A stretch of DNA of 64,000 nucleotides from Sphingopyxis sp. DBS4. Lineage in GTDB: Bacteria > Pseudomonadota > Alphaproteobacteria > Sphingomonadales > Sphingomonadaceae. Positions 1 to 64,000 of the stretch are shown piece by piece. A program made the position numbers and the translations under genes. The DNA lies in contig NZ_CP102384.1 in NCBI RefSeq assembly GCF_024628865.1, positions 2,553,001 to 2,617,000 on the forward strand, written 5' to 3'. The notes below the pieces were generated by a model. It did not search any database, was not told the origin of the DNA, and worked only from the letters and a program-made list of their open reading frames with translations. Numbering within the stretch: the first letter of the stretch is position 1; each line of letters begins with the position of its first letter.

Positions 1-1032
1 GAAGCGTTCGGGGTTCGACCCCGGAACGCGGACGTAGTCGGTGTCGAACAATTGCTCCATCGTCAGCTTGCCGTCGGCGATCGCATCCTCGGCCAGCGTC
101 ACGAAGCGGTCGCGCACGCGCGCCGCCAATTCGACGATCGCCGAGTCCGCGGGGCTCACCCCGGCCGAAATCACCGCGTTGAACATGCGGCTCGACACAT
201 GCTCCATCGTCAGGATCGACGTGCGCGTGCCGTCGAGGATCGCGCTATTGTCGCGCACCGATCCGACCACACGATCCATCGCCTCGCGCACCTTGGCACC
301 GTTGGCATGAACCATCGCGCTCGACTGCGCGATACGGTCGCTCTGGCCGTCGAGCAGCGCGACGAGGTGCGTTGCGTCGTGCAGCGCGTCGGTGATCGTC
401 TCGAACTGCGCCTCGGCGCGGCTCGACTGCTCGACCCCCGATTGAATTTCGGTGACCAGCCCGCTCGCTTCGGCGGCAAGGCTGCCGATCGAGCGGCGGA
501 TTTCGTCGGTCGCGCCGCGCGTGTTCTGCGCCAGCTTCTTCACTTCCGACGCGACGACGGCGAAGGTGCGGCCGGCATCGCCCGCGCGCTCGGCCTCGAT
601 CGCGGCGTTGAGCGCGAGCATGTTGGTCGTCTTGGCAATCTGTTCGATCGACTGGCTGACCTGCTGCACCTGCTCCATCACCGCGGCGAAATTGGTGACA
701 TGCGTGCCGAGCCGGGCGACAAGATCGATGACCGAGCGGAATTCGCTGACCGCCAGATTGACGCGCTCCGCCCCCGCGTCGAGTTGTTCGCACGCCCGCG
801 CCGACAGCAGCTTCGCCTCGTCGGTCGAATCGGCGATCTGGCGCTGGTCGGCCTCGAGCCCGACGACATATTCCTCGAGCCGCCCGAGTTCGGCGATCTG
901 GCGCTCCATCTGATCGGTCGCCCGCTTGATCCGCCCCGCGGCGTCGCTGCACCCGACAGCCAGCTCGCCGCAATCGCTGGCGACCGACTGGTCGAGCATC
1001 TGCGCCGCCGGATTGATCGGATCATATTTCAT
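1..1032 (-). CDS. methyl-accepting chemotaxis protein, 3' end beyond window
   Basis: Reads without a stop from ATG at 1032 to the left edge, giving the first 344 residues; the C-terminus is missing. Residues about 100-250 carry the MCP signalling hairpin: the tip at about 136-168 contains [19 protein letters not shown] followed by [11 protein letters not shown], the part that contacts CheA and CheW. No transmembrane segment precedes it, so the signalling domain is N-terminal. The last visible residues ([17 protein letters not shown]) resemble the linker before a C-terminal sensor (Cache-like) domain in some alphaproteobacterial receptors; that part is inference. It is the last gene of a minus-strand run, with a palindromic repeat upstream. 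Confidence 0.88.
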
Positions 1033-1147
1033 TGCGCTACCCACGTCTCTGAAGGATCGCGAAGCTATGCCCAACATTGGTTAATGGGGCGTCAATGGGT
1101 GTGGGGCCGAGATGCCGGTTTGGACGTGGTCAGCGGGGTTCCCCCTT

Positions 1148-1226
1148 CGTCATTCCCGCGAAAGCGGGAACCCAGAGCGTGCGTCGGCTGACCCCACTCT
1201 GGGTTCCCGCTTTCGCGGGAATGACG
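1148..1226. repeat. intergenic palindrome, family A
   Basis: Inverted repeat: CGTCATTCCCGCGAAAGCGG is answered by its complement ending GCGGGAATGACG, with a less conserved centre containing GAGCGTGCGTCGGCTGACCC. Near-identical copies lie at 4804, 34798 and 38336, with relatives at 29870, 49906, 53644 and 58058. Here it separates the receptor gene from the TPR gene. The arms would form a stem of more than 25 bp in RNA or in extruded DNA. Confidence 0.9.
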
Positions 1227-1286
1227 ATCAAGGATAGGTCCGTTTCCGATCGGAAGAAGCGTTCGACGCCGCTTCGCGCGCGATGG

Positions 1287-1811
1287 TCAGTTCTGGCCAG
1301 TCGCCCCGACCGTCGCCACCGGCTTGGGTGCGATCGCCTCCGCCGCGACGACGCGCTTCGTGTCGCTGGTCGCGATCGCCTTTTCGAGCGCCGCGACCTG
1401 CGGGCATTTATCCTTGCACAGCCGCTGCGCCTCGGCGAGCTTTTCGCGCGCCAGTTCGAGCGCGCCCTTGTCGGCGAGCGCTTCGCCCTGCCCGGTCAGC
1501 GCGGTGAGGTCATTGGGTTCGAGCAGCAGCGCCTCGCGATAGAGAGCGATCGCCTTGCCCGGCAATCCCTGCGCGCGCGCGACCTGCGCCATCGCGACGA
1601 TCGCCGAACGGTTGCGCGGATCGGCGGCGAGCGCCGATTCATAATAATCGACCGCGCCGCCCAAATCGCCCGCACTTTGCGCCGCCTCGCCCTGCTTTTG
1701 CAGGGCAATCGAGGTCGGCAATATGTCGCTGTCGGCGCGCTGCGCATCGGAGGCGACAGGCATGCTGGCAAGGATGAGGCCGGCACCCAGAGCCAGAAAA
1801 CTGACGCGCAT
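1287..1811 (-). CDS. secreted TPR-repeat protein
   Basis: 174 residues. ATG at 1811 is preferred over the in-frame ATG at 1832 because GGGAGA lies 6-7 bases upstream of it, and because the protein then begins with a signal peptide (MRVSFLALGAGLILAS, cleavage probably after SDA). The mature part holds at least two tetratricopeptide repeats (AGDLGGAVDYYESALAADP and GLPGKAIALYREALLLEP), a fold used for protein-protein contacts in the periplasm or at the envelope. Partner unknown. It starts 32 bases after the stop of the RsmB-like methyltransferase and is probably co-transcribed with it. Confidence 0.8.
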   Translation of the reverse strand: MRVSFLALGAGLILASMPVASDAQRADSDILPTSIALQKQGEAAQSAGDLGGAVDYYESALAADPRNRSAIVAMAQVARAQGLPGKAIALYREALLLEPNDLTALTGQGEALADKGALELAREKLAEAQRLCKDKCPQVAALEKAIATSDTKRVVAAEAIAPKPVATVGATGQN

Positions 1812-1843
1812 CGCATTCTCCCATCTCTTCATGTCGGGCGATG

Positions 1844-3034
1844 CTAACATGGCGCCGTCAGCCGTGCGAGAAAAAACCCGTCGCAGCCGTCGCCCGCGGG
1901 AGTCAGCAGAAATCCGCCGCCCGCCGCGCGGCCGATACCCTTTGGCAGATAGGATTCGTCGGCCGTCCAGCCCCGATGCCGGTCCAGAAATGCGTCCACC
2001 TGAGCTCGCCCCTCGCGCGCGATGATCGAGCAGACGGCATAAAGGAGTTTGCCGCCCGGCGCCACAAGATCGGCGCCGATGTCGATCAGCTTCGCCTGGT
2101 CGGCGAGATGGCGGTCGAGACGCGCGGGCGTCAGGCGCCAGCGCAATTCGGGGCTGCGCCGCCACGTCCCGCTTCCCGAACAGGGCGCATCGACGAACAC
2201 GCGGGTCGCCCTGCCCTGCCAGTCGGCCAGCATCGCGCTTTCCTGCCCCGGATTGAGCAGGCGCGTTTCGATCCGCGTCGCGCCGGCGCGTTCCGCGCGC
2301 GGCGGCAGTTGCTGGAGGCGCGCACGATTGGTGTCGCAGGCCAGGATATCGGCGTCATTGCCGGTGCAGGAGGCGATGGCGAGCGTCTTGCCGCCGCCGC
2401 CTGCGCAAAGGTCGACGATCGCCTGCCCCGGCGCGGCATCGAGCGCCGCGGACGCATATTGGCTCGCGGCGTCCTGCACCTCGAAGATGCCGTCGGCATA
2501 TGCGGGGTGCTGCACGGCGGCGGTTTCGGGCGGCAAGCGCCAGCCGTCGGGCGCGCCGGTGATCGCTTCGCCATCGGGGAAGAGCGCCGCAAGGGCGTCG
2601 CGGTCGGCTTTGATGCGATTGGCGCGCAGGTCGAGCGGCGCGCGGGCGAGCATCGCGGCGTGCTCCTCCGTTCCGACGAGCGGGTCGAACAGGTCCACCA
2701 GCGCCTGCGCAGCAAGGCCGGTCTCGGCGCACGCCTCGTCGGGCGCGATCGGTGCGGGACCATAGGCCGAGCCATCGAACAGAGGCGCCAACGCGGGATC
2801 GGTATCGGCAAGCGCGAGCATCGCAGCGCGCCCCGATGGCGGCGCCGAGCGCACCGCACGGATCGCGTCATAGACGTGGCCACGGATCGCACGCCGGTCC
2901 TTCGACCCCGCATAGCGGCGCGCGCGCATCGCATCGGCAAAGATGGCGTCGGCCGGCGCCCCGCCCTCGCGCGCCGCGGCGGCGATGGCGTCGAGGATTT
3001 CGATCGCGGTCTGAAGGCGGGCAGCGGGGGTCAT
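1844..3034 (-). CDS. RsmB/NOP-family rRNA (cytosine-C5) methyltransferase
   Basis: 396 residues. SAM-dependent methyltransferase of the RsmB/Sun/NOP2 family, which makes 5-methylcytosine in rRNA. Visible motifs are the SAM-binding loop DLCAGGGGKTLAIA, motif IV DAPCSGSGTWRRSPELRWR with one family cysteine, and motif VI YAVCSI with the catalytic cysteine. The N-terminal 150 residues correspond to the NusB-like/RNA-binding part. Family membership is clear; the exact target (C967 of 16S rRNA or another cytosine) is not shown by the sequence. It is followed by the TPR gene and preceded by guaB, all on the minus strand. Confidence 0.9.
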   Translation of the reverse strand: MTPAARLQTAIEILDAIAAAAREGGAPADAIFADAMRARRYAGSKDRRAIRGHVYDAIRAVRSAPPSGRAAMLALADTDPALAPLFDGSAYGPAPIAPDEACAETGLAAQALVDLFDPLVGTEEHAAMLARAPLDLRANRIKADRDALAALFPDGEAITGAPDGWRLPPETAAVQHPAYADGIFEVQDAASQYASAALDAAPGQAIVDLCAGGGGKTLAIASCTGNDADILACDTNRARLQQLPPRAERAGATRIETRLLNPGQESAMLADWQGRATRVFVDAPCSGSGTWRRSPELRWRLTPARLDRHLADQAKLIDIGADLVAPGGKLLYAVCSIIAREGRAQVDAFLDRHRGWTADESYLPKGIGRAAGGGFLLTPAGDGCDGFFLARLTAPC

Positions 3035-3049
3035 AAATCTATATCAAGC

Positions 3050-3127
3050 CGTCATTGCGAGGAGCGCAGCGAAGCAATCCAGAGCGGTTTGCGCCACTCT
3101 GGATTGCTTCGCTGCGCTCGCAATGAC
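3050..3127. repeat. intergenic palindrome, family B
   Basis: Inverted repeat with arms CGTCATTGCGAGGAGCGCAG and the matching GCTGCGCTCGCAATGAC around an AATCCAGAGCGG/CTCTGGATT inner stem. A nearly identical copy lies at 59606-59682 and a collapsed 30-bp version at 52090-52119. It occupies the gap between guaB and the methyltransferase gene. Confidence 0.9.
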
Positions 3128-3139
3128 GAAACATGGGAA

Positions 3140-4880
<1,741 letters not shown>

Positions 4881-4893
4881 GAAGATGGGGAAT

Positions 4894-4914
4894 GGCCGCT
4901 TCCCACCCCAAAGC
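4894..4914. repeat. short dispersed motif GCTTCCCACCCCAAA
   Basis: GGCCGCTTCCCACCCCAAAG. Matches of the same roughly 20-base motif occur at 43616-43636 (same strand), 60987-61007 and 21159-21182 (reverse strand), all intergenic and each within about 100 bases of a gene end or start. Confidence 0.6.
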
Positions 4915-4984
4915 CGCCACATAAACCGAAAAAACTTTCCGCTCCGATTGCACCCGCCCCTCGGCGCAGCTACGCGCTTGATCT

Positions 4985-6226
4985 GTGAGCGCGACGCAGA
5001 CCCCTTCCCCGCCTTCTTCTCTCGCCCCCTTCCGCTATCCCGCTTTCCGCGCGATCTGGATCGCCAATCTCGCCTCGAACATGGGGTCAATGATCCAGTC
5101 GGTGGGCGCCGCCTGGCTGATGACCGAACTCACGACTTCGCATCAGCTCATCGCGCTGGTGCAAGCGGGCGCGACGATCCCGATCCTGCTGCTGGGCGTC
5201 TTCGCCGGGGCGATCGCCGACAATTTCGACCGCCGCCGCGTCATGCTCGCGGCGCAGACCGGGATGCTGCTCGTCTCGGCCGCGCTGACGGTGACGACGT
5301 GGATCGGCGCTATCTCCCCGCTGTTGCTGCTTTTCTTCACGCTCGCGGTCGGCTGCGGCACCGCACTCAACGGTCCCGCATGGCAAGCGTCGGTGCGCCT
5401 GCAGGTCGGGCCCAGGGACCTGCCGCAGGCGATCGCGCTCAACAGCATCGCCTTCAACCTCGCCCGCAGCGTCGGCCCCGCACTCGGCGGGCTGCTCATT
5501 TCGCTCACCGGCCCCGCGCCCGCCTTCGCGATCAATTCTGTCAGCTATCTCGCACTGATCGTCGTGCTGCTGCGCTGGCATCCCGAGGTCGCGCCGCCGA
5601 AGCGTTCACCGATGCTCGCGGCGATCGCGACCGGCATCCGCTTCTGCGTCCAGTCGAACCCGGTGCGGCGCATCCTGACCCGCGGCTTTGCCTTCGGCAT
5701 CGCGGCGATCAGTTTCCAGGCCTTGCTCCCCGCGCTCGTTCGCGACCGCCTGCACGGGACCGAGACAATTTACGGCCTCTGCCTCGCGGCCTTCGGCGCC
5801 GGGTCGATCCTCGCCGCGCTGCAGGTCGGCTATCTTCGCCGCCGCTGGGGCAGCGACCGGATCGTCAGCACGTCGGCGCTGGTCTTCGCCGCGGCGCTCG
5901 TGCCGATGGCGCTCGTCCCGTCGGTCGCGGTGGTGATGGCGTCGACCTTCGTCGCGGGGCTCGCCTGGGTATCGACGCTCACCACGCTCAACGTCGCGAT
6001 GCAGCTTCGCTCGCCCGAAGCGATCCTCGGCCGCTGCCTGTCGATCTATCAGGCGGTGACGTTCGGCGCGATGGCGCTCGGCGCCTGGCTGTTCGGCCTG
6101 CTCGCCGACCTCTGGTCGCTGCCCGGCGCGCTGGCGTCATCGAGCGGCTGGCTGGTGCTGACCGCGCTGCTCCTGCCCTTTCTGGCGCCCATGCCGGGCC
6201 GCGACGAAGGCCGCATCGACCGCTGA
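4985..6226 (+). CDS. MFS transporter, MFS_3/EntS-like
   Basis: 413 residues with 10-12 hydrophobic segments, beginning at GTG 4985. The layout matches major facilitator transporters of the EntS/MFS_3 type: the loop after helix 2 reads GAIADNFDRRRVML (variant of the family A-motif), and helix 5 holds NSIAFNLARSVGPALGGLL. Such proteins usually export small molecules or siderophores, but no neighbour indicates the substrate. An upstream in-frame extension exists only through the repeat region and is not credible. Confidence 0.85.
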   Translation: MSATQTPSPPSSLAPFRYPAFRAIWIANLASNMGSMIQSVGAAWLMTELTTSHQLIALVQAGATIPILLLGVFAGAIADNFDRRRVMLAAQTGMLLVSAALTVTTWIGAISPLLLLFFTLAVGCGTALNGPAWQASVRLQVGPRDLPQAIALNSIAFNLARSVGPALGGLLISLTGPAPAFAINSVSYLALIVVLLRWHPEVAPPKRSPMLAAIATGIRFCVQSNPVRRILTRGFAFGIAAISFQALLPALVRDRLHGTETIYGLCLAAFGAGSILAALQVGYLRRRWGSDRIVSTSALVFAAALVPMALVPSVAVVMASTFVAGLAWVSTLTTLNVAMQLRSPEAILGRCLSIYQAVTFGAMALGAWLFGLLADLWSLPGALASSSGWLVLTALLLPFLAPMPGRDEGRIDR

Positions 6227-6280
6227 GCAAATTTTGCGGCGACGCTTAAAATCGGGCCGCGCGCGCCCGTTAAATGGCGC

Positions 6281-7411
6281 ATGACCACTCACGCAACATC
6301 ATCGACCGAGCCGGTAGGGCGGCTCCTGGGCTGGCTGGGGCTCCGCGCGCGAAGCGGAACCTTTGAAGAAGGGAGCGAGGCCCCGCCGGGGTCGCGCAAC
6401 CTGGTCCGCGAGGCGCGTGAGCAACTGCTCGGGGCGATGACGTCCTTTCTTCTGGGCCATGATCTCGATATTTCGCCCGCCAATCTGCTGATCGCGCACA
6501 GCGCCTTTTCGGGGATCAACCCGCGGCTCGCGCGCCAGATCGCGGCGCGCTCGCAGACGCACGAGGGCATCACCCAGCAATGGCTCGACGAGTTGATGGA
6601 GAATGAGCCGGCCGTGGCCGACCGCGCCGACCTCGACCGCATGGTCGCGCGGCTCGAATCAAACCTCGAAACCTTCCACACCAACACCAAGGCGGCGCGC
6701 AGCGCGACCAGCGAATATGGATCGAAGCTGGAGGCGCATGTCAGCGACCTCGAACAGGTACAAAAGACCGGCGAACTCGTCTCGCACCTCGCCGACATCG
6801 CCAAGGTGATGCTCGAACGCACGCGGCACGCCGAGGACGAGATGCGCAAGAGCGAGGATGAAGCGAAAGCGCTGCGCCGCAGCCTCGCCCGCGCCAAACG
6901 CGACGCCGAGATCGACTATCTGACCGGCCTGCCCAACCGCCGCGCCTTCGAGGTACTGCTCGAACGCCATCATGAGGAAGCGCGCGGCGCGTGCGAGCCA
7001 TTGTCGGTCGCCTTCTGCGACATCGACGAGTTCAAGAAGGTCAACGACGTCCACGGCCACGAAGCCGGCGACCGCGTGATCAAGCTGATCGCCGACACGC
7101 TGGCGCGGATTTCCAACGATCATTGCCATGTCGCACGCCACGGCGGCGAGGAATTCGTGATGCTGTTCCGCGGCCTGCCGCCGAGCGAAGCGGCGAAACG
7201 GCTCGACGAAGCGCGCGAAAGCCTGTCCGAGCGGCGGCTGATCAACCGCAAGACCGACCAGCCCTTCGGCCAGATCACCTTCTCGGGCGGGGTTGCCGAC
7301 GTCTTCGGCTATGCCGAGGTGCGCGCGGCGCTGAAAGCCGCCGACGAAGCGCTCTATCGCGCCAAGGAAGGCGGACGCAACCGGATCGAGCTGGCGACGC
7401 CGGAGGAATAG
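6281..7411 (+). CDS. diguanylate cyclase (GGDEF domain)
   Basis: 376 residues, no membrane segment. The N-terminal half (about 40-110) is an unrecognised alpha-helical region, followed by a likely coiled coil at 115-210. The GGDEF domain starts with DAEIDYLTGLPNRRAFE and has the active-site signature GGEEF at 288-292, which is catalytically competent in this family. FCDIDEFKKVND supplies the metal-binding aspartate. No RxxD product-inhibition site lies upstream of GGEEF, so feedback inhibition by c-di-GMP at that site is unlikely. Expected role: synthesis of c-di-GMP from GTP in response to an unknown cytoplasmic signal. Confidence 0.9.
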   Translation: MTTHATSSTEPVGRLLGWLGLRARSGTFEEGSEAPPGSRNLVREAREQLLGAMTSFLLGHDLDISPANLLIAHSAFSGINPRLARQIAARSQTHEGITQQWLDELMENEPAVADRADLDRMVARLESNLETFHTNTKAARSATSEYGSKLEAHVSDLEQVQKTGELVSHLADIAKVMLERTRHAEDEMRKSEDEAKALRRSLARAKRDAEIDYLTGLPNRRAFEVLLERHHEEARGACEPLSVAFCDIDEFKKVNDVHGHEAGDRVIKLIADTLARISNDHCHVARHGGEEFVMLFRGLPPSEAAKRLDEARESLSERRLINRKTDQPFGQITFSGGVADVFGYAEVRAALKAADEALYRAKEGGRNRIELATPEE

Positions 7412-7428
7412 ACGGCACCCAAAAAAAG

Positions 7429-7460
7429 GCGTGTTCCCCCGCGAAGGCGGGGGAGCACGC
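7429..7460. terminator. GC-rich hairpin after the GGDEF gene, related to family A
   Basis: GCGTGTTCCCCCGCGAAGGC pairs with GCGGGGGAGCACGC around a GAAG loop and is followed by TATTCTTTCT. It lies between the convergent GGDEF and methyltransferase genes, so it could end transcription from either side. The CCCGCGAAGGCGGG core is shared with family A repeats. Confidence 0.6.
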
Positions 7461-7479
7461 TATTCTTTCTACGCCACTC

Positions 7480-8370
7480 CTATCGGCTCCACCGCGCAAA
7501 GATCGCGGTCGGCAGCAACAGCCCCCGCGCCTCCTCGCGCACCGCCAGTTCGCCGCATTCGACCTTGCCCGGCAGGTCGGCGAAAAGCTGCGCGAGCAGT
7601 TCGCCGATCGCGAGCGCCGACATGCGCACGGCGTAAACGGTCAGGAACAGCGCCCGGCTGTCGGAGTCGAGCAATTGCCGGCAATCGGCGAGCAGGAGCG
7701 CCAGTCCCTCTTCGAGCTGCCAGCGCTCATTGTTCGGCCCGCGCCCGAACTTCGGCGGGTCGAGCAGGATCGCATCGTAGCGCCGCTCGCGCCGCACTTC
7801 GCGCGCGGTGAATTTCCCCGCATCGTCGACGATCCAGCGGATCGGCTTCTCGCTCATCCCCGCGAGCGCGGCATTCTCGCGCGCCTGCGCGACCGATTTC
7901 TTCGACGCATCGACATGCGTCACCGCAGCGCCCGCCGCGGCAAGCGCCTGGCTGCCGACGCCGGTATAGCCGAAGAGGTTGAGGAAGGCGGGATCGGGCT
8001 TGTCCGCGATCTCGCCGCGCAACCAGTCCCACACCGGCGCCATGTCGGGGAAGAAACCCAGATGGCGGAACGGCGTGCAGCTCGCGGTGAAGCGCGCCTC
8101 GCGCCAGCCAAGCGGCCAGCCCTCGGCGGGCACGGGCTTGCTGAAATACCAGCGGCCGCCGCCATCCTCGTCCGACGCGGGAATGAACTCGCCATCGGCC
8201 TGTTCCCACTCGCTCGCCGCGAGCGCGGGCTGCCACATCGCCTGCGGTTCGGGACGGATGAAGCGGTACGGGCCATAGCGTTCGAGCTTACGCCCGCCGC
8301 CGCTGTCGACCAGCCCATAATCGTCCCAAGCCTCGCCGACGAGCGTGACGAGGGGTTGCAGCTCAGCCAC
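7480..8370 (-). CDS. class I SAM-dependent rRNA methyltransferase, RlmI/RlmK-like
   Basis: 296 residues. The SAM-binding motif FLNLFGYTGVGSQALAAAG and the catalytic motif LLDPPKFGRGPNNERW (DPPK) place it with methyltransferases related to the RlmI and RlmKL C-terminal domains, which modify 23S rRNA bases. It starts with GTG at 8370 inside the end of thrC: GTGGCTGA gives an 8-bp overlap, so translation is probably coupled to thrC. It is the last gene of the cytochrome oxidase/thrC block. The specific target base is not evident. Confidence 0.85.
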   Translation of the reverse strand: MAELQPLVTLVGEAWDDYGLVDSGGGRKLERYGPYRFIRPEPQAMWQPALAASEWEQADGEFIPASDEDGGGRWYFSKPVPAEGWPLGWREARFTASCTPFRHLGFFPDMAPVWDWLRGEIADKPDPAFLNLFGYTGVGSQALAAAGAAVTHVDASKKSVAQARENAALAGMSEKPIRWIVDDAGKFTAREVRRERRYDAILLDPPKFGRGPNNERWQLEEGLALLLADCRQLLDSDSRALFLTVYAVRMSALAIGELLAQLFADLPGKVECGELAVREEARGLLLPTAIFARWSR

Positions 8371-9760
8371 GCGCCGCCTCGGCCAGGATATGCGCCTTCA
8401 CCACGTCATAGTCGCCCGGAAGCGTCACATAGCGCTCCTCGCGCTCGAACAGATTGCCGAGCCGCGCGGGAAGCGACGGGCGCACGCCGGTCGCGCGCTC
8501 GACGGCATCGCGGAACTTCGCCGGATGCGCGGTCGCGAGGGTGACGACAGGAATGTCGGCGTCGATGCCGAGCGTACGCGCGGCGGCGAGGCCGACCGCG
8601 CTGTGCGGGTCGATGATCTGGCCGCCATGCTCCTGCGCCCAGCGCAGTGCGAGCGTCATCGCGTCGCCGTCGACCCGCGCGCTCGTGAACAGGTCGCGCG
8701 CGCCGCGCAACATATCCTCTGGGATCGTCATCGCACGGTTCGCGTCGAACTCGCCCATCATGCCGGTGATCGCGGGGCCGTCACGCCCCGACAGATCGAA
8801 CAGCAACCGCTCGAAATTGCTGCTGACCTGGATGTCCATGCTGGGGGTCGCGGTCGGGGTGACGCTGCCCGCGCTATAGTCTCCCGACGACAGCGCGCGG
8901 TGAAGGATGTCGTTGACGTTGGTCGCCACCACCAGCCTTGCCACGGGTAGCCCCATGCGCGCCGCGACATAGCCCGCGAAGACGTCGCCGAAATTGCCCG
9001 TCGGCACGCTGAACGCAACCGGGCGATCGGGTGCGCCGAGGCGGACGGCGGCGTAAAAATAATAGACGACCTGCGCCATCAGCCGCGCCCAGTTGATGCT
9101 GTTCACCGCCGACAGGGTCAGTTGGCCGCGCGCCTCGGCATCGCCGAACAGCCGCTTCACCATCGCCTGCGCGTCGTCGAAGCTGCCGTCGATCGCGATA
9201 TTATGGACGTTGGGAGCGAGCACGGTCGTCATCTGGCGGCGCTGGACGTCGCTGACCCGGCCTTCGGGATGAAGCATGAAGATGCGGATATGCTCGCGCC
9301 CCGCAACCGCCTCGATCGCCGCCGAGCCGGTGTCGCCCGAGGTCGCGCCGACGATGGTGAGGTCGGTCTCGCCGCCCGCGAGGAATTTTTCGAAAAGCTG
9401 GCCGAGCAGTTGCAGCGCGACGTCCTTGAACGCCAGCGTCGGACCGTGAAACAATTCGAGCAGCCAGTGACGATGGTCGAGCTGCACCAGCGGCGTCACG
9501 GCATCGTGGCTGAACCGGCCATAGGCGGCCTTGCAGAGACCCCGCAGTTCGTCCTCGCTCAGGATACCCGCGACGAAGGGCGCCATCACCCGCACCGCGG
9601 TTTCGATATAGTCGAGCCCGGCAAGCGCGCGAATTTCGTCCGCCGACATCTGCGGCCATTCGGCCGGAACATAAAGCCCGCCATCACTGGCGAGGCCGGC
9701 AAGCGTGGCGGCGCGGAAGTCGAGGGTCGGCGCGGAGCCGCGGGTGCTGATATAGTCCAT
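8363..9760 (-). CDS. thrC: threonine synthase
   Basis: 465 residues. PLP-dependent conversion of O-phosphohomoserine to threonine. Visible features are FHGPTLAFKDVALQLLGQLF with the PLP lysine in FKD, GATSGDTGSAAIEAVAG for phosphate binding, and SVPTGNFGDVFAGYVA. ATG at 9760 is preferred to the GTG directly before it. It follows SURF1 by 28 bases, a common arrangement in Sphingomonadales, and overlaps the downstream methyltransferase gene by 8 bases. Confidence 0.96.
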   Translation of the reverse strand: MDYISTRGSAPTLDFRAATLAGLASDGGLYVPAEWPQMSADEIRALAGLDYIETAVRVMAPFVAGILSEDELRGLCKAAYGRFSHDAVTPLVQLDHRHWLLELFHGPTLAFKDVALQLLGQLFEKFLAGGETDLTIVGATSGDTGSAAIEAVAGREHIRIFMLHPEGRVSDVQRRQMTTVLAPNVHNIAIDGSFDDAQAMVKRLFGDAEARGQLTLSAVNSINWARLMAQVVYYFYAAVRLGAPDRPVAFSVPTGNFGDVFAGYVAARMGLPVARLVVATNVNDILHRALSSGDYSAGSVTPTATPSMDIQVSSNFERLLFDLSGRDGPAITGMMGEFDANRAMTIPEDMLRGARDLFTSARVDGDAMTLALRWAQEHGGQIIDPHSAVGLAAARTLGIDADIPVVTLATAHPAKFRDAVERATGVRPSLPARLGNLFEREERYVTLPGDYDVVKAHILAEAARG

Positions 9761-9788
9761 CACGGGAATGCGCCCTAACGGCGCGCCG

Positions 9789-10430
9789 TCACCGCTGCAA
9801 GCGGCGCCGTACCGCGAGGGCGTAGATAATCAGCGCGATCGCGGCGAAAAAGAACCATTGGACGGCATAAGCGAGGTGATTGTTCGGCACGTCGGCCCCC
9901 GACGGCACCTCGCTGGCGCGCAACCCCGGAACCGACGTATCGGCGACGAGCATCGCGCGCGCGGGCACCGCTTTCCCCGTCAGTCGCTGGATCAGCGTCG
10001 GCTGCTCCGGGCCGGGAACGATCGTCCCCTGCACCGTTCCGCCCTTCCACGCGGGCGGCGTGAAATCGTCGGCGATCCCGACGTCGATCAGCACGCCCGG
10101 CCCCTCGGCGCCGGTGCGGCAGTCGGCGATCATGCGGATGCCCGTTTGCCCCTTGCGGTCGGTGCCGCCGCGCGGATCCCATTTGACCACCTCCAGGCAA
10201 ACGACGCTGCTCTTGCGAAACAGCATCGCGTCAGGAACGGGGGGTAGCTTGGGATAGGTCACGAGCGACGACATCGCCCGGTTGCGCTCGTAAAGCGCGA
10301 TCAGCGCTTCCTTCTCGCCCTTGCGCTGAAGCTGCCAAATGCCGAGCGCAACCATCGCCGCGGCGGCGGCGAGGACGAGGATCGTCGGGATCACCGGCCA
10401 GCGGCGCGGCGCGTCAGGGCTTTCCGTCAT
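9789..10430 (-). CDS. SURF1-family cytochrome oxidase assembly protein
   Basis: 213 residues with the SURF1 layout: one membrane helix near the N-terminus (about 15-33), a periplasmic domain, and a second helix near the C-terminus (HLAYAVQWFFFAAIALIIYAL). GIWQLQRKGEKEALI after the first helix and the NNHLAYAVQWF motif before the second are family signatures. SURF1 assists heme a insertion into subunit I of the oxidase. ATG at 10430 overlaps the end of the DUF983 gene by 17 bases. Confidence 0.92.
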   Translation of the reverse strand: MTESPDAPRRWPVIPTILVLAAAAAMVALGIWQLQRKGEKEALIALYERNRAMSSLVTYPKLPPVPDAMLFRKSSVVCLEVVKWDPRGGTDRKGQTGIRMIADCRTGAEGPGVLIDVGIADDFTPPAWKGGTVQGTIVPGPEQPTLIQRLTGKAVPARAMLVADTSVPGLRASEVPSGADVPNNHLAYAVQWFFFAAIALIIYALAVRRRLQR

Positions 10431-10851
10431 CGCTGAGTTTTCCTTCGGCCGCTTGCCGCTGATGCTCGCTGGCGAGCAGCGCCGCCTTGCCGACGCGCAA
10501 GCCATAGATCACCGCGACGATCGTCAGCGGCACCCACAATATCACATGCACCCAGATCGGCGGCCGCACCGCGGCATCGAGCAACAGCGCCAAGACGATC
10601 AGCAGCGCGCCGACGATCAGGGTCAGGAAGGCCGCGGGACCGTCGCCGACATTGTAGCGGCTATATTCGAGCCCGCACGACGGGCAACGCTCGCGAAAGC
10701 GGGCCGCGCCCTCGAATAGGCCCGGCGCTCCGCATTCGGGGCAGGTCGCAAAAAGGGCAGCGCGCCAGACCGGCGGCTGCCCCTTTGCTGCTGGTTTGTC
10801 GTCCGGCAACTTAGTGCGCGGCGACCGGCGCGCCCCAGCCGCCCCAGACAT
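10414..10851 (-). CDS. DUF983 membrane protein
   Basis: 145 residues from ATG 10851. A zinc-ribbon-like CPECG...CPSCG pair (about residues 37-60) precedes two membrane helices (AAFLTLIVGALLIVLALLLD and WVHVILWVPLTIVAVIYGL). DUF983 proteins regularly accompany ctaE and SURF1 in alphaproteobacteria; their role is not established. Start uncertain: ATG 10851 overlaps ctaE by 41 bases and lacks a clear Shine-Dalgarno, while TTG at 10809, just after the ctaE stop, would give a more typical family N-terminus. Confidence 0.88.
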   Translation of the reverse strand: MSGAAGARRSPRTKLPDDKPAAKGQPPVWRAALFATCPECGAPGLFEGAARFRERCPSCGLEYSRYNVGDGPAAFLTLIVGALLIVLALLLDAAVRPPIWVHVILWVPLTIVAVIYGLRVGKAALLASEHQRQAAEGKLSDDGKP

Positions 10852-11686
10852 AGACGATGATGAAGAGGAACAGCCACACCACGTCGACGAAGTGCCAGTA
10901 CCAGGCGGCCGCTTCGAAACCGAAATGCTGCTGCGGGGTGAAGTGACCCTTGTAGGTGCGGACGAGGCAGACGATCAGGAAGATCGTGCCGACGAGCACG
11001 TGGAAACCGTGGAAGCCGGTCGCCATGAAAAAGGCCGAGGTATAGTTGATCGTGCCGAAGGGGAACGGCGCCTCGGCATATTCATAGGCCTGGATGCAGC
11101 TGAAGGTCACGCCGAGGATGATCGTCAGCCACAGCCCCTTCTTCAGCCCCTCGCGGTCGCCATGGATCAGCGAGTGATGCGCCCAGGTGATCGTCGTGCC
11201 CGAGCAGAGCAGGATCAGCGTGTTGAGCAAAGGCAGCGAGAAAGCGTCGATGACATGGATGCCCTTCGGCGGCCAGACGGTGATCGCCGAGGCGCCGTCC
11301 TGCCCGAACAGCGAGGTCACCGCGCCGTCGACGATCTCGACCGGCACCGGGAAGAGCGAGAAATCAAACCACGCCCAGAACCAGCCGACGAAGAACATCA
11401 CTTCGGACGCGATGAACAGGATCATGCCGTAGCGCATGTGAAGCTGGACGACCGGCGTGTGGTCGCCCGCGTGCGCCTCGGCGATGACGTCCGACCACCA
11501 GCTGAAGAAGGTGGCGATTACGCCCGCGACGCCCAGGCCGAACACCCACTTGCCGGCGCCGCCGAAATAATCGGCGTGCATCCACATCACCCCGCCGAAG
11601 AACATGACGAGCGCCGCGATCGAGCCGATCATCGGCCAGACGCTGGGGTTTACGAGGTGATAGTCATGATGTTTGGCACCAGCCAT
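10811..11686 (-). CDS. ctaE: cytochrome c oxidase subunit III
   Basis: 291 residues and seven membrane helices. Characteristic stretches are [39 protein letters not shown] (with the conserved glutamate) and [21 protein letters not shown]. Subunit III stabilises the proton-pumping aa3 oxidase in the inner membrane. ATG at 11686 has GGGAAC upstream and begins [12 protein letters not shown]; a longer in-frame start at 11731 is less likely. It lies 81 bases downstream of ctaG in the same block. Confidence 0.97.
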   Translation of the reverse strand: [291 protein letters not shown]

Positions 11687-11767
11687 GTCGCAGTTCCCGT
11701 TTTTTGCCCCAGCCCGGTGATTCCCCATCACCCGCCGGTCCTGGATTAAGACTCTTCGATCGCGGCC

Positions 11768-12349
11768 TTAGCTCGCCTTTTTGTCCCCGTCTACAGGGTG
11801 GAAGGTGTAGCTGAGGGTGATCTCTTCGATGTCGCGCGCGTCGGGGTCGTCCTTGATCTTGGGATCGACGAAGAACAGCACCGGCATGCGAATCTGCTCC
11901 CCCGCCTTCAGCGTCTGCTGCGTGAAACAGAAGCACTGGATCTTGGTGAAATATTTGCCCGCGGCGTCGGGGGTGACGTTGAAGCTCGCGGTGCCCGTCA
12001 GGTCGTGCGTCGATTCATTCTGGGCGATGAAGATCGCCATGTCGCGCGCGCCGATGCTGACCGTGTCGGTCGGATGCTCGGGATAGAATTTCCACGGCAG
12101 TCCCGGCGCGACATTGGAGTCGAAGCGCACCGAGATGGTGTCGCTGAGAACCTTCGGCGTTTCGGCCGCCGCGACGGGATCATAGCGCTGCGTCGTGCCG
12201 CCGAAGCCGGTGACGCGGCAGAAGAGATTGTAGAGCGGCACCGCCGCGAAACCGAGCCCGACCATCGCCACTGCGAGCAGCGCGGCGAGCGAAGCGGTCT
12301 TCGCGTTCTTGGACATGCGGGCGATCGGGCGGGGCATCAGGGCGGTCAT
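11768..12349 (-). CDS. ctaG: cytochrome c oxidase assembly protein CtaG/Cox11
   Basis: 193 residues: one N-terminal membrane helix (TASLAALLAVAMVGLGFAAVPLY), then a periplasmic domain. The copper-binding CFCF motif is present in FTKIQCFCFTQQTL, followed by MPVLFFVDP. CtaG delivers copper to the CuB site of subunit I. Its ATG overlaps the stop of the upstream 49-residue gene (ATGA, 12346-12349), which supports the start at 12349 and translational coupling. Confidence 0.96.
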   Translation of the reverse strand: MTALMPRPIARMSKNAKTASLAALLAVAMVGLGFAAVPLYNLFCRVTGFGGTTQRYDPVAAAETPKVLSDTISVRFDSNVAPGLPWKFYPEHPTDTVSIGARDMAIFIAQNESTHDLTGTASFNVTPDAAGKYFTKIQCFCFTQQTLKAGEQIRMPVLFFVDPKIKDDPDARDIEEITLSYTFHPVDGDKKAS

Positions 12350-12495
12350 GAATGCGGCACCATCCGCGCCATAGTGATGAAGAAGAACAGCAGCGCGAGC
12401 GCCCCCAATATCCAGCCCATCAGGTTCGCCCGGCTGCGCTGGCGGCGACGATATTCGGCCTCGTCGAATGGCTCTTGCGGATTTTCGTCGGTCAT
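12346..12495 (-). CDS. 49-residue membrane protein in the cox cluster
   Basis: Small gene with ATGA overlaps at both ends, to ctaB upstream (12492-12495) and ctaG downstream (12346-12349). The product has a charged N-terminus ([20 protein letters not shown]) and one membrane helix ([20 protein letters not shown]). Small single-helix proteins occur at this position in other alphaproteobacterial cox operons and are sometimes called CoxF; homology beyond position and architecture cannot be shown here. A role as a small oxidase subunit or assembly factor is inferred. Confidence 0.85.
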
Positions 12496-13403
12496 AGCGG
12501 CCACCAATGATCGGCGACGACCGCGCCGAACAGGATGAAAAGATAGGCGATCGAATAAGCGAAGAGCCGCTTTTCGGGCTGCATCCGGTCGTCCTCGCCC
12601 GTGCGGCGCGTGCCGACCTGGATCGAGAGCAGCACGAAGAGCGCCGACAGCAGCACGGCGGTCCAGCCATAGAGTGCGCCGGTATAGCCGAGCGGCCAAG
12701 GCGCGATCGCCGCCGCCGCCATGATCAGCGCATAGAAAAGGATCTGGCGCCGGGTCGAGCTTTCGCCCGCGACGACCGGCATCATCGGAATGCCCGCGGC
12801 GGCATAGTCGGAGCGCACGAACAGCGCGAGCGCCCAGAAATGCGGCGGCGTCCACAGGAAGATGAGCAGGAACAGCAGCACCGGCAGCGGCGCGACGCCG
12901 CCGGTCGCGGCGACCCAGCCGATCAGCGGCGGAAAGGCCCCCGCGGCGCCGCCGATGACGATATTCTGCGGCGTCCGCGGTTTCAGCCACATGGTGTAGA
13001 CGAAGACATAGAAGAGGATCGAGACGGTCAGCAGCAGCGCCGCCTGCCAATTGGCGGCGAACAGCATCAGAAAGACCGAGAAGGCGGCGAGCCCGACCCC
13101 GAAGTGGAGCGCGGTCTGCGGGTCGAGGCGCCCGGCGGGAAGCGGCCGCCCGGCGGTGCGCTTCATCTTCGCGTCGAGCCCCGCCTCATACCATTGGTTG
13201 AGCGCCCCCGACGCCCCTGCCCCCAGCGCGATCGCGAGGATCGAGGAGAAGGCGAGCACCGGATGGACGCTGCCCGGCGCCGCGAGCAGGCCGCAAAGCG
13301 CCGTGAACACGACGAGCGACATCACGCGCGGCTTGGTCAGCGCGAACAGGTCGCGCCAATCGGCAGGCAGCGACATTTCGCCATGGGTCAGGCTCTGCGC
13401 CAT
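12492..13403 (-). CDS. ctaB: heme O synthase (protoheme IX farnesyltransferase)
   Basis: 303 residues with about eight to nine membrane helices, a UbiA-type prenyltransferase. [19 protein letters not shown] and the aspartate-rich stretch around [20 protein letters not shown] (the DxxMxRT-RPLP signature) identify CtaB/Cox10, which farnesylates heme B to heme O for the oxidase. It starts 74 bases after ctaD and overlaps the following 49-residue gene by ATGA. Confidence 0.97.
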
Positions 13404-13476
13404 CTCAACTCCGGCCTTCAGGGAAACGCCCCCCGCCGACATCCGGCAGGGGGCGGAACCGTTCAGGCGATAGACG

Positions 13477-15147
13477 TCACGCGATCCGGGGCAGTTCGTT
13501 GAACTGGTGGAACGGCGGCGGGCTCGACAGCGTCCATTCGAGCGTCGTCGCACCCTCGCCCCACGGATTGTCGGCGGCCTTCTTGCCCGCGAACAGCGAA
13601 TAGACGAGGTTCACGAAGAAGAAGAGCATCCCGACCGCCATGATCGCATAACCGACCGACGAGATATAATGCCAGTAGGCGAAGCCTTCGGCATAGTCGG
13701 GATAGCGGCGCGGCATGCCCTGCTGGCCCAGGAAGTGCTGGGGGAAGAACAGGATGTTCACGCCGATGAAGAATATCCAGAAGTGGAGCTGGCCCAGCGT
13801 CTCGCTGTACATCCGGCCCGACATCTTCGGGAACCAGTAATAGAAGCCGGCGAAGAGCGAGAAGACCGCGCCCAGCGACAGCACATAGTGGAAGTGCGCG
13901 ACGACATAATAGGTGTCGTGCAGGTTGGTGTCGACGCCGCCGTTGGCGAGCACGACGCCGGTCACGCCGCCCACCGTGAACATGAAGATGAAGCCCAGCG
14001 CCCAGACCATCGGCGTCTTGAAGCTCAGCGAGCCGCCCCACATGGTGGCGATCCACGAAAAGATCTTGATGCCGGTCGGAACCGCGATGACCATCGTCGC
14101 CGCGGTGAAGTACATTTTCAGGTTCACGTTCATGCCGACGGTGAACATGTGGTGCGCCCACACGATGAAGCCGACGACACCGATCGCGACCATCGCATAA
14201 GCCATGCCGAGATAGCCGAAGACCGGCTTTTTCGAGAAGGTCGAGATGACCTGGCTGACGATGCCGAAGCCCGGCAGGATCATGATGTAGACTTCGGGAT
14301 GGCCGAAGAACCAGAAGAGATGCTGGTAGAGCACCGGATCGCCGCCGCCCGTCGCGTCATAGAAGGTGGTGCCGAAGTTGCGGTCGGTCAGCAGCATGGT
14401 GATCGCAGCGGCCAGAACCGGCAGCGACAGCAGCAGCAGAAAGGCGGTGACCAGCACCGACCACACGAACAGCGGCATCTTGTGCAGGGTCATGCCCGGC
14501 GCGCGCATGTTGAAGATAGTGGTGATGAAGTTGATCGCGCCGAGGATCGACGCCGCACCCGCAAGGTGGACCGAGAAGATCGCCATGTCGACCGCGGGGC
14601 CGACCGAGCCGCTGGTCGACAGCGGCGCATAGAGCGTCCAGCCGGTACCGGCGCCAAGGCCGCTGCCGCCGGGGAAGAACATCGAGGCGACGAGCATGAC
14701 GAACGCCACGGTGGTCAGCCAATAGCTGACGTTGTTCATCCGCGGGAAGGCCATGTCGGGCGCGCCGATCATCAGCGGCACGAACCAGTTGCCGAAGCCG
14801 CCGATCATCGCCGGCATGACCATGAAGAAGATCATGATCAGGCCGTGCGCGGTGATCATCACGTTCCAGAAATGCTTCGCCTGCACCTCGGTCGCGGCGG
14901 GGTCGAAGAATTGCGCCCAGCCGTGGAGATACTGGATGCCCGGTTCGGCGAGTTCGAGGCGCATCATCCCCGACAGCACGCCGCCGACGATGCCGGCGAT
15001 GATCGCGAAGATCAGGTAGAGCGTGCCGATGTCCTTGTGGTTCGTGGACATGAACCAGCGGACGAAGAAGCCCGGCGTGTGGTCGTGGTCATGATCATGC
15101 GCATGATCGTGGCCATGGGATGGTGCAGTCGCTGCGATATCGGTCAT
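13477..15147 (-). CDS. ctaD: cytochrome c oxidase subunit I
   Basis: 556 residues, twelve membrane helices. Heme a, a3 and CuB ligands lie in the expected segments: [38 protein letters not shown] (His-Pro-Glu-Val-Tyr), [13 protein letters not shown] and [20 protein letters not shown] contains the histidine-tyrosine pair and the E of the D/K-channel type A oxidases. Unusual: residues 11-23 alternate histidine with aspartate or other residues ([13 protein letters not shown]), seven histidines ahead of the first helix. ATG 15147 is chosen; a longer frame to 15360 overlaps ctaC. Confidence 0.98.
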
Positions 15148-15164
15148 CTGTCGGACCCCTTGGA

Positions 15165-16292
15165 TTAATTCTTGGCGGCAGGCGCGGCGGCGGGAGCCGC
15201 AGCCGGCGCTGCTTCGGGTGCGGTGGCGGCAGGCGCGGGAGCCGGCGCGGCGGTCGTGGTCGCGGGGACCGGACCGGCGGTCGCGGGCGCGGCCGGAGCC
15301 GCGGCGGCGGGCGCCGGACCGTCGGGATTGCCGCCCTTCGAGCGGACCCAGGCCTTCCACTTGTCGACCGGCAGGACCTCGACCGCGATCGGCATATAGC
15401 CGTGGTCAACGCCGCAAAGCTCCGAACACTGGCCGTAATAGACACCGACCTTGGTCGCCGTGAAAGTGGTTTCGTTGGCGCGGCCGGGGACCGCATCCAT
15501 CTTGGTCCAGAAAGCCGGGACCGCAAAGCTGTGGATCACGTCGGAGCCGGTGATGATCAGCTTCACCTGGCGGCCGACGGGAACGACCATGCGGTTATCG
15601 ACGGCGAGGTGATAGGGCTCGCCGCGCGCCTTCGCCTGATCCTCGGGCAGTATCTTCGAGACATATTCGGCGATGCCCTGGTCGGGGTAGGCATAGCCCC
15701 AATACCATTGATAGCCGGTGACCTTGATCGTCAGAGCATCCTTCTTCGGCGGCTCATATTGCGCCGCGAGCAGGCGGATCGACGGCACCGCGATCACCGC
15801 GAGGATCAGCACGGGAATCGCGGTCCAGATCACTTCGATGAAGGTGTTGTGCGTCGTCTTCGACGGCACCGGGTTCGCGCCGGCACGGTAGCGCGCGATC
15901 ACCCAGAGCAGCAGGCCGAGCACGAACAGCGTGATCACCGTGATGACGGGCAGCAGGATATAGTGATTGAACGTATAGGCCTGCTCGCCGATCGGGGTAA
16001 CCTGCGGCTGGAAATTGATGTCGCCGTCGACCGGCTGGCCGATCCCGGCGGTGGGCTTCATGGGCACATAGGTCGCATCGCCGGCGGGCGCGGCCGCCTT
16101 GGCGGCGTCGGCCGGTGCGGGCGCCGCGGTGGTCGCCGCCGCATCGGGCGCTGCCGGAGCCGGAGCCGGAGTCGCCGTCGTCGGGACCGCCGGCGCCGCG
16201 GCGGGTGCCGCCGCCGGTGCCTGTGCCTGCGCGGCGCCCACCGCGCCGAGCGACAAAGCCGCTGCGATTACAAGGGATTTCAAGCTCTTCAT
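15165..16292 (-). CDS. ctaC: cytochrome c oxidase subunit II
   Basis: 375 residues, longer than usual because of low-complexity Ala/Pro/Thr segments after the signal peptide (residues 24-70) and at the C-terminus (325-375). Two membrane helices (about 110-135 and 153-175) are followed by the periplasmic CuA domain. CuA ligands are visible: His254 ([10 protein letters not shown]), Cys289, Cys293, His297 and Met300 in [26 protein letters not shown] is the aromatic electron-entry region. First gene of the minus-strand cox block, 17 bases ahead of ctaD. Confidence 0.97.
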
Positions 16293-16521
16293 AAGGATAG
16301 TGCCGCCCGTTGCCTGTTGTTCTTATCGATGCCCCAACCCCTTTGTGCGGACACCGGACATGCGTCACGGCAGCCGTCCCCAAGGCTGAATCTCGCGGGC
16401 GCTATAGACCCGCTTGCCGCTTGCCTCAAGCATCTCTAACACTATTTTCCGGCTGGCAAATCTTCGCCACCGAAACCCGCCCCTCGCAGGCGGGTCAACA
16501 GGAACAAAAGACCCTTCTCCC

Positions 16522-17106
16522 ATGACCGACGATGAAATCCTGGCCGAGTTCCGCGCCGCCGATGCGCTGTTGCAGGGGCATTTCCTGCTCTCCTCGGGCC
16601 GCCACAGCGAATATTATCTGCAGTGCGCGCGCGTCCTGATGGACACCGAGCGCGCCGGGCGGCTCGCCGCCGCACTCGCCGCCAAGCTGCCGCGCGACCT
16701 TCGCCAGGCGATCGATCTGGTCGTCTCGCCCGCGATGGGCGGCGTCATCATCGGCCATGAGATGGGCCGCGCGCTCGGCAAGCCCGCGATCTTCGTCGAG
16801 CGCCCGACGGGCACCTTCGAACTGCGCCGCGGTTTCGCCATCCCCGCCGGCGCCAAAGTGCTGATGGTCGAGGACGTCGTCACCACCGGCCTCTCGTCGC
16901 GCGAAGCGATGGAGGCGGTGTGCGCCGCAGGCGGCGAGATTCTCGCCGAGGCCGCGCTGGTCGATCGCTCGGCGGGGAGCAATATCGATCTCGGCGTTCC
17001 CTTCTATCCGCTCGTCGCGATCAATTTCCCGACCTATGCGGCCGACGAACTGCCGCCCGAGCTTGCCGGGACGCCGGCGATCAAGCCGGGGAGCCGCGCG
17101 AATTGA
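16522..17106 (+). CDS. pyrE: orotate phosphoribosyltransferase
   Basis: 194 residues. Adds phosphoribosyl from PRPP to orotate in pyrimidine synthesis. The PRPP-binding signature [19 protein letters not shown] and the [19 protein letters not shown] segment are typical. ATG 16522 gives the family N-terminus; in-frame starts upstream add unrelated sequence. First gene of a tightly overlapping set: its TGA overlaps the TTG start of pdxJ (TTGA). Confidence 0.95.
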
Positions 17107-17846
17107 GCACGCCGCCGTCCAGCCGCCTGCGCCTCGGCGTCAACATCGACCATGTCGCAACGATCCGCAACGCGCGCGGCGGCGACCATCCCGATCCGGT
17201 GCGCGCGGCGGAAATCGTCGCGGCGGTCGGCGGCAACGGCATCACCGCGCATCTGCGCGAAGACCGGCGCCACATCCGCGACGACGACCTCGCGCGCATC
17301 CAGGCCGCGACCAGCCTGCCGCTGAACCTCGAAATGGCGGCGACCGACGAGATGGTCGCGATCGCGCTCCGCCACGCGCCGCACGCCGCGTGCATCGTCC
17401 CCGAAAAGCGCGAGGAGCGCACGACCGAGGGCGGCCTCGACGCCGCGGGGCAGCATAATCATCTCGCGCCGATCGTATCGCGGCTGAACGACGCCGGCAT
17501 CCGCGTCAGCCTGTTCATCGAACCCGACGCGCGCCAGATCGAGGCGGCGATGCGCCTCAAGGCGCCGGTCGTCGAATTCCACACCGGCCGCTATGCCCAT
17601 GCCGAGGGCGAGGATCGCGCCGCCGAACTCCGCCGCCTCGCCGACGCGGCGGCGCTGGCATGGAAGAACGGCATCGAACCGCACGCAGGCCACGGGCTGA
17701 CCTACGACAATGTCGTGCCCGTCGCCGCGATCCCGCAACTCGCCGAACTCAACATAGGTCATTATCTGATCGGCGAGGCGATCTTCACCGGGCTGGAAGA
17801 CGCGGTGCGCCGGATGCGCGAGCTTATGGATGAGGCGCGGGGGTGA
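17103..17846 (+). CDS. pdxJ: pyridoxine 5'-phosphate synthase
   Basis: 247 residues. Condenses 1-deoxyxylulose 5-phosphate with 3-amino-2-oxopropyl phosphate in the DXP-dependent vitamin B6 pathway. [28 protein letters not shown] and [11 protein letters not shown] are PdxJ signatures with the active-site histidines and glutamate. TTG at 17103, overlapping the pyrE stop, gives a correct-length protein; a longer frame from 16920 runs inside pyrE and is rejected. Confidence 0.95.
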
Positions 17847-18076
17847 GCGCCCCCGGACACGCGCTCCTGATGGTGTCGGGCGTCCTGAAGATCGGGGGCA
17901 CGCTGTTGTGCGCGCTACTGCTGGCGAAGCTCGGATGGGATATGGCAAGCGGCCGACAAGTCGAGATTCCGCCAGTCCTTCTCATCGCGATCAGCGCGAC
18001 GCTTACTGCGCAGCTGGCCGCCTGGGCGGGCTGGCGCTACGCCACGCGCCGCGAAACCGGAGACCGCGGCGCATGA
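17843..18076 (+). CDS. small two-helix membrane protein between pdxJ and acpS
   Basis: 77 residues, starting with GTG at 17843 (GTGA overlap with the pdxJ stop) and ending in an ATGA overlap with acpS. Two hydrophobic segments are visible ([20 protein letters not shown] and [22 protein letters not shown]), with a basic C-terminus ([12 protein letters not shown]). No family recognised. The exact junctions on both sides are good evidence that it is translated; function unknown. Confidence 0.7.
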
Positions 18077-18474
18077 TCATCGGCCTCGGCTCCGACCTCT
18101 GCAATATCGAGCGCATCCAAGCCTCGCTCGACCGTTTCGGCGAGCGCTTCGAAAAGCGCGTCTTCACCGACATCGAGCGCGCCAAGGCGGCGCGGCGGCC
18201 GTTCACGCGCGCGGGCACCTATGCCAAGCGCTTCGCCGCCAAGGAGGCTTTCTCCAAGGCGGTCGGCACCGGCTTCAAACGCGGCGTGTTCATGAAGGAC
18301 ATCGGCGTCGTCAACGCCCCCTCGGGCGCGCCGACGCTGGCGCTGGCCGGCGGCGCGGCCGCGCGGCTCGCGGAGATGATCCCGCCGGGGCACAAAGCGT
18401 ATATCCACCTGACGCTGACCGACGACCATCCCTGGGCGCAGGCTTTCGTCATCATCGAGGCAATCAAGGACTGA
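18073..18474 (+). CDS. acpS: holo-[acyl-carrier-protein] synthase
   Basis: 133 residues. Transfers phosphopantetheine from CoA to the acyl carrier protein. [15 protein letters not shown] carries the Mg-binding aspartate and [17 protein letters not shown] the conserved WAAKEA-like motif with the catalytic glutamate and lysine. A longer frame beginning at 17830 overlaps the small membrane gene and lacks family similarity. lepB follows after 2 bases. Confidence 0.96.
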
Positions 18475-18476
18475 GC

Positions 18477-19322
18477 ATGGCGAAGAACAAGGCGGAACAG
18501 GAAGACGGCGGCTGGGGCAAGCTGATCCGCGACATCGTGGTGATCCTGATCCTCGTGCTCGGCATCCATAGCTGCGTCGCCAAGCCCTTCTATATCCCGT
18601 CCGATTCGATGATGCCGATCCTGCGCAACGGCGACCGGCTGATCGTCAGCAAATATCCCTATGGCTGGTCCTATGCCTCGGCGAGCTTCCACCTCGCGCC
18701 GAAAACGCCCGGCCGCTGGTTCGGCAAGCTGCCCGCGCGCGGCGACATCGTCGTGCTCGAGCATCCGGTGACGCGCGTCGATTATATCAAGCGGGTGATC
18801 GGCCTGCCCGGCGACACGATCGAGCTGCGGGGCGGCGCGCTGATCATCAACGGCAAGCCGATCAAGCGCGAGGTCGAGCCGATGCTCTCGGTCCCGGTCG
18901 ACGCCAACATGCCCGGCCCCGACAGCAGCCTCGGCCGCTTCCTGACCCGCGACGCCAGCGGCAAGGACGTGCTCGAACTGCCCATCGTGCGCGAAACGCT
19001 GCCCGGCGGCGCGACCTTCGACACGATCGACATGGGGCCCGGCTACATGACCGACGATTATGGGCCGATCAAAGTGCCCGCCGGTCACCTGTTCCTGATG
19101 GGCGACAACCGCGACGGCAGCGCCGACAGCCGCGTCGCCGTCAGCCAGAAGGGGCTCGGCGGCCCGGTGCCGTTCGATGCGATTGCGGGCCGCGCGGAGA
19201 TCATCAGCTTTTCGACCGACGGCACCGCTGAATGGTATAATCCGCTGAGCTGGTTCGGCGCGTTGCGCGCAGACCGCGCCGGAACCAACTTGCGCCCCGC
19301 GCATGATGGAAATGCGAAATAG
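18477..19322 (+). CDS. lepB: signal peptidase I
   Basis: 281 residues. Membrane-bound peptidase that removes Sec signal peptides. One N-terminal helix (IRDIVVILILVLGIHSCVA), catalytic serine 44 in YIPSDSMMPIL, general-base lysine 105 in DYIKRVIGLPGD, and the box E motif MGDNRDGSADSR. Only one membrane anchor is seen, as is common in alphaproteobacteria. Acts on the periplasmic face of the inner membrane. Confidence 0.96.
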   Translation: MAKNKAEQEDGGWGKLIRDIVVILILVLGIHSCVAKPFYIPSDSMMPILRNGDRLIVSKYPYGWSYASASFHLAPKTPGRWFGKLPARGDIVVLEHPVTRVDYIKRVIGLPGDTIELRGGALIINGKPIKREVEPMLSVPVDANMPGPDSSLGRFLTRDASGKDVLELPIVRETLPGGATFDTIDMGPGYMTDDYGPIKVPAGHLFLMGDNRDGSADSRVAVSQKGLGGPVPFDAIAGRAEIISFSTDGTAEWYNPLSWFGALRADRAGTNLRPAHDGNAK

Positions 19323-19333
19323 GGAGCGACGGC

Positions 19334-20488
19334 ATGGCGACGGCGAAGGGAACGACCAGAAAGACGAGCACGACGCGTGCCAAGGCGTCCACCTCCCCCG
19401 CGCCGCGCGCCGACGAGCATGGGGACGAGCATAGGGAAGCCCCCGGCCCCACCGAGATTCGCAGCCAGCTCGTCCGCACCGAGCTTTTGAAAGCCGGCGT
19501 CTGGCTCGGTCTCACCTTCGCCATCGGCGTCTGCATCGTGCTGATCCAGCCGATCCTGCTCATCTTCGCGGCGATCGTCGTTGCGGCGATCCTCGACGGC
19601 GGCACCCGCCTGATCGGCCGCGTCCTGCCGATCGGCCGCGGCTGGCGGCTGCTGATCGTCTGCCTTTCGCTTGTCGCCTTTCTCGTCTGGACAGTGATGT
19701 TCGCGGGCTCGCAGATCGCCGATCAGGCCGCAACGCTGCAAAAGGTCGTGATGGGCCAGGTCGAGCGCATCGCGGCGTGGGCGAGCGCGCACGGCATGGG
19801 CGACGTCCAGCTCGACACCAAGACGATCACGGAGAATATCGCGGGCACCGTCGGGCGCGTCACCGCCGCGGTCGGCACGGTGCTCGGCGCGCTGACCAGC
19901 CTCGTCATGGTGGTCGTGCTCGGCATCTTCATCGCGATCGAGCCGCGGCTCTATGAACGCGGCGTCGCGTGGATGCTGCCGATGAAGAGCCGCGAGAATT
20001 TCTATATCACCACCGCGCGCATGGGCTTCACGCTGCGCCGGCTGATGGCGGGGCGGCTGCTCGGGATGATCGTCGAGGGGATCGGCACCTGGCTCGCCTG
20101 CCTCGCGGTCGGCATTCCGATGGCGGCGCTGATGGGACTGCTCACCGGCCTGCTCGCCTTCATCCCCAATATCGGCGCGATCGTCTCGGGCGTGCTGCTG
20201 GTGCTCGTCGGTTTTTCGGCCGGGACCGACGCCGGCCTGTGGGCCATCGCCATCTATTTCATCGTCCAGACGGTCGACGGCTATCTGATCGTCCCGATGG
20301 TCGCGAAACAGACCGTCGACCTGGCTCCCGCGCTCGTCCTCGGCGCGCAGATATTGTTCGGCGCGCTGCTCGGCATCATGGGGCTGTTCCTCGCCGACCC
20401 GATCGTCGCGATGATCAAGGTCGCGCTCGAACGCGAAGCCGAGCGCAACGCAGGGGTGCAGGCGAAAGCGGCGGCTTCCTTAGCCTAA
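19334..20488 (+). CDS. AI-2E family (PerM-like) transporter
   Basis: 384 residues. Paired hydrophobic hairpins near the N-terminus and a cluster of helices in the C-terminal half, with AFIPNIGAIVSGVLLVLVGFS and GYLIVPMVAKQTVDLAPALV matching the AI-2E/PerM permease family. Members export quorum-sensing molecules or Na+/H+; the substrate here is not predictable. A polar Lys/Thr-rich 45-residue leader precedes the first helix. Begins 11 bases after lepB. Confidence 0.88.
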   Translation: MATAKGTTRKTSTTRAKASTSPAPRADEHGDEHREAPGPTEIRSQLVRTELLKAGVWLGLTFAIGVCIVLIQPILLIFAAIVVAAILDGGTRLIGRVLPIGRGWRLLIVCLSLVAFLVWTVMFAGSQIADQAATLQKVVMGQVERIAAWASAHGMGDVQLDTKTITENIAGTVGRVTAAVGTVLGALTSLVMVVVLGIFIAIEPRLYERGVAWMLPMKSRENFYITTARMGFTLRRLMAGRLLGMIVEGIGTWLACLAVGIPMAALMGLLTGLLAFIPNIGAIVSGVLLVLVGFSAGTDAGLWAIAIYFIVQTVDGYLIVPMVAKQTVDLAPALVLGAQILFGALLGIMGLFLADPIVAMIKVALEREAERNAGVQAKAAASLA

Positions 20489-20493
20489 AGCCC

Positions 20494-20517
20494 GTCGCCC
20501 CCGCGATGGGGGACGAC
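20494..20517. terminator. hairpin between convergent genes
   Basis: GTCGCCCCC and GGGGGACGAC can pair around GCGAT with one bulged base, in the 36-bp gap between the permease gene and the FKBP gene on the opposite strand. There is no T-tract, so terminator function is only suggested by position. Confidence 0.4.
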
Positions 20518-20524
20518 GATCAAA

Positions 20525-21037
20525 TTACGGCTGCGGCGCCGGAGCCGGAGCGCCCGGCGCGCCCTGCTGGTGCATCTGCTGTTGCTGCATCATCTGCTGC
20601 ATCGCGCGAACTTCGGCCTCGGATTTGAAATCGAGCAATTCGACGTCGAAATAAAGCGTGCTGTTGCCGGGGATCGGGCCCTTGGCCTCCGCGCCATAGC
20701 CCTTTTTCGGCGGAATGACGATCTTGTACTTTCCGCCCTTCTGCATCTTTTTGAGCGCTTCGCTGAAGCCCTGGACCACGCCGGTCACGGGCATCGGCGC
20801 CTGCTCCTGCTGGTCGAAGACCGTCCCGTTGCCGAGGCGGCCGGTATATTTGATAAGTACGATATCGCCGTCGGTCGGGCTCTTGCCCTCGCCGGCCTTC
20901 ACCACCTCGAACTCGCGCACGACGGTTTGGCACCAGGCGAAGCCAGTGCCCGCGACGAGCAACGCGATGAGGCCGATCCACATCAGCCAGAGGCCGCCCT
21001 TGCTCACCGGGCGCAGCGGAACCGTCGTGACGCTCAT
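20525..21037 (-). CDS. membrane-anchored FKBP-type peptidyl-prolyl isomerase
   Basis: 170 residues. One N-terminal helix (GGLWLMWIGLIALLVAGTGFAW), then an FKBP domain (about 48-145): DIVLIKYTGRLGNGTVFDQQ, VVQGFSEALKKMQKGGKYKIVIPPKKGYG and YFDVELLDFK. It ends in a Gln/Met-rich tail (MQQMMQQQQMHQQG) and a Pro/Ala stretch. Catalyses prolyl cis-trans isomerisation, probably in the periplasm. ATG 21037 has AAGGA upstream; the in-frame extension to 21133 lacks support. Confidence 0.9.
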   Translation of the reverse strand: MSVTTVPLRPVSKGGLWLMWIGLIALLVAGTGFAWCQTVVREFEVVKAGEGKSPTDGDIVLIKYTGRLGNGTVFDQQEQAPMPVTGVVQGFSEALKKMQKGGKYKIVIPPKKGYGAEAKGPIPGNSTLYFDVELLDFKSEAEVRAMQQMMQQQQMHQQGAPGAPAPAPQP

Positions 21038-21158
21038 CTCATTGTCCTTCCCCTGCCCAGCCGGAGATGGTCCGGCAGAGCGAAAATATCGGCGACGCCT
21101 ATAGGCGGATGCGGGCGGCAGGGTCCAGAGCAATTATCCCCGACCGGCAACCCTGATG

Positions 21159-21182
21159 TCCGGTTTGGGGTGGCGAGCGGAC
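21159..21182. repeat. short dispersed motif, reverse orientation
   Basis: GGTTTGGGGTGGCGAGCGGA, a variant of the motif at 4894, 43616 and 60987. It lies about 20 bases from a family D palindrome, as does the copy at 60987-61007. Confidence 0.5.
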
Positions 21183-21202
21183 GTTGAAGGATGGCGCTAT
21201 TT

Positions 21203-21320
21203 CCCCCTCCCGCAAGCGGGAGGGGCAGCGAGACTTACGAACTTTGTTCGTTAGTCGCAGCGGGGTGGGCCCTTGCACCGTCGCTGCCCACCCCCAGCCC
21301 CTCCCGCTTGCGGGAGGGGA
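21203..21320. repeat. intergenic palindrome, family D
   Basis: CCCTCCCGCAAGCGGGAGGG and CCCTCCCGCTTGCGGGAGGG, two self-complementary hairpins about 75 bases apart, with GTGGGC and GCCCACCCC pairing inside. Related structures lie at 45727-45857 and 61015-61155. The 406-bp gap between the FKBP gene and rpsU (21038-21443) holds this repeat, the motif at 21159 and the rpsU terminator; no gene was seen. Confidence 0.85.
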
Positions 21321-21384
21321 GAAGATAGGCCCGCTTCCGATCGCGACCAGCCCTTTGCCGCCCCCCATCTTCGCACACGAAAAA

Positions 21385-21413
21385 GGGCGCCGCGTTGCCG
21401 CGGCGCCCTTTTC
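21385..21413 (-). terminator. rho-independent terminator after rpsU
   Basis: GGGCGCCGCG-TTGC-CGCGGCGCCC, a perfect 10-bp stem, flanked by AAAA on the left (TTTT on the minus transcript) and TTTT on the right. It lies 36 bases beyond the rpsU stop and could work in both directions. Confidence 0.85.
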
Positions 21414-21443
21414 TCGAATCAGGATCCCGAAGGGAAGACGGTC

Positions 21444-21650
21444 CTACTTGATACCGTCGCGCTCCATCCGCTTGCGCTCCATCTTGCGGGCGCGGCGGAC
21501 GGCGGCGGCACGCTCGCGGGCGCGCTTTTCGCTGGGCTTTTCGTAGTGACGGCGCAGCTTCATTTCGCGATACACGCCCTCACGCTGCAGCTTCTTCTTG
21601 AGCGCGCGAAGGGCCTGGTCGACATTATTGTCGCGAACGATGATCTGCAT
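21444..21650 (-). CDS. rpsU: 30S ribosomal protein S21
   Basis: 68 residues starting [20 protein letters not shown], the standard S21 N-terminus, with a basic C-terminus rich in Arg and Lys. S21 sits near the 3' end of 16S rRNA and helps mRNA start-site pairing. A longer frame to 21776 is rejected because the family starts at MQIIV. Stands alone with its own terminator. The 269-bp gap upstream (21651-21919) contains only the divergent promoter region. Confidence 0.95.
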
Positions 21651-21919
21651 ACGCCGTGTCGTCTCCTGTTCGTCAAAACGATCCGGGCCACCGGATGATC
21701 CGGCCCGCCGTAAATCGCCGATATTCGGGCAATAAAAAGAGCGCCGCGAAAGCGCGACGTTCCGATGCAGCGCCAACTAAAGGGATTCGCGCCGAAATGC
21801 AAGCCCCCGCGCGGCGAGATGCGGCACGAACGCCGCAGAAGGCCATCGGGCGGGATTGTGCCCCGCCCCACGCCTGTGGCATAAGTAGCAGGACGAAACT
21901 AACATCAAAGGGACAGGCC

Positions 21920-22684
21920 ATGGCGACCCAGCTCAAGCGCAACAGCAAATATAGCGAAGCCGAATGGACCGCGCGGCAGGAACTTGCCGCCTGCTACCGC
22001 ATCTTCGCGATGATGGGCTGGGACGAGATGATCTTCAACCATATCACCGTGAAGGTCCCCGACGAGGAGGGCAGCTACCTCATCAACCCCTATGGCATGC
22101 ATTTCAGCGAGGTCACCGCATCGAGCCTGATCAAGATCGACATCGACGGCAACAAGGTCGACGAGGATAACCCCTGGCACGTCAACAAGGCCGGCTTCGT
22201 CCAGCACAGCCTGTTCCACCGCATCCTGCCCGACGCGCACGCGATCATCCACACCCACACCACCGCGACGACGGCGGTGTGTGCGCTGGAGGGCGGGCTC
22301 CAGCCGGTCAATTTCTATGCCTGCAACTTCGCCGGCCAGCTCGCCTATCATGATTTCGAGGGCGTGACGGTGCGCGAGGAGGAGGGCGAGCGGCTGGTCG
22401 AGAATCTCGGCAACAAGCGCATCCTGATGCTGAAGAATCATGGCCCTGTTGTCATGGGCAAGACGCTGACCGAAGCCTTCATCAAATATTGGGCGCTGCA
22501 GCGCGCCTGCGAAATCCAGCTTGCGACGATGAGCATGGGCAAGCCGATCACCGTCCCCGACGAGGTGATCGCGGTCCACCAGCGCGACCTCTACATGGCC
22601 GCCATCCCCGGCCAGGCGGGCAAGCCCGAATTCGACGCGATGGTCCGCAAGGTCGACAAGATCGACACAAGCTGGCGTGACTAA
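21920..22684 (+). CDS. class II aldolase/adducin family protein
   Basis: 254 residues, no signal peptide. Zn-dependent class II aldolase fold: NHITVKVP, the metal-binding HTHTTATTAV (two histidines) and a third in LMLKNHGPVVMG. The family covers sugar-phosphate aldolases, epimerases and uncharacterised enzymes, so the substrate is open. ATG 21920 follows AAAGGGACAGGCC. A 2Fe-2S protein gene follows after 27 bases and may be co-transcribed, although no known pathway joins the two. Confidence 0.88.
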   Translation: MATQLKRNSKYSEAEWTARQELAACYRIFAMMGWDEMIFNHITVKVPDEEGSYLINPYGMHFSEVTASSLIKIDIDGNKVDEDNPWHVNKAGFVQHSLFHRILPDAHAIIHTHTTATTAVCALEGGLQPVNFYACNFAGQLAYHDFEGVTVREEEGERLVENLGNKRILMLKNHGPVVMGKTLTEAFIKYWALQRACEIQLATMSMGKPITVPDEVIAVHQRDLYMAAIPGQAGKPEFDAMVRKVDKIDTSWRD

Positions 22685-22711
22685 TCCACCCGTTCGGCTA
22701 AGACCGGCGGC

Positions 22712-23257
22712 ATGACGAAATTCTCGGTCAACGATCGCCCGGTCGAATATCGCATGGACCCCGAAACGCCCCTGCTGTGGGCGCTGCGCGACGCGTCGAA
22801 CCTGACGGGTACCAAATATGGCTGCGGCACCGGCGAATGCGGCGCCTGCACCGTCGATATCGACGGCGAGGCGATTCGCAGTTGCATGGTCACCATCGCC
22901 GAATGCGAAGGCCGCTTCGTCACGACGATCGAGGGGCTGACCCGCGATCGCAGCCATCCGGTGCAGCAAGCGTGGGTCGCCGACCAGGTGCCGCAATGCG
23001 GTTTCTGCCAGTCGGGAATGATCATGGCCGCCGCCGCGCTGCTCCGGAAGAACAGCAATCCCAGCGACGCGGAGATCGACGCGGCGATGACCAACATCTG
23101 CCGCTGCGGCACCTATCCCCGCATCCGCGGCGCGATCCGCCGCGCCGGCCGCGTGCTGCGCGGCGAGGAACGCATCGCCGCCGCGCCGCCGCCGGGTATT
23201 CGCCCCGCCGACGCGGCGCGCGCTGTGCCGGCGCTCAAGGCTCCGCACGAACGCTGA
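22712..23257 (+). CDS. (2Fe-2S)-binding subunit of a molybdenum hydroxylase type
   Basis: 181 residues with the two-domain layout of xanthine dehydrogenase-family small subunits. A plant-ferredoxin-like cluster motif lies in GCGTGECGACTV (Cys38, 43, 46) plus Cys58, and a helical domain carries QCGFCQSGM (Cys96, 99) and NICRCGTYP (Cys130, 132). All eight cluster cysteines are present. Isoquinoline 1-oxidoreductase alpha subunits are close relatives. It normally passes electrons from a molybdenum subunit, but none is encoded nearby. Confidence 0.9.
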   Translation: MTKFSVNDRPVEYRMDPETPLLWALRDASNLTGTKYGCGTGECGACTVDIDGEAIRSCMVTIAECEGRFVTTIEGLTRDRSHPVQQAWVADQVPQCGFCQSGMIMAAAALLRKNSNPSDAEIDAAMTNICRCGTYPRIRGAIRRAGRVLRGEERIAAAPPPGIRPADAARAVPALKAPHER

Positions 23258-23381
23258 TCGTTCATCTAGCTGAACCGCAGGCAACAACCGGGTTCAGCGA
23301 TGATGCATCTTGCCCCCGGTAAATTTCGATTCATCTTCCCGATCGGCCGGGTGCCGTATGGGACATTGGAGTATCCTCAAG

Positions 23382-24305
23382 ATGAAGAAGATGTTCGGAG
23401 GCTTGCTGATCGCCGCGACAATCCTGACCCCCATCGCGCCCGCCGCCGCCCAGGCGAACGGCGAGCGCATCCAGATCGCCCAGCGCGAGCGCGGCGACCG
23501 AGGCTCGCGCGGCTCGGAAGGCCGACGCGGCGGCAATTGGAACGGCGGCCAGCGTGCCGAACAACCGCAGCGCCAGTCGCAACCGCAGGCGCGCCCAGTC
23601 CAGCAGCGTCCGGTCCAGCAACCGCAGGTTCAGCGCACACCGCGTGGCGACCGCAATGGCTGGAACGGCCAGCGCGGCAACACCGCCCCGCGCCAGTGGC
23701 AGGGTCAACGCGGCGACCGTCAACGCGCGCAACAGCCGCCGGTTCAGCGCCCGGCGCCACAGCAGTGGCAAAGCCAGCGCGGCGGCGCCTATGATCGCAA
23801 CCGCGACGGCCGCGTCGATCGCCAATGGGACCGGAACCGCAATGGTCAGGTCGACCGCCGCTACGACCGCAATCGCAACGGGCAGGTCGATCGTCGCTAC
23901 GACCGGAACCGCAACGGCCAGCTCGACCGCCGCTGGGATCGCAACAACGACAACCGGATCGATCGCCGCTATCGCGACAGGCGCGCCGACAACAGGAACT
24001 GGAACCGTCAGTGGCGGAACGATCGCCGCTACGACTGGCGCAGCTACCGCGACCACAATCGCGGCTATTACCGGATGCCGCGCTATTACAACCCGTATCG
24101 CGGACGCAGCTATACACGGTTCAGCATCGGCTTTTCGCTCGGGTCGCTTTTCTATGGGCAGCGCTACTGGATCAACGATCCCTGGTACTATCGCCTGCCC
24201 CCGGCCTACGGCGACTATCGCTGGATCCGCTATTATGACGATGCGCTTCTCGTCGACGTCTACAGCGGCCGCGTGGTCGACGTGATCTACGACTTCTTCT
24301 GGTAA
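23382..24305 (+). CDS. RcnB-family secreted protein with DxNxNGxxD repeats
   Basis: 307 residues. Signal peptide (MKKMFGGLLIAATILTPIAP, ending AAAQA), then a Gln/Arg/Pro-rich low-complexity region (30-135), five tandem 12-residue repeats (138-197), an Arg/Tyr/Trp-rich stretch, and a C-terminal domain ending YRWIRYYDDALLVDVYSGRV that matches RcnB-type proteins (periplasmic, linked in Escherichia coli to Ni/Co homeostasis). Each repeat reads like YDRNRNGQVDRR. GGAG upstream supports ATG 23382; an upstream in-frame start at 23310 lacks a signal peptide. A strong terminator follows. Confidence 0.8.
   Translation: MKKMFGGLLIAATILTPIAPAAAQANGERIQIAQRERGDRGSRGSEGRRGGNWNGGQRAEQPQRQSQPQARPVQQRPVQQPQVQRTPRGDRNGWNGQRGNTAPRQWQGQRGDRQRAQQPPVQRPAPQQWQSQRGGAYDRNRDGRVDRQWDRNRNGQVDRRYDRNRNGQVDRRYDRNRNGQLDRRWDRNNDNRIDRRYRDRRADNRNWNRQWRNDRRYDWRSYRDHNRGYYRMPRYYNPYRGRSYTRFSIGFSLGSLFYGQRYWINDPWYYRLPPAYGDYRWIRYYDDALLVDVYSGRVVDVIYDFFW
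23793..23972 (+). repeat. five 36-bp tandem repeats inside the RcnB-like gene
   Basis: Coding tandem array with a 36-base period. The units read DRNRDGRVDRQW, DRNRNGQVDRRY (twice), DRNRNGQLDRRW and DRNNDNRIDRRY. Aspartate or asparagine at positions 1, 3 and 5, glycine at 6 and aspartate at 9 match calcium-loop consensus patterns; the acidic residue at position 12 is replaced by Trp or Tyr. Confidence 0.85.
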
Positions 24306-24333
24306 TATCCTTTCGGTTGTCAGAAGAGAAACT

Positions 24334-24364
24334 GAGGGGGTCGGATTTCCGGCCCCCTCTTTTT
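24334..24364 (+). terminator. rho-independent terminator
   Basis: GAGGGGGTCGG-ATTT-CCGGCCCCCTC with an 11-bp near-perfect stem, followed by TTTTT. Placed about 28 bases after the RcnB-like gene. Confidence 0.88.
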
Positions 24365-24422
24365 ATGCGCTTGCCCTCCTTCCTTCCGCGCGTCACGATG
24401 CCGGCACGACAGGGGAGAGATC

Positions 24423-25694
24423 ATGCGTAAACTTGGGTTCGCCGCCGCCGCGGCGGTCGCGCTGATGGGTAGCAGCGCCATCGCGAAAACCACGATCGTC
24501 TATGCCGGCCACCTCATCACCGACGCCAGCAAGCCCGCCGAGGGGCCGTCGACGGTCACCGTCACCGACGGCCGCATCGTCTCGATCGCGCCTGGCCGCG
24601 CCGCGCCGCCCGCAGGTGCCGAGGTCGTCGACCTGGGCAACAAGACGCTGCTTCCCGGCCTGATCGATCTCCACGTCCATCTGACCGGCGATCCCGGCGG
24701 CGACTATCGCAGCGAAGCGGTCGATCCCGACGAATGGGGCGTCGTCGTCGGCGCCAAGAATGCGCGCGTCACGCTGCGCGCCGGCTTCACCACGGTGCGC
24801 GAGGCGGGGTCGGCGCAATATACCGCCTTCTCGCTCCGCCGCGGCACCGCCGAGGGCTATATCGAGGGGCCGCGTATCATTGCCGCCGGGCCGCCGCTGG
24901 CGATCATCGGCGGGCATGGCGACACGACGGGCTTTCGCGAGGACATTCACGCGGTACTCGATCAGGGCTATACCTGCACCGGCGCGGTCGAATGCGCGGA
25001 GAAGGTCCGCAAGGCCTCGCGCGCGGGGGCCGACGTCATCAAGATCACCGCAACCGGCGGTGTCCTGTCGCAGCAGGGCCGCGGGCTCGGCGCGCATTTC
25101 TCCAATGCGGAGATGGAAAGCATCGCCACCACCGCCCATTCGCTGGGCCTGAAGGTCATGGCGCACGCGCATGGCGCGCGCGGGATCGAATCGGCCGCGA
25201 CGGCGGGGATCGACAGCATCGAGCACGGCACCTTCGCCGACGAGGCGGCGCTCAAGGTGATGAAGGCGAATGGAACCTATATGGTCCCGACGCTGATGGC
25301 GTTCGAGGGCATTCGCGAACGGCTGGGCAAAGGCATCTATACGCCGACGGTCGAGGAAAAGGTACGGATGACGCTGAGCGATGTCGGCAAGGCGATGGCG
25401 CGCGCCAAGGAAATGGGGATACCGATCGCCTTCGGCACCGACGCCGGGGTGTTCGAGCATGGCCGCAACGCCGGCGAATTCGCGCTGCTCGTCAAATATG
25501 GGCTGACCCCGCGCGAGGCGCTGGCGAGCGCGACCACCATCGCGGCGCGGCTCCTGTCGATGGAGGACGAGATCGGCCGCATCGCGCCCGGCATGTCCGC
25601 CGACATGATCGCGGTCGACGGCGATCCGCTGACCGACGTCCGCACCCTCGAATCGGTCGATTGGGTGATGGCGCGCGGCCGGGTCGCGGAGTAA
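24423..25694 (+). CDS. secreted amidohydrolase (prolidase/imidazolonepropionase-like)
   Basis: 423 residues with a signal peptide (MRKLGFAAAAAVALMGSSAI ending in AKA-like sequence). Binuclear metallohydrolase of the amidohydrolase superfamily: HVH in LIDLHVHLTG, the bridging lysine in DVIKITATGG, histidines in MAHAHGARG and IEHGTF, and the catalytic aspartate in AFGTDAGV. Relatives in Caulobacter hydrolyse Xaa-Arg or Xaa-Lys dipeptides; the exact substrate is not readable from the sequence. GGGGAGAG precedes ATG 24423. Converges with the large c-di-GMP gene. Confidence 0.88.
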   Translation: MRKLGFAAAAAVALMGSSAIAKTTIVYAGHLITDASKPAEGPSTVTVTDGRIVSIAPGRAAPPAGAEVVDLGNKTLLPGLIDLHVHLTGDPGGDYRSEAVDPDEWGVVVGAKNARVTLRAGFTTVREAGSAQYTAFSLRRGTAEGYIEGPRIIAAGPPLAIIGGHGDTTGFREDIHAVLDQGYTCTGAVECAEKVRKASRAGADVIKITATGGVLSQQGRGLGAHFSNAEMESIATTAHSLGLKVMAHAHGARGIESAATAGIDSIEHGTFADEAALKVMKANGTYMVPTLMAFEGIRERLGKGIYTPTVEEKVRMTLSDVGKAMARAKEMGIPIAFGTDAGVFEHGRNAGEFALLVKYGLTPREALASATTIAARLLSMEDEIGRIAPGMSADMIAVDGDPLTDVRTLESVDWVMARGRVAE

Positions 25695-25701
25695 CGCGAC
25701 G

Positions 25702-28377
25702 TCACGCCGCGCGATAGGCGCGCTGCTTGAATGCCCTCGGCTGCGCCGGGGGTCCGGCGAAGATCGTCATGTCGATCGCTTCGACAAAGCGCACCCCGAC
25801 GCGATTGCCCGCCGACCAGCGCGCCTCGGCATCGAGCCGGACGTCGGGGGTCAGCTCCAGCGTCAACGGCGTGCCTTCGGGCACGTTCCACAGCCCCTCG
25901 ATCAGCGCGCCGCGCGACGACAGGTTGCGGACGATGGCTTCGTAGTGGTAGCCGCCGCTTTCCACTTGAATCCTGCGGAAGGTCCGCATCCGGGGTTCGC
26001 GCGCGCTTTTGAAGCCGCGCGCGACGACGCGCCCGCCGCCCTCGCGCAGCAGCGCCAGCACCTCGCCCAATTCAATCGGACGCCCATAGATATAGCCCTG
26101 GACGTGGCTGCAGCCGAGCGCGCGGACGAGCGCGAGATCGTCGTGCGTCTCCACCCCCTCGGCGGTCGTCTCCATGTCGAGCGCGGTCGCGAGGCCGACG
26201 ATCGACGAGATGATCGCGGCGTTCATGCTGCTCTTGTCGGCGGCGCCGAGCACGAAGCTCTGGTCGATCTTGATCTTGTCGAACGGCGCCTTCTTCAGAT
26301 AGCCGAGCGCCGAATAGCCGGTGCCGAAATCATCGAGCGCGAGGCGAACGCCGGTGCGCTTCAATTTCTGGAACATCTCCAGATTTTCCGGGCTTTCGTC
26401 GAGGAAGACGCCTTCGGTGATCTCGAGCTCGAGCTGGCCGGGTTCGATCCCTGCCGCCGCGACCGCGTTCAGGATCGTCGCGGGCAGCTTTTCGTTGGCG
26501 AACTGGCGCGGCGAGACATTGACCGCGACGCGGTAGCCGGGCCCCAGCCGCGCGATCGTCGCGCAAGCGGTGCGGATGATCCACTCGCCGATCGGGACGA
26601 TCAGGTTCGATTCCTCGGCGATGGGAATGAATTTCGACGGGCTGACAACCTCGCCGCCCTCGCGCCGCCAGCGGATCAGTGCCTCAAACCCCGTGACATG
26701 CTCGCGCTTCACGTCGACGATCGGTTGATAGAGCAAGGTCAGCTCGTCCCTTGCGAGCGCGTCGCGCAGCGCATCCTCGATCGCCTTTCGCTCGCTCGCC
26801 TGATTGTGCATCGCATCGGCGTAGAAACGATAGACGCCGCGCCCCGCATCCTTGGCCGCGTAGAGCGCGAGGTCGGCGTTGCGGACGAGCGCCGACGAGG
26901 ACACCCCCTGCCCTTCGGACACCGCGATGCCGATCGACGAACCGATCCGCACCTGCTCGCCCTCGATCGCGAAGGGCTTGGCGAGGCTGAGGATGATCGC
27001 ATTGGCGATCCCCGCCAGTTTCTCGGGCTGGACGATCTGCGGCAGCACGATCTGGAACTCGTCGCCGCCGAGCCGCCCCACCTGCCCCTTGTCGCCGACG
27101 ATCTGGGTCAGGCGCCCCGCGACCTGTTGCAGCAACTGGTCGCCGACCGGGTGACCCAGCGTGTCGTTGACCGCCTTGAAGCGGTCGAGGTCCATCAGCA
27201 GCAGCGCGCACGGCTGCGCCTGCCCCATATGGTTGCGAAGCGCGCGTTCGAGCAGGTCGGTGATGTGGAGGCGGTTGGCGAGGCCGGTGAGCGTGTCGTA
27301 GCGCGCGAGCTGGTTGATTTCGCGCTCCGACCTTTTCTTGTCCGTGAGGTCGGTGCCGCTGCCGCGAAAACCCTGGAAATTGCCGAGCTCGTTGCTGATC
27401 GGATGGCCCGAGATCGACCACCAGCGCTCCTCGCCCGACACCGCCGCCTGGACGGTCAGTTCGTTGAACGGCGTCCGCGATGACAGGCTGAATCCCAGCG
27501 TCCGCTCCTCGCTCTCGTCATTGCCGACGCGCTTGCGGATCAGGTCGGTGAACGGCCGGCCGAAAAGCTCCGATTGCGGGATGCCCAGCTTCGCCGCGAC
27601 CGGCGGCGAGATATAGACGAGATGGCCATAACGGTCGGTTTCCCAGAACCAGCCACGCCCCGCCCGCTCGAAATCGCGCATCAGCCCAAGCGCGCGCTGC
27701 TGCTCGCTGATCGTCCGCCGGCTGGCGTGCGTCGCGCGGCGCTGGTGCCGGACATCCTCGCGCAACATGACGATGAGGAGCCCGAGAAAGACGAGCCCCG
27801 CCACCCCGAACGGCCACGACGCGATGCCGATCGCGCCGCCGAGCGCCATCGCTCCGGCAAAGGCGAAAAAGGCCGGACGGACGATCGCCGCGGCGGCGGC
27901 GGCAACGAGGATCGAGCCGAGCTTGATGGCCGAAAAGGCATCGAAATAGAGGCGGCCGTCGTGCGCCGCGGTCGCGGCGAACATCGCCGCCGAATGCAGC
28001 ATCGTTCCGGTGATGAGAAGCGCGAAGCAGGCCCCGACCCCGCGCCGCAGCCAGCGGCCCGAAGGCGGCGGCCGGACTCGCGAAAGCTGGCCGAGGACCG
28101 TCAGGACAAGGTCGCAACCAAGGCCGGCGGCCATGACCAGCCACAGCGACGGACGCGCGAGAAAACCCGCAACGCCGGGAAAGAAGGCAAAGGCGAAAAA
28201 AGCCAGCACGCGGGCGATGAGGACATAGTGCCAGAGCTGCGCGACACGCATCAGGCGCGCCACGAACTCCGGTGTCGCGAGCAACGATTCCCCTTCGGGC
28301 AAATCGCTGGCCGCCGGCCGTACGATGTTGAATCGAACCCCCAAATTCCGCCCATCCCGCTCGTCTGGTCCAACCAT
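25702..28377 (-). CDS. membrane PAS-GGDEF-EAL-PilZ c-di-GMP protein
   Basis: 891 residues. About five N-terminal membrane helices (50-205), a PAS domain (about 235-345, ending in the GSGTDLTDKK linker), a GGDEF domain with an intact GGDEF at 437-441, an EAL domain (EAL at 565-567) and a C-terminal PilZ-like domain (about 790-875, RRIQVESGGYHYEAIVRNLS). EAL catalytic residues are present (VNVSP, ELEITEG, ALDDFGTGYS, IKIDQSF, TAEGVET), so phosphodiesterase activity is likely. No RxxD site precedes GGDEF. A fused PilZ domain may allow the enzyme to sense its own ligand. Confidence 0.92.
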   Translation of the reverse strand: MVGPDERDGRNLGVRFNIVRPAASDLPEGESLLATPEFVARLMRVAQLWHYVLIARVLAFFAFAFFPGVAGFLARPSLWLVMAAGLGCDLVLTVLGQLSRVRPPPSGRWLRRGVGACFALLITGTMLHSAAMFAATAAHDGRLYFDAFSAIKLGSILVAAAAAAIVRPAFFAFAGAMALGGAIGIASWPFGVAGLVFLGLLIVMLREDVRHQRRATHASRRTISEQQRALGLMRDFERAGRGWFWETDRYGHLVYISPPVAAKLGIPQSELFGRPFTDLIRKRVGNDESEERTLGFSLSSRTPFNELTVQAAVSGEERWWSISGHPISNELGNFQGFRGSGTDLTDKKRSEREINQLARYDTLTGLANRLHITDLLERALRNHMGQAQPCALLLMDLDRFKAVNDTLGHPVGDQLLQQVAGRLTQIVGDKGQVGRLGGDEFQIVLPQIVQPEKLAGIANAIILSLAKPFAIEGEQVRIGSSIGIAVSEGQGVSSSALVRNADLALYAAKDAGRGVYRFYADAMHNQASERKAIEDALRDALARDELTLLYQPIVDVKREHVTGFEALIRWRREGGEVVSPSKFIPIAEESNLIVPIGEWIIRTACATIARLGPGYRVAVNVSPRQFANEKLPATILNAVAAAGIEPGQLELEITEGVFLDESPENLEMFQKLKRTGVRLALDDFGTGYSALGYLKKAPFDKIKIDQSFVLGAADKSSMNAAIISSIVGLATALDMETTAEGVETHDDLALVRALGCSHVQGYIYGRPIELGEVLALLREGGGRVVARGFKSAREPRMRTFRRIQVESGGYHYEAIVRNLSSRGALIEGLWNVPEGTPLTLELTPDVRLDAEARWSAGNRVGVRFVEAIDMTIFAGPPAQPRAFKQRAYRAA

Positions 28378-28545
28378 CCCTCTGTCCGCAGGCGGGTTAC
28401 CAAATCCTTACCGCCGACCGCCGATTGCCCCCATTGCTGTGCCATTATGGGTGGCAATAGGGTGTGAGAAGCGCGGCATGATTTTGCGTCCCGGCAAAAG
28501 CCGGGGAGCCAATAGGAAAGAAGGCCATGCTGGCCGTTTCATGAG

Positions 28546-28755
28546 ATTCGCGCAGAGGCGCAAAGATCGTAGAGATTTCGGTTCACGCGGAGACGCGGAG
28601 AGACAGCGTTCGCCGCGAAGCGGCCATCCCCTGCAAACGTTGTGAAAAAACGGAGCGCGTGCGCGAAATTGGACCTATCGGCCCAGCCCCTCCGCGTCTC
28701 CGCGTGAACTATTCTCCTTTCTTCTCTGCGGTCTCCGCGCCTCTGCGCGAATTCT
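28546..28755. repeat. long inverted repeat, family F (CGCGGAGACGCGGAG)
   Basis: Left arm TTCGCGCAGAGGCGCAAAG...TTCACGCGGAGACGCGGAG (28547-28600) and right arm CTCCGCGTCTCCGCGTGAA...GCGCCTCTGCGCGAATT (28690-28752) mirror each other over about 200 bases. The 446-bp gap between the c-di-GMP gene and the desaturase gene (28378-28823) contains this element and no recognised gene. Confidence 0.85.
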
Positions 28756-28823
28756 ATCCACGCCGGCTTTCCTCCTGAAACGGAAGGGGTTGGGTTTCGG
28801 TTCGCAACTTGTTAGGGTGGATC

Positions 28824-29855
28824 ATGTCCGCTGTCCGCCTCCTGCCGCCCACCCGCTTCTTCGATCGCACCGAATGGGCCGCGATCACCGCCCCCTCGCG
28901 CTGGCGCGGCGTCTGGCTGGTCGGCCATGCGTGGATCGTCAGCATCGCGGCGGTCGGACTCGCGGCGTGGAGCGGTCATCCGCTCGCCTGGCTGCTCGCG
29001 ATTATCATCGTCGGCGGGCGCCAGCTCGGCCTGGCAATCCTGATGCACGAGGCTGCGCACGGCCTGCTGCACCCCAACAGAAAAGTGAATAATTTCCTCG
29101 GCCAATGGCTGACCGGATCGGCCGCCGGATCGGACCTGATCGCCTATCGCACCTATCATCTGCAGCATCATAAATATACGCAGCAGCCCGAAGACCCCGA
29201 CCTGTCGCTGTCGAAACCCTTCCCGACCACGCGCGCCAGCCTGGGGCGCAAGATATTGCGCGACCTGACCGGGCAGACCTTCTTCAAGCAGCGCATGGCG
29301 CAGTTCGGCTATGCCTTCAAAGGCCTGCAGGCGATGCTGCGCGGCGAGCGGGGCGACAAGAAGGGAGCGAGCACCAAGGCGGGCACACCGTTCAACAAGC
29401 AGTCGGATGACGGCGTGACGTCACCGACGGTCGACGTCGCGGGCGCGATGGCGGTGACCCGCGCGGTCGGGCGCTTTCTGCTGGTGCAGGCGGTGCTGCT
29501 CGCGGCGTCGCTATTGCTCTATGGCTGGACGCCCTGGCTGCTGTGGATCGCCGCGCTCGCGACGACCTTTCAGCTTTTCCTCCGCATCCGCAACATCGCC
29601 GAACATGCGTGCACGACGACCGGGAGCGAGGATCCCTTCACCCATGCGCGCACGACGCACGCGGGCTGGATCGCGCGGGCGACGGTCGCGCCCTATTGGG
29701 TGAATTACCACGCCGAGCATCATCTGTTCATGGGCGTCCCCTGCTATCGTCTGCCCGCGGTCCACGCGATGCTCGGCCGGCAGGGGCAACATGCGGCGAT
29801 GACGATCGCGCCGCATTATCGCGCGGTACTGCGGCAGGTGACGGCGAAGGGTTAG
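28824..29855 (+). CDS. membrane fatty acid desaturase
   Basis: 343 residues. The three histidine boxes of membrane di-iron desaturases are visible: HEAAHGLLH, HLQHHKYTQQ and YHAEHHLFMG. Hydrophobic segments lie at about 28-65 and 215-250. It introduces double bonds into acyl chains of membrane lipids or hydroxylates a related substrate; the regiospecificity is not predictable. ATG 28824 has AGGGTGG upstream, so it is preferred over an in-frame ATG at 28809. Confidence 0.9.
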   Translation: MSAVRLLPPTRFFDRTEWAAITAPSRWRGVWLVGHAWIVSIAAVGLAAWSGHPLAWLLAIIIVGGRQLGLAILMHEAAHGLLHPNRKVNNFLGQWLTGSAAGSDLIAYRTYHLQHHKYTQQPEDPDLSLSKPFPTTRASLGRKILRDLTGQTFFKQRMAQFGYAFKGLQAMLRGERGDKKGASTKAGTPFNKQSDDGVTSPTVDVAGAMAVTRAVGRFLLVQAVLLAASLLLYGWTPWLLWIAALATTFQLFLRIRNIAEHACTTTGSEDPFTHARTTHAGWIARATVAPYWVNYHAEHHLFMGVPCYRLPAVHAMLGRQGQHAAMTIAPHYRAVLRQVTAKG

Positions 29856-29869
29856 CATGACTTGTGTGT

Positions 29870-29946
29870 CCCCGCGAAGGCGGGGACCCATCTCCGGTGG
29901 GTCCAAAATGGCACCGGACGGAGATGGGCCCCCGCCTTCGCGGGGG
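29870..29946. repeat. intergenic palindrome, family A variant
   Basis: CCCCGCGAAGGCGGGGACCC answered by GGGCCCCCGCCTTCGCGGGG, with inner arms CCATCTCCGGTGGG and CCGGACGGAGATGG. Lies between the convergent desaturase and bufC genes. Confidence 0.85.
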
Positions 29947-29955
29947 AACAGGTTT

Positions 29956-30738
29956 TCAATAATGCCGGTGTTCCGCCAGCACCCCATCAGCGAGCCATTG
30001 GCCGAGCCAGCCGGCAAGCTCCTCCATCGCGGCGGCCTCTCCGACCGCTTCGATGACATGGGCGCTGAGCCCGGTGAAGGTCGCGCCCGCTTCGAGCCGC
30101 GCGAGCGCTCTCGCCTCGATTTCGGACAGGCTGCGGAAATGCGGCTGCAGGCCGTTCCGCCAGACGAGCAATGCGATGGGTTCCGTGAGCTCGACCGGCT
30201 CGGGCGGTTCCTCCCCGTCATCGAGCGCGCGCCATAGCGCCGCGACGTTGAAGCGCGCCGACAACAAGCTCGCGGACGGATGGAGCCTCAGCGGCTGATC
30301 GAGCCACGTCTCGCCCAGCCCGGTCACGCGCACGGCATCGAGCGCCGGAACATCGGGCGCGTCGAACGCCGCGCGCAACGCCCAGTCGAGCCGCGCCAGT
30401 TCGGCAAGTTCGCCGTCGTCGGGAAAATGCTCGGCCAGGAAGGCCGCGAAACCGCCGCCATAATGGCGGAGGTTGCGCGTCGTCGACGGGTGGGCGGCGA
30501 CATAGGCGCACGCCACATTATCGAACTGTTCGTCGCCGAGCCAGGCGTGCAGCCGCTCGTAATGATCGGCGAGCACGCCGGTCAGGCTGGCGCGGTAATT
30601 GTTGCGATAGATGGCAAGCCGCTTCGCCGCGCCGACACGCGCGTCGTCGACGATCAGCGCCCCGGCATCCGCATCGCCATCGACGATCGCCGCGAGAAAG
30701 CGCCGCTGAACCTCGCGCAGCGGCTCAGGCATCGGCAC
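29956..30738 (-). CDS. bufC: DUF2063/HvfC-like partner protein of a bufferin system
   Basis: 260 residues. The N-terminal part ([50 protein letters not shown]) matches the DUF2063 putative DNA-binding domain family that accompanies DUF692 enzymes. In bufferin and related systems this protein presents the precursor peptide to the iron enzyme; DNA binding is not established. It overlaps bufB by 14 bases, so the two are translationally linked. The symbol is assigned from domain and operon position. Confidence 0.85.
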
Positions 30739-31576
30739 CCTCCAGCACCCGCGCGGCGACCGTCCGCGCTCGGTCCAGTTCGGCGATGACGTCGGCGAGC
30801 GGCGGAATATTGTCGTCGCGCTCGATCATCGTCGCCACCGGCCCGAACATCGCGATCGCCCGCGCATAAAGATTCCACACCGCGTCGCAGACGTCGGCGT
30901 CGTGGGTGTCGATGACATAATCGCCCATGTCGCTGTGCCCCGCGAGATGGATCTGCTGGATGCGGCCAGCGGGCAAGCCGGCCAGATAGTCGAGCGGGTC
31001 GAAACCGTGGTTGCGCGCGCTGACATAGATATTGTTGACGTCGAGCAGCAACAGGCAGTCGGCGCGCTCGGCCATGTCGGCGAGGAAGTCCCACTCGCTG
31101 CGATCCGACGAGCGAAAGGTGACGTAGCTCGACGGGTTCTCGATCAGGATGCGGCGGCCGAGAAAGTCCTGCACCCGGCCGATATTGTCGACGACGCATT
31201 GCAGCGCCGGCGCGTCATAAGGGAGCGGCAGCAGATCGTGGCTGTTGTGCGCGTCGATCCCGGTCCAGCAGAGATGGTCCGAAATCCACAGCGGCTCGAC
31301 CCGTTCCGCCAGCGCCTTGAGATCGGCGAGATAGGCCCTGTCCAGCGGCTCGTCCGACCCGATCGACAGCGACACGCCGTGCATCACCATCGGATAGTCG
31401 GCGCGGATGCGGTCGAGCATGGCGAGCGGGCGCCCGCCCGGCACCATGTAATTTTCGGAGATGATCTCCAGCCATTCGACCGGCTGCGGTCCCGCCAGAA
31501 AATCGGAATAATGGTCGGGGCGCAGGCCGAGGCCAAAGCCCGGCGATGGCACTGTCCTGCTGTCCTCGGCGCGCAC
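30725..31576 (-). CDS. bufB: DUF692 multinuclear non-heme iron oxidase (MNIO)
   Basis: 283 residues, TIM-barrel enzyme of the DUF692/MNIO family. Likely metal ligands lie in [61 protein letters not shown] and IDTHDADV. MNIOs install oxidative modifications on cysteines of ribosomally made peptides, in bufferins to create copper-binding groups. GTG 31576 has GGAG seven bases upstream. The adjacent 8-cysteine small protein is the probable substrate and bufC the probable partner. Confidence 0.92.
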
Positions 31577-31631
31577 GCTCGCTCTCCGTCGGCGGTTCGG
31601 GTCCGGCGCCGGCCGGACCCGTCCGTTGTCG

Positions 31632-31943
31632 TCAGACCGCGATCTTGCCGCCGTCGGTCAGGCATTTGCCCGCGGCGAGCTTCTTGAAGCCCTTGCCCTT
31701 GCAGCTGTTCGCGCCCGCGCAGCTATTGCCCGCGGTGCTGCACCCGGCGTCGCCGCTGCACGAGCTTGCCTCGGTCTTGCAGTCCGAGGTGCCCTTGCAA
31801 CTGTTGACGCCATAGCATTTGACCGTGTCGCTCGCGCCGACGCGCTTGGCGTGCGGCGCCGGGTCGGCGGCGAGCGCGGCGCCCGAAAGCGCGACCGCGG
31901 TCGCCGAAGCGGCGATGAGACTGGCGAGTTTGTGGCTGTTCAT
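31632..31943 (-). CDS. bufA2: BufA2-type bufferin metallophore precursor
   Basis: 103 residues with a Sec signal peptide (ending SGAALA) and a mature part with eight cysteines at 43, 49, 55, 62, 68, 75, 81 and 94. The motif [15 protein letters not shown] and the closing NSCKGKGF match the periplasmic bufferin type 2 pattern. The 49-81 stretch has cysteines every 6-7 residues and looks internally duplicated (NSCKG occurs twice). The likely product is a modified, copper-binding periplasmic peptide. First gene of the bufA2-bufB-bufC set; 55 bases separate it from bufB. Confidence 0.85.
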
Positions 31944-31980
31944 GTGATCGTCCCTTCCCTTGGCTGTCCAGATAGAAGTG

Positions 31981-31996
31981 GGGCGACTCGTCGCCC
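31981..31996. promoter_or_regulatory. perfect palindrome upstream of bufA2
   Basis: GGGCGACTCGTCGCCC, a perfect 7+7 inverted repeat with a 2-base centre, 38-53 bases before the bufA2 start. Position and symmetry suit an operator or a short RNA hairpin in the leader. No regulator can be assigned. Confidence 0.4.
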
Positions 31997-32032
31997 GCTG
32001 TTCTTGTCACACGACCCGGCGGCCTTGTCGCA

Positions 32033-32044
32033 TGATCTCGATCA
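32033..32044. promoter_or_regulatory. TGAT-N4-ATCA site upstream of bufA2
   Basis: TGATCTCGATCA, identical in its eight core bases to the FNR/FixK half-site pair TGAT-N4-ATCA, 90-101 bases upstream of bufA2 and 16 bases beyond the asparaginase stop. Suggestive only; a chance match is quite possible. Confidence 0.3.
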
Positions 32045-32059
32045 CAGGCGAAAGGAAAT

Positions 32060-32542
32060 TCAGGTCCCGGCGCGGAAGCGTCCGGCGGCGCGGTCCTTCA
32101 CCGTCGTCGCGGGGTCGAAAATCATCCCGTTCATCGCGACATAGACGCCGGGCGGCAGCGTCTGCACCGCGGCGAGCGCGAAGCCGACGTTGAATTCGGC
32201 GTCGCTCGCGCGCACCGACGCGGGCTGCATCGCCCCGGTGAGCACGATCGTCTTGCCCGCGATCCCCGCGAGCACGCGCCCGGTGACGACCATCGTGTCG
32301 GTGCCGTGGGTGACGAGGATGCAGTCCGCATCGCTCGCGGCGACCGCGGCGCGGATCGTCTCGCGGTCGGCGTCGTCGAGCTCGAGGCTGTCCTTGCGCA
32401 TGAGTTGCGTGACGCGGTGCGGGACGTGGACATTATTCTCGCGCAGCATGTCGGGGATCGCCGCGGGGCCGATCTGGAACTCGCTGAGCGCGTCGAAATA
32501 GACTTTGTCGATCGTTCCGCCGGTGGTGAAGATGTCGATCAT
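32060..32542 (-). CDS. single-domain asparaginase-like protein
   Basis: 160 residues, about half the length of bacterial L-asparaginases. It contains the N-terminal asparaginase domain with both catalytic threonine motifs, FTTGGTIDKVYF and LVTHGTDTMVVTG, plus KTIVLTGAMQP, but no C-terminal domain. Short asparaginase-domain proteins are known in alphaproteobacteria, so this is probably a natural form, not a fragment. Activity is uncertain because the full active site normally uses residues from a neighbouring subunit. ATG 32542 is preferred to TTG 32545. Confidence 0.82.
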   Translation of the reverse strand: MIDIFTTGGTIDKVYFDALSEFQIGPAAIPDMLRENNVHVPHRVTQLMRKDSLELDDADRETIRAAVAASDADCILVTHGTDTMVVTGRVLAGIAGKTIVLTGAMQPASVRASDAEFNVGFALAAVQTLPPGVYVAMNGMIFDPATTVKDRAAGRFRAGT

Positions 32543-32587
32543 CAATCTAGCCCCTTCATTCGCAACATGCGTTCCAAGAGCCGATCG

Positions 32588-32666
32588 CCCTGAGCTTGTC
32601 GAAGGGCCGTTCTTTCTTTCGGCGTCGAAAGAAAAAAGAACGGTGCTTCGACAAGCTCAGCACGAA
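32588..32666. repeat. intergenic palindrome, family E
   Basis: CTGAGCTTGTCGAAGGGCCG answered by CGGTGCTTCGACAAGCTCAG, with TTCTTTCTTT and AAAGAAAAAAGAA pairing inside. Part of the same motif (GAGCCTGTCGAAGGGTCCGG) recurs in the hybrid repeat at 46895-46994. Lies between lysS and the asparaginase gene. Confidence 0.85.
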
Positions 32667-32683
32667 CGGATTACAGGATTTCC

Positions 32684-34285
32684 CTAGTCCAACGCTTCCG
32701 CAATCAACCGCCGCGTATTCGCGATGCCGAACAGCGCGATGAAGCTGCCCATGCGCGGCCCCGCGCTCGACCCGAGCAGGGTTTCGTAGAGTGCCTTGAA
32801 CCAATCGCGAAGATTCTCGAAGCCATAGGCCTCATCCTTGCCGATCTCGTAGACGATGTTCTGGATATCATCGGCCGAGGCATCGGCAGGAAGCGCGGCG
32901 AGCTTGTCGTCGAGCGCCTTCAGGGCCGCCCCCTCACCGCCCTGCGGCTTGCGGCGCTGCAAGGTCGGCGCGACGAAATCGCGGTTATACGCCATCGCAT
33001 TGTCGATCAGCCGGTCGAGTTCGGGATAGGCGTCCGCATTCGCACCCGCGACATATTGGCCGAGGTAGCGCCAGATCTGGTCCTTCGAGGCATCGGCGCC
33101 CATCACCCCGACGAGGTTGAGCAGCAGGCCGAAAGTCACCGGCAGTTCGGCCGCGGGCACATCCTCGCCGCGCGCGACATGGACGTGGTGCACCGGGTTG
33201 CCGAGCTTCTTGTCGCCGTCCTGCGCCGGATAATTGCCGCGCATCTGAAGATATTCGTCGACCGCCTTGGGGATCACGCCGATGTGAAGCTGCTTCGCCG
33301 CCTTGGGCTCGCGATAGGCAAAGAAAGCGAGGCTTTCCTCGCTGCCGTAATCGAGCCATTGTTCGAGGCTGAGGCCGTTGCCCTTCGATTTCGAAATCTT
33401 CTCGCCCTTTTCGTCGAGAAACATCTCATAGATCAGCCCCTCGGGCTTGCGGCCGCCGAGCGCTTTCGCGATCTTGCCCGACTGGATGCCGCTGTCGGTC
33501 AGATCCTTGCCGTACATCTCATAATCGACGCCCAGCGCGACCCAGCGCATCGCCCAGTCGACCTTCCATTGCAGCTTCGCGCCGCCCGAAAGGATGCTGT
33601 GCGTGATCGTCTCGCCCTCGTCCTCGAACGAGACGAGCCCGGCGTCCGCGTCGACGACGGTCACCGGCACCTGGAGCACGATGCCCGACTTGGGGCTGAC
33701 CGGCAGGATCGGCGAATAGGTCGCGGCGCGCTCGGCCCGCAAGGTCGGCAACATGATGTCGAGAATGTCCTGATTGTGGCGCAGGACATTCTTCAGCGCC
33801 ACGTCGAACGCGCCCGACTTGTAGCGCTCGGTCGAGCTCACAAACTCATATTGGAAGCCGAAGCGGTCGAGAAATTCGCGCAGCATCGCATTGTTGTGAT
33901 GCGCGAAACTCTCATACTTGCCGAACGGATCGGGGATGGCGGTGAGCGACTTGCCGAGATGTTCGCGCAGCATAGCCTGATTGGGCACATTGTCGGGAAC
34001 CTTGCGCAGCCCGTCCATGTCGTCGCTGAACGCCACCAGCCGCGTCGCCGCGCCGCCGGTCAGCGCCTCATAGGCGCGGCGGACCATCGTCGTGCGCAGC
34101 ACTTCGTTGAAGGTGCCGATGTGCGGCAGGCCCGAGGGGCCGTAGCCGGTCTCGAACAGCACCGCCTCACCCCCCGGCTTGCCGTCGGGATAGCGTTTGA
34201 TCAGCTTGCGCGCTTCCTCGAACGGCCAGGCCTTGGACGTTTGCGCGGGCTCGCGCAGCGAAGGATGCAGGTGCAGGTCAGTCAT
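32684..34285 (-). CDS. lysS: lysine--tRNA ligase, class I
   Basis: 533 residues. Class I lysyl-tRNA synthetase, the archaeal-type form found in many alphaproteobacteria: HIGH-type motif LPHIGTFNE near the N-terminus and KMSKS-type motif KISKSKGNG. Charges tRNA-Lys with lysine. ATG 34285 (MTDLHLHPSLREPAQ) fits the family; an upstream frame to 34345 is less likely. No class II LysRS gene is in the window. Confidence 0.95.
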   Translation of the reverse strand: MTDLHLHPSLREPAQTSKAWPFEEARKLIKRYPDGKPGGEAVLFETGYGPSGLPHIGTFNEVLRTTMVRRAYEALTGGAATRLVAFSDDMDGLRKVPDNVPNQAMLREHLGKSLTAIPDPFGKYESFAHHNNAMLREFLDRFGFQYEFVSSTERYKSGAFDVALKNVLRHNQDILDIMLPTLRAERAATYSPILPVSPKSGIVLQVPVTVVDADAGLVSFEDEGETITHSILSGGAKLQWKVDWAMRWVALGVDYEMYGKDLTDSGIQSGKIAKALGGRKPEGLIYEMFLDEKGEKISKSKGNGLSLEQWLDYGSEESLAFFAYREPKAAKQLHIGVIPKAVDEYLQMRGNYPAQDGDKKLGNPVHHVHVARGEDVPAAELPVTFGLLLNLVGVMGADASKDQIWRYLGQYVAGANADAYPELDRLIDNAMAYNRDFVAPTLQRRKPQGGEGAALKALDDKLAALPADASADDIQNIVYEIGKDEAYGFENLRDWFKALYETLLGSSAGPRMGSFIALFGIANTRRLIAEALD

Positions 34286-34405
34286 GGCTGCGCCCATAGC
34301 GGCAAGATCGGCCAATTCGAAGGCAAAAGTGCCCACATGGGGCACATCCCGGTTGTGAGATCATCATTACCGGAAAATTTACCATGTCGGGCCTAGCTTC
34401 CCCCC

Positions 34406-34774
34406 ATGACGAATTTTCGCGCCCCCACGGCACGCAGCCACAAGCGGACTCCGGTCTCGATCGAGATCATGGTCAACGGCGTCCTCAACTTCGTCGGCGG
34501 CCGCATCGCCGACCTGTCCGAGGGCGGGGCGCGAATCGACGGGGCGAGCATGCCGGCACGCTCGCGCTGCGAAATCCATTATGCGGGCGAGGTCACTTAT
34601 GCCGTCGTCATGTGGTCCGAATTCGACCGCATGGGGGTGCGCTTTCCTTATGAGCTGACGCACGGGGCGCTGTTCAAGGCGCTGGAGGCCGCGCGGCGGA
34701 GCGCGGTGATGGATACGCCGCCGGTGTTTCTGAACCAGCGCGCGCCGATGTTCGGACGGCGGGGGCTCAATTAA
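34406..34774 (+). CDS. single-domain PilZ protein
   Basis: 122 residues with a PilZ fold: basic RSHKRTPVSIEI (an RxxxR-like c-di-GMP contact), IADLSEGGARIDG (D/NxSxxG motif) and RMGVRF. Such proteins bind c-di-GMP and regulate a partner. It joins two other c-di-GMP genes in the window but is not in an operon with them; it is divergent from lysS and followed by a family A repeat. Confidence 0.85.
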   Translation: MTNFRAPTARSHKRTPVSIEIMVNGVLNFVGGRIADLSEGGARIDGASMPARSRCEIHYAGEVTYAVVMWSEFDRMGVRFPYELTHGALFKALEAARRSAVMDTPPVFLNQRAPMFGRRGLN

Positions 34775-34797
34775 CCCAACCAACCATACCCAAACAT

Positions 34798-34876
34798 CGT
34801 CATTCCCGCGAAAGCGGGAACCCAGAGCGTGCGTCGGCCTACCCCACCCTGGGTCCCCGCTTTCGCGGGGATGACG
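34798..34876. repeat. intergenic palindrome, family A
   Basis: CGTCATTCCCGCGAAAGCGG answered by CCCGCTTTCGCGGGGATGAC with the centre GAGCGTGCGTCGGCCTACCC. Lies between the PilZ gene and the helicase gene, both on the plus strand. Confidence 0.9.
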
Positions 34877-34934
34877 AAATGAGGCGGTCATCCGCACGCT
34901 TGCCGCGTTCCTCTTTTGTCCCTAGCGTGGGGCC

Positions 34935-37691
34935 ATGCTCCCCCGCGTCGATCCCCTTGCCCTGCCCGCACTCCATGCGAGCCATGTCGGCATCTGGATC
35001 GCCGATGCGGGCGGGCGCGTGCAACGGGTCGGGCGCGGCGAGGCGATCGCGGCGGTGGCGGCGACACCGCACCTGCTGCTGGGCGCCACGCTGACCGGCG
35101 ACCGGCTCGGCTATCCCGAATTGTCGGGGCTCGACCTGCTCGAACTGTTCGCTTTCCTTTATCCCGCGCGCTTCGCAGTGCCGACCCCTGCGGGAATCGC
35201 CGCCGCGCTCGGGCTGACGCCGCCCACGCGCGAGGATGACATTGCCGTCTTTCTGCCGCAGGCGGCGGCGGCGATGCTCGCGAGCCTCGACGACCCGGAC
35301 TGGCCCGAGCGCGAGGGGGCGTGGCACGCTCTCCAGGCGCTCGGCCGCCAGCGCTGGCCGTGGGCCTCGCTGCTGCAATCGCGGCTCGATCCGCCGGGCA
35401 AGGCCGATCGCTGGCTGTTCGCGCGCCTGCCCGAATGGGAGGAAGCGCCGCCGCGCGCGCAGCCAAGGCAGGTGACGGTAAATCCCGACGACGTGACGGC
35501 GCGGTTGGACCGGCTGACCGGCGACGGCGCCGAGCGGCGCGCGGGGCAGCAGGATTATGCCCGCGCCGCCGCCGCGATCTTCGGCCCACGCGCGCGCAAG
35601 GACGCGCCAGAGATGCTGGTCGCCGAGGCGGGCACCGGAATCGGCAAGACGCTCGGCTATCTCGCCCCCGCGAAACAATGGATCGACCAGTCGGCGGGCG
35701 CAGTCTGCATCTCGACCTTCACCAAGGCGCTGCAACGCCAGCTTTCGCGCGAGACCGAGAAGCTCTATCCCGACGCCGCGACGCACCGCGAGAAGGTCGT
35801 CGTGCGAAAGGGGCGCGAGAATTATCTCTGCCTGCTCAATCTGGAAGATGCGCTGCAGGGCGGCTTTTCGGGGCGCGCGGCGATCCTCGCGCAGCTCGTC
35901 GCGCGCTGGGCGGCCTATACGCGCGACGGCGACATGGTGGGGGGCGACCTGCCCGGCTGGCTCCCCGCCCTCTTCCGTCGCAACGGCACCACGGCGCTGA
36001 CCGACCGGCGCGGCGAGTGCATTTACGCGGGCTGCCCGCATTTCCGCAAATGCTTCATCGAACGCTCGGCGCGCGCCGCGACGCAGGCCGACATCGTCAT
36101 CGCCAACCACGCGCTGACGATGGTGCAGGCCGCCCGCCCGCGCCCAAGTTCGCAGGAGGGGGGCGGCGCGCCCGCGACGCGGCTGATCTTCGACGAGGGG
36201 CATCATCTGTGGGATGCCGCCGATTCGATGTTCGCGGCGGCGCTGACCGGACAGGAAGCGTTGGAAATTCGCCGCTGGGTGCTCGGCCCCGAAGGCAAGT
36301 CGCGCGGGCGGCGGCGCGGGCTCGCGGCGCGGCTCGCCGACGTCGCGAGCTATGACGAGGCGGGCGAGCGCGCGATCCAGGCGGCGATCGCCGCGGCGGG
36401 CGAACTGCCCGGCGAAGGCTGGCTCGCCCGGATTGCCGAGAAGGAGCCATGGGGCGCGATCGAGCGGCTGCTCGTCGCGGTGCGCGGACAGGTCTATGCA
36501 CGCAGCGTCGACACGCGCACCGCCGACGCGGGCTATGGCCTCGAAACCGAACTGGCCGACCCCGATCCCGAACTGGTCGCGGCGGCGGCGGGTGCGAGCG
36601 ACGCGGTCGAGGCGCTGCTGCGGCCGCTGCTGGCGCTCGGCAAACGGCTCGACGCGCTGGTCGAGGACCCGCCCGACTGGCTCGACGGCCAGGCGCGCGC
36701 GCGGGTTGACGGCGCGCGGGCGAGCCTCGGCACGCGGATCGACACGCTCGGCGCATGGCTGTCATTGCTCGGGCGCGTCGGCGGCCCCGCCGATCCCGAT
36801 TTCGTCGACTGGCTCGCGGTCGATCGCTACGACGGGCGCGAGTTCGATCTGGGGCTCCACCGCCACTGGCTCGACCCCGCGCGGCCGGTCGCGGAGGTGG
36901 TGTATCGTCCGGCGCAAGGCGTACTCGTGACCTCCGCGACGCTGCGCGGCGGCGGGCGCGGCGGATCGGGATGGACCGACGCCGACATCCGCACCGGCGC
37001 GCGGCATTTGGGCGGCGGGGTACGGCATTTCGCGGTGCCGAGCCCGTTCGATTATGCACGCCAGTCCGAAGTGCTGATCGTCACCGACATCGCGCGCGGC
37101 GACCTTCCCGCGCTCGCGGGTGCCTACAGCCGGCTGATCGAGGCATCGGGGGGCGGCGCGCTGGGGCTGTTCAGCGCGATCCGGCGGCTGCGCATCGTCC
37201 ATGCGCGGATCGCCGACCGGCTCGCGCGCGCCGGGCTGCCGCTCTATGCCCAGCATGTCGATCCGCTCGACACCGGAACGCTCGTCGACATCTTCCGCGC
37301 CGACCCGCACGCCTCGCTGCTCGGCACCGATGCGCTGCGCGACGGCGTCGACGTGCCGGGCGATTCGCTGCGGCTCGTGATCATGGAGGGGGTGCCTTGG
37401 CCGCGCCCGACGATCCTGCACGCGGCGCGGCGCGCGGCGCAGGGCGGCAGCGCCTATGACGACAGCGTCATCCGCGCCCGCATCGGCCAGGCCTTCGGCC
37501 GCCTGATCCGCCGCGCCGACGATTTCGGCCAGTTCGTGATGCTGTCGCCGAGTTTCCCGTCGCGGCTGCTGAGCGCCTTTCCCGAGGGCACCCCGATCCG
37601 CCGCCTGCCGCTCGACGAGGCGGTGAACCACGTCGCGGCCGCCAATGTGCAGCAGCGAAAAAGCGCATATCCTGCCTTTTCACCGTCATGA
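34935..37691 (+). CDS. DinG/YoaA-type ATP-dependent DNA helicase
   Basis: 918 residues, superfamily 2 helicase of the XPD/DinG group. Walker A EAGTGIGKTLGYL (GTGIGKT), motif II DEGHH (DEAH-like), and motif VI RIGQAFGRLIRR. Four cysteines between motifs Ia and II (YLCLLNLEDA, GECIYAGCPHFRKCFIE) are placed like the 4Fe-4S ligands of DinG. Residues 1-170 form an extension rich in Ala/Leu with no recognised domain; related alphaproteobacterial proteins also carry one. Likely role: unwinding of R-loops, forks or damage intermediates. Confidence 0.9.
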   Translation: MLPRVDPLALPALHASHVGIWIADAGGRVQRVGRGEAIAAVAATPHLLLGATLTGDRLGYPELSGLDLLELFAFLYPARFAVPTPAGIAAALGLTPPTREDDIAVFLPQAAAAMLASLDDPDWPEREGAWHALQALGRQRWPWASLLQSRLDPPGKADRWLFARLPEWEEAPPRAQPRQVTVNPDDVTARLDRLTGDGAERRAGQQDYARAAAAIFGPRARKDAPEMLVAEAGTGIGKTLGYLAPAKQWIDQSAGAVCISTFTKALQRQLSRETEKLYPDAATHREKVVVRKGRENYLCLLNLEDALQGGFSGRAAILAQLVARWAAYTRDGDMVGGDLPGWLPALFRRNGTTALTDRRGECIYAGCPHFRKCFIERSARAATQADIVIANHALTMVQAARPRPSSQEGGGAPATRLIFDEGHHLWDAADSMFAAALTGQEALEIRRWVLGPEGKSRGRRRGLAARLADVASYDEAGERAIQAAIAAAGELPGEGWLARIAEKEPWGAIERLLVAVRGQVYARSVDTRTADAGYGLETELADPDPELVAAAAGASDAVEALLRPLLALGKRLDALVEDPPDWLDGQARARVDGARASLGTRIDTLGAWLSLLGRVGGPADPDFVDWLAVDRYDGREFDLGLHRHWLDPARPVAEVVYRPAQGVLVTSATLRGGGRGGSGWTDADIRTGARHLGGGVRHFAVPSPFDYARQSEVLIVTDIARGDLPALAGAYSRLIEASGGGALGLFSAIRRLRIVHARIADRLARAGLPLYAQHVDPLDTGTLVDIFRADPHASLLGTDALRDGVDVPGDSLRLVIMEGVPWPRPTILHAARRAAQGGSAYDDSVIRARIGQAFGRLIRRADDFGQFVMLSPSFPSRLLSAFPEGTPIRRLPLDEAVNHVAAANVQQRKSAYPAFSPS

Positions 37692-37737
37692 GTTTGCGGC
37701 AGAAGGCCGGGAACGAGGGGACAGGCGGGGAGCGATC

Positions 37738-38289
37738 TTGAAGAGTTTGACCATCCTGCGGCACGCGAAATCGGGTTGGGACGTGGCTGTAGAGCGCGAT
37801 TTCGACCGGCCGATCAACGCGCGCGGGCGGCGCGGCGCCGAACTGATCGGCCAATATGTGAAGCGGCACGCGATGCCGGTCGACCGTATCGTCGCCTCGC
37901 CCGCGGTGCGCGTCACCGAAACGCTCGACATCTTCCAGCCCGCCGCGGGCCTCGACGCGATCGAGCCGGTCTGGGACCGGCGTATCTATCTCGCCTCGGC
38001 GGCGACGCTGATCGACGTGCTGCGCGACACCGGCAAGGACGCCGAACATCTGCTGATTTCGGGGCATAATCCGGGGCTCGAGGATCTCGCGCTGATGCTC
38101 GCGCCCGAAGAGGGCGACGGGAATTTGCGCGCCGCGGTCGAGGAAAAGCTGCCGACCTCGGCGCTGGTCCGGCTCGAGCTCGACATCGCCGACTGGTCGG
38201 CGCTCGACGTCAATCAGGCGCGGATCACCGCCTTCGTTCGCCCGCGCGACCTCGACCCGGCGCTCGCGCCGGCGATGGATGATGATTGA
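37738..38289 (+). CDS. SixA-like histidine phosphatase
   Basis: 183 residues. Phosphohistidine phosphatase-type protein: the RHG-equivalent LRHAKSGWD with the active histidine near residue 8, and LLISGHNPGLEDLAL with the second histidine. The family removes phosphate from histidine or small molecules; SixA acts on HPt domains. Start: TTG 37738 has GGGGAG six bases upstream and gives the normal N-terminus KSLTILRHAKSG; the frame extends to 37645 inside the helicase gene without similarity. Confidence 0.88.
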   Translation: MKSLTILRHAKSGWDVAVERDFDRPINARGRRGAELIGQYVKRHAMPVDRIVASPAVRVTETLDIFQPAAGLDAIEPVWDRRIYLASAATLIDVLRDTGKDAEHLLISGHNPGLEDLALMLAPEEGDGNLRAAVEEKLPTSALVRLELDIADWSALDVNQARITAFVRPRDLDPALAPAMDDD

Positions 38290-38335
38290 CGTTGACTGTC
38301 GGCATTGGGTGGCGACCGAATTATTTCCTACCCTT

Positions 38336-38415
38336 CGTCATTCCCGCGAAAGCGGGAACCCAGAAGCGGGGTTAGCCGACGCACGCTCTGGGTCCCCGCT
38401 TTCGCGGGGATGACG
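38336..38415. repeat. intergenic palindrome, family A
   Basis: CGTCATTCCCGCGAAAGCGG answered by CCCGCTTTCGCGGGGATGACG; its centre is inverted relative to the copy at 1148 (AGCCGACGCACGCTCTGGG). Lies between the convergent phosphatase and MerR genes. Confidence 0.9.
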
Positions 38416-38458
38416 AGATTGGGAGATGTCACAATCGAATATCGCCCAGGCGCGGCGC

Positions 38459-38863
38459 TCACCCGATCGCCTCGGCAAGCCGCCGGCGCAGCGCGATCAG
38501 CGCATCCACCGGAACCCCATGTGATGATGCGACGGAAGCCGGCGTGGCAACCGAAGGGGCGCCAACCTCGGCAGCGACGACGCCATTGGGCTGCGACAAG
38601 GCCTTGCGCGCGCCCTCGACCGTGAAGCCCTTCACATGCAGCAGATGGTGGATGCGTTCGGCCAGCGCGACGTCCTCGGCGCGGTAATAGCGCCGCCGCC
38701 CCGACCGCTGGAGCGGGCGGAGCTGCGGAAAGCGCGTTTCCCAATAACGCAGGACATGCGTCGGCACGCCGATGCGATCGGCGAGTTCGCCGATCGCGAG
38801 CATCGCGCTCGCCGCCTTGCCCCTGTCCGCGCTTCCACCCGCGCCATGGTCGGAATCAGCCAT
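38459..38863 (-). CDS. MerR-family transcriptional regulator
   Basis: 134 residues. A MerR-type winged helix (AIGELADRIGVPTHVLRYWETRFPQL, then RRYYRAEDVALAERIHHLL) is followed by a short Ala/Val-rich tail; no effector cysteines are seen. The gene follows ihfA by 14 bases, an arrangement conserved in alphaproteobacteria after plsX-fabH-ihfA. The regulon is unknown. Confidence 0.9.
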   Translation of the reverse strand: MADSDHGAGGSADRGKAASAMLAIGELADRIGVPTHVLRYWETRFPQLRPLQRSGRRRYYRAEDVALAERIHHLLHVKGFTVEGARKALSQPNGVVAAEVGAPSVATPASVASSHGVPVDALIALRRRLAEAIG

Positions 38864-38877
38864 GCGCCATACCCAGG

Positions 38878-39171
38878 CTATTTACCGGCGACGCGAGCAC
38901 GCATCGACTGGCTGGCGCGAAAGGTCATCACCCGGCGCGGCAGGATCGGCACTTCGATCCCGGTCTTGGGATTGCGGCCGATCCGCTGCGCCTTGTCGCG
39001 CAGCACGAAGGTGCCGAAGCCCGAAATCTTCACATTCTGCCCATTGGCGAGCGCGTCCGACATATGGTCCAATATCGATTCGACGATCGTCGCCGATTCA
39101 TTGCGCGACAAGCCGATCTGCTGGTTGATCTTCGCCGCGATATCGGCGCGCGTAAGCGTCCCTGACGTCAT
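38878..39171 (-). CDS. ihfA: integration host factor subunit alpha
   Basis: 97 residues. HU/IHF family DNA-bending protein: [45 protein letters not shown] with the DNA-intercalating proline region NPKTG, and [14 protein letters not shown]. Size and the plsX-fabH-ihfA-merR context support IHF alpha over HU. ATG 39171 is chosen because the longer frame up to 39747 lies within fabH antisense-free sequence without similarity. A 179-bp gap upstream probably holds its own promoter. Confidence 0.94.
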
Positions 39172-39350
39172 CTTCTTCCCTTCCCCTCCTGAAGCGGATG
39201 CAACCCAAAGGTTCCCGGAAGGCCCCCACCGACACGAGTCCCGCTCCCTATGTAACAAAAGCGAATAAATCCTCCAAACTGAATTGGATGGAGCGAGGAG
39301 TTGATGCGGTGAACATATTCCCTCCCACAAGCGGGGGAGAATCGCTGGAA

Positions 39351-40316
39351 TCAGACGCGCAGGACCGCCGCGCCCCAGGTGAAGCCGCCGCCCATCGCCT
39401 CGAGCACGACAAGGTCGCCGCGCTTGATGCGGCCGTCGCGGACCGCGAGGTCGAGCGCGAGCGGCACTGACGCCGCCGACGTGTTCGCGTGCTGGTCGAC
39501 GGTCAACACGACGCGCTCGGCGGACAGGCCCAGCTTTTTCGCGGTCGCGTCGATGATCCGCTTGTTCGCCTGATGCGGCACAACCCAGTCGATGTCGCTG
39601 GCGGCAAGGCCGACCTCTTCCATCACCTCGCCCAGCACCGATGCCAGGTTGGTGACGGCATGGCGGAACACTTCGCGGCCCTGCATGCGGACGTGGCCGA
39701 CGGTGCCGGTCGTCGACGGACCGCCGTCGACGTAGAGCATGTCGCAATATTTGCCCTCGGCGTGGAGCCGGGTCGCGAGGATGCCGCGATCGTCGGTGAC
39801 TTCCTCGGCCGACAGGACGACCGCGCCCGCGCCATCGCCGAACAGGACGCAGGTCGTGCGATCCTCCCAGTCGAGGATGCGGCTGAACGTCTCGCTGCCG
39901 ATCACCAGCGCGTGCCGCGCGGCGCCGGTGCGGAGCATCGAATCAGCGACCGAAAGGGCATAGAGGAAGCCCGAGCAGACGGCGGCGACGTCGAATGCGA
40001 TGCAGTCGGGCGCGCCGAGCAGCGCCTGCACCTTGGTCGCGCTGGCGGGGAACGTATTGTCGGGGGTCGCGGTGGCGACGATGATCAGGCCGATATCGGC
40101 CGCGTCGAGCCCGGCGGCCGCCAGCGCTTCCTTCGCTGCGGCAGCGCCCAGCGTCGCGGTCGTCTCGTCGGGTTCGGCGATATGGCGAAAGCGGATGCCG
40201 GTGCGCTCGACGATCCATTCGTCGCTGGTATCGACGCGCGTCGCGAGTTCGGCGTTGGAGACGCGCGTGCGCGGCAAAGCCGAGCCGGTGCCGGACAAAA
40301 TCGCGCGCAGGGTCAT
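39351..40316 (-). CDS. fabH: beta-ketoacyl-ACP synthase III
   Basis: 321 residues. Condenses acetyl-CoA with malonyl-ACP to start fatty acid synthesis. The catalytic triad is visible: Cys114 in [14 protein letters not shown], His in [12 protein letters not shown] and Asn in [19 protein letters not shown] 40316 overlaps the plsX stop by ATGA, so translation is coupled. Confidence 0.97.
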
Positions 40317-41347
40317 GCCGCGGCGCTCCCACGGAAATTGGCGAGATCCTCGGTCACCTGACGCGTGATATCCTTTTCGATGAGTTCGGCGCAGAGGTGG
40401 ACGCAATTCGCGACCCCCTTCGCATCGGCGCTGCCGTGGCTTTTCAGCACGACGCCGTTGAGCCCCAGGAACACCGCGCCATTATGGTTGTTGGGATCGA
40501 GATGGTGGCGCAGCAATTCGGTCGCGGGGCGCGAGATCAGGAAGCCGATCTTCGAACGCACCGACGAGGTGAAGGCGCGGCGCAGCAGGTCGGTAACGAA
40601 GCGCGCCGTTCCCTCGATCGTCTTGAGCGCGATATTGCCCGAGAAACCGTCGTGGACGACGACATCGACCTCGCCGCGCGACAATTTGTCGCCCTCGATG
40701 AAGCCGGCGAACTGCATCGGCAGCCCCTCGGCCTCGCGCAGCAGCGCGGCGGCGTCGCGGATTTCGTCGGTGCCCTTGAGCTCTTCGGTGCCGATGTTGA
40801 GCAGCGCGACGCGCGGCTTTTCCAGGCCCATGGCGGTGCGGGCATAGGCGGCACCCATGACCGCGAACTGGACCAGATTGTTCGCGTCGCAATCGGTGTT
40901 GGCGCCGAGGTCGAGCATGACGACGTCATTGTCGCCGAGCGACGGCAGCAGCGCCGCGAGCGCCGGCCGGTCGATCCCCGGCATGGTGCGCAGCGCGACC
41001 TTCGCCATCGCCATCAGCGCGCCGGTATTGCCCGCCGAAACGGCGCCGCCGGCGTCACCGCGCTTCACCGCGTCGATCGCGAGCCCCATCGAGCTGCCGC
41101 GACCGCCGCGCAGCGCCTGGCTGGGCTTGTCCTCGCCGGAGACGACCTTGTCGGTGTGGATGATCTCCGACGCCGCGCGCAGGTTCGGGTGGTTGTCGAG
41201 CGCGGTCTTGATCCGCGTCTCGTCGCCCACGAGCAGGAAGCGCAGACCGTCGTGCTGGTGGCGCGCCATCGCCGCGCCCGCGCACATCACGCGAACGCCC
41301 ACGTCACCGCCCATCGCATCGATCGCGATTCGCGGTGTCAGGCTCAT
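40313..41347 (-). CDS. plsX: phosphate acyltransferase PlsX
   Basis: 344 residues. Makes acyl-phosphate from acyl-ACP, the donor for PlsY in phospholipid synthesis. Begins with [20 protein letters not shown] and contains [26 protein letters not shown] and [16 protein letters not shown], all PlsX signatures. Lies 23 bases after rpmF and overlaps fabH, the classic rpmF-plsX-fabH order. Confidence 0.97.
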
Positions 41348-41370
41348 TTTCTGGCGCTCTCCGGCTTGGC

Positions 41371-41547
41371 TTAGGCGCCAGCCACCACTTCGCGGCCGTT
41401 ATAATGGCCGCAGGCGTTGCACAGGTTGTGCGGGCGCTTCAGCTCGCCGCAATTGGGGCATTCCTGAAAGGCTTCGACCTTCAGGCTGTCGTGGCTGCGA
41501 CGCATGCCGCGCTTCGAGGGCGAGGTTTTTCGCTTGGGGACGGCCAT
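41371..41547 (-). CDS. rpmF: 50S ribosomal protein L32
   Basis: 58 residues, [20 protein letters not shown] at the N-terminus, followed by a zinc ribbon with CPNCG and CNACG pairs (Cys30, 33, 43, 46). Small basic protein of the large ribosomal subunit. Too short to stand out on length alone, but the sequence is typical and it precedes plsX as expected. Confidence 0.96.
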
Positions 41548-41873
41548 GTTATTTCCTGCATTCCTATATGTTCAATCGAATCGGCGAACCCGAACATGTC
41601 ACCTCCGTTGCCGGAAATGACTGGCCCGCCCACCGCGCCGAAGACCTGTTACCGCCTGAAAAGCGGCCGGAAATCTTCCGCCGGTGGGTGCCTCAACGCC
41701 TGTTGGTGTCGGGTGCCGGATCGGGCGCGGCTATAGCGTTTTTGCCCGCAAAGGCAACCCCCGAGGCAAAGGGGCGATCGACGCTCCCGCGAACAGGAAG
41801 CGGCCTTGCCCTGCCCCTCCGTCAATGCCACATCTCCGTCCTTGCCGGAATCCCGGCCAACAGGGGGGACTAT
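41548..41873. other. 326-bp non-coding gap between rpmF and the MAPEG gene
   Basis: Divergent intergenic region. No gene, repeat family or palindrome was recognised. It presumably holds promoters for the rpmF operon and the MAPEG gene. Confidence 0.6.
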
Positions 41874-42314
41874 ATGATCATCTTGCCGATCAGCCTGACC
41901 ATTGCCGCGGCCGCGGCGCTGCTCAATCTCTGGCTCAGCGTGCGCGTCGGGCGGGTGCGGACGCGGGAGAAGGTCTTCGTCGGCGACGGCGGCAACGAAG
42001 CCGTCACGCGGCGGATGCGCGCGCACAGCAATTTCGTCGAGAATACCGCTTTCGTGCTGATCCTGCTCGCGCTCGTCGAGCTCGGCCTGGGGCCGTCGAT
42101 GGCGCTTTGGGCGGCCGGCGCGCTCTATCTGGTCGGCCGCATCCTCCACGCGCTCGGCATGGACGGGATGCGCTGGGGCCGCATGATTGGCACTATCATC
42201 ACCATGTTGACCCAGCTCGGCCTCGCAATCACCGCGCTGACCGTCGTCTATACGACCCCGGTGAGCTTCGGCGCGGCGAAGGCCGTGCATACGGAAGTGG
42301 TCGCACCGAATTGA
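41874..42314 (+). CDS. MAPEG-family membrane protein
   Basis: 146 residues with four hydrophobic segments. RVRTREKVFVGDGGNEAVTRRMRAHSNFVENTAFVLILLALVE contains the MAPEG signature (RAHxNxxE). The family includes membrane glutathione transferases and eicosanoid-type enzymes; bacterial members are mostly uncharacterised. ATG 41874 has AGGGGGG upstream, so much longer in-frame extensions through the rpmF/plsX region are rejected. Confidence 0.88.
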   Translation: MIILPISLTIAAAAALLNLWLSVRVGRVRTREKVFVGDGGNEAVTRRMRAHSNFVENTAFVLILLALVELGLGPSMALWAAGALYLVGRILHALGMDGMRWGRMIGTIITMLTQLGLAITALTVVYTTPVSFGAAKAVHTEVVAPN

Positions 42315-42322
42315 TGATCGCT

Positions 42323-42340
42323 CCTCCCGCTTGCGGGAGG
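42323..42340. terminator. hairpin after the MAPEG gene, family D core
   Basis: CCTCCCGCTTGCGGGAGG, an almost perfect 8-bp stem with a short loop, in the 33-bp gap between the convergent MAPEG and metallo-hydrolase genes. Same core as family D repeats. Confidence 0.6.
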
Positions 42341-42347
42341 GCTATCT

Positions 42348-43013
42348 TCAGGTCCCCACCACCCCATCGGCGACATAGGGGTTCGTCCGCCGTTCCTGCG
42401 CGAAGCTGCTGTGCGGACCGTGACCGGGCAGGAAGATGGTGTCACCGCCGAGCGGCCACAGCTTCTGCGTGATCGAATCGAGAAGCTGCTGGTGATTGCC
42501 GCGCGGAAAGTCGGTGCGGCCGATCGATCCCTGGAAAAGCACGTCGCCGACGATCGCGAGCTTCGAAGGCCCGTGATAAAAGACGACATGGCCGGGCGTG
42601 TGGCCGGGGCAGTGGATGACGTCGATCTGAAGATTGCCGACCGTCACCTTGTCGCCGTCGACGAGCCAGCGGTCGGGTTCGAACGGCTCGCCCTCCATGC
42701 CGAAGCGCGCGCCGTCCTCGCTCAGCTTTTCGATCCAGAAGCGGTCGTCCTCGTGCGGCCCCTCGATCGGCACGCCGAGTTCCTTCGCGAGCACCCCGGC
42801 CTGACCGCAATGGTCCATATGACCGTGCGTGACGAGGATCTTCTCGACCTCGACCCCGGTCTGCCGGACCGCTTCCCGGAGCTTGTCGAGGTCGCCACCG
42901 GGATCGACGAAAGCCGCCTTGTTGGTTTCAGTGCACCACAGCAAAGTGCAATTCTGCTGGAAAGCGGTGACCGGCACGATCGCGGCCTTCAGCGGGGGAT
43001 GGGGAGCGTTCAT
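42348..43013 (-). CDS. metallo-beta-lactamase-fold hydrolase (glyoxalase II-like)
   Basis: 221 residues. The zinc-binding motif THGHMDHCGQ (HxHxDH), IHCPGHTPGHVVFY, VGDVLFQGSIGRTD and FLPGHGPHSSF form the MBL metal site of YcbL/GloB-type hydrolases that cleave thioesters such as S-lactoylglutathione. ATG 43013 is chosen; the frame extends to 43154 without similarity. Confidence 0.9.
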   Translation of the reverse strand: MNAPHPPLKAAIVPVTAFQQNCTLLWCTETNKAAFVDPGGDLDKLREAVRQTGVEVEKILVTHGHMDHCGQAGVLAKELGVPIEGPHEDDRFWIEKLSEDGARFGMEGEPFEPDRWLVDGDKVTVGNLQIDVIHCPGHTPGHVVFYHGPSKLAIVGDVLFQGSIGRTDFPRGNHQQLLDSITQKLWPLGGDTIFLPGHGPHSSFAQERRTNPYVADGVVGT

Positions 43014-43153
43014 GGCAGCGATGTGGGGAAATCGCCGGGGTTTGGCAAGAGCAACGCCGTCGGCGGCTCGGGTGCCTAAAGACGGTTTGCGACCGATTGC
43101 GGACATCGGCGAAGTGGTGCATGTTACTTGCTGACTGACAGGCGAGGAGCGCA

Positions 43154-43615
43154 ATGGGTGGCTTAATTCGGAAGCTCGGCACCAGGCAGTTCTGGAGGCC
43201 CATCATCCAATGCCTCTTTTTGATGGCGACAGGCGCTTGGTTGCTCATTGCTTATATGACGACGCGTATGCCGGTTACAGATCAACTGAGAGACTTGAGC
43301 AACGACGTTCATCTTGGATGGTGCATTCTGTCTATCGCATGGTGCGTCTCAGCCCCTCGTAACAACGAGGCCGATCACGACTTGAGCCCAGCGCGTAGCG
43401 GAACAACCGTAGTTGCAGTTTGCGGTATCGCTGCAGCGATATTTCTTTCGCGAGATGCGGATTGGCCTGAAGGTCTTGTTGTGCCGGGACTGATCCTGCT
43501 CAGCACCGCTGTGATCGCACTTTTCGTCTACCGCTTCGCATCACGCCATGCTTCGGAGATTGGCGAAGCGCGCTTTAATACCATGGCAAGTTCGCGGCAT
43601 CGGGACAGCCGGTAG
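43154..43615 (+). CDS. uncharacterised membrane protein of atypical base composition
   Basis: 153 residues with three to four hydrophobic segments (IIQCLFLMATGAWLLIAYM, LGWCILSIAWCVS, GTTVVAVCGIAAAIFLS, GLVVPGLILLSTAVIALFVY). GAGGAG six bases before ATG 43154 supports translation. Codon use differs from the neighbours: many codons end in T or A (CTT, GTT, TTG, GCA), and GC content is visibly lower. No family recognised. Probable recent acquisition. Confidence 0.75.
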   Translation: MGGLIRKLGTRQFWRPIIQCLFLMATGAWLLIAYMTTRMPVTDQLRDLSNDVHLGWCILSIAWCVSAPRNNEADHDLSPARSGTTVVAVCGIAAAIFLSRDADWPEGLVVPGLILLSTAVIALFVYRFASRHASEIGEARFNTMASSRHRDSR

Positions 43616-43636
43616 CGTCCGCTTCCCACCCCAAGC
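43616..43636. repeat. short dispersed motif CGTCCGCTTCCCACCCCAAG
   Basis: Same motif as at 4894-4914. Placed directly between the convergent atypical membrane gene and the aspartic protease gene. Confidence 0.6.
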
Positions 43637-43646
43637 ACACCCCGCC

Positions 43647-44222
43647 TCACCGCAGCGTCATCATATCCCCTTCGACATTCACCGCGTCGAGTTTGGCGAG
43701 GAAGCTCTGGCCGAGCAGCGAAACGCCCATGTCGGCGTCGATCACCGCGGCCTCGACGTTGCGGACCTCGATGCCGTCGACCTCGACGCGGTCGAGCATC
43801 GTGATGCGCATCGGTATCTGCCCGCCGGCCGTCTGCGCCATGCCCGCGACCGGCAGACGGTCGACGTCGATCCCGATCGCTTCCGCATCGCGGCGCGTCA
43901 GCGCGACGAGCGAGGCGCCGCTGTCGACGAGCATGCGGATCTGCGTCCCCTGCACATCCGTGTCGGCATAGAAATGCGAATCGGAGGCGCGCCGGAGTCG
44001 AACCTCGCTCGGCCGCGAGGCGGCAGCCTTGGCGGACGCCGCAGCGGCGTCCCGCCCGCGCGTCGTCCAGTTGCTTTCGCCGGCATAGGGGTCCGGCGCG
44101 GGCGCCGCGGGCCCTTCGGCCCTTTGACGGCCCGCGATATTGGCTATGCCGATCGAGCCCACCGCAATGATACCGGCCAAGGAGATGAAACGCTGCAACA
44201 TGGCGCGCTTGTCGCAGATCAT
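43647..44222 (-). CDS. retropepsin-like aspartic protease (clan AA)
   Basis: 191 residues. An N-terminal hydrophobic anchor (LQRFISLAGIIAVGSIGIAN), a linker and a single retropepsin-like domain with the active aspartate in IRMLVDSGASLVALTRRDAEAIG and a second conserved region VSLLGQSFLAKLDAV. It resembles the TIGR02281 group; the motif is DSG where DTG is commoner. Such proteins work as dimers. Start is 44222 or the internal ATG at 44201 (MLQRFIS). Confidence 0.82.
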   Translation of the reverse strand: MICDKRAMLQRFISLAGIIAVGSIGIANIAGRQRAEGPAAPAPDPYAGESNWTTRGRDAAAASAKAAASRPSEVRLRRASDSHFYADTDVQGTQIRMLVDSGASLVALTRRDAEAIGIDVDRLPVAGMAQTAGGQIPMRITMLDRVEVDGIEVRNVEAAVIDADMGVSLLGQSFLAKLDAVNVEGDMMTLR

Positions 44223-44240
44223 GATTGGGGAATGGTTAAA

Positions 44241-44813
44241 TCAGCCCTCGACGAAGGCGCGCCAGCGCGGCGCGCCGTCCCGCACCGAATAGGTGATGCG
44301 CGCGCACGCATAGGGGCGCACCGGCGCATTGTCCGCTTCGCGTGCGGTGCGCGGCCATCCGGTATCGGCGGCACCCTCTGCAGCCCAGCAGACGATCGCC
44401 TCGGCCTCGGGTCGCGCGGCGATCGCGGCGCGATCCGCGGTGTTCAACGTCGCGGGCGGCTGCCACCCCAGGATGATGCGGCGAGTGCCAGCCTGCCCGG
44501 AAAGCGCCTGGCCGAACGGGCCGTCGCGGTCGCGCAGCAAGGCGGCAACGCGCGCGCGGTCGGGCGCGCTCAGCCACGGCCCGCCGAGCAGCGGGCCCCA
44601 GCGGCTTTCCTCGCCCGATCGCAGCGCGGGCAACAAGTCATCCGCGGCCGCCGCGAAGCGCGCAGTCCACGGCGAATCCGGGGCGAGCGGCACCAATAGC
44701 GAGGGGGCGGCCGCTTCCTCGGGCGCGATCGGCACGAGCGGAGGATCGGCGGCGAGGACCGGAGCAACCGGGAGAGCGGCGGCGAGCGCCGAAGCGATCA
44801 GAAGGGCGCGCAT
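44241..44813 (-). CDS. uncharacterised secreted protein
   Basis: 190 residues with a Sec signal peptide (MRALLIASALAAALPVAPVL, cleavage after LAA). The mature part is Ala/Pro-rich with two Cys (IVCWAAEG, YACARITYS) and ends RDGAPRWRAFVEG. No family recognised. The start at 44813 gives the signal peptide; a frame to 44849 adds MTGAGGRGRFTA. Separated from the aspartic protease gene by 18 bases, so possibly co-transcribed. Confidence 0.7.
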   Translation of the reverse strand: MRALLIASALAAALPVAPVLAADPPLVPIAPEEAAAPSLLVPLAPDSPWTARFAAAADDLLPALRSGEESRWGPLLGGPWLSAPDRARVAALLRDRDGPFGQALSGQAGTRRIILGWQPPATLNTADRAAIAARPEAEAIVCWAAEGAADTGWPRTAREADNAPVRPYACARITYSVRDGAPRWRAFVEG

Positions 44814-44958
44814 GGCGGTAAATCTACCGCGCCCGCCTGCACCTGTCATGAACCGCGACTGGGGGTAGTGGGTCGATGTGAATATCGGTGTGCGACCGGC
44901 TCGCGACCCCCTTCATCCTTTGTCATGCCGAAACAAGTTCAGGGTGACGAGGAAGGTG

Positions 44959-45690
44959 TCATGCCCCCCGATCGGCGGTGAGCGCTTCGCGCATCCAGCC
45001 AGGCGCGGCGGCGGGGTCGATATTTTCGACTCGGCGATGCTCGACCGACCAGCCAAGCTCAGGCCAGGTGACAACCTGCCGCTTGTCGTCGGCCTCGCCG
45101 ATCGGCACGACCACCAGCCGCCGATTGACCTTCTGCCGCCAGTTCATTCGCGCCGTATTCTCCTGCCCGACATAGCAGCCCTTGGTGAAGCTGACACCGT
45201 TCAGTTCGGCGGCGTTGCATTCGAGCCAAAGCGTCGTGCCGTCACCGAGTTCGGCGCGCCCCTCGGTAACGCCGAGCGACAGGCGGTGCGCCTGCCAGGC
45301 GGCATCGGCACCCTCCCCTTCCCCTGCGGGCGCAAGCCAGCGTTGGCCAAGGTCGGACAGGCGCGGATCGACGACGCCGAGATCGCCTTCCTTCGCCCAG
45401 TGGACGCCGAGCCCGTCCTCACGCGCAATCGTGATCGCGCGGCGGAGGCGATAGAGCGTCAGGCGCTTGGTCAGATCGTCGGCGGCGGCGCGCTCGCAAT
45501 CGATCAGCACATCCTCTTCGTCGCCCCAGATCAGGAAATCGAACAGCGCTTTCCCCTGCGGGGTCAGCAGCGCCGCCCACACCGGCAGATTGCCCGAAAC
45601 ATCGTTGGTGACGAGGCCTTGCAGAAAGCCGCGCACATCCTCGCCCGAAAGTCGAAGGAGCGCGCGATCGTTGAGGGTGGTATTGGGCAT
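44959..45690 (-). CDS. ygfZ: YgfZ/GcvT-family folate-binding protein
   Basis: 243 residues. YgfZ helps repair or assemble Fe-S enzymes such as MiaB in a folate-dependent manner. The signature K-G-C-Y-x-G-Q-E is present in GVSFTKGCYVGQENTARM, and the N-terminal RALLRLSGEDVRGFLQGLVTNDV is typical of the family. Lies divergent to pyrC across a family D repeat. Confidence 0.92.
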   Translation of the reverse strand: MPNTTLNDRALLRLSGEDVRGFLQGLVTNDVSGNLPVWAALLTPQGKALFDFLIWGDEEDVLIDCERAAADDLTKRLTLYRLRRAITIAREDGLGVHWAKEGDLGVVDPRLSDLGQRWLAPAGEGEGADAAWQAHRLSLGVTEGRAELGDGTTLWLECNAAELNGVSFTKGCYVGQENTARMNWRQKVNRRLVVVPIGEADDKRQVVTWPELGWSVEHRRVENIDPAAAPGWMREALTADRGA

Positions 45691-45726
45691 AAACGGAAAA
45701 TAGGGCGGCGTGCCGACAACTTAAAG

Positions 45727-45857
45727 CCCCTCCCGCCTGCGGGAGGGGTTTGGGGTGGGCCTGGACGTCAACTTCAGCTAAGCGCCGCCACGGACTCGCC
45801 CACCCGCGTTCAGAGTCACGCGCCTCTGAACGCCCCCTCCCACCTGCGGGAGGGAGG
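45727..45857. repeat. intergenic palindrome, family D
   Basis: CCCCTCCCGCCTGCGGGAGGGG at the left and CCCCCTCCCACCTGCGGGAGGG at the right, with inner arms GGTGGGC and GCCCACC. Lies between the divergent ygfZ and pyrC genes and would interfere with or carry the promoters; the right arm ends 8 bases before the pyrC start and supplies its GGGAGGAG ribosome-binding sequence. Confidence 0.85.
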
Positions 45858-45865
45858 AGATACGA

Positions 45866-46888
45866 ATGACCGACCGCCTGACGATCCGCCTTCCCGACGA
45901 CTGGCACGTCCATCTGCGCGACGGCGCGATGCTGGAACAGGTCGCGCACCATACCGCGCGCCAGTTCGCGCGCGCGATCGTCATGCCGAACCTGTCACCG
46001 CCGGTGACGACCGCAAAGGAAGGCATCGCCTACCGCGACCGCATTCGCGCCGCAGTGCCGAAGGAATTCGACTTCACGCCGCTGATCGTCGCGTACCTCA
46101 CCGATCATAGCGACGCCGACGAGCTGGCGCGCGGCCATGCCGAGGGCGTGTTCACCGCGACGAAGCTCTACCCCGCCCATGCCACGACGGGCAGCGCGCA
46201 CGGCGTCACCGACATCGCGAACATCATGGGTGTGCTCGAACGCATGGCCGAGATCGGGATGCCGCTGCTGATCCACGGCGAAGTCACCGATCACGACGTC
46301 GACATCTTCGACCGCGAGGCGGTGTTCATCGATCGCACGCTGGCGCCGCTGGTCAAGGCGTTGCCGACCCTCAAGATCGTTTTCGAGCATATCACCACGG
46401 CCGAAGCGGTCGATTTCGTGAAGGACGCGCCCGCCAATATCGGCGCGACGATCACGCCGCAGCATCTCCATATCAACCGCAACGCGATGCTCGTCGGCGG
46501 CATCCGCCCGCACGCTTATTGCCTGCCCGTCGCCAAGCGCGAGCAGCACCGGCTCGCGGTGCGCGCGGCGGCGGTGTCGGGATCGCCGAAATTCTTCCTC
46601 GGCACCGACAGCGCCCCGCACGCGGTGCATACGAAAGAGGCTGCCTGCGGCTGCGCGGGCATCTTCAACGCACCCTACGCGCTCGAATCCTATGTGACGG
46701 TGTTCGACGAGGAAGGCGCGCTCGACAGGTTCGAAGGGTTCGCCAGCGAGCATGGGCCGAATTTCTATGGTCTGCCGCTCAATGGCGGGACGATCACGCT
46801 GGAGCGCGGGGAAACGCTCGTGCCGGAGCGGATCGGCGAGGTCGTGCCTTTCCATGCGGGCGAAACGCTGGGCTGGAAACTTACTTAA
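45866..46888 (+). CDS. pyrC: dihydroorotase
   Basis: 340 residues, class II (E. coli-type) dihydroorotase of pyrimidine synthesis. [10 protein letters not shown] gives the first metal histidines, [10 protein letters not shown] carries the carboxylated lysine, LIHGEVTD and [10 protein letters not shown] give further histidines, and [10 protein letters not shown] has the catalytic aspartate. ATG 45866 sits just after the repeat-derived GGGAGGAG. Confidence 0.96.
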
Positions 46889-46894
46889 CCCTTC

Positions 46895-46994
46895 CGTCAC
46901 CCGGACTTGATCCGGGGTCCATTTAGAGCTGCGTTGGTAAGAATGGATGCCGGATCAAGCCTGTCCTGAGCCTGTCGAAGGGTCCGGCATGACG
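46895..46994. repeat. hybrid intergenic palindrome, families C and E
   Basis: Left arm CGTCACCCGGACTTGATCCG is family C, and the right arm GATGCCGGATCAAG...GGTCCGGCATGACG is its partner, interrupted by GTCCTGAGCCTGTCGAAGGG from family E. Lies between the convergent pyrC and rarD genes. Looks like one repeat inserted into another. Confidence 0.8.
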
Positions 46995-47010
46995 AATTGA
47001 GGTAACAGGC

Positions 47011-47928
47011 TCAGATCGATCCGCCCATCCGCTCGGCGCGCATCTTCCTCCACATGTCGAAGCTGAACACCGCGATGCTGATCCAGATCAGCACGAAGCA
47101 AGCGAGTTGCACGGGTTTCAGCGGTTCGTGGAACGCGAACAGGCCGAGCAGGAATTGCAGCGTCGGCGCCAGATATTGCGCGAAGCCGAGCGCGGCGTAG
47201 CTCATCCGCCGCGCCGCGGTCGCGAACAGCAGCAGCGGCACCGCGGTCACGATCCCGCCCGCCATCAGCAGCAGACTGATCGAACTGTCCGCCCCGAAAC
47301 CGCGCGCGTCGCCGACCCACAGATACCAGCCGGCGGCCGCGAGCGCCAAAGGCATCAGCAGCGTCGTCTCGATCGCGAGGCCGGGCAGCGAGCCCACCGG
47401 CACGATCTTGCGGATCAGGCCATAGAAACCGAAGGTCAGCGCCAGCGTCAGGCTGATCCACAGCGTGTCGAGCGCGCCCGCGAGCAGAATCGCGACCCCT
47501 ATCCCTGCGATGACGACCGCGACGAGTTGCAGCCGGCCGAGCCGTTCGCCCAGAAAGAGCATCCCCAGCATCACATTGATCAGCGGATTGAGATAATAGC
47601 CGAGGCTTGCTGCAAGGACGTGGCCGGTGAAGATCGCGAAGATATAGACGAGCCAGTTGACCGCGATCAGCAGCGCGCTCGCAAGCAGCATCCGCAGCAC
47701 GCGCGGGTCGCGGAGCGCCGCGAGATAGCCGGAGATCTGGCGGCGAAAGACCATGATGAGAAAGCAGAGCGGCAGCGACCAGATGATGCGCTGCGCCAGC
47801 ACCTCGACCGCCGGGACGCTTTCGAGCAGTTTGAAGAACAGCGGGACAAAGCCCCAGATCGTATAGGCGGCGAGCGCATAGGGCAGGCCGCCCCGATCGC
47901 TCCCCGCGGGGGCGGAGGAAGGTGCCAT
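47011..47928 (-). CDS. rarD: EamA-family transporter RarD
   Basis: 305 residues and ten membrane helices. The N-terminus GLPYALAAYTIWGFVPLFFKLLESVPAVEVLAQRIIWSLP contains the RarD signature (YxxWGxxPxFFK, E..AHRIxWS), and two EamA halves are visible. Drug/metabolite transporter superfamily; the substrate is unknown although E. coli RarD was first linked to chloramphenicol sensitivity. Confidence 0.92.
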   Translation of the reverse strand: MAPSSAPAGSDRGGLPYALAAYTIWGFVPLFFKLLESVPAVEVLAQRIIWSLPLCFLIMVFRRQISGYLAALRDPRVLRMLLASALLIAVNWLVYIFAIFTGHVLAASLGYYLNPLINVMLGMLFLGERLGRLQLVAVVIAGIGVAILLAGALDTLWISLTLALTFGFYGLIRKIVPVGSLPGLAIETTLLMPLALAAAGWYLWVGDARGFGADSSISLLLMAGGIVTAVPLLLFATAARRMSYAALGFAQYLAPTLQFLLGLFAFHEPLKPVQLACFVLIWISIAVFSFDMWRKMRAERMGGSI

Positions 47929-47938
47929 GATCCTTCGA

Positions 47939-48160
47939 TCAGATGATGCCGCCGCCGAGCATCAGGCGAACGACGCCGATGACGATGACGACGATGTTGA
48001 GATTGCGCCCGCTGGTCCGGTTCGACATCGCTCCGAGCGCCAGCCCGACGACCGCGATCGGCACGACCACCCAATTCGCCCAGCCGAGCAGCGGAATGAA
48101 GGCGGGAATGGCGAGAATCAGCGCGATGACGCCGATGACGATCGAGGCGATGTTCAGCAT
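47939..48160 (-). CDS. small hydrophobic membrane protein
   Basis: 73 residues, nearly all hydrophobic, with two to three segments (MLNIASIVIGVIALILAIPA, NWVVVPIAVVGLALGAM, LNIVVIVIGVVRLMLGG). Short proteins of this type with internally similar halves (NIASIVIGVIALIL and NIVVIVIGVVRLML) are common in Sphingomonadales. Ends 10 bases before the rarD start, so it may be co-transcribed with it. Function unknown. Confidence 0.7.
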   Translation of the reverse strand: MLNIASIVIGVIALILAIPAFIPLLGWANWVVVPIAVVGLALGAMSNRTSGRNLNIVVIVIGVVRLMLGGGII

Positions 48161-48342
48161 GTTTCTAGATGTCGCATGGCCGCGCGCCACCTTCAAGGCC
48201 CTTTCGGTTCGTCGATGGATTCCCTCGCTTCGTCTCGTTGCCTCAGGTTCATGCAACGGCTTTCGGACCCGGCTCGTTCTCTCCTCGAAGCGCCCGGTTC
48301 CGTTCGGAACGGAGGCGCCGAGACCAGGAAAGGATTTGAATA

Positions 48343-48741
48343 ATGCGTATCTTGACCAAAGGCATGATGGGCCTGTTCGTCGCGGCCAGCGTCGTCGGCA
48401 CCGCGCCCGCCTATGCCGGCGTGTCGACGGCCGTCCCCGGCTATCATCAGGCCGAGGCGTCGGCGGATTATTACAAGAAGCGCAAGCATAACCGCAATTA
48501 TTACGCCTCGCGCGACCAGCGCGTGAACAGCAACACGCGCATCTGGCGCGGCAGCGACGGCCGTTACCGCTGCAAGAAGGACAATGGCACGACCGGCCTC
48601 CTGATCGGCGGCGCGGTCGGCGGCCTCGCCGGCCACGAGATCGCGGGCAATGGCGACAAGCTGCTCGGCACCGTGCTCGGCGCCGCGGGCGGCGCGCTGC
48701 TCGGCCGTGAGATCGACAAGGACAAATATCGCTGCCGCTAA
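48343..48741 (+). CDS. glycine-zipper 2TM outer-membrane-type protein
   Basis: 132 residues. Signal peptide (MRILTKGMMGLFVAASVVGT, cleavage near AYA), a Tyr/Lys/Arg/Asn-rich middle, and a glycine zipper (LIGGAVGGLAGHEIAGNGDK, LLGTVLGAAGGALLGREID) of the rickettsial 17-kDa antigen type. No lipobox cysteine at the signal cleavage site. Such proteins insert glycine zippers into the envelope; precise role unknown. A strong terminator follows. Confidence 0.85.
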   Translation: MRILTKGMMGLFVAASVVGTAPAYAGVSTAVPGYHQAEASADYYKKRKHNRNYYASRDQRVNSNTRIWRGSDGRYRCKKDNGTTGLLIGGAVGGLAGHEIAGNGDKLLGTVLGAAGGALLGREIDKDKYRCR

Positions 48742-48801
48742 GCGACAGGAACCCGTCGCGGGTGTGGGTCCGAGACCCCTCCGCCCGCACCACGTGATGG
48801 A

Positions 48802-48839
48802 GAGGGCGCCGGTCTAACCACCGGCGCCCTCAAATTTTT
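48802..48839 (+). terminator. rho-independent terminator
   Basis: GAGGGCGCCGGT-CTAACC-ACCGGCGCCCTC, a perfect 12-bp stem, followed by AAATTTTT. It lies about 60 bases after the glycine-zipper gene. Confidence 0.9.
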
Positions 48840-48905
48840 CGTGGGCCTTGCCCCGCGATCCCGCTTGCCGCACAAACAGCGGTCCATCGCTGCGGGAGAA
48901 GAGAC

Positions 48906-49457
48906 ATGTTGAACGGCCCCCTGCTCGTGACCGAGCGGCTGATCCTGCGCCCGCCCGCAACCGAGGATTTCGACGCCTTTGCCGGCATGTGCGCCGAAGA
49001 AGAGACGATGCGCTTCATCGGCGGCACCTGCCCGCGCTCGGCGGCATGGCGCCAATGGTGCACGCTGGCCGGCGCATGGCACATTCGCGGCTTTTCGATG
49101 TTCTCAGTGATCGAGCGCGACAGCGGCGAATGGGTCGGCCGCCTCGGCCCGTGGGAGCCCGACGGCTGGCCCGCGCCCGAAATCGGCTATGGCGTGCGGG
49201 CGAAATTCGCCGGCAAGGGCTATGCCTTCGAGGGCGCAGTCGCGGCGTGCGACTTCGCGGTCGAATTTCTGAAATGGCCCGAACTGATGCATAGCATCGA
49301 TCCCGCCAACACGCGCTCGCAGGCGCTGGCGAAGCGGCTCGGCGCGACGAACAGCGGCCCGACCCGCCTCCCCGCCCCGTTCGAGAATGCCCCGGTCGAC
49401 GCCTGGACGCAAAGCGCCGACGCCTGGCGCGCGAAACGCAAGGAGTTCCAGCCATGA
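48906..49457 (+). CDS. GNAT-family N-acetyltransferase
   Basis: 183 residues. RimJ/RimL-type acetyltransferase: LVTERLILRPPATEDFDAF at the N-terminus and the acetyl-CoA-binding EIGYGVRAKFAGKGYAFEGAVAACDFA region. Targets of this group are protein N-termini or small amines; not determinable here. Overlaps the following DUF1330 gene by ATGA. Confidence 0.88.
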   Translation: MLNGPLLVTERLILRPPATEDFDAFAGMCAEEETMRFIGGTCPRSAAWRQWCTLAGAWHIRGFSMFSVIERDSGEWVGRLGPWEPDGWPAPEIGYGVRAKFAGKGYAFEGAVAACDFAVEFLKWPELMHSIDPANTRSQALAKRLGATNSGPTRLPAPFENAPVDAWTQSADAWRAKRKEFQP

Positions 49458-49894
49458 CCGACCGCCACGTCGACCCAGAGCGCGCGCAGTTCGACGCCTT
49501 CAAGGCGCTGCCGCGCAACACGGTGATCCACATGCTCAACCTCGTCCGCTTCAAGGACAAGGCGACCTATCCCGCCGATCACCCGCTCGCAGGCGCGAAC
49601 CTCAGCGGGGCGGAGGCCTATGCGAACTACGGTCGCGACAGCGGGGCGGTGTTCGAGCGGCTCGGCGGCCGCATCGTCTGGCGCGGCGCGATGGAGGCGA
49701 TGGTGATCGGCCCCGACGGCGAACATTGGGACGCGATGTTCGTCGCCGAATATCCGAACAGCGGCGCCTTCATGGCGATGGTGACCGACCCGGTCTATCG
49801 CCTGGCGGTCGTCCACCGCCAGGCCGCGGTCGAAACCTCGCGGCTGATCCGCACGGCGCCGCGCGAGACCGGATCGGGGCAGTTCGCCGATTGA
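49454..49894 (+). CDS. DUF1330-domain protein
   Basis: 146 residues. The dimeric alpha-beta barrel fold of DUF1330 is suggested by VIHMLNLVRFKDKATYP, AYANYGRDSGAVFERLGGRIVWRG and MFVAEYPNSGAFMAMVTDP. Function unknown; often found beside small enzymes. ATG 49454 overlaps the stop of the acetyltransferase gene, so the two form an operon. A family A-like repeat follows. Confidence 0.88.
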   Translation: MTDRHVDPERAQFDAFKALPRNTVIHMLNLVRFKDKATYPADHPLAGANLSGAEAYANYGRDSGAVFERLGGRIVWRGAMEAMVIGPDGEHWDAMFVAEYPNSGAFMAMVTDPVYRLAVVHRQAAVETSRLIRTAPRETGSGQFAD

Positions 49895-49905
49895 ATCTCT
49901 TCCCA

Positions 49906-49984
49906 TGTCATCCCGGCGAAGGCCGGGATCTCACCATCGCGTCCTACAGCAGCGGCGAGACCCCGGCCTTCGCCGGGGTGACGG
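49906..49984. repeat. intergenic palindrome, family A variant
   Basis: TGTCATCCCGGCGAAGGCCG answered by CCCGGCCTTCGCCGGGGTGAC with inner arms CTCACCATCGCGTCC and GGCGAGACC. Same sub-type as the copy at 53644-53721. Confidence 0.88.
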
Positions 49985-50113
49985 GGAACGAAAGATTCCG
50001 TCTCGCTCCGGCACAGTTTTGGGCTAACAAAGTCTTACCCGTTAACGCATTTTATTTGGGCCTTTTTAACCAGGATCGGGCATTCCGGGCGAGATATTAA
50101 GGGAGTGTTAGCT

Positions 50114-50866
50114 ATGATCGTGCGGGGCAAATGGCTGATCGCGGGCCTGATGGTGGCGGCGACGGTGCCGCTGGCGGGCTGCCGCGACAATCCGGCCGCC
50201 AAGGCTGATCTTCAGCCGCTCGACGACGGGCTGACCGACAGCGACCCGGCGGTCAAGGGCGCGCTCGAAGACAAGATCATGGTCGACCCCAAGCTGACCG
50301 GCCAGGCGAACCGCAACGCCGCGGCGCCGGGCAACCGGCCCGTCGACGGCGGCGTCCCCGGCATCGCGGCGGGCAAGGCGGCGGCCGCCGCCGAAGCCGC
50401 GGCGGCGCAGGCCGCGGGCAAATTGCTCGCCGCGCCGAAAGCTCTGCCGTTCGAGGAAGGCTGCAATGGCGATTGCGCCGCGAAGCGTCCGGTCACGATC
50501 GGCGCGCTGGCACGCGAGCAGCAGAAGGGAAGCTGCGACGCCAAGCTGACTTATGGCAATGCATGGGCCGACCGCCTGCCCGCTGCGTTCAAAGTCTATC
50601 CGCGCGCAACGCTGCGCGAGGCCGCGGGGGTTGCCGGCGGCAAGTGCAACATCCGCGTCGTCAATTTCCAGACCGCCGCCTCGATCCAGGGCGTGCTCGA
50701 CTATTATCACACGATGGCGGTGCGCGCCGGCTACACCAGCGACCACCGCGTGCGCGGCAACGAGCATATGCTCGGCGGCACCAAGGGCGACCTCGCCTAT
50801 GTCGTTTTCGCGCGCCGCGACGGCGGCATGACCGACGTCGATCTGGTCGCGTCAGGCGGGAAATAA
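50114..50866 (+). CDS. lipoprotein of unknown function
   Basis: 250 residues with a lipobox: LMVAATVPLAGC, lipidated cysteine at residue 23. An Ala-rich low-complexity segment (AAAAEAAAAQAAGKLLAAP) precedes a domain with four cysteines (GCNGDCAAK, GSCDAKLTYGNAW, GGKCNIRVVNF) and the motif QGVLDYYHTMAVRAGYTSDH. ATG 50114 has GGGAG upstream and is preferred to GTG 50105. A roughly 70-bp AT-rich stretch directly upstream probably holds its promoter. Confidence 0.78.
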   Translation: MIVRGKWLIAGLMVAATVPLAGCRDNPAAKADLQPLDDGLTDSDPAVKGALEDKIMVDPKLTGQANRNAAAPGNRPVDGGVPGIAAGKAAAAAEAAAAQAAGKLLAAPKALPFEEGCNGDCAAKRPVTIGALAREQQKGSCDAKLTYGNAWADRLPAAFKVYPRATLREAAGVAGGKCNIRVVNFQTAASIQGVLDYYHTMAVRAGYTSDHRVRGNEHMLGGTKGDLAYVVFARRDGGMTDVDLVASGGK

Positions 50867-50910
50867 GACGCGGGCACATCGAGCGTTAAATCCGTGTCCT
50901 GAGACATCTT

Positions 50911-50986
50911 CGTCACCCCGGACTTGATCCGGGGTCCCGCTTGTCACCGTCGCTGAGCGGGACCCCGGATCAAGTCCGGGGTGACG
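50911..50986. repeat. intergenic palindrome, family C
   Basis: CGTCACCCCGGACTTGATCC answered by GGATCAAGTCCGGGGTGACG, with inner arms GGGTCCCGC and GCGGGACCC around TTGTCACCGTCGCTGA. Nearly perfect symmetry over 76 bp. Lies between the convergent lipoprotein and CsbD genes. Confidence 0.92.
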
Positions 50987-51016
50987 AAGAAAATGCTACT
51001 CTGCCCTAGAATAAAA

Positions 51017-51036
51017 GGCCCCGGAACTCCGGGGCC
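51017..51036 (-). terminator. terminator after the CsbD gene
   Basis: GGCCCCGG-AACT-CCGGGGCC, an 8-bp perfect stem. On the minus transcript it is followed by TTTTATTC, so it fits the CsbD gene 27 bases away; CCTTTC on the other side could serve the plus strand. Confidence 0.85.
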
Positions 51037-51062
51037 TTTCGCTGCGTGACGATACGCGATCG

Positions 51063-51245
51063 TCAGATTTTGTCGCCGAGCGCGCCCTTGACCTTGCCCT
51101 TCAGATTCTGGGCTTCGCCCTTGCGCTCCTGCGCCACGCCTTCGGCGCGCAGCCGTTCGTTGTCGGTCGCCTTGCCGACCGCCTGCTTCACATTGCCGGC
51201 AGCTTCGTTGGCGAGGCCCTTGGCCTTGTCCGTCAGTTCACCCAC
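51063..51245 (-). CDS. CsbD-family stress protein
   Basis: 60 residues: MGELTDKAKGLANEAAGNVK, then QAVGKATDNERLRAEGVAQE and a Lys/Gly-rich end. Matches the short, hydrophilic CsbD family, often induced by general stress (sigma-B in Bacillus, other stress regulators in Proteobacteria). Biochemical role unknown. Confidence 0.92.
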   Translation of the reverse strand: MGELTDKAKGLANEAAGNVKQAVGKATDNERLRAEGVAQERKGEAQNLKGKVKGALGDKI

Positions 51246-51355
51246 GGGGTTTCTCCTTGGTTTTTCAGAGGCGAAAGGGGTGCGCCTCTTGCCGGATCAA
51301 CGAGGCAGCGCCCCGCTTGTTCCCCCTTGCGGGACCAACGGCCCCGAAGCAGGGA

Positions 51356-52072
51356 TCATCCGCTCGCGGCGATGTCGTCGAGCGCCGCCGGGCTCAGGAT
51401 CGTGACGCGATTATAGTCGACCGCGATCAGCCCCGCCGCCTCGAACCCGCGCAGCAGTTTGTTGATGCTCTGTCGCGTCACGCCGAGCATCGCGCCGAGC
51501 TGTTCCTGCGGCAGGCGCAGCGCCAGTTCGATCCCCGCGGGGCCCGCAACACCGTGAATCCGCGCAAGATCGGCGAGAGTCGCCGCCATCCGCTGTTCAA
51601 GCGAGCCGAGCTTCTGATTGTTGAGCTGACGCAGGCTGTCGCCGTGCCGCGCGCACATCAACAACGCGATGTCGCGCCAGAGAATGGGATCGGCATCGAG
51701 GATCGCCGCCAGCCCGTCGCACGGCAGGTGCAGCAGCACGCTGTCCTCATAAGCGGTATAGACATAATGGATCGGCGGCTCGGCAAGCAGGCGGACGATC
51801 GCAAGGATTTCGTGCGGCCCCTGCAGGCTCAGCACGAATTTCTTGCCCGCCGCCGACGCGCGGCTGACCTCGACCTCGCCCGCGGCGATGACGAACGCCT
51901 CGCGCCGTTCGGGATCGCGCGCGAAGATTTCGGCGCCACGCCGATATGGCTCGGCGCGCGCGATCGCCGCGACCTCGGCAAGCCGCGCCTCGGGCCAGCC
52001 CGCGAACAGCGGGCAGAGGCGAAGCGCGGCGAGACGGTCCTCGCGCGACCATGCTCCTTGGCTCGCTACCAT
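51356..52072 (-). CDS. Crp/Fnr-family transcriptional regulator
   Basis: 238 residues. A cyclic-nucleotide-binding-like sensor domain (about 20-140) and a C-terminal winged helix with LPQEQLGAMLGVTRQSINKLLRGFEAAGLI as the recognition part. There is no N-terminal cluster of cysteines, so it is not an FNR-type oxygen sensor. ATG 52072 is preferred to the in-frame extension to 52114, which begins in a repeat-like sequence. Its signal and targets are unknown. Confidence 0.9.
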   Translation of the reverse strand: MVASQGAWSREDRLAALRLCPLFAGWPEARLAEVAAIARAEPYRRGAEIFARDPERREAFVIAAGEVEVSRASAAGKKFVLSLQGPHEILAIVRLLAEPPIHYVYTAYEDSVLLHLPCDGLAAILDADPILWRDIALLMCARHGDSLRQLNNQKLGSLEQRMAATLADLARIHGVAGPAGIELALRLPQEQLGAMLGVTRQSINKLLRGFEAAGLIAVDYNRVTILSPAALDDIAASG

Positions 52073-52089
52073 GCACGCACCCCCTAATT

Positions 52090-52119
52090 CGTCATTGCGA
52101 GCGAAGCGAAGCAATGACG
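52090..52119. repeat. short palindrome, collapsed family B
   Basis: CGTCATTGCGAG...GAAGCAATGACG: the outer arms of family B brought together with the middle missing. Lies in the divergent gap between the Crp-like gene and the DUF1254 gene (52073-52249). Confidence 0.8.
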
Positions 52120-52249
52120 AGCCTTGTTATTGCCGCCCCGGTCTAAACGCGAACCGCAAGTTCCCCAAGAGATTGTCGGCGCGATGACAGACTGATGAAC
52201 CACCCGCCCCTATGGCCCGCTCATCAACATTCCACAGGAGCGTGATTCG

Positions 52250-53635
52250 ATGAAAAGCCTGCTTGCCCTTCTGGCAATGGCGGCCGCCTTCGTGACCGGC
52301 GCGGCCTATGCCGCGCCGGTCAGCGAGGACGACGCCTATGCCATCGGCCTCGAGGCCTATACCTACGCCTATCCGATGGTGCTGATGGAAACCACGCGCC
52401 GCGTGTCGACCAACGCGAGCGAAGGCCGGATGCGCGCGCCGATGAACCGGTTCGGGCATATGCGGACCTATCCCGACGCGACCTTCAAGGACGTCGTGCG
52501 CCCCAATGCCGACACGCTCTATTCGCCGCTGTGGTTCGATGTCGGCAAGGAGCCGCTGATCATCACCCTGCCGAAAACGGCGGGCCGTTATCATGTCGTG
52601 CCGATCATGGACATGTGGACCGACGTGTTCGCCGCGCTCGGCACGCGCACCACCGGCAATGACGGCGGCATCGTCGCGCTCGTCGGGCCGCGTTGGCAGG
52701 GGACGCTGCCGAAGGGCATGCGGATGGTGCGCAGCCCGACCGAGATGGGCTGGATCATCGGCCGCATCCAGACCAACGGCGCCGCCGATTACGACCATGT
52801 TCACGCCCTCCAGGCGAGCTATGCCGCGACGCCGCTGTCGGGCTGGGGCAAGCCGCAGGCGCCCGCGGCGCTGAAGTCTGATCCGACGATCGACATGAAG
52901 ACGCCGCCGGTCGAGCAGGTCGCGAACATGACCCCCGCCGCCTTCTTCGCGCTGTTCGCCGAAACGCTGAAGCACAATCCGCCGCACGCCAGCGACTATG
53001 CGGTACTGGCGCGGATCGAGCGCGTCGGGCTGGTTCCGGGGCAGAGCTTCGACCTCGCCGCCGCCGATCCGGCGGTGCAGCGCGGGCTGACGCGCGCCGC
53101 CGCCGATGCGTGGCAGCGGATCGTGAACCGGCGAAAGGGCGTCGCGCTCACCCGCAACAATTGGGTCGCGATGGGCAATGCGCTCGGCGTCTATGGCAAT
53201 GATTATCTCCAGCGCGCCTTCGTCGCCTTTGCCGGTCTCGGCGCGTTGCCGCCCGAGGAAGCCATTTATCCGATGGCGCCGCTCGACGGCGACGGCAAGC
53301 CGCTGACCGGCGCGTCGCGCTATGTCCTCCATTTCGACAAGGATCAGATTCCGCCCGCCGACGCCTTCTGGTCGCTGACCATGTATGGCGCCGACCAGTT
53401 CTTCGTCGCCAACCCGATCGACCGCTTCGCGATCGGCGACCGCGACAAGCTGACCTTCAACGCCGACGGCTCGCTCGACCTTTATATTCAAAAGGACAAT
53501 CCGGGCGCCGACAAGGAAGCCAACTGGCTGCCCGCCCCCGACGGGCCGTTCAGCATGAACCTGCGCCTCTACCTCCCGCGCCGCCCGGCGCTCGAAGGAA
53601 GCTGGATCGCGCCGCCGGTCAAGCGGGTGCCCTAG
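52250..53635 (+). CDS. secreted DUF1254/DUF1214 protein
   Basis: 461 residues with a signal peptide (MKSLLALLAMAAAFVTGAAY ending in AAP). The DUF1254 domain (YTYAYPMVLMETTRR, PNADTLYSPLWFDVGKEP, VVPIMDMWTDVFAALG) is followed by DUF1214 (YVLHFDKDQIPPADAFWSLTMYG, LTFNADGSLDLYIQKDNPG, FSMNLRLYLP). Widespread in Proteobacteria; no established activity. AGGAG precedes ATG 52250. Confidence 0.9.
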   Translation: MKSLLALLAMAAAFVTGAAYAAPVSEDDAYAIGLEAYTYAYPMVLMETTRRVSTNASEGRMRAPMNRFGHMRTYPDATFKDVVRPNADTLYSPLWFDVGKEPLIITLPKTAGRYHVVPIMDMWTDVFAALGTRTTGNDGGIVALVGPRWQGTLPKGMRMVRSPTEMGWIIGRIQTNGAADYDHVHALQASYAATPLSGWGKPQAPAALKSDPTIDMKTPPVEQVANMTPAAFFALFAETLKHNPPHASDYAVLARIERVGLVPGQSFDLAAADPAVQRGLTRAAADAWQRIVNRRKGVALTRNNWVAMGNALGVYGNDYLQRAFVAFAGLGALPPEEAIYPMAPLDGDGKPLTGASRYVLHFDKDQIPPADAFWSLTMYGADQFFVANPIDRFAIGDRDKLTFNADGSLDLYIQKDNPGADKEANWLPAPDGPFSMNLRLYLPRRPALEGSWIAPPVKRVP

Positions 53636-53643
53636 CTCTCATC

Positions 53644-53721
53644 CGTCATCCCGGCGCAGGCCGGGATCTCACCCTCGCGTCCTGACGCACCGGCGGGATC
53701 CCGGCCTTCGCCGGGATGACG
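53644..53721. repeat. intergenic palindrome, family A variant
   Basis: CCGTCATCCCGGCGCAGGCC answered by CCCGGCCTTCGCCGGGATGACG with inner CTCACCCTCGCGTCC. Sub-type shared with 49906-49984. Lies between the convergent DUF1254 and thiG genes. Confidence 0.88.
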
Positions 53722-53729
53722 ATAGAAGG

Positions 53730-54506
53730 TCAGATCAACCCCGCGAGCGGGCTCGACGGATCGGCATAGCGCCGCTGTCCCATGCGGCCCGACAGATAGG
53801 CGTCGCGCCCCGCCTCGACCGCGAGCTTCATCGCGCGCGCCATGCGAATGGGGTCTTTGGCTTCCGCGATCGCGGTGTTCATCAGCACGCCGTCACATCC
53901 GAGTTCCATCGCGACCGCCGCATCGCTCGCGGTGCCGACGCCGGCATCGACGAGCACCGGCACCGACGCGCCCTCGACGATCAGGCGGATCGTCACGCGG
54001 TTCTGGATGCCGAGGCCGGACCCGATCGGCGCGCCGAGCGGCATGACCGCGACCGCGCCCGCATCCTCGAGCTGCTTCGCGGCGATCGGGTCGTCGACGC
54101 AATAGACCATCGGCAGGAAGCCTTCCTTGGCGAGCACCTCGGTCGCCTCGAGCGTCTCGCGCATGTTCGGATAAAGCGTCTTCGCCTCGCCCAGCACTTC
54201 CAGCTTCACCAGATCCCAGCCGCCGGCCTCGCGCGCCAGCCGCAGCGTGCGGATCGCATCGTCGGCGTTGAAGCAGCCCGCGGTATTGGGCAGGTAGGTG
54301 ATTTTCTTCGGATCGATATAGTCGGTGAGCATCGGCGCATTCGGGTCCGACACATTGACCCGGCGCACCGCGACGGTGACGATTTCGGCCCCCGAGGCTT
54401 CGACCGCGGCGGCGTTCTGCTCGAAATCCTTATATTTACCGGTACCGACGATCAGCCGCGACGTGAAGGTCCGTCCGGCAACGCTCCAACTGTCGATCTT
54501 GTCCAC
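53730..54506 (-). CDS. thiG: thiazole synthase
   Basis: 258 residues. Forms the thiazole ring of thiamine from DXP, dehydroglycine and ThiS thiocarboxylate. [34 protein letters not shown] is the N-terminal signature; the Schiff-base lysine is in [47 protein letters not shown] is the phosphate-binding end. GTG 54506 has AAGGA six bases upstream; TTG 54512 overlapping the VOC stop is the alternative. Confidence 0.95.
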
Positions 54507-54508
54507 AT

Positions 54509-54859
54509 TCAATCCTTGTTCTGAACGATATTCGCGATGTCGCCGAGCGGGTCGCGAACGAAGAAGCGGCGGACGCCCCATGGCTCGTCGCGCAGGGCAT
54601 AGACGATCTCGTGCCCCGCTTCGACGGCGCGCGCATGGACCGCGTCGACATCGTCGACGCCGACCGAATAGGCGGGACGCAGCCCCGACGGGTCTTCGCT
54701 GAGAATGCTGATCTGCGCCATCGGCTGCGCGGCCGAGCGATAGATGGTGATGAAATCCATCGCCATCGCGGTCTCCAGCCCCAGCACCTCGTTGAAGAAG
54801 CCCGCCCCCGCCTTCGGATCATCCGTGTAGCGATTGGGTATGATGCGCGCGACGGCCAT
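54509..54859 (-). CDS. VOC-family (glyoxalase-like) protein
   Basis: 116 residues. Vicinal oxygen chelate fold: [36 protein letters not shown] and [17 protein letters not shown]. No complete metal triad can be confirmed. Sits between thiS and thiG: its ATG shares a base with the thiS stop (TAATG) and its stop is next to the thiG start, so all three are translated as a unit. A thiamine-related role is possible but unproven. Confidence 0.85.
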
Positions 54860-55065
54860 TAGCCGCCGCCCACGAAATGAACGATTTCCAGCACATCGCC
54901 CTCGGCGAGCGCGACATCGGCCAGCGTCGAGCGCGGCACGATTTCGCGATTGCGCTCGACCGCGACCTTCTTCACGTCGAGCCCCAGCGACGCGACGAGG
55001 TCGGCGATGCTGCCTGCGCGCACCTGCCGCGGTTCGCCGTTGAGGATGATGGTGATGAGGGACAT
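54859..55065 (-). CDS. thiS: sulfur carrier protein ThiS
   Basis: 68 residues, ubiquitin-like. [34 protein letters not shown] and [13 protein letters not shown], with the C-terminal Gly-Gly that is activated and thiocarboxylated to donate sulfur to the thiazole. ATG 55065 fits the family length; an upstream start at 55104 is unlikely. No THI-box riboswitch could be recognised in the 70-bp gap upstream. Confidence 0.92.
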
Positions 55066-55138
55066 GATGGCGCACCGCTTACCGGCTTTCGCGGAAAACG
55101 CCATATCCGGCGCAGCTTTTTTCCTTTATGATCATGGT

Positions 55139-55363
55139 ATGACATCGCTCGAAAAATTCTTTTCCTTCGCACAGCGACTGCCCGCCGATCAGCTTGAAAC
55201 GGTCGAGCAGGCGTTGGCCGCGCTGATGGATTCGATGTCGGAACGCTTCGATTTCTCCAACGGGGAACTCGCCGAAATCGATCGCCGTGCCGCTGATCCG
55301 GCGCCCGAATTTTCGGACCCCGACGACATTGCCAGGATTTTTGGCCGCCCCTTCTCGGCATGA
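55139..55363 (+). CDS. putative antitoxin of a ParE-type module
   Basis: 74 residues, acidic overall. The segment FDFSNGELAEIDRRAADPAPEFSDPDDIARIFG resembles C-terminal toxin-binding tails of small antitoxins linked to ParE/RelE toxins. N-terminal half (SLEKFFSFAQRLPADQLETVEQALAALM) is helical; no clear ribbon-helix-helix. Its TGA overlaps the start of the toxin gene (ATGA). AT-richer upstream sequence (GCAGCTTTTTTCCTTTATGATC) may hold an autoregulated promoter. Confidence 0.78.
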   Translation: MTSLEKFFSFAQRLPADQLETVEQALAALMDSMSERFDFSNGELAEIDRRAADPAPEFSDPDDIARIFGRPFSA

Positions 55364-55638
55364 CGGCGATCCTTTTCCGCAAGGAGGCGGAAGCCGATCT
55401 GCGCGCCATCGTCGATCATTATGAAAATATCGCCCCGGAGTCGCTTCCGAACATCCTGTCGGACATATATCGCACGATCGACCAACTCGGGCACTATCCG
55501 CGCTCGGGCATGCAGGTTCCGGACCGGCCGTTCCGGCGCATCGTGACGATCAAATATCATTTCAAGATCGCATACGAGATTCACGAGGACCGGATCGCGA
55601 TATTGGGTGTTTTTCGCTATCAGGATCGCGAACGCTGA
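55360..55638 (+). CDS. type II toxin, ParE/RelE superfamily
   Basis: 92 residues. [50 protein letters not shown] and [34 protein letters not shown] match ParE/RelE-type toxins. ParE members poison DNA gyrase, RelE members cut mRNA; the C-terminal VFRYQDRER is closer to ParE. It overlaps the antitoxin gene and lies between the thiS and aroQ genes. Confidence 0.85.
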
Positions 55639-55664
55639 TCCGTCCCTTTCCGAAAGGCCACATC

Positions 55665-56105
55665 TTGTCCGAAACGCCGCTCGTCTATGTCCTTTCCGGC
55701 CCCAATCTCAATCTGCTCGGCACCCGCGAGCCCGAGATTTACGGCCATGATACGCTGAACGACATTCACGCGCGGCTGGAGGCGCGGGCCGCCGAACTCG
55801 GGCTCCGCGTCGAATGTCGGCAGACCAATCACGAGGGCGTGCTGATCGACTGGTTGCACGAGGCCTATGTCGAGGGCGCCAAGGCGGTGCTGCTCAATGC
55901 GGGCGGCTATACCCACACCTCGATCGCGATCCACGACGCGATCAAGTCGATCAAGGTGCCGGTGATCGAGGTCCATCTGTCGGACCCGATGCAGCGTGAG
56001 CCGTTCCGCCATGTGAGCTATGTCGGCATGGCCGCCGCCGCGCATTTTGCAGGCCATGGCGCGCAAAGCTATACGCTGGCGCTGGACGCCGCCGCCCGTC
56101 TCTGA
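55665..56105 (+). CDS. aroQ: 3-dehydroquinate dehydratase, type II
   Basis: 146 residues. Third step of the shikimate pathway. [17 protein letters not shown] (catalytic tyrosine in the last part), [34 protein letters not shown] and [18 protein letters not shown] with the catalytic histidine and arginine. The start is TTG 55665 with GAAAGG upstream. Followed by accB and accC, a common alphaproteobacterial order. Confidence 0.95.
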
Positions 56106-56174
56106 CAAGAGGGGCGCCATCAGAACAGGGGTCAGGCACCGCCAGACCGGGGCCGCAACAACAGGAAAATTCTC

Positions 56175-56660
56175 ATGGGTGACCATAAAGACAATGGCAT
56201 CAACATCGATCCGGCGTTCGTGCGCGCGCTCGCCGAGCTGCTCGACGACACGCAGCTTTCGGAAATCGAGGTCGAGGACGGCGACCGCAAGGTGCGCGTC
56301 GCGCGCACGCTGACCGCCGCCGCGGCGCCCGTCGCCTATGCGCCCGCTCCCGTCGCAGCGCCTGCCGCTGCCGCCCCCGCGGCTCCGGCCCCTGCGGCCG
56401 CACCGGCCCCCGCCGCCGACGCTTTCGCCGACGCGGTGAAGTCGCCGATGGTCGGCACCGTCTATCTCGCGCCCGAACCCGGCGCCCCCAATTTCGCCGC
56501 GCCCGGATCGGCCGTGAAGGCCGGCGACACGATCCTGATCATCGAGGCAATGAAGGTGATGAACCCGATCGTCGCCCCCGCCGCGGGCACGCTGAAGGCC
56601 GTGCATGTCGAGAACAGCCAGCCGGTCGAGTTCGACCAGCCGCTGTTCACCATCGGCTGA
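56175..56660 (+). CDS. accB: biotin carboxyl carrier protein of acetyl-CoA carboxylase
   Basis: 161 residues. N-terminal helical domain, an Ala/Pro-rich flexible linker (48-82) and a biotinyl domain with EAMKVMN; biotin attaches to Lys127. Carries the carboxyl group between AccC and the carboxyltransferase. 8 bases before accC, so co-translated. Confidence 0.97.
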
Positions 56661-56668
56661 TTCACCCG

Positions 56669-58030
56669 ATGGCTATCGAAAAACTCCTGATCGCCAACCG
56701 CGGCGAGATCGCGCTGCGCATCCACCGTGCGTGCCACGAAATGGGCATCAAGACGGTCGCGGTCCATTCGACCGCCGACACCGACGCGATGCACGTCCGC
56801 CTCGCCGACGAAGCCGTCTGCATCGGGCCGCCCGCGGCAAAGGACAGCTATCTCAACATTCCGGCGATCATCTCGGCGGCCGAGATCACCGGCGCCGACG
56901 CGATCCACCCCGGCTACGGCTTCCTGTCGGAGAACGAGCGCTTCGCCGAGATCATCGAAGCGCACAACATGATCTTCGTCGGGCCGAAGCCCGAGCACAT
57001 CCGCACCATGGGCGACAAGGTCGAGGCGAAGCGCACCGCGGTCAAGCTCGGCCTGCCGGTGGTTCCGGGTTCGCCCGGCGCGGTGACGTTCAGCGAGGAG
57101 ACCAAGAAGCTCGCGCAGGACATCGGCTATCCGGTGCTGATCAAGGCCGCGTCGGGCGGCGGCGGGCGCGGCATGAAGGTCGTTCCCGACGAGGACAGCC
57201 TCGAAAGCCTGATGGGCCAGGCGTCGAGCGAAGCGGCGGCCGCCTTCGGCGATCCGACCGTTTACATGGAAAAATATCTCGGCAATCCGCGCCACATCGA
57301 ATTTCAGGTCTTCGGCGACGGCAACGGCAACGCGATCCATCTCGGCGAGCGCGACTGCTCGCTCCAGCGCCGCCATCAGAAGGTGCTCGAGGAAGCCCCC
57401 TCGCCGATCATCTCGGCCGAGGAGCGCGCGCGCATGGGCGGCATCTGCGCCGACGCGATGGCGAAGATGGGTTATCGCGGCGCCGGGACGATCGAATTCC
57501 TGTGGGAAAATGGCGAATTCTTCTTCATCGAGATGAACACGCGCATCCAGGTCGAGCATCCGGTGACCGAGATGATCACCGGCTTCGACCTCGTCCGCGA
57601 ACAGATCCGCATCGCGGGCGGCGCGGGCCTGTCGGTCCGCCAGGAGGATCTCGAATTCCGCGGCCATGCGATGGAATGCCGCATCAATGCCGAGGATCCG
57701 CGCAGCTTCCTGCCCTCGCCGGGTAAGGTGACAAGCTATCACGCCGCGGGCGGCATGCACGTCCGCGTCGATAGCGGGCTCTACGCCGGCTATTCGATCC
57801 CGCCCTATTACGACAGCATGATCGGCAAGCTGATCGTCTATGGCCGCAGCCGCGAAAGCTGCATGATGCGGATGCGCCGCGCGCTCGGGGAAATGGTGAT
57901 CGGCGGGGTCAAGACGAACATTCCGCTGCATCAGGCTTTGCTCGCCGACCCCGACGTGATCCACGGCGACTACACGATCAAATGGCTGGAGGAATGGCTC
58001 GCACGACAGGATGAAGAGGGCCAGGCTTAA
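56669..58030 (+). CDS. accC: acetyl-CoA carboxylase biotin carboxylase subunit
   Basis: 453 residues. ATP-grasp biotin carboxylase: [21 protein letters not shown] at the N-terminus, the glycine-rich loop [15 protein letters not shown], the catalytic region [20 protein letters not shown], and [27 protein letters not shown] with metal-binding glutamates. Makes carboxybiotin from bicarbonate and ATP. Confidence 0.98.
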
Positions 58031-58057
58031 AGCCTACCCTCCGCATCCACCCATTTC

Positions 58058-58136
58058 CGTCATTCCCGCGAAGGCGGGAATCCAGCTCGTTCCGGCGCTG
58101 GCGCAAAGCTGGATTCCCGCCTTCGCGGGAATGACG
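58058..58136. repeat. intergenic palindrome, family A
   Basis: CGTCATTCCCGCGAAGGCGG answered by CCCGCCTTCGCGGGAATGACG; the inner arms AATCCAGCTCG and AAAGCTGGATT differ from the copies at 1148 and 34798. Lies between accC and the L,D-transpeptidase gene, both on the plus strand. Confidence 0.9.
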
Positions 58137-58196
58137 AACGTTTGCGACCGAATTCGTCCTACCACCCGTTGCGTGTGCCCTAGCTCACTTTAACTA

Positions 58197-58240
58197 GGGA
58201 AAGTTTTTGGCTATGGCCTTCGCCATGGTCAAAAACTCCC
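58197..58240 (+). promoter_or_regulatory. hairpin covering the start region of an L,D-transpeptidase gene
   Basis: GGGAAAGTTTTTGGCTATGGC pairs with GCCATGGTCAAAAACTCCC around a CTTC loop: about 15 bp including two G-T pairs, then a small bulge and three more G-C pairs. Both the possible Shine-Dalgarno (AGGGA) and the ATG at 58213 lie inside the stem. It could restrict translation, or be a chance palindrome created by two similar start regions. Confidence 0.5.
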
Positions 58241-59598
58241 CCCTCGCCCTGCGCCACCCCGCGGCGCTGCTCCTCCCCCTGACGCTGCTTGCTGCCCCCG
58301 CGGTCGCGCAGACCAACGTCAAGGAGGATTCGGTCGTCCTGCAGCCCGACAAGGTCAAGGACGACGCCCCCGTCGTCGAAACGATGACACAGGCCAACCT
58401 GCCCGACTGGTCGAAGGCAAACGCCAAGGCGCTGCTCGGCTTCATCCAGACCGTCGGCGACGAAGGACTCTTCGCCAAGGACTATAATCCCGACGCGCTG
58501 CAGGCCGCGATCGACGGCGGCGATCAGGACAAGCTCGATCAGGTCGCGACCGACAGCTTCCTGCTACTTGCGACGCACCTGCGCGACGGCCGCACGCCGA
58601 ACGTGGCGCGCAAGCAGTGGTTCATGACCGACAGCGACGCAGAGACCGAGCCGCTGGTCGCATTGCTGACCTCGGCGCTGACCTCCAATTCGGTCCCCGC
58701 GGCGCTCGCCGGGCTCGACCCGGTGCATCCTAATTTCGCGGTGCTGAAGACCGCGCTCAAGAGCGCGAAAACCCCCGCCGACGCCAATGCGATCCGCGTC
58801 AACATGGAACGCTGGCGCTGGATGCCCCGCGATCTCGGCGAGCGCTATGTCGTCAGCAACGTCCCCGAATATCTGACCCGCGTCATCCATGGCGGCACGG
58901 TGATCGCGACGCACAAGGCGGTCGTCGGCAAGCCGTCGACCCCGACGCCGCAGCTCAACCCGATGGCAACCGGCATCATCGTCAACCCGACCTGGACGCT
59001 GCCCAAGAGCATTATCGCCGAAGGCATCGGCGCGACGATCGCGAACAATCCGGCGCGCGCCCGCGCGCAGGGCTATACCTGGACGGGCAGCGGCAAGACG
59101 CTGTCGGTCGTCCAGCAGCCGGGCGCGAACAATGCGCTCGGCGTGATGAAGATGGAGATGCTCAACCCGCACGCCATCTATCTTCACGACACGCCGTCAA
59201 AGGGCGCGTTCGCCGCCGCCGCGCGCGCCTTCAGCCATGGCTGCATCCGCACCGAGCGCGCGCTGCATTTCTCGGGCCTGATGGCGGTCTATTTCGCCGG
59301 CAAGAGCCCCGAGGAATTCGGCGAGGCGATCGCCAGCGGCAAGACGACGAAGTTCAGCTTCGACGACCCCTTCCCCGTCTATGTCGCCTATTGGACGGTG
59401 GTTCCGGGCGCCAAGGGCGGCATCACCAAGCTCGCCGACATCTATGGCCGCGACGCCCCCGTCGTCGCGAGCTTCGCCAAACCCGGCCGCGCCGCGGCGG
59501 TGGTGATCTCGCCCAATCCGCCGGTCGTGGTGCCGACGGCGCCGGTGACGCCGGCGGCGACACAGGCCGGCAAGCTGGGCGATAGCGGGATTTATTGA
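58213..59598 (+). CDS. L,D-transpeptidase family protein (YkuD domain)
   Basis: 461 residues from ATG 58213; TTG 58207 and ATG 58225 are alternative starts. Signal peptide (AALLLPLTLLAAPAVAQ), an N-terminal scaffold domain like that of YcbB-type enzymes (58-200), and a YkuD catalytic domain whose motif AFSHGCIRTE carries the nucleophilic cysteine. GIIVNPTWTLPKSIIAEG precedes it. The family forms 3-3 peptidoglycan cross-links in the periplasm. A Val/Pro/Ala-rich tail ends the protein. Confidence 0.9.
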   Translation: MAFAMVKNSPLALRHPAALLLPLTLLAAPAVAQTNVKEDSVVLQPDKVKDDAPVVETMTQANLPDWSKANAKALLGFIQTVGDEGLFAKDYNPDALQAAIDGGDQDKLDQVATDSFLLLATHLRDGRTPNVARKQWFMTDSDAETEPLVALLTSALTSNSVPAALAGLDPVHPNFAVLKTALKSAKTPADANAIRVNMERWRWMPRDLGERYVVSNVPEYLTRVIHGGTVIATHKAVVGKPSTPTPQLNPMATGIIVNPTWTLPKSIIAEGIGATIANNPARARAQGYTWTGSGKTLSVVQQPGANNALGVMKMEMLNPHAIYLHDTPSKGAFAAAARAFSHGCIRTERALHFSGLMAVYFAGKSPEEFGEAIASGKTTKFSFDDPFPVYVAYWTVVPGAKGGITKLADIYGRDAPVVASFAKPGRAAAVVISPNPPVVVPTAPVTPAATQAGKLGDSGIY

Positions 59599-59605
59599 TT
59601 AGCCT

Positions 59606-59682
59606 CGTCATTGCGAGCGCAGCGAAGCAATCCAGAGCGGTTTACGCGTGCTCTGGATTGCTTCGCTGCGCTCGCAATGACG
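59606..59682. repeat. intergenic palindrome, family B
   Basis: CGTCATTGCGAGCGCAGCGA answered by CGCTGCGCTCGCAATGACG with AATCCAGAGC and GCTCTGGATT pairing inside. Nearly identical to 3050-3127. Lies between two convergent genes that both encode L,D-transpeptidase-type proteins. Confidence 0.92.
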
Positions 59683-59692
59683 ATCCTGTGAT

Positions 59693-60460
59693 TTAATCCG
59701 CCGTCTTCGGCATCGTCCCGCTGCTCGCGCTGGTGCGGATGATATTCTCGGTCCCCGGCAGCGGCTCTGTCGGCATCGGGAAGCTCGGCATCGGCGGCGG
59801 CGCGCTCAGCTTGTCGGCGAAGAGCAGCCGCCCGGGCCCCAGCTTGTAGAGCACCATCGGCAGCAATTCCTCACCGAAGACGAAGCAGCCCTCACTGCGC
59901 CCCAGCTTGCCCTGCGTCGCGATCAGCGCCGGTTCGGCATACCAGGCGCCGTGGATGACGATCGCGCGCATGTCGGCGTTGCTGTTGTCGGCCTCCAGCC
60001 CCGCGAGCCGCATCGAGGAGCCGTTCGCGCCCCAATAATAATCGCTGGTGCGATAGGCACCGCGCGACGAGGCCAGGCTACCCGGCGCGTTCGAGAAACG
60101 CTTGAGCCAGCCGTCGTGCTGCGGGTCCGAGCCGCGCCCGTGGGTCACCGGGAACATCTCGATCTTGCCCGCCGCCATGTCGATCAGCGCGAAGCGCGGG
60201 CGCGACGAGGGCAGGCCGAAATCGACGATACCGACGCGGTCGGTCTGGTGGATGGAGCGCGATTGCAGCGCCAACTGCTTGCGCGCGACGGCAAGATAGT
60301 CGACCGGCGCCTGTACGGGCGCCGGAGGCGGCATGGTTCCCGGCGTCGACGGCTGCGCCATCCAGTCGGGCAATTGGGCGGCCCGCGCCGACGTCGCGGC
60401 GAGCGCCCCCGCGCCCGCCAAGCCAGCCAGCAATGTCCGCCGATCGATCAGTTCATTCAC
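59693..60460 (-). CDS. murein L,D-transpeptidase-like protein with twin-arginine signal
   Basis: 255 residues. N-terminus DRRTLLAGLAGAGALAATSA is a twin-arginine-type signal (RR followed by a hydrophobic stretch). The catalytic-domain motif is GKLGRSEGCFVF with a candidate nucleophilic cysteine, plus AIVIHGAWY and the APGSLASSRGAYRTSDYYWG region typical of the YkuD-like family PF13645. Likely periplasmic and acting on peptidoglycan; TAT export would be unusual for this function. C-terminal Pro/Thr-rich tail. Confidence 0.85.
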   Translation of the reverse strand: MNELIDRRTLLAGLAGAGALAATSARAAQLPDWMAQPSTPGTMPPPAPVQAPVDYLAVARKQLALQSRSIHQTDRVGIVDFGLPSSRPRFALIDMAAGKIEMFPVTHGRGSDPQHDGWLKRFSNAPGSLASSRGAYRTSDYYWGANGSSMRLAGLEADNSNADMRAIVIHGAWYAEPALIATQGKLGRSEGCFVFGEELLPMVLYKLGPGRLLFADKLSAPPPMPSFPMPTEPLPGTENIIRTSASSGTMPKTAD

Positions 60461-60629
60461 TTGAGTAGCAACCCCGCATTGGCCGCCTCTGGCGGTCCCT
60501 CGATCCGCTCATAGATCGTATCCGGGCCGGGAAAGGCAAGCTGGTGGTTCCCCTTCATGCGGGCAGATGTGCCATATATGCCATGAATAGCGGGTTTACG
60601 CTGCGGTAAGCTGTCGTTAGGGCGGGGGC

Positions 60630-60974
60630 ATGAAGGCAGTCATCTGGCACAACCCCGCCTGCGGCACCTCGCGCAAGACGCTGGCGATTCTCGAAGAGAC
60701 CCCCGGCGTCGAGGTCGAGGTGGTCGAATATCTGAAGACCCCCTATACGGCGGACAAGCTGCGCCAGCTTTTCCGCGACGCCGGTCTGACCGCACGCGAG
60801 GCGCTTCGCCTGCGCGGCACCGACGCCGAGGAGCGCGGACTGAAGGACGCGAGCGAGGACGCAATCATCGCCGCGATGACCGGCAACCCCGCCTATGTCG
60901 ACCGCCCCTTCGTCGAGACCGAAAAGGGCGTCCGCTACTGCCGCCCGCAGGACCGGGTGCGCGAGATTCTCTGA
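60630..60974 (+). CDS. arsC: arsenate reductase, glutaredoxin-coupled type
   Basis: 114 residues. ArsC-family thioredoxin fold with active cysteine in IWHNPACGTSRKTL and the arginines typical of the arsenate site (EALRLRGTD, NPAYVDRPFVETEKGVR). Reduces arsenate to arsenite with glutaredoxin. No ars operon neighbours (arsB, arsR) are present, so a general ArsC/YffB-like role is also possible. Confidence 0.9.
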   Translation: MKAVIWHNPACGTSRKTLAILEETPGVEVEVVEYLKTPYTADKLRQLFRDAGLTAREALRLRGTDAEERGLKDASEDAIIAAMTGNPAYVDRPFVETEKGVRYCRPQDRVREIL

Positions 60975-60986
60975 CCGCGACGGCGG

Positions 60987-61007
60987 CTTTGGGGTGGGAA
61001 GCGGACG
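60987..61007. repeat. short dispersed motif, reverse orientation
   Basis: CTTTGGGGTGGGAAGCGGACG, the reverse complement of the motif at 43616-43636. Lies just after arsC and directly before the family D repeat at 61015. Confidence 0.6.
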
Positions 61008-61014
61008 ATGCCGC

Positions 61015-61155
61015 TCCTCCCCGGCACGGGGAGGGGGACCGCCGAAGGTGGTGGAGGGGCAGGTGGGTCATGGCGCGCCTTTTCTGGATCGAAACGTAAA
61101 CCGAGGGTGCCCCTCCACCATGCTTCGCATGGTCCCCCTCCCCGTGCCGGGGAGG
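61015..61155. repeat. intergenic palindrome, family D variant
   Basis: CTCCTCCCCGGCACGGGGAG and CCCTCCCCGTGCCGGGGAGG as outer hairpins, with GGTGGAGGGGC and GCCCCTCCACC as inner arms around a 55-base centre. The gap 60975-61239 holds only this and the motif at 60987. Confidence 0.88.
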
Positions 61156-61239
61156 ATATCTTGTCAGCTTCCGGTCGTCTCCCGTCATTCCTTTCCTTCG
61201 CGCTGGACAGAATCGCTTCCCCCTCGCTACCCGCGCGGC

Positions 61240-61446
61240 ATGGGAATCACAGCAACGATCATGAACACCGCCACCGGCGGGCCACTCCAGAAAATGAGCT
61301 TCAACCGGATGCCGAAACCATGGGCCAGCTTCACGCTCGCCACCGGCGAGCTCGTCACTGCCGAACGCATCGACGTCGGCAAACCCGCGCCGGGGAAATT
61401 CGCAGCGCCGATCAGCATCTGGGTCACGGTCAAGCCGAAGGACTGA
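61240..61446 (+). CDS. short uncharacterised protein
   Basis: 68 residues from ATG 61240 (ATG 61261 is an alternative). [20 protein letters not shown], then [17 protein letters not shown] and [11 protein letters not shown]. No family recognised and no clear ribosome-binding site. The frame stays open upstream through the repeat, so coding is plausible but not certain. Its end overlaps the recF 3' end by 17 bases. Confidence 0.45.
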
Positions 61447-62542
61447 TCCGCCCGCCGGCGATCCGGAACCGCGTCACCGGCCCCGGCATGTCGGCGAACA
61501 GCGCCGCCTCGGTCCCGGTCAGCCACGCCTGCCCGCCCTGCCCCGCGAGCCGTTCGTAGAGCGCCGCGCGGCGCGAGGGGTCGAGGTGTGCCGCCACCTC
61601 GTCGAGCAACAGCACCGGCCGCGCCCCGCGCCCGCGCGCGACGCAGTCGCTGTGCGCGAGGACGAGCGACAGCAGCATCGCTTTCTGCTCGCCGGTCGAG
61701 CAGCGCGCCGCCGCGCGCCCGGTCGCGGCGTGGACGGCGGAGAGGTCGTCGCGGTGCGGCCCCGCGGTCGCGCGGCCCGCGGCAGCATCGATACGGCGGC
61801 GCGCAGCGAACAGGGCTTTGAGCGCCTCGACATCGTGGGGCATCTCTCGCGCGCGTCCCTCACCGTCGACCAATGTCAGCAGCGGCCGCGCGAACGGCGC
61901 GTCGGGCTGGTCGGCGAGTTCGCCTGACAGCGCCGCGAGCGTCGCCAGCCGCGCGGCGTCGATCGCGGCGCCATGCTCGGCAAGCTGCGCCTCGAGGCTG
62001 GCGAGCCATTGCGGATCGGCCTGCCCCGGATCGGCGAGCAGCTTGCCGCGCGCGCGCAGCGCCGCTTCGTAGCGGTTGCTGTGCTGCGCGTGGCGCGGGT
62101 CGAGCGCGAGAACGAGGCGATCGAGGAAACGCCGCCGGTTGCCCGCGCTCTCGACGAACAGCCGGTCCATCGCCGGGGTCAACCACAGGATCGCGATCCA
62201 CTCGCCGAGCGAAGCCGCCGCGGCCGGTGCGCCGTTGATCCGCACGATCCGCCGTCCCGGATGCGCGGGCTCAATCCCCGTCCCCAGCGCCACCGGCGGC
62301 AGGTCGGCCCCGGCGAGAACCTCGGCGAAAATGGCGAAGCCGCCGTTCGCGCCATCGCGCACCATGTCGGACAGTGGCGCGCGGCGCAGCCCGCGGCCGG
62401 GCGCGAGCAGCGAGATCGCTTCCAATATGTTCGTCTTGCCCGCGCCATTGTCGCCGTGCAGCGCCACCAGCCCCGCCCCCGCCGCCATGTCCGCGCCGGC
62501 ATGATTGCGAAAATCGGTCAGCGAAAGGCGGGTCAGCGTCAT
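61430..62542 (-). CDS. recF: DNA replication and repair protein RecF
   Basis: 370 residues. SMC-like ATPase that loads RecA at gaps: Walker [21 protein letters not shown], signature motif around [17 protein letters not shown], Walker [20 protein letters not shown]. Start [14 protein letters not shown] is standard. The 168-bp gap upstream of recF contains a family C fragment at 62595 and then the insertion sequence. Confidence 0.96.
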
Positions 62543-62594
62543 GCCCGATTGCGACTACCGCACGTATCGACCCCGCGCCAGTCTTCAACAGTCT

Positions 62595-62622
62595 CGTCAC
62601 CCCGGACTTCATCCGGGGGGTA
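62595..62622. repeat. fragment of family C repeat
   Basis: CGTCACCCCGGACTTCATCCGGGG, the left arm and first turn of family C without the right half. Lies between the recF start and the insertion sequence; the missing half may have been lost by rearrangement. Confidence 0.7.
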
Positions 62623-62742
62623 TAGTGATTGCCGCCGGAATTATCGCTGCTGACCACACCGTCTCGGCAAACCTCGTTCGGCGGCACCCGAATCGCTCAT
62701 TTCTTGAGCGTGACGTGACCCCCAGCTTTCCTCCAGCTGAGA

Positions 62743-63651
62743 TTAGAGCCGGGCGGTTGTTTTGCGCATCAGCGCGGTTGAAGCAATGGGCTGCGTAGCG
62801 GAGCCCGGAGGGCGTAGCGAAGCAGGCCATTGCTTATTCAGTTCAGCGGCGAACGCCGCCGGGGTTGCGTAGCCAAGGGACGAGTGTGGTCTCTCCCGGT
62901 TGTAATCCTCGACCCAGGCAGCGATCTCGACCCGAGCATGGGCAAGACTCATGAACAGGGTCTCATTCAGCAGCTCGTCGCGCATGCGACCGTTAAAGCT
63001 TTCCACGTAGCCGTTCTGCATCGGCTTGCCCGGGGCGATGTAATGCCACTCCACGCCGCTCTGGCCGCACCATGCGAGCACGGCATTGCTGGTGAGCTCG
63101 GTGCCATTATCGCTGACGATCATCCCCGGCTTGCCGCGCTGTGCGATCAGCTCGGTCAGCTCGCGCACGACACGGCGCCCCGAGATCGAGGTGTCGGGCA
63201 CCGCTGCCAGGCACTCCCGGGTCACGTCATCGACCACGTTGAGAACGCGGAATCGCCTGCCCGACGCCATCTGGTCATGAACGAAGTCGAGGCTCCAGCG
63301 CTGGTTCGCCAGTGCCAGCACCGGAGCAGGTGCCCTCGTGCCGACAGCACGCTTGCGGCTGCGTCGCCGCCTCACCGCCAGACCTTCTTCCTTGTAGAGC
63401 CGCTGGGTCTTCTTCCGGTTGATCATCACGCCTTCCCGGCGCAGCAGGATATGCAAACGGCGATAGCCGAACCGTCGACGCTGGTTGGCCAGCCCGCGCA
63501 GCTTCTCGCGCAGAGCAGTGTCATCGTCCCGGGTGGAACGATAGCGCACGCTCTTGCGATCGGCATCGATGACACGGCACGCCCGCCGTTCGCTCATCCC
63601 GTGGCACGCCTGCAGATGAGCGACAGCTTCCCGCTTCGCGGCGGGCGTCAA
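62743..63651 (-). CDS. IS3-family transposase OrfB (integrase domain)
   Basis: 302 residues in the frame -1 to orfA. An HTH_21 region ([18 protein letters not shown]) and the rve core with the DDE triad: D in [12 protein letters not shown] in [11 protein letters not shown] and E in [16 protein letters not shown]. Normally made as an OrfAB fusion by -1 frameshifting. TTG 63651 could also start it alone. The frame is intact, so the element may be active. Confidence 0.93.
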
Positions 63652-63914
63652 AACTTTTTTGCCAGAAGATCCTTCAACGCAGCCTGGTCCAGCATTGCAT
63701 CGGCCAGAAGCCGCTTGAGCCTGGCGTTCTCGCTCTCGAGCTCTCGCAGGCGCCGGGCCTCGGATACCTCTAGGCCGCCATACTTGGCCTTCCAGTTATA
63801 GATCGTCGCTTCAGACACACCGTGCCGCCGGGCGAGATCAGCGGTCTTCGCGCCCGCTTCTGCCTCCTTCAGCACCCCAATGATCTGCTCTTCTGAAAAC
63901 CTTGCACGCTTCAT
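63648..63914 (-). CDS. IS3-family transposase OrfA
   Basis: 88 residues. Helix-turn-helix [42 protein letters not shown] followed by a leucine-zipper-like stretch ([22 protein letters not shown]). Binds the terminal inverted repeats and forms multimers with OrfAB. Ends LLAKKF just after the frameshift site. Confidence 0.93.
63654..63660 (-). other. programmed -1 frameshift heptamer in the insertion sequence
   Basis: On the minus strand the orfA codons GCA AAA AAG contain the slippery heptamer A-AAA-AAG, directly before the orfA stop TTT TGA. A -1 slip leads into GTT TTG ACG, the orfB frame, to give OrfAB. Confidence 0.85.
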
Positions 63915-64000
63915 CGTCTGTCCTTCCTTCAGGCCAGACTCTAATCGTTCGTGGAGGAAAATCAGGGGGTCACGTCAATCGGACTGGCGCTTCGTTGGCG

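Follow-up and report, generated by a model that had tools for sequence, protein, structure and literature searches.

A type 2 bufferin operon of Sphingopyxis sp. DBS4 with an additional cysteine pair in its precursor

The DNA analysed here, a stretch of 64,000 nucleotides that we call the window, holds three genes, bufA2, bufB and bufC, which form an ordinary bufferin set of type 2, with a precursor that carries one additional pair of cysteines. We consider it probable that this operon works, with its precursor enlarged by one such cysteine-pair module, in the following manner. After its synthesis in the cytosol, BufA2 would be bound by BufC, which would deliver it to BufB, an iron oxidase. 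This enzyme would then turn the six inner cysteines (49, 55, 62, 68, 75 and 81) into thiooxazoles, as against four in a six-cysteine relative, and the modified product would be exported by Sec. Once in the periplasm, C43 and C94, the two outermost cysteines, would form a disulphide, and the peptide would sequester surplus copper through binding groups half as numerous again.

Bufferins, peptides that buffer copper, make up a large class described only recently. Similar BufB proteins stand beside precursors with 6, 8 and 12-14 cysteines in Sphingopyxis, and the question of which cysteines are modified, and of how much one enzyme can process, is therefore testable by natural precursor swaps. The repeat-expanded relatives of the window precursor are the most interesting part of what was found.

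Operon layout and family assignment

The operon lies entirely on the minus strand, and open reading frames place its genes on that strand in the order bufA-bufB-bufC: bufA2 (31632-31943) encodes a type 2 bufferin precursor of 103 residues with eight cysteines, bufB (30725-31576) an MNIO (DUF692) maturase of 283 residues, and bufC (29956-30738) a DUF2063 partner protein of 260 residues. The original prediction had placed 55 bases between the precursor and MNIO genes and had the MNIO and DUF2063 genes overlapping, and the coordinates agree, with a bufA2 to bufB gap of 55 bases and a bufB/bufC overlap of 14 bases. It had also called the operon a type 2 bufferin system, naming a profile search as the check, and such a search puts the precursor inside BufA2, where it scores 81.6 bits against NCBIfam NF050166 (curated cut-off 60) in two stretches. 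BufB reaches 385.4 bits against NF050167 (curated cut-off 310) and 363.8 bits against PF05114, and is the single BufB match that a profile search found in the genome. BufC, a partner protein of PME type 1, scores 89.6 bits against PF09836 (DUF2063; cut-off 27.2); as to a C-terminal RRE-like recognition domain, its NGO1945_C match, at 22.4 bits, is below the cut-off of 27, and the HvfC model gives 60.8, below 142.

Nine residues of BufB (H66, H101, E146, D179, N181, H210, H214, H225 and E252) are identical to the aligned residues of PDB 3bww, and these we take to be the iron ligands. The Buf1 profile PF10048 (DUF2282) matched neither the precursor nor anything else in the genome, EGKCG repeats of the oxazolin type are absent from the window precursor sequence, and a Padloc scan of BufB gave no match. 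Read by eye, the precursor begins with a probable Sec signal peptide of about residues 1-25, ending in ALA before AD (31869-31943, minus strand).

The immediate neighbours of the operon are a convergent fatty-acid desaturase gene, beyond bufC, and an asparaginase-domain ORF, with no metal gene directly beside it. The asparaginase ORF (32060-32545, minus strand), directly upstream of bufA2, is short, with 161 residues and the N-terminal domain only, and several relatives likewise have its end upstream of the operon. Between the convergent bufC and desaturase genes stands a long imperfect inverted repeat (29869-29946), perhaps a REP-like element; an Rfam search of 29700-32300 gave four matches, all to microRNA families, all below their gathering scores and all on this repeat. 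As had been foreseen, no DoxX-type bufD follows bufC, the desaturase gene being next to it instead, and the two DoxX matches in the genome, both on the same contig, are not near the operon. The missing bufD is not remarkable here, since doxX genes are present in many, not all, bufferin clusters (PMC12452194) and a cluster of precursor, enzyme and partner alone has been used as a study system (PMC13097082).

Oxidase copper-assembly genes had been noted some 20 kb off, and the measured distance is about 16-20 kb. They are CtaG/Cox11 (11768-12670) and a UbiA-family gene read as CtaB (12492-13553), and nothing was observed that connects them to bufA2-bufB-bufC. A transposase with an integrase core (rve; 62743-63651, minus strand) lies near the window end.

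The cysteine core and its probable modification

The precursor has its cysteines at residues 43, 49, 55, 62, 68, 75, 81 and 94, in successive steps of 6, 6, 7, 6, 7, 6 and then 13 (spacing pattern 5-5-6-5-6-5-12). The expectation of eight cysteines at a spacing of 6-7 residues therefore stands for the count and for the first seven, and fails at the last gap of 13. That the precursor is unusually rich in cysteine is borne out by its database relatives, 74 of 103 of which fall into the six-cysteine bin. Another 11 have the window's eight-cysteine spacing, 8 have a different eight-cysteine spacing, 5 have two six-cysteine domains (12 cysteines), and 5 are of other kinds. Five relatives (P0012-P0016), which come from metagenome contigs 515-1125 bases long, resemble mosaics of eight- and six-cysteine forms and may be assembly artefacts; P0012-P0015 are counted among the 74 and P0016 among the other kinds. 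The second eight-cysteine class, with spacing 5-5-6-5-5-5-12 (P0017, P0018, P0020, P0022, P0023, P0025, P0034 and P0037), has unlike signal sequences and is perhaps an independent gain of a cysteine pair.

Over 60 alignment rows only C43, C49, C55, C75, C81 and C94 are invariant, so that the six family cysteines are present and, by alignment, C62 and C68 are the added ones. They sit in a 13-residue insert between family C3 (C55) and C4 (C75); the C55-C75 stretch that holds it, defined by the invariant cysteines, spans 31719-31781 (minus strand), and where exactly the insert begins and ends varies with the alignment. The NF050166 match to the precursor falls into two stretches that overlap, profile positions 37-58 being used in both, and the window spacing of 5-5-6-5-6-5-12 can be set against the 5-5-6-5-12 of six-cysteine precursors. 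This double match and the spacing are naturally explained by duplication of a C3-C4 unit. The gene's own DNA is no proof of it: between the two blocks 20 of 39 bases agree, the best score for any neighbouring 13-codon blocks is 22 of 39, a value reached in 13% of shuffles, and a tandem-repeat search found none in the window's cysteine core.

The original prediction had gone further and proposed, from the motif NSCKG occurring twice, that the core as a whole had been duplicated. The motif is present at residues 47-51 and 79-83, as had been said, but N-x-CKG stands at both C2 and C5 in 68 of 84 six-cysteine domains and is thus the normal family pattern, so the argument fails. Real whole-core duplicates have 12 cysteines in two six-cysteine domains (5 of 103 relatives), whereas the window precursor, with eight, does not consist of two complete domains. 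On the strength of the family alignments, where N-x-CKG is normal at both ends of the core, we rejected duplication of the whole core, which now seems scarcely credible.

What becomes of these cysteines we infer from related systems. Buf1 carries its modifications on the inner cysteines and has its two outer ones joined in a disulphide (PMC12452194); MNIO-DUF2063 pairs install 5-thiooxazoles, with BufA2 modelled as the example of the Cys-Lys group (PMC13097082); and MmrA carries six rings over three two-cysteine cassettes and binds Cu(I) (PMC12538549). By analogy, six thiooxazoles and a C43-C94 disulphide would be expected in the window's BufA2, and copper is most likely the metal.

The residues that follow the cysteines bear on this expectation. 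Lys follows each of the two most constrained sites, C2 and C5, in 83 of the 84 six-cysteine domains. After C3 the residue is K in 55, A in 10, H in 6, G in 5, Q in 3, N in 2, S in 2 and M in 1, that is, other than Lys in 29 of 84, and after C4 it is other than Lys in 23 of 84; Ser is rare at both places (2/84 after C3 and 3/84 after C4). In the window precursor Ser comes after C62 and C68, and Ala after C75. Given that the residue after C3 or C4 varies in six-cysteine domains, the non-Lys residues after C62 and C68 are within the family range; given the rarity of Ser there, BufB may skip C62, C68 and C75. The 18 eight-cysteine cores that we set beside the 84 domains were picked by their cysteine pattern, and the invariance of their cysteines is by construction.

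It is against this background that a bufferin with only four converted cysteines has to be weighed, in which C62 and C68 would not be MNIO targets and would form a second disulphide or remain free thiols. We regard this as unlikely, though deserving of weight: C62, C68 and C75 lack the Lys that is characteristic after C2 and C5, the insert adds exactly one pair, and in the 5-5-6-5-5-5-12 class (8/103) this region of the core holds an added pair as well. Set against it are the frequency with which C3 and C4 themselves do without Lys and the three repeat-expanded precursors of the genus, where Lys follows 35 of 40 cysteines as it does at the best conserved family sites. The AlphaFold2 models, with a mean pLDDT of 59 for the window's eight-cysteine protein and 64 for a six-cysteine protein, are too poor for distances between cysteines.

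The copper role is not to be taken for granted either, since MmrA of Microbulbifer, a related copper-binding peptide, escaped detection in cells whether or not copper had been added (PMC12538549). That this bufferin system physiologically serves another metal (gold, mercury, chromate-linked stress or other) nevertheless seems distinctly improbable to us. Such a reading could draw on two Caulobacter operons of this gene set that need sigma-F under dichromate stress (PMC3511200), on the existence of MerC-bufferin fusions (PMC12452194), on the failure of copper to induce MmrA (PMC12538549) and on the operon's own neighbours, an asparaginase-domain ORF and a desaturase in place of any metal gene. 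The characterised bufferins and their relatives bind copper, and bufferins improve growth under copper stress (PMC12452194, PMC12538549), which argues against another metal.

Precursor types across Sphingopyxis and their history

BufB exceeds its cut-off in 51 of 80 Sphingopyxis genomes. Twenty places score 380-391 bits and the others above the cut-off 314-336 bits; we took the 20 as the BufA2-type loci of the genus and read all of them. Compared with the window's protein, BufB is 56% identical in the divergent G019 and 97% identical in one further locus; the remaining 17 of the 19 show 85-90%. The precursor genes beside these similar enzymes are of four kinds. Five loci have a six-cysteine gene only (G011, G013, G019, G065 and G126), seven have a six-cysteine gene followed in tandem by an eight-cysteine gene (G007, G026, G027, G043, G044, G059 and G121), five have the eight-cysteine gene only (G000, which is the window, G012, G032, G054 and G067), and three have a repeat-expanded precursor with 12-14 cysteines (G001, G055 and G071). 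One Sphingopyxis MAG encodes a precursor identical to that of the window.

Within the genomes sampled, the eight-cysteine variant is restricted to Sphingopyxis. Among 60 BufB loci of the family outside the genus, 53 have a six-cysteine precursor and 7 no recognisable one, and an eight-cysteine precursor of either spacing occurs in none; these loci come from the upper part of the list of BufB matches, with G531 left out for its short contig and G481 contributing two loci. Six loci of genus g31 (L103, L105, L110, L111, L127 and L129) have BufB without a recognisable precursor beside it, and the BufA2 profile found no match at E 0.001 in these six genomes; in G235, the seventh g31 genome of the sample, the precursor is normal. 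In L066, L067 and L068 the BufA2-BufB-BufC set adjoins a second set with a four-cysteine precursor, Buf1-like by eye, giving two operons in a row. The plasmid records searched gave no match.

The eight-cysteine and expanded genes share a conserved block upstream, CTGTGAnCnnGATCATGCnA ... GGnTCGTGTGA, at 32007-32047 (minus strand) in the window. It is present in 15 of 15 loci that have such a gene: before eight-cysteine genes, before expanded genes and, in tandem loci, between the two genes. The 12 non-expanded genes between this block and bufB all have the same eight-cysteine layout. Inside the block lies a palindrome, in the window TGTGATCGAGATCATG (32031-32046, minus strand), 87 bases before the ATG.

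The pattern TGTGAYCnnGATCATGnnA has a single occurrence in each of 15 of the 80 Sphingopyxis genomes, exactly those with an eight-cysteine or expanded precursor, and is absent from the remaining 65; it was derived from those 15 loci, and common descent accounts for part of the link. Because the block is near-identical while its neighbours have diverged (mean column identity 58%), the palindrome suggests a candidate binding site, and we take it to resemble the palindromes of the Crp/Fnr family. A Crp/Fnr-type regulator gene lies at 51356-52114 (minus strand), and nothing links it to the palindrome. The bufA2 leader also holds a small inverted repeat, GGGCGACGAGTCGCCC (31981-31996, minus strand). 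Terminator-like hits in the leader are no more than chance (one, on the plus strand, where shuffles average 1.5), a search for a conserved RNA hairpin gave a covariation term of only -0.24 for the leader alignment, and a scan for consensus promoters found none.

A tree of the BufB and BufC proteins, rooted on G481 and with the divergent G019 left out, has loci with the six-cysteine gene only at its base and the tandem, eight-cysteine-only and expanded loci above them, the deep forks being weak (bootstrap 23-73). Well-supported pairs join a tandem locus to an eight-cysteine-only one (G044 with G032, 96.6/98) and another to a six-cysteine-only one (G007 with G065, 99.1/100), from which copies would most simply have been lost more than once. 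The stretches before six-cysteine genes do not match the shared block (scores of 15-29, against 83-171 among the others). In G000, G012, G032, G054, G055 and G071 the 230 bases upstream also match those upstream of six-cysteine genes (means 77-122), and this second match is the end of the asparaginase ORF, which, standing upstream of the block, is what a six-cysteine gene dropped from between them would leave. G067 and G001 do not show it (mean 17); theirs is thus a different upstream history. Taken together, the shared block and the second match make it most likely that the expanded genes descend from the eight-cysteine gene and that the eight-cysteine-only loci lost their six-cysteine gene.

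The eight-cysteine core is under purifying selection. Over C1-C8 of 11 distinct eight-cysteine genes, G067 being left out as its precursor is identical to the window's, mean pN is 0.106 and mean pS 0.314, a ratio of 0.34 (ratio of means, 55 pairs), and the C3-C6 stretch is looser (pN 0.133, pS 0.231). This ratio, the five genomes that keep the eight-cysteine gene only and the upstream block kept in 15 of 15 loci make it very unlikely indeed that the eight-cysteine gene is a decaying duplicate of the six-cysteine gene with no function of its own, even though seven genomes keep both copies and G065, placed inside the tandem clade, has the six-cysteine copy only.

The expanded genes stand just before bufB in G055, G071 and G001 and encode 171, 157 and 188 residues with 14, 12 and 14 cysteines (L073:2548-3063, L074:2760-3233 and L075:2854-3420); the BufB proteins beside them are 85-88% identical to the window's. 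Their signal-peptide region resembles that of other Sphingopyxis precursors, eight-cysteine and some six-cysteine, and their bodies are tandem repeats of 54 bases x 5.4 at 94% (G001), 51 x 4.5 at 95% (G055) and 51 x 3.1 at 83% (G071), with a unit of 17-18 residues that holds two cysteines. Against NF050166 they score 43.7 (G055), 34.3 (G071) and 33.2 bits (G001), below the cut-off of 60, which places them by profile as related to BufA2 but outside the curated family. A protein search with the expanded precursors matched 2 of 396 genomes of the order, with at most 8 candidates scored per genome: the match in G007 covers the first 29 residues only, at its eight-cysteine gene, and that in G240 is 36%. 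Two further protein searches each gave two proteins, 102-122 residues long and without repeat expansion.

By eye, all three expanded precursors have Tyr or Ala in the place of the first cysteine and end shortly before the place of the last. The three loci form one clade (support 100/100), so the joint loss of the outer cysteines may be counted as a single event. An inner module multiplied while both outer cysteines are gone is what one would expect if the outer pair were structural and the inner cysteines the targets, and their joint absence is a specific, checkable hint of a structural disulphide. Tentatively, and with somewhat less than even confidence in the whole, we suggest that one BufB lineage has had precursors with 6, 8 and 12-14 cysteines as its partners. 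The eight-cysteine paralogue would have arisen with its own promoter and outlived the six-cysteine gene in several lineages; one clade would have amplified the inner module in tandem and dropped the outer disulphide pair, giving an open copper sponge that is oxazolin-like by convergence; and a single-site regulator would control the eight-cysteine and expanded genes only. If this is true, a single enzyme copes with anything from four to fourteen targets, and Sphingopyxis offers a ready-made dose series for repeat processing by an MNIO and for which cysteines matter.

Comparison with known systems

A literature search, with most subscription journals outside its scope, returned no paper on Sphingopyxis bufferins or experiments on them, and none on eight-cysteine or repeat-expanded Buf2 precursors. 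The published census of Buf2 gives six cysteines in 90% and 12 in the rest; its text mentions precursors with 1-18 cysteines and does not mention eight for Buf2 (PMC12452194).

Buf2 (BufA2; NF050166/NF050167) is the closest match to the window, with which it shares a signal-peptide-like N-terminus, a CYGVNSCKG...NSCKGKGF core, the gene order bufA-bufB-bufC and the pairing of an MNIO with a DUF2063 partner; it differs in having six cysteines, where the window has eight with the added pair between C3 and C4. Buf1 (DUF2282, PF10048) has the same kind of enzyme and partner but four conserved cysteines and another profile. The oxazolins and their relatives (HvfA, fontiphorin and MmrA, with EGKCG repeats) carry Lys-Cys-Gly, whereas in the expanded Sphingopyxis precursors Lys comes after the cysteine (35/40). 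Also unlike the oxazolins, the expanded precursors have a BufA2-like signal peptide and stand before a BufA2-type BufB.
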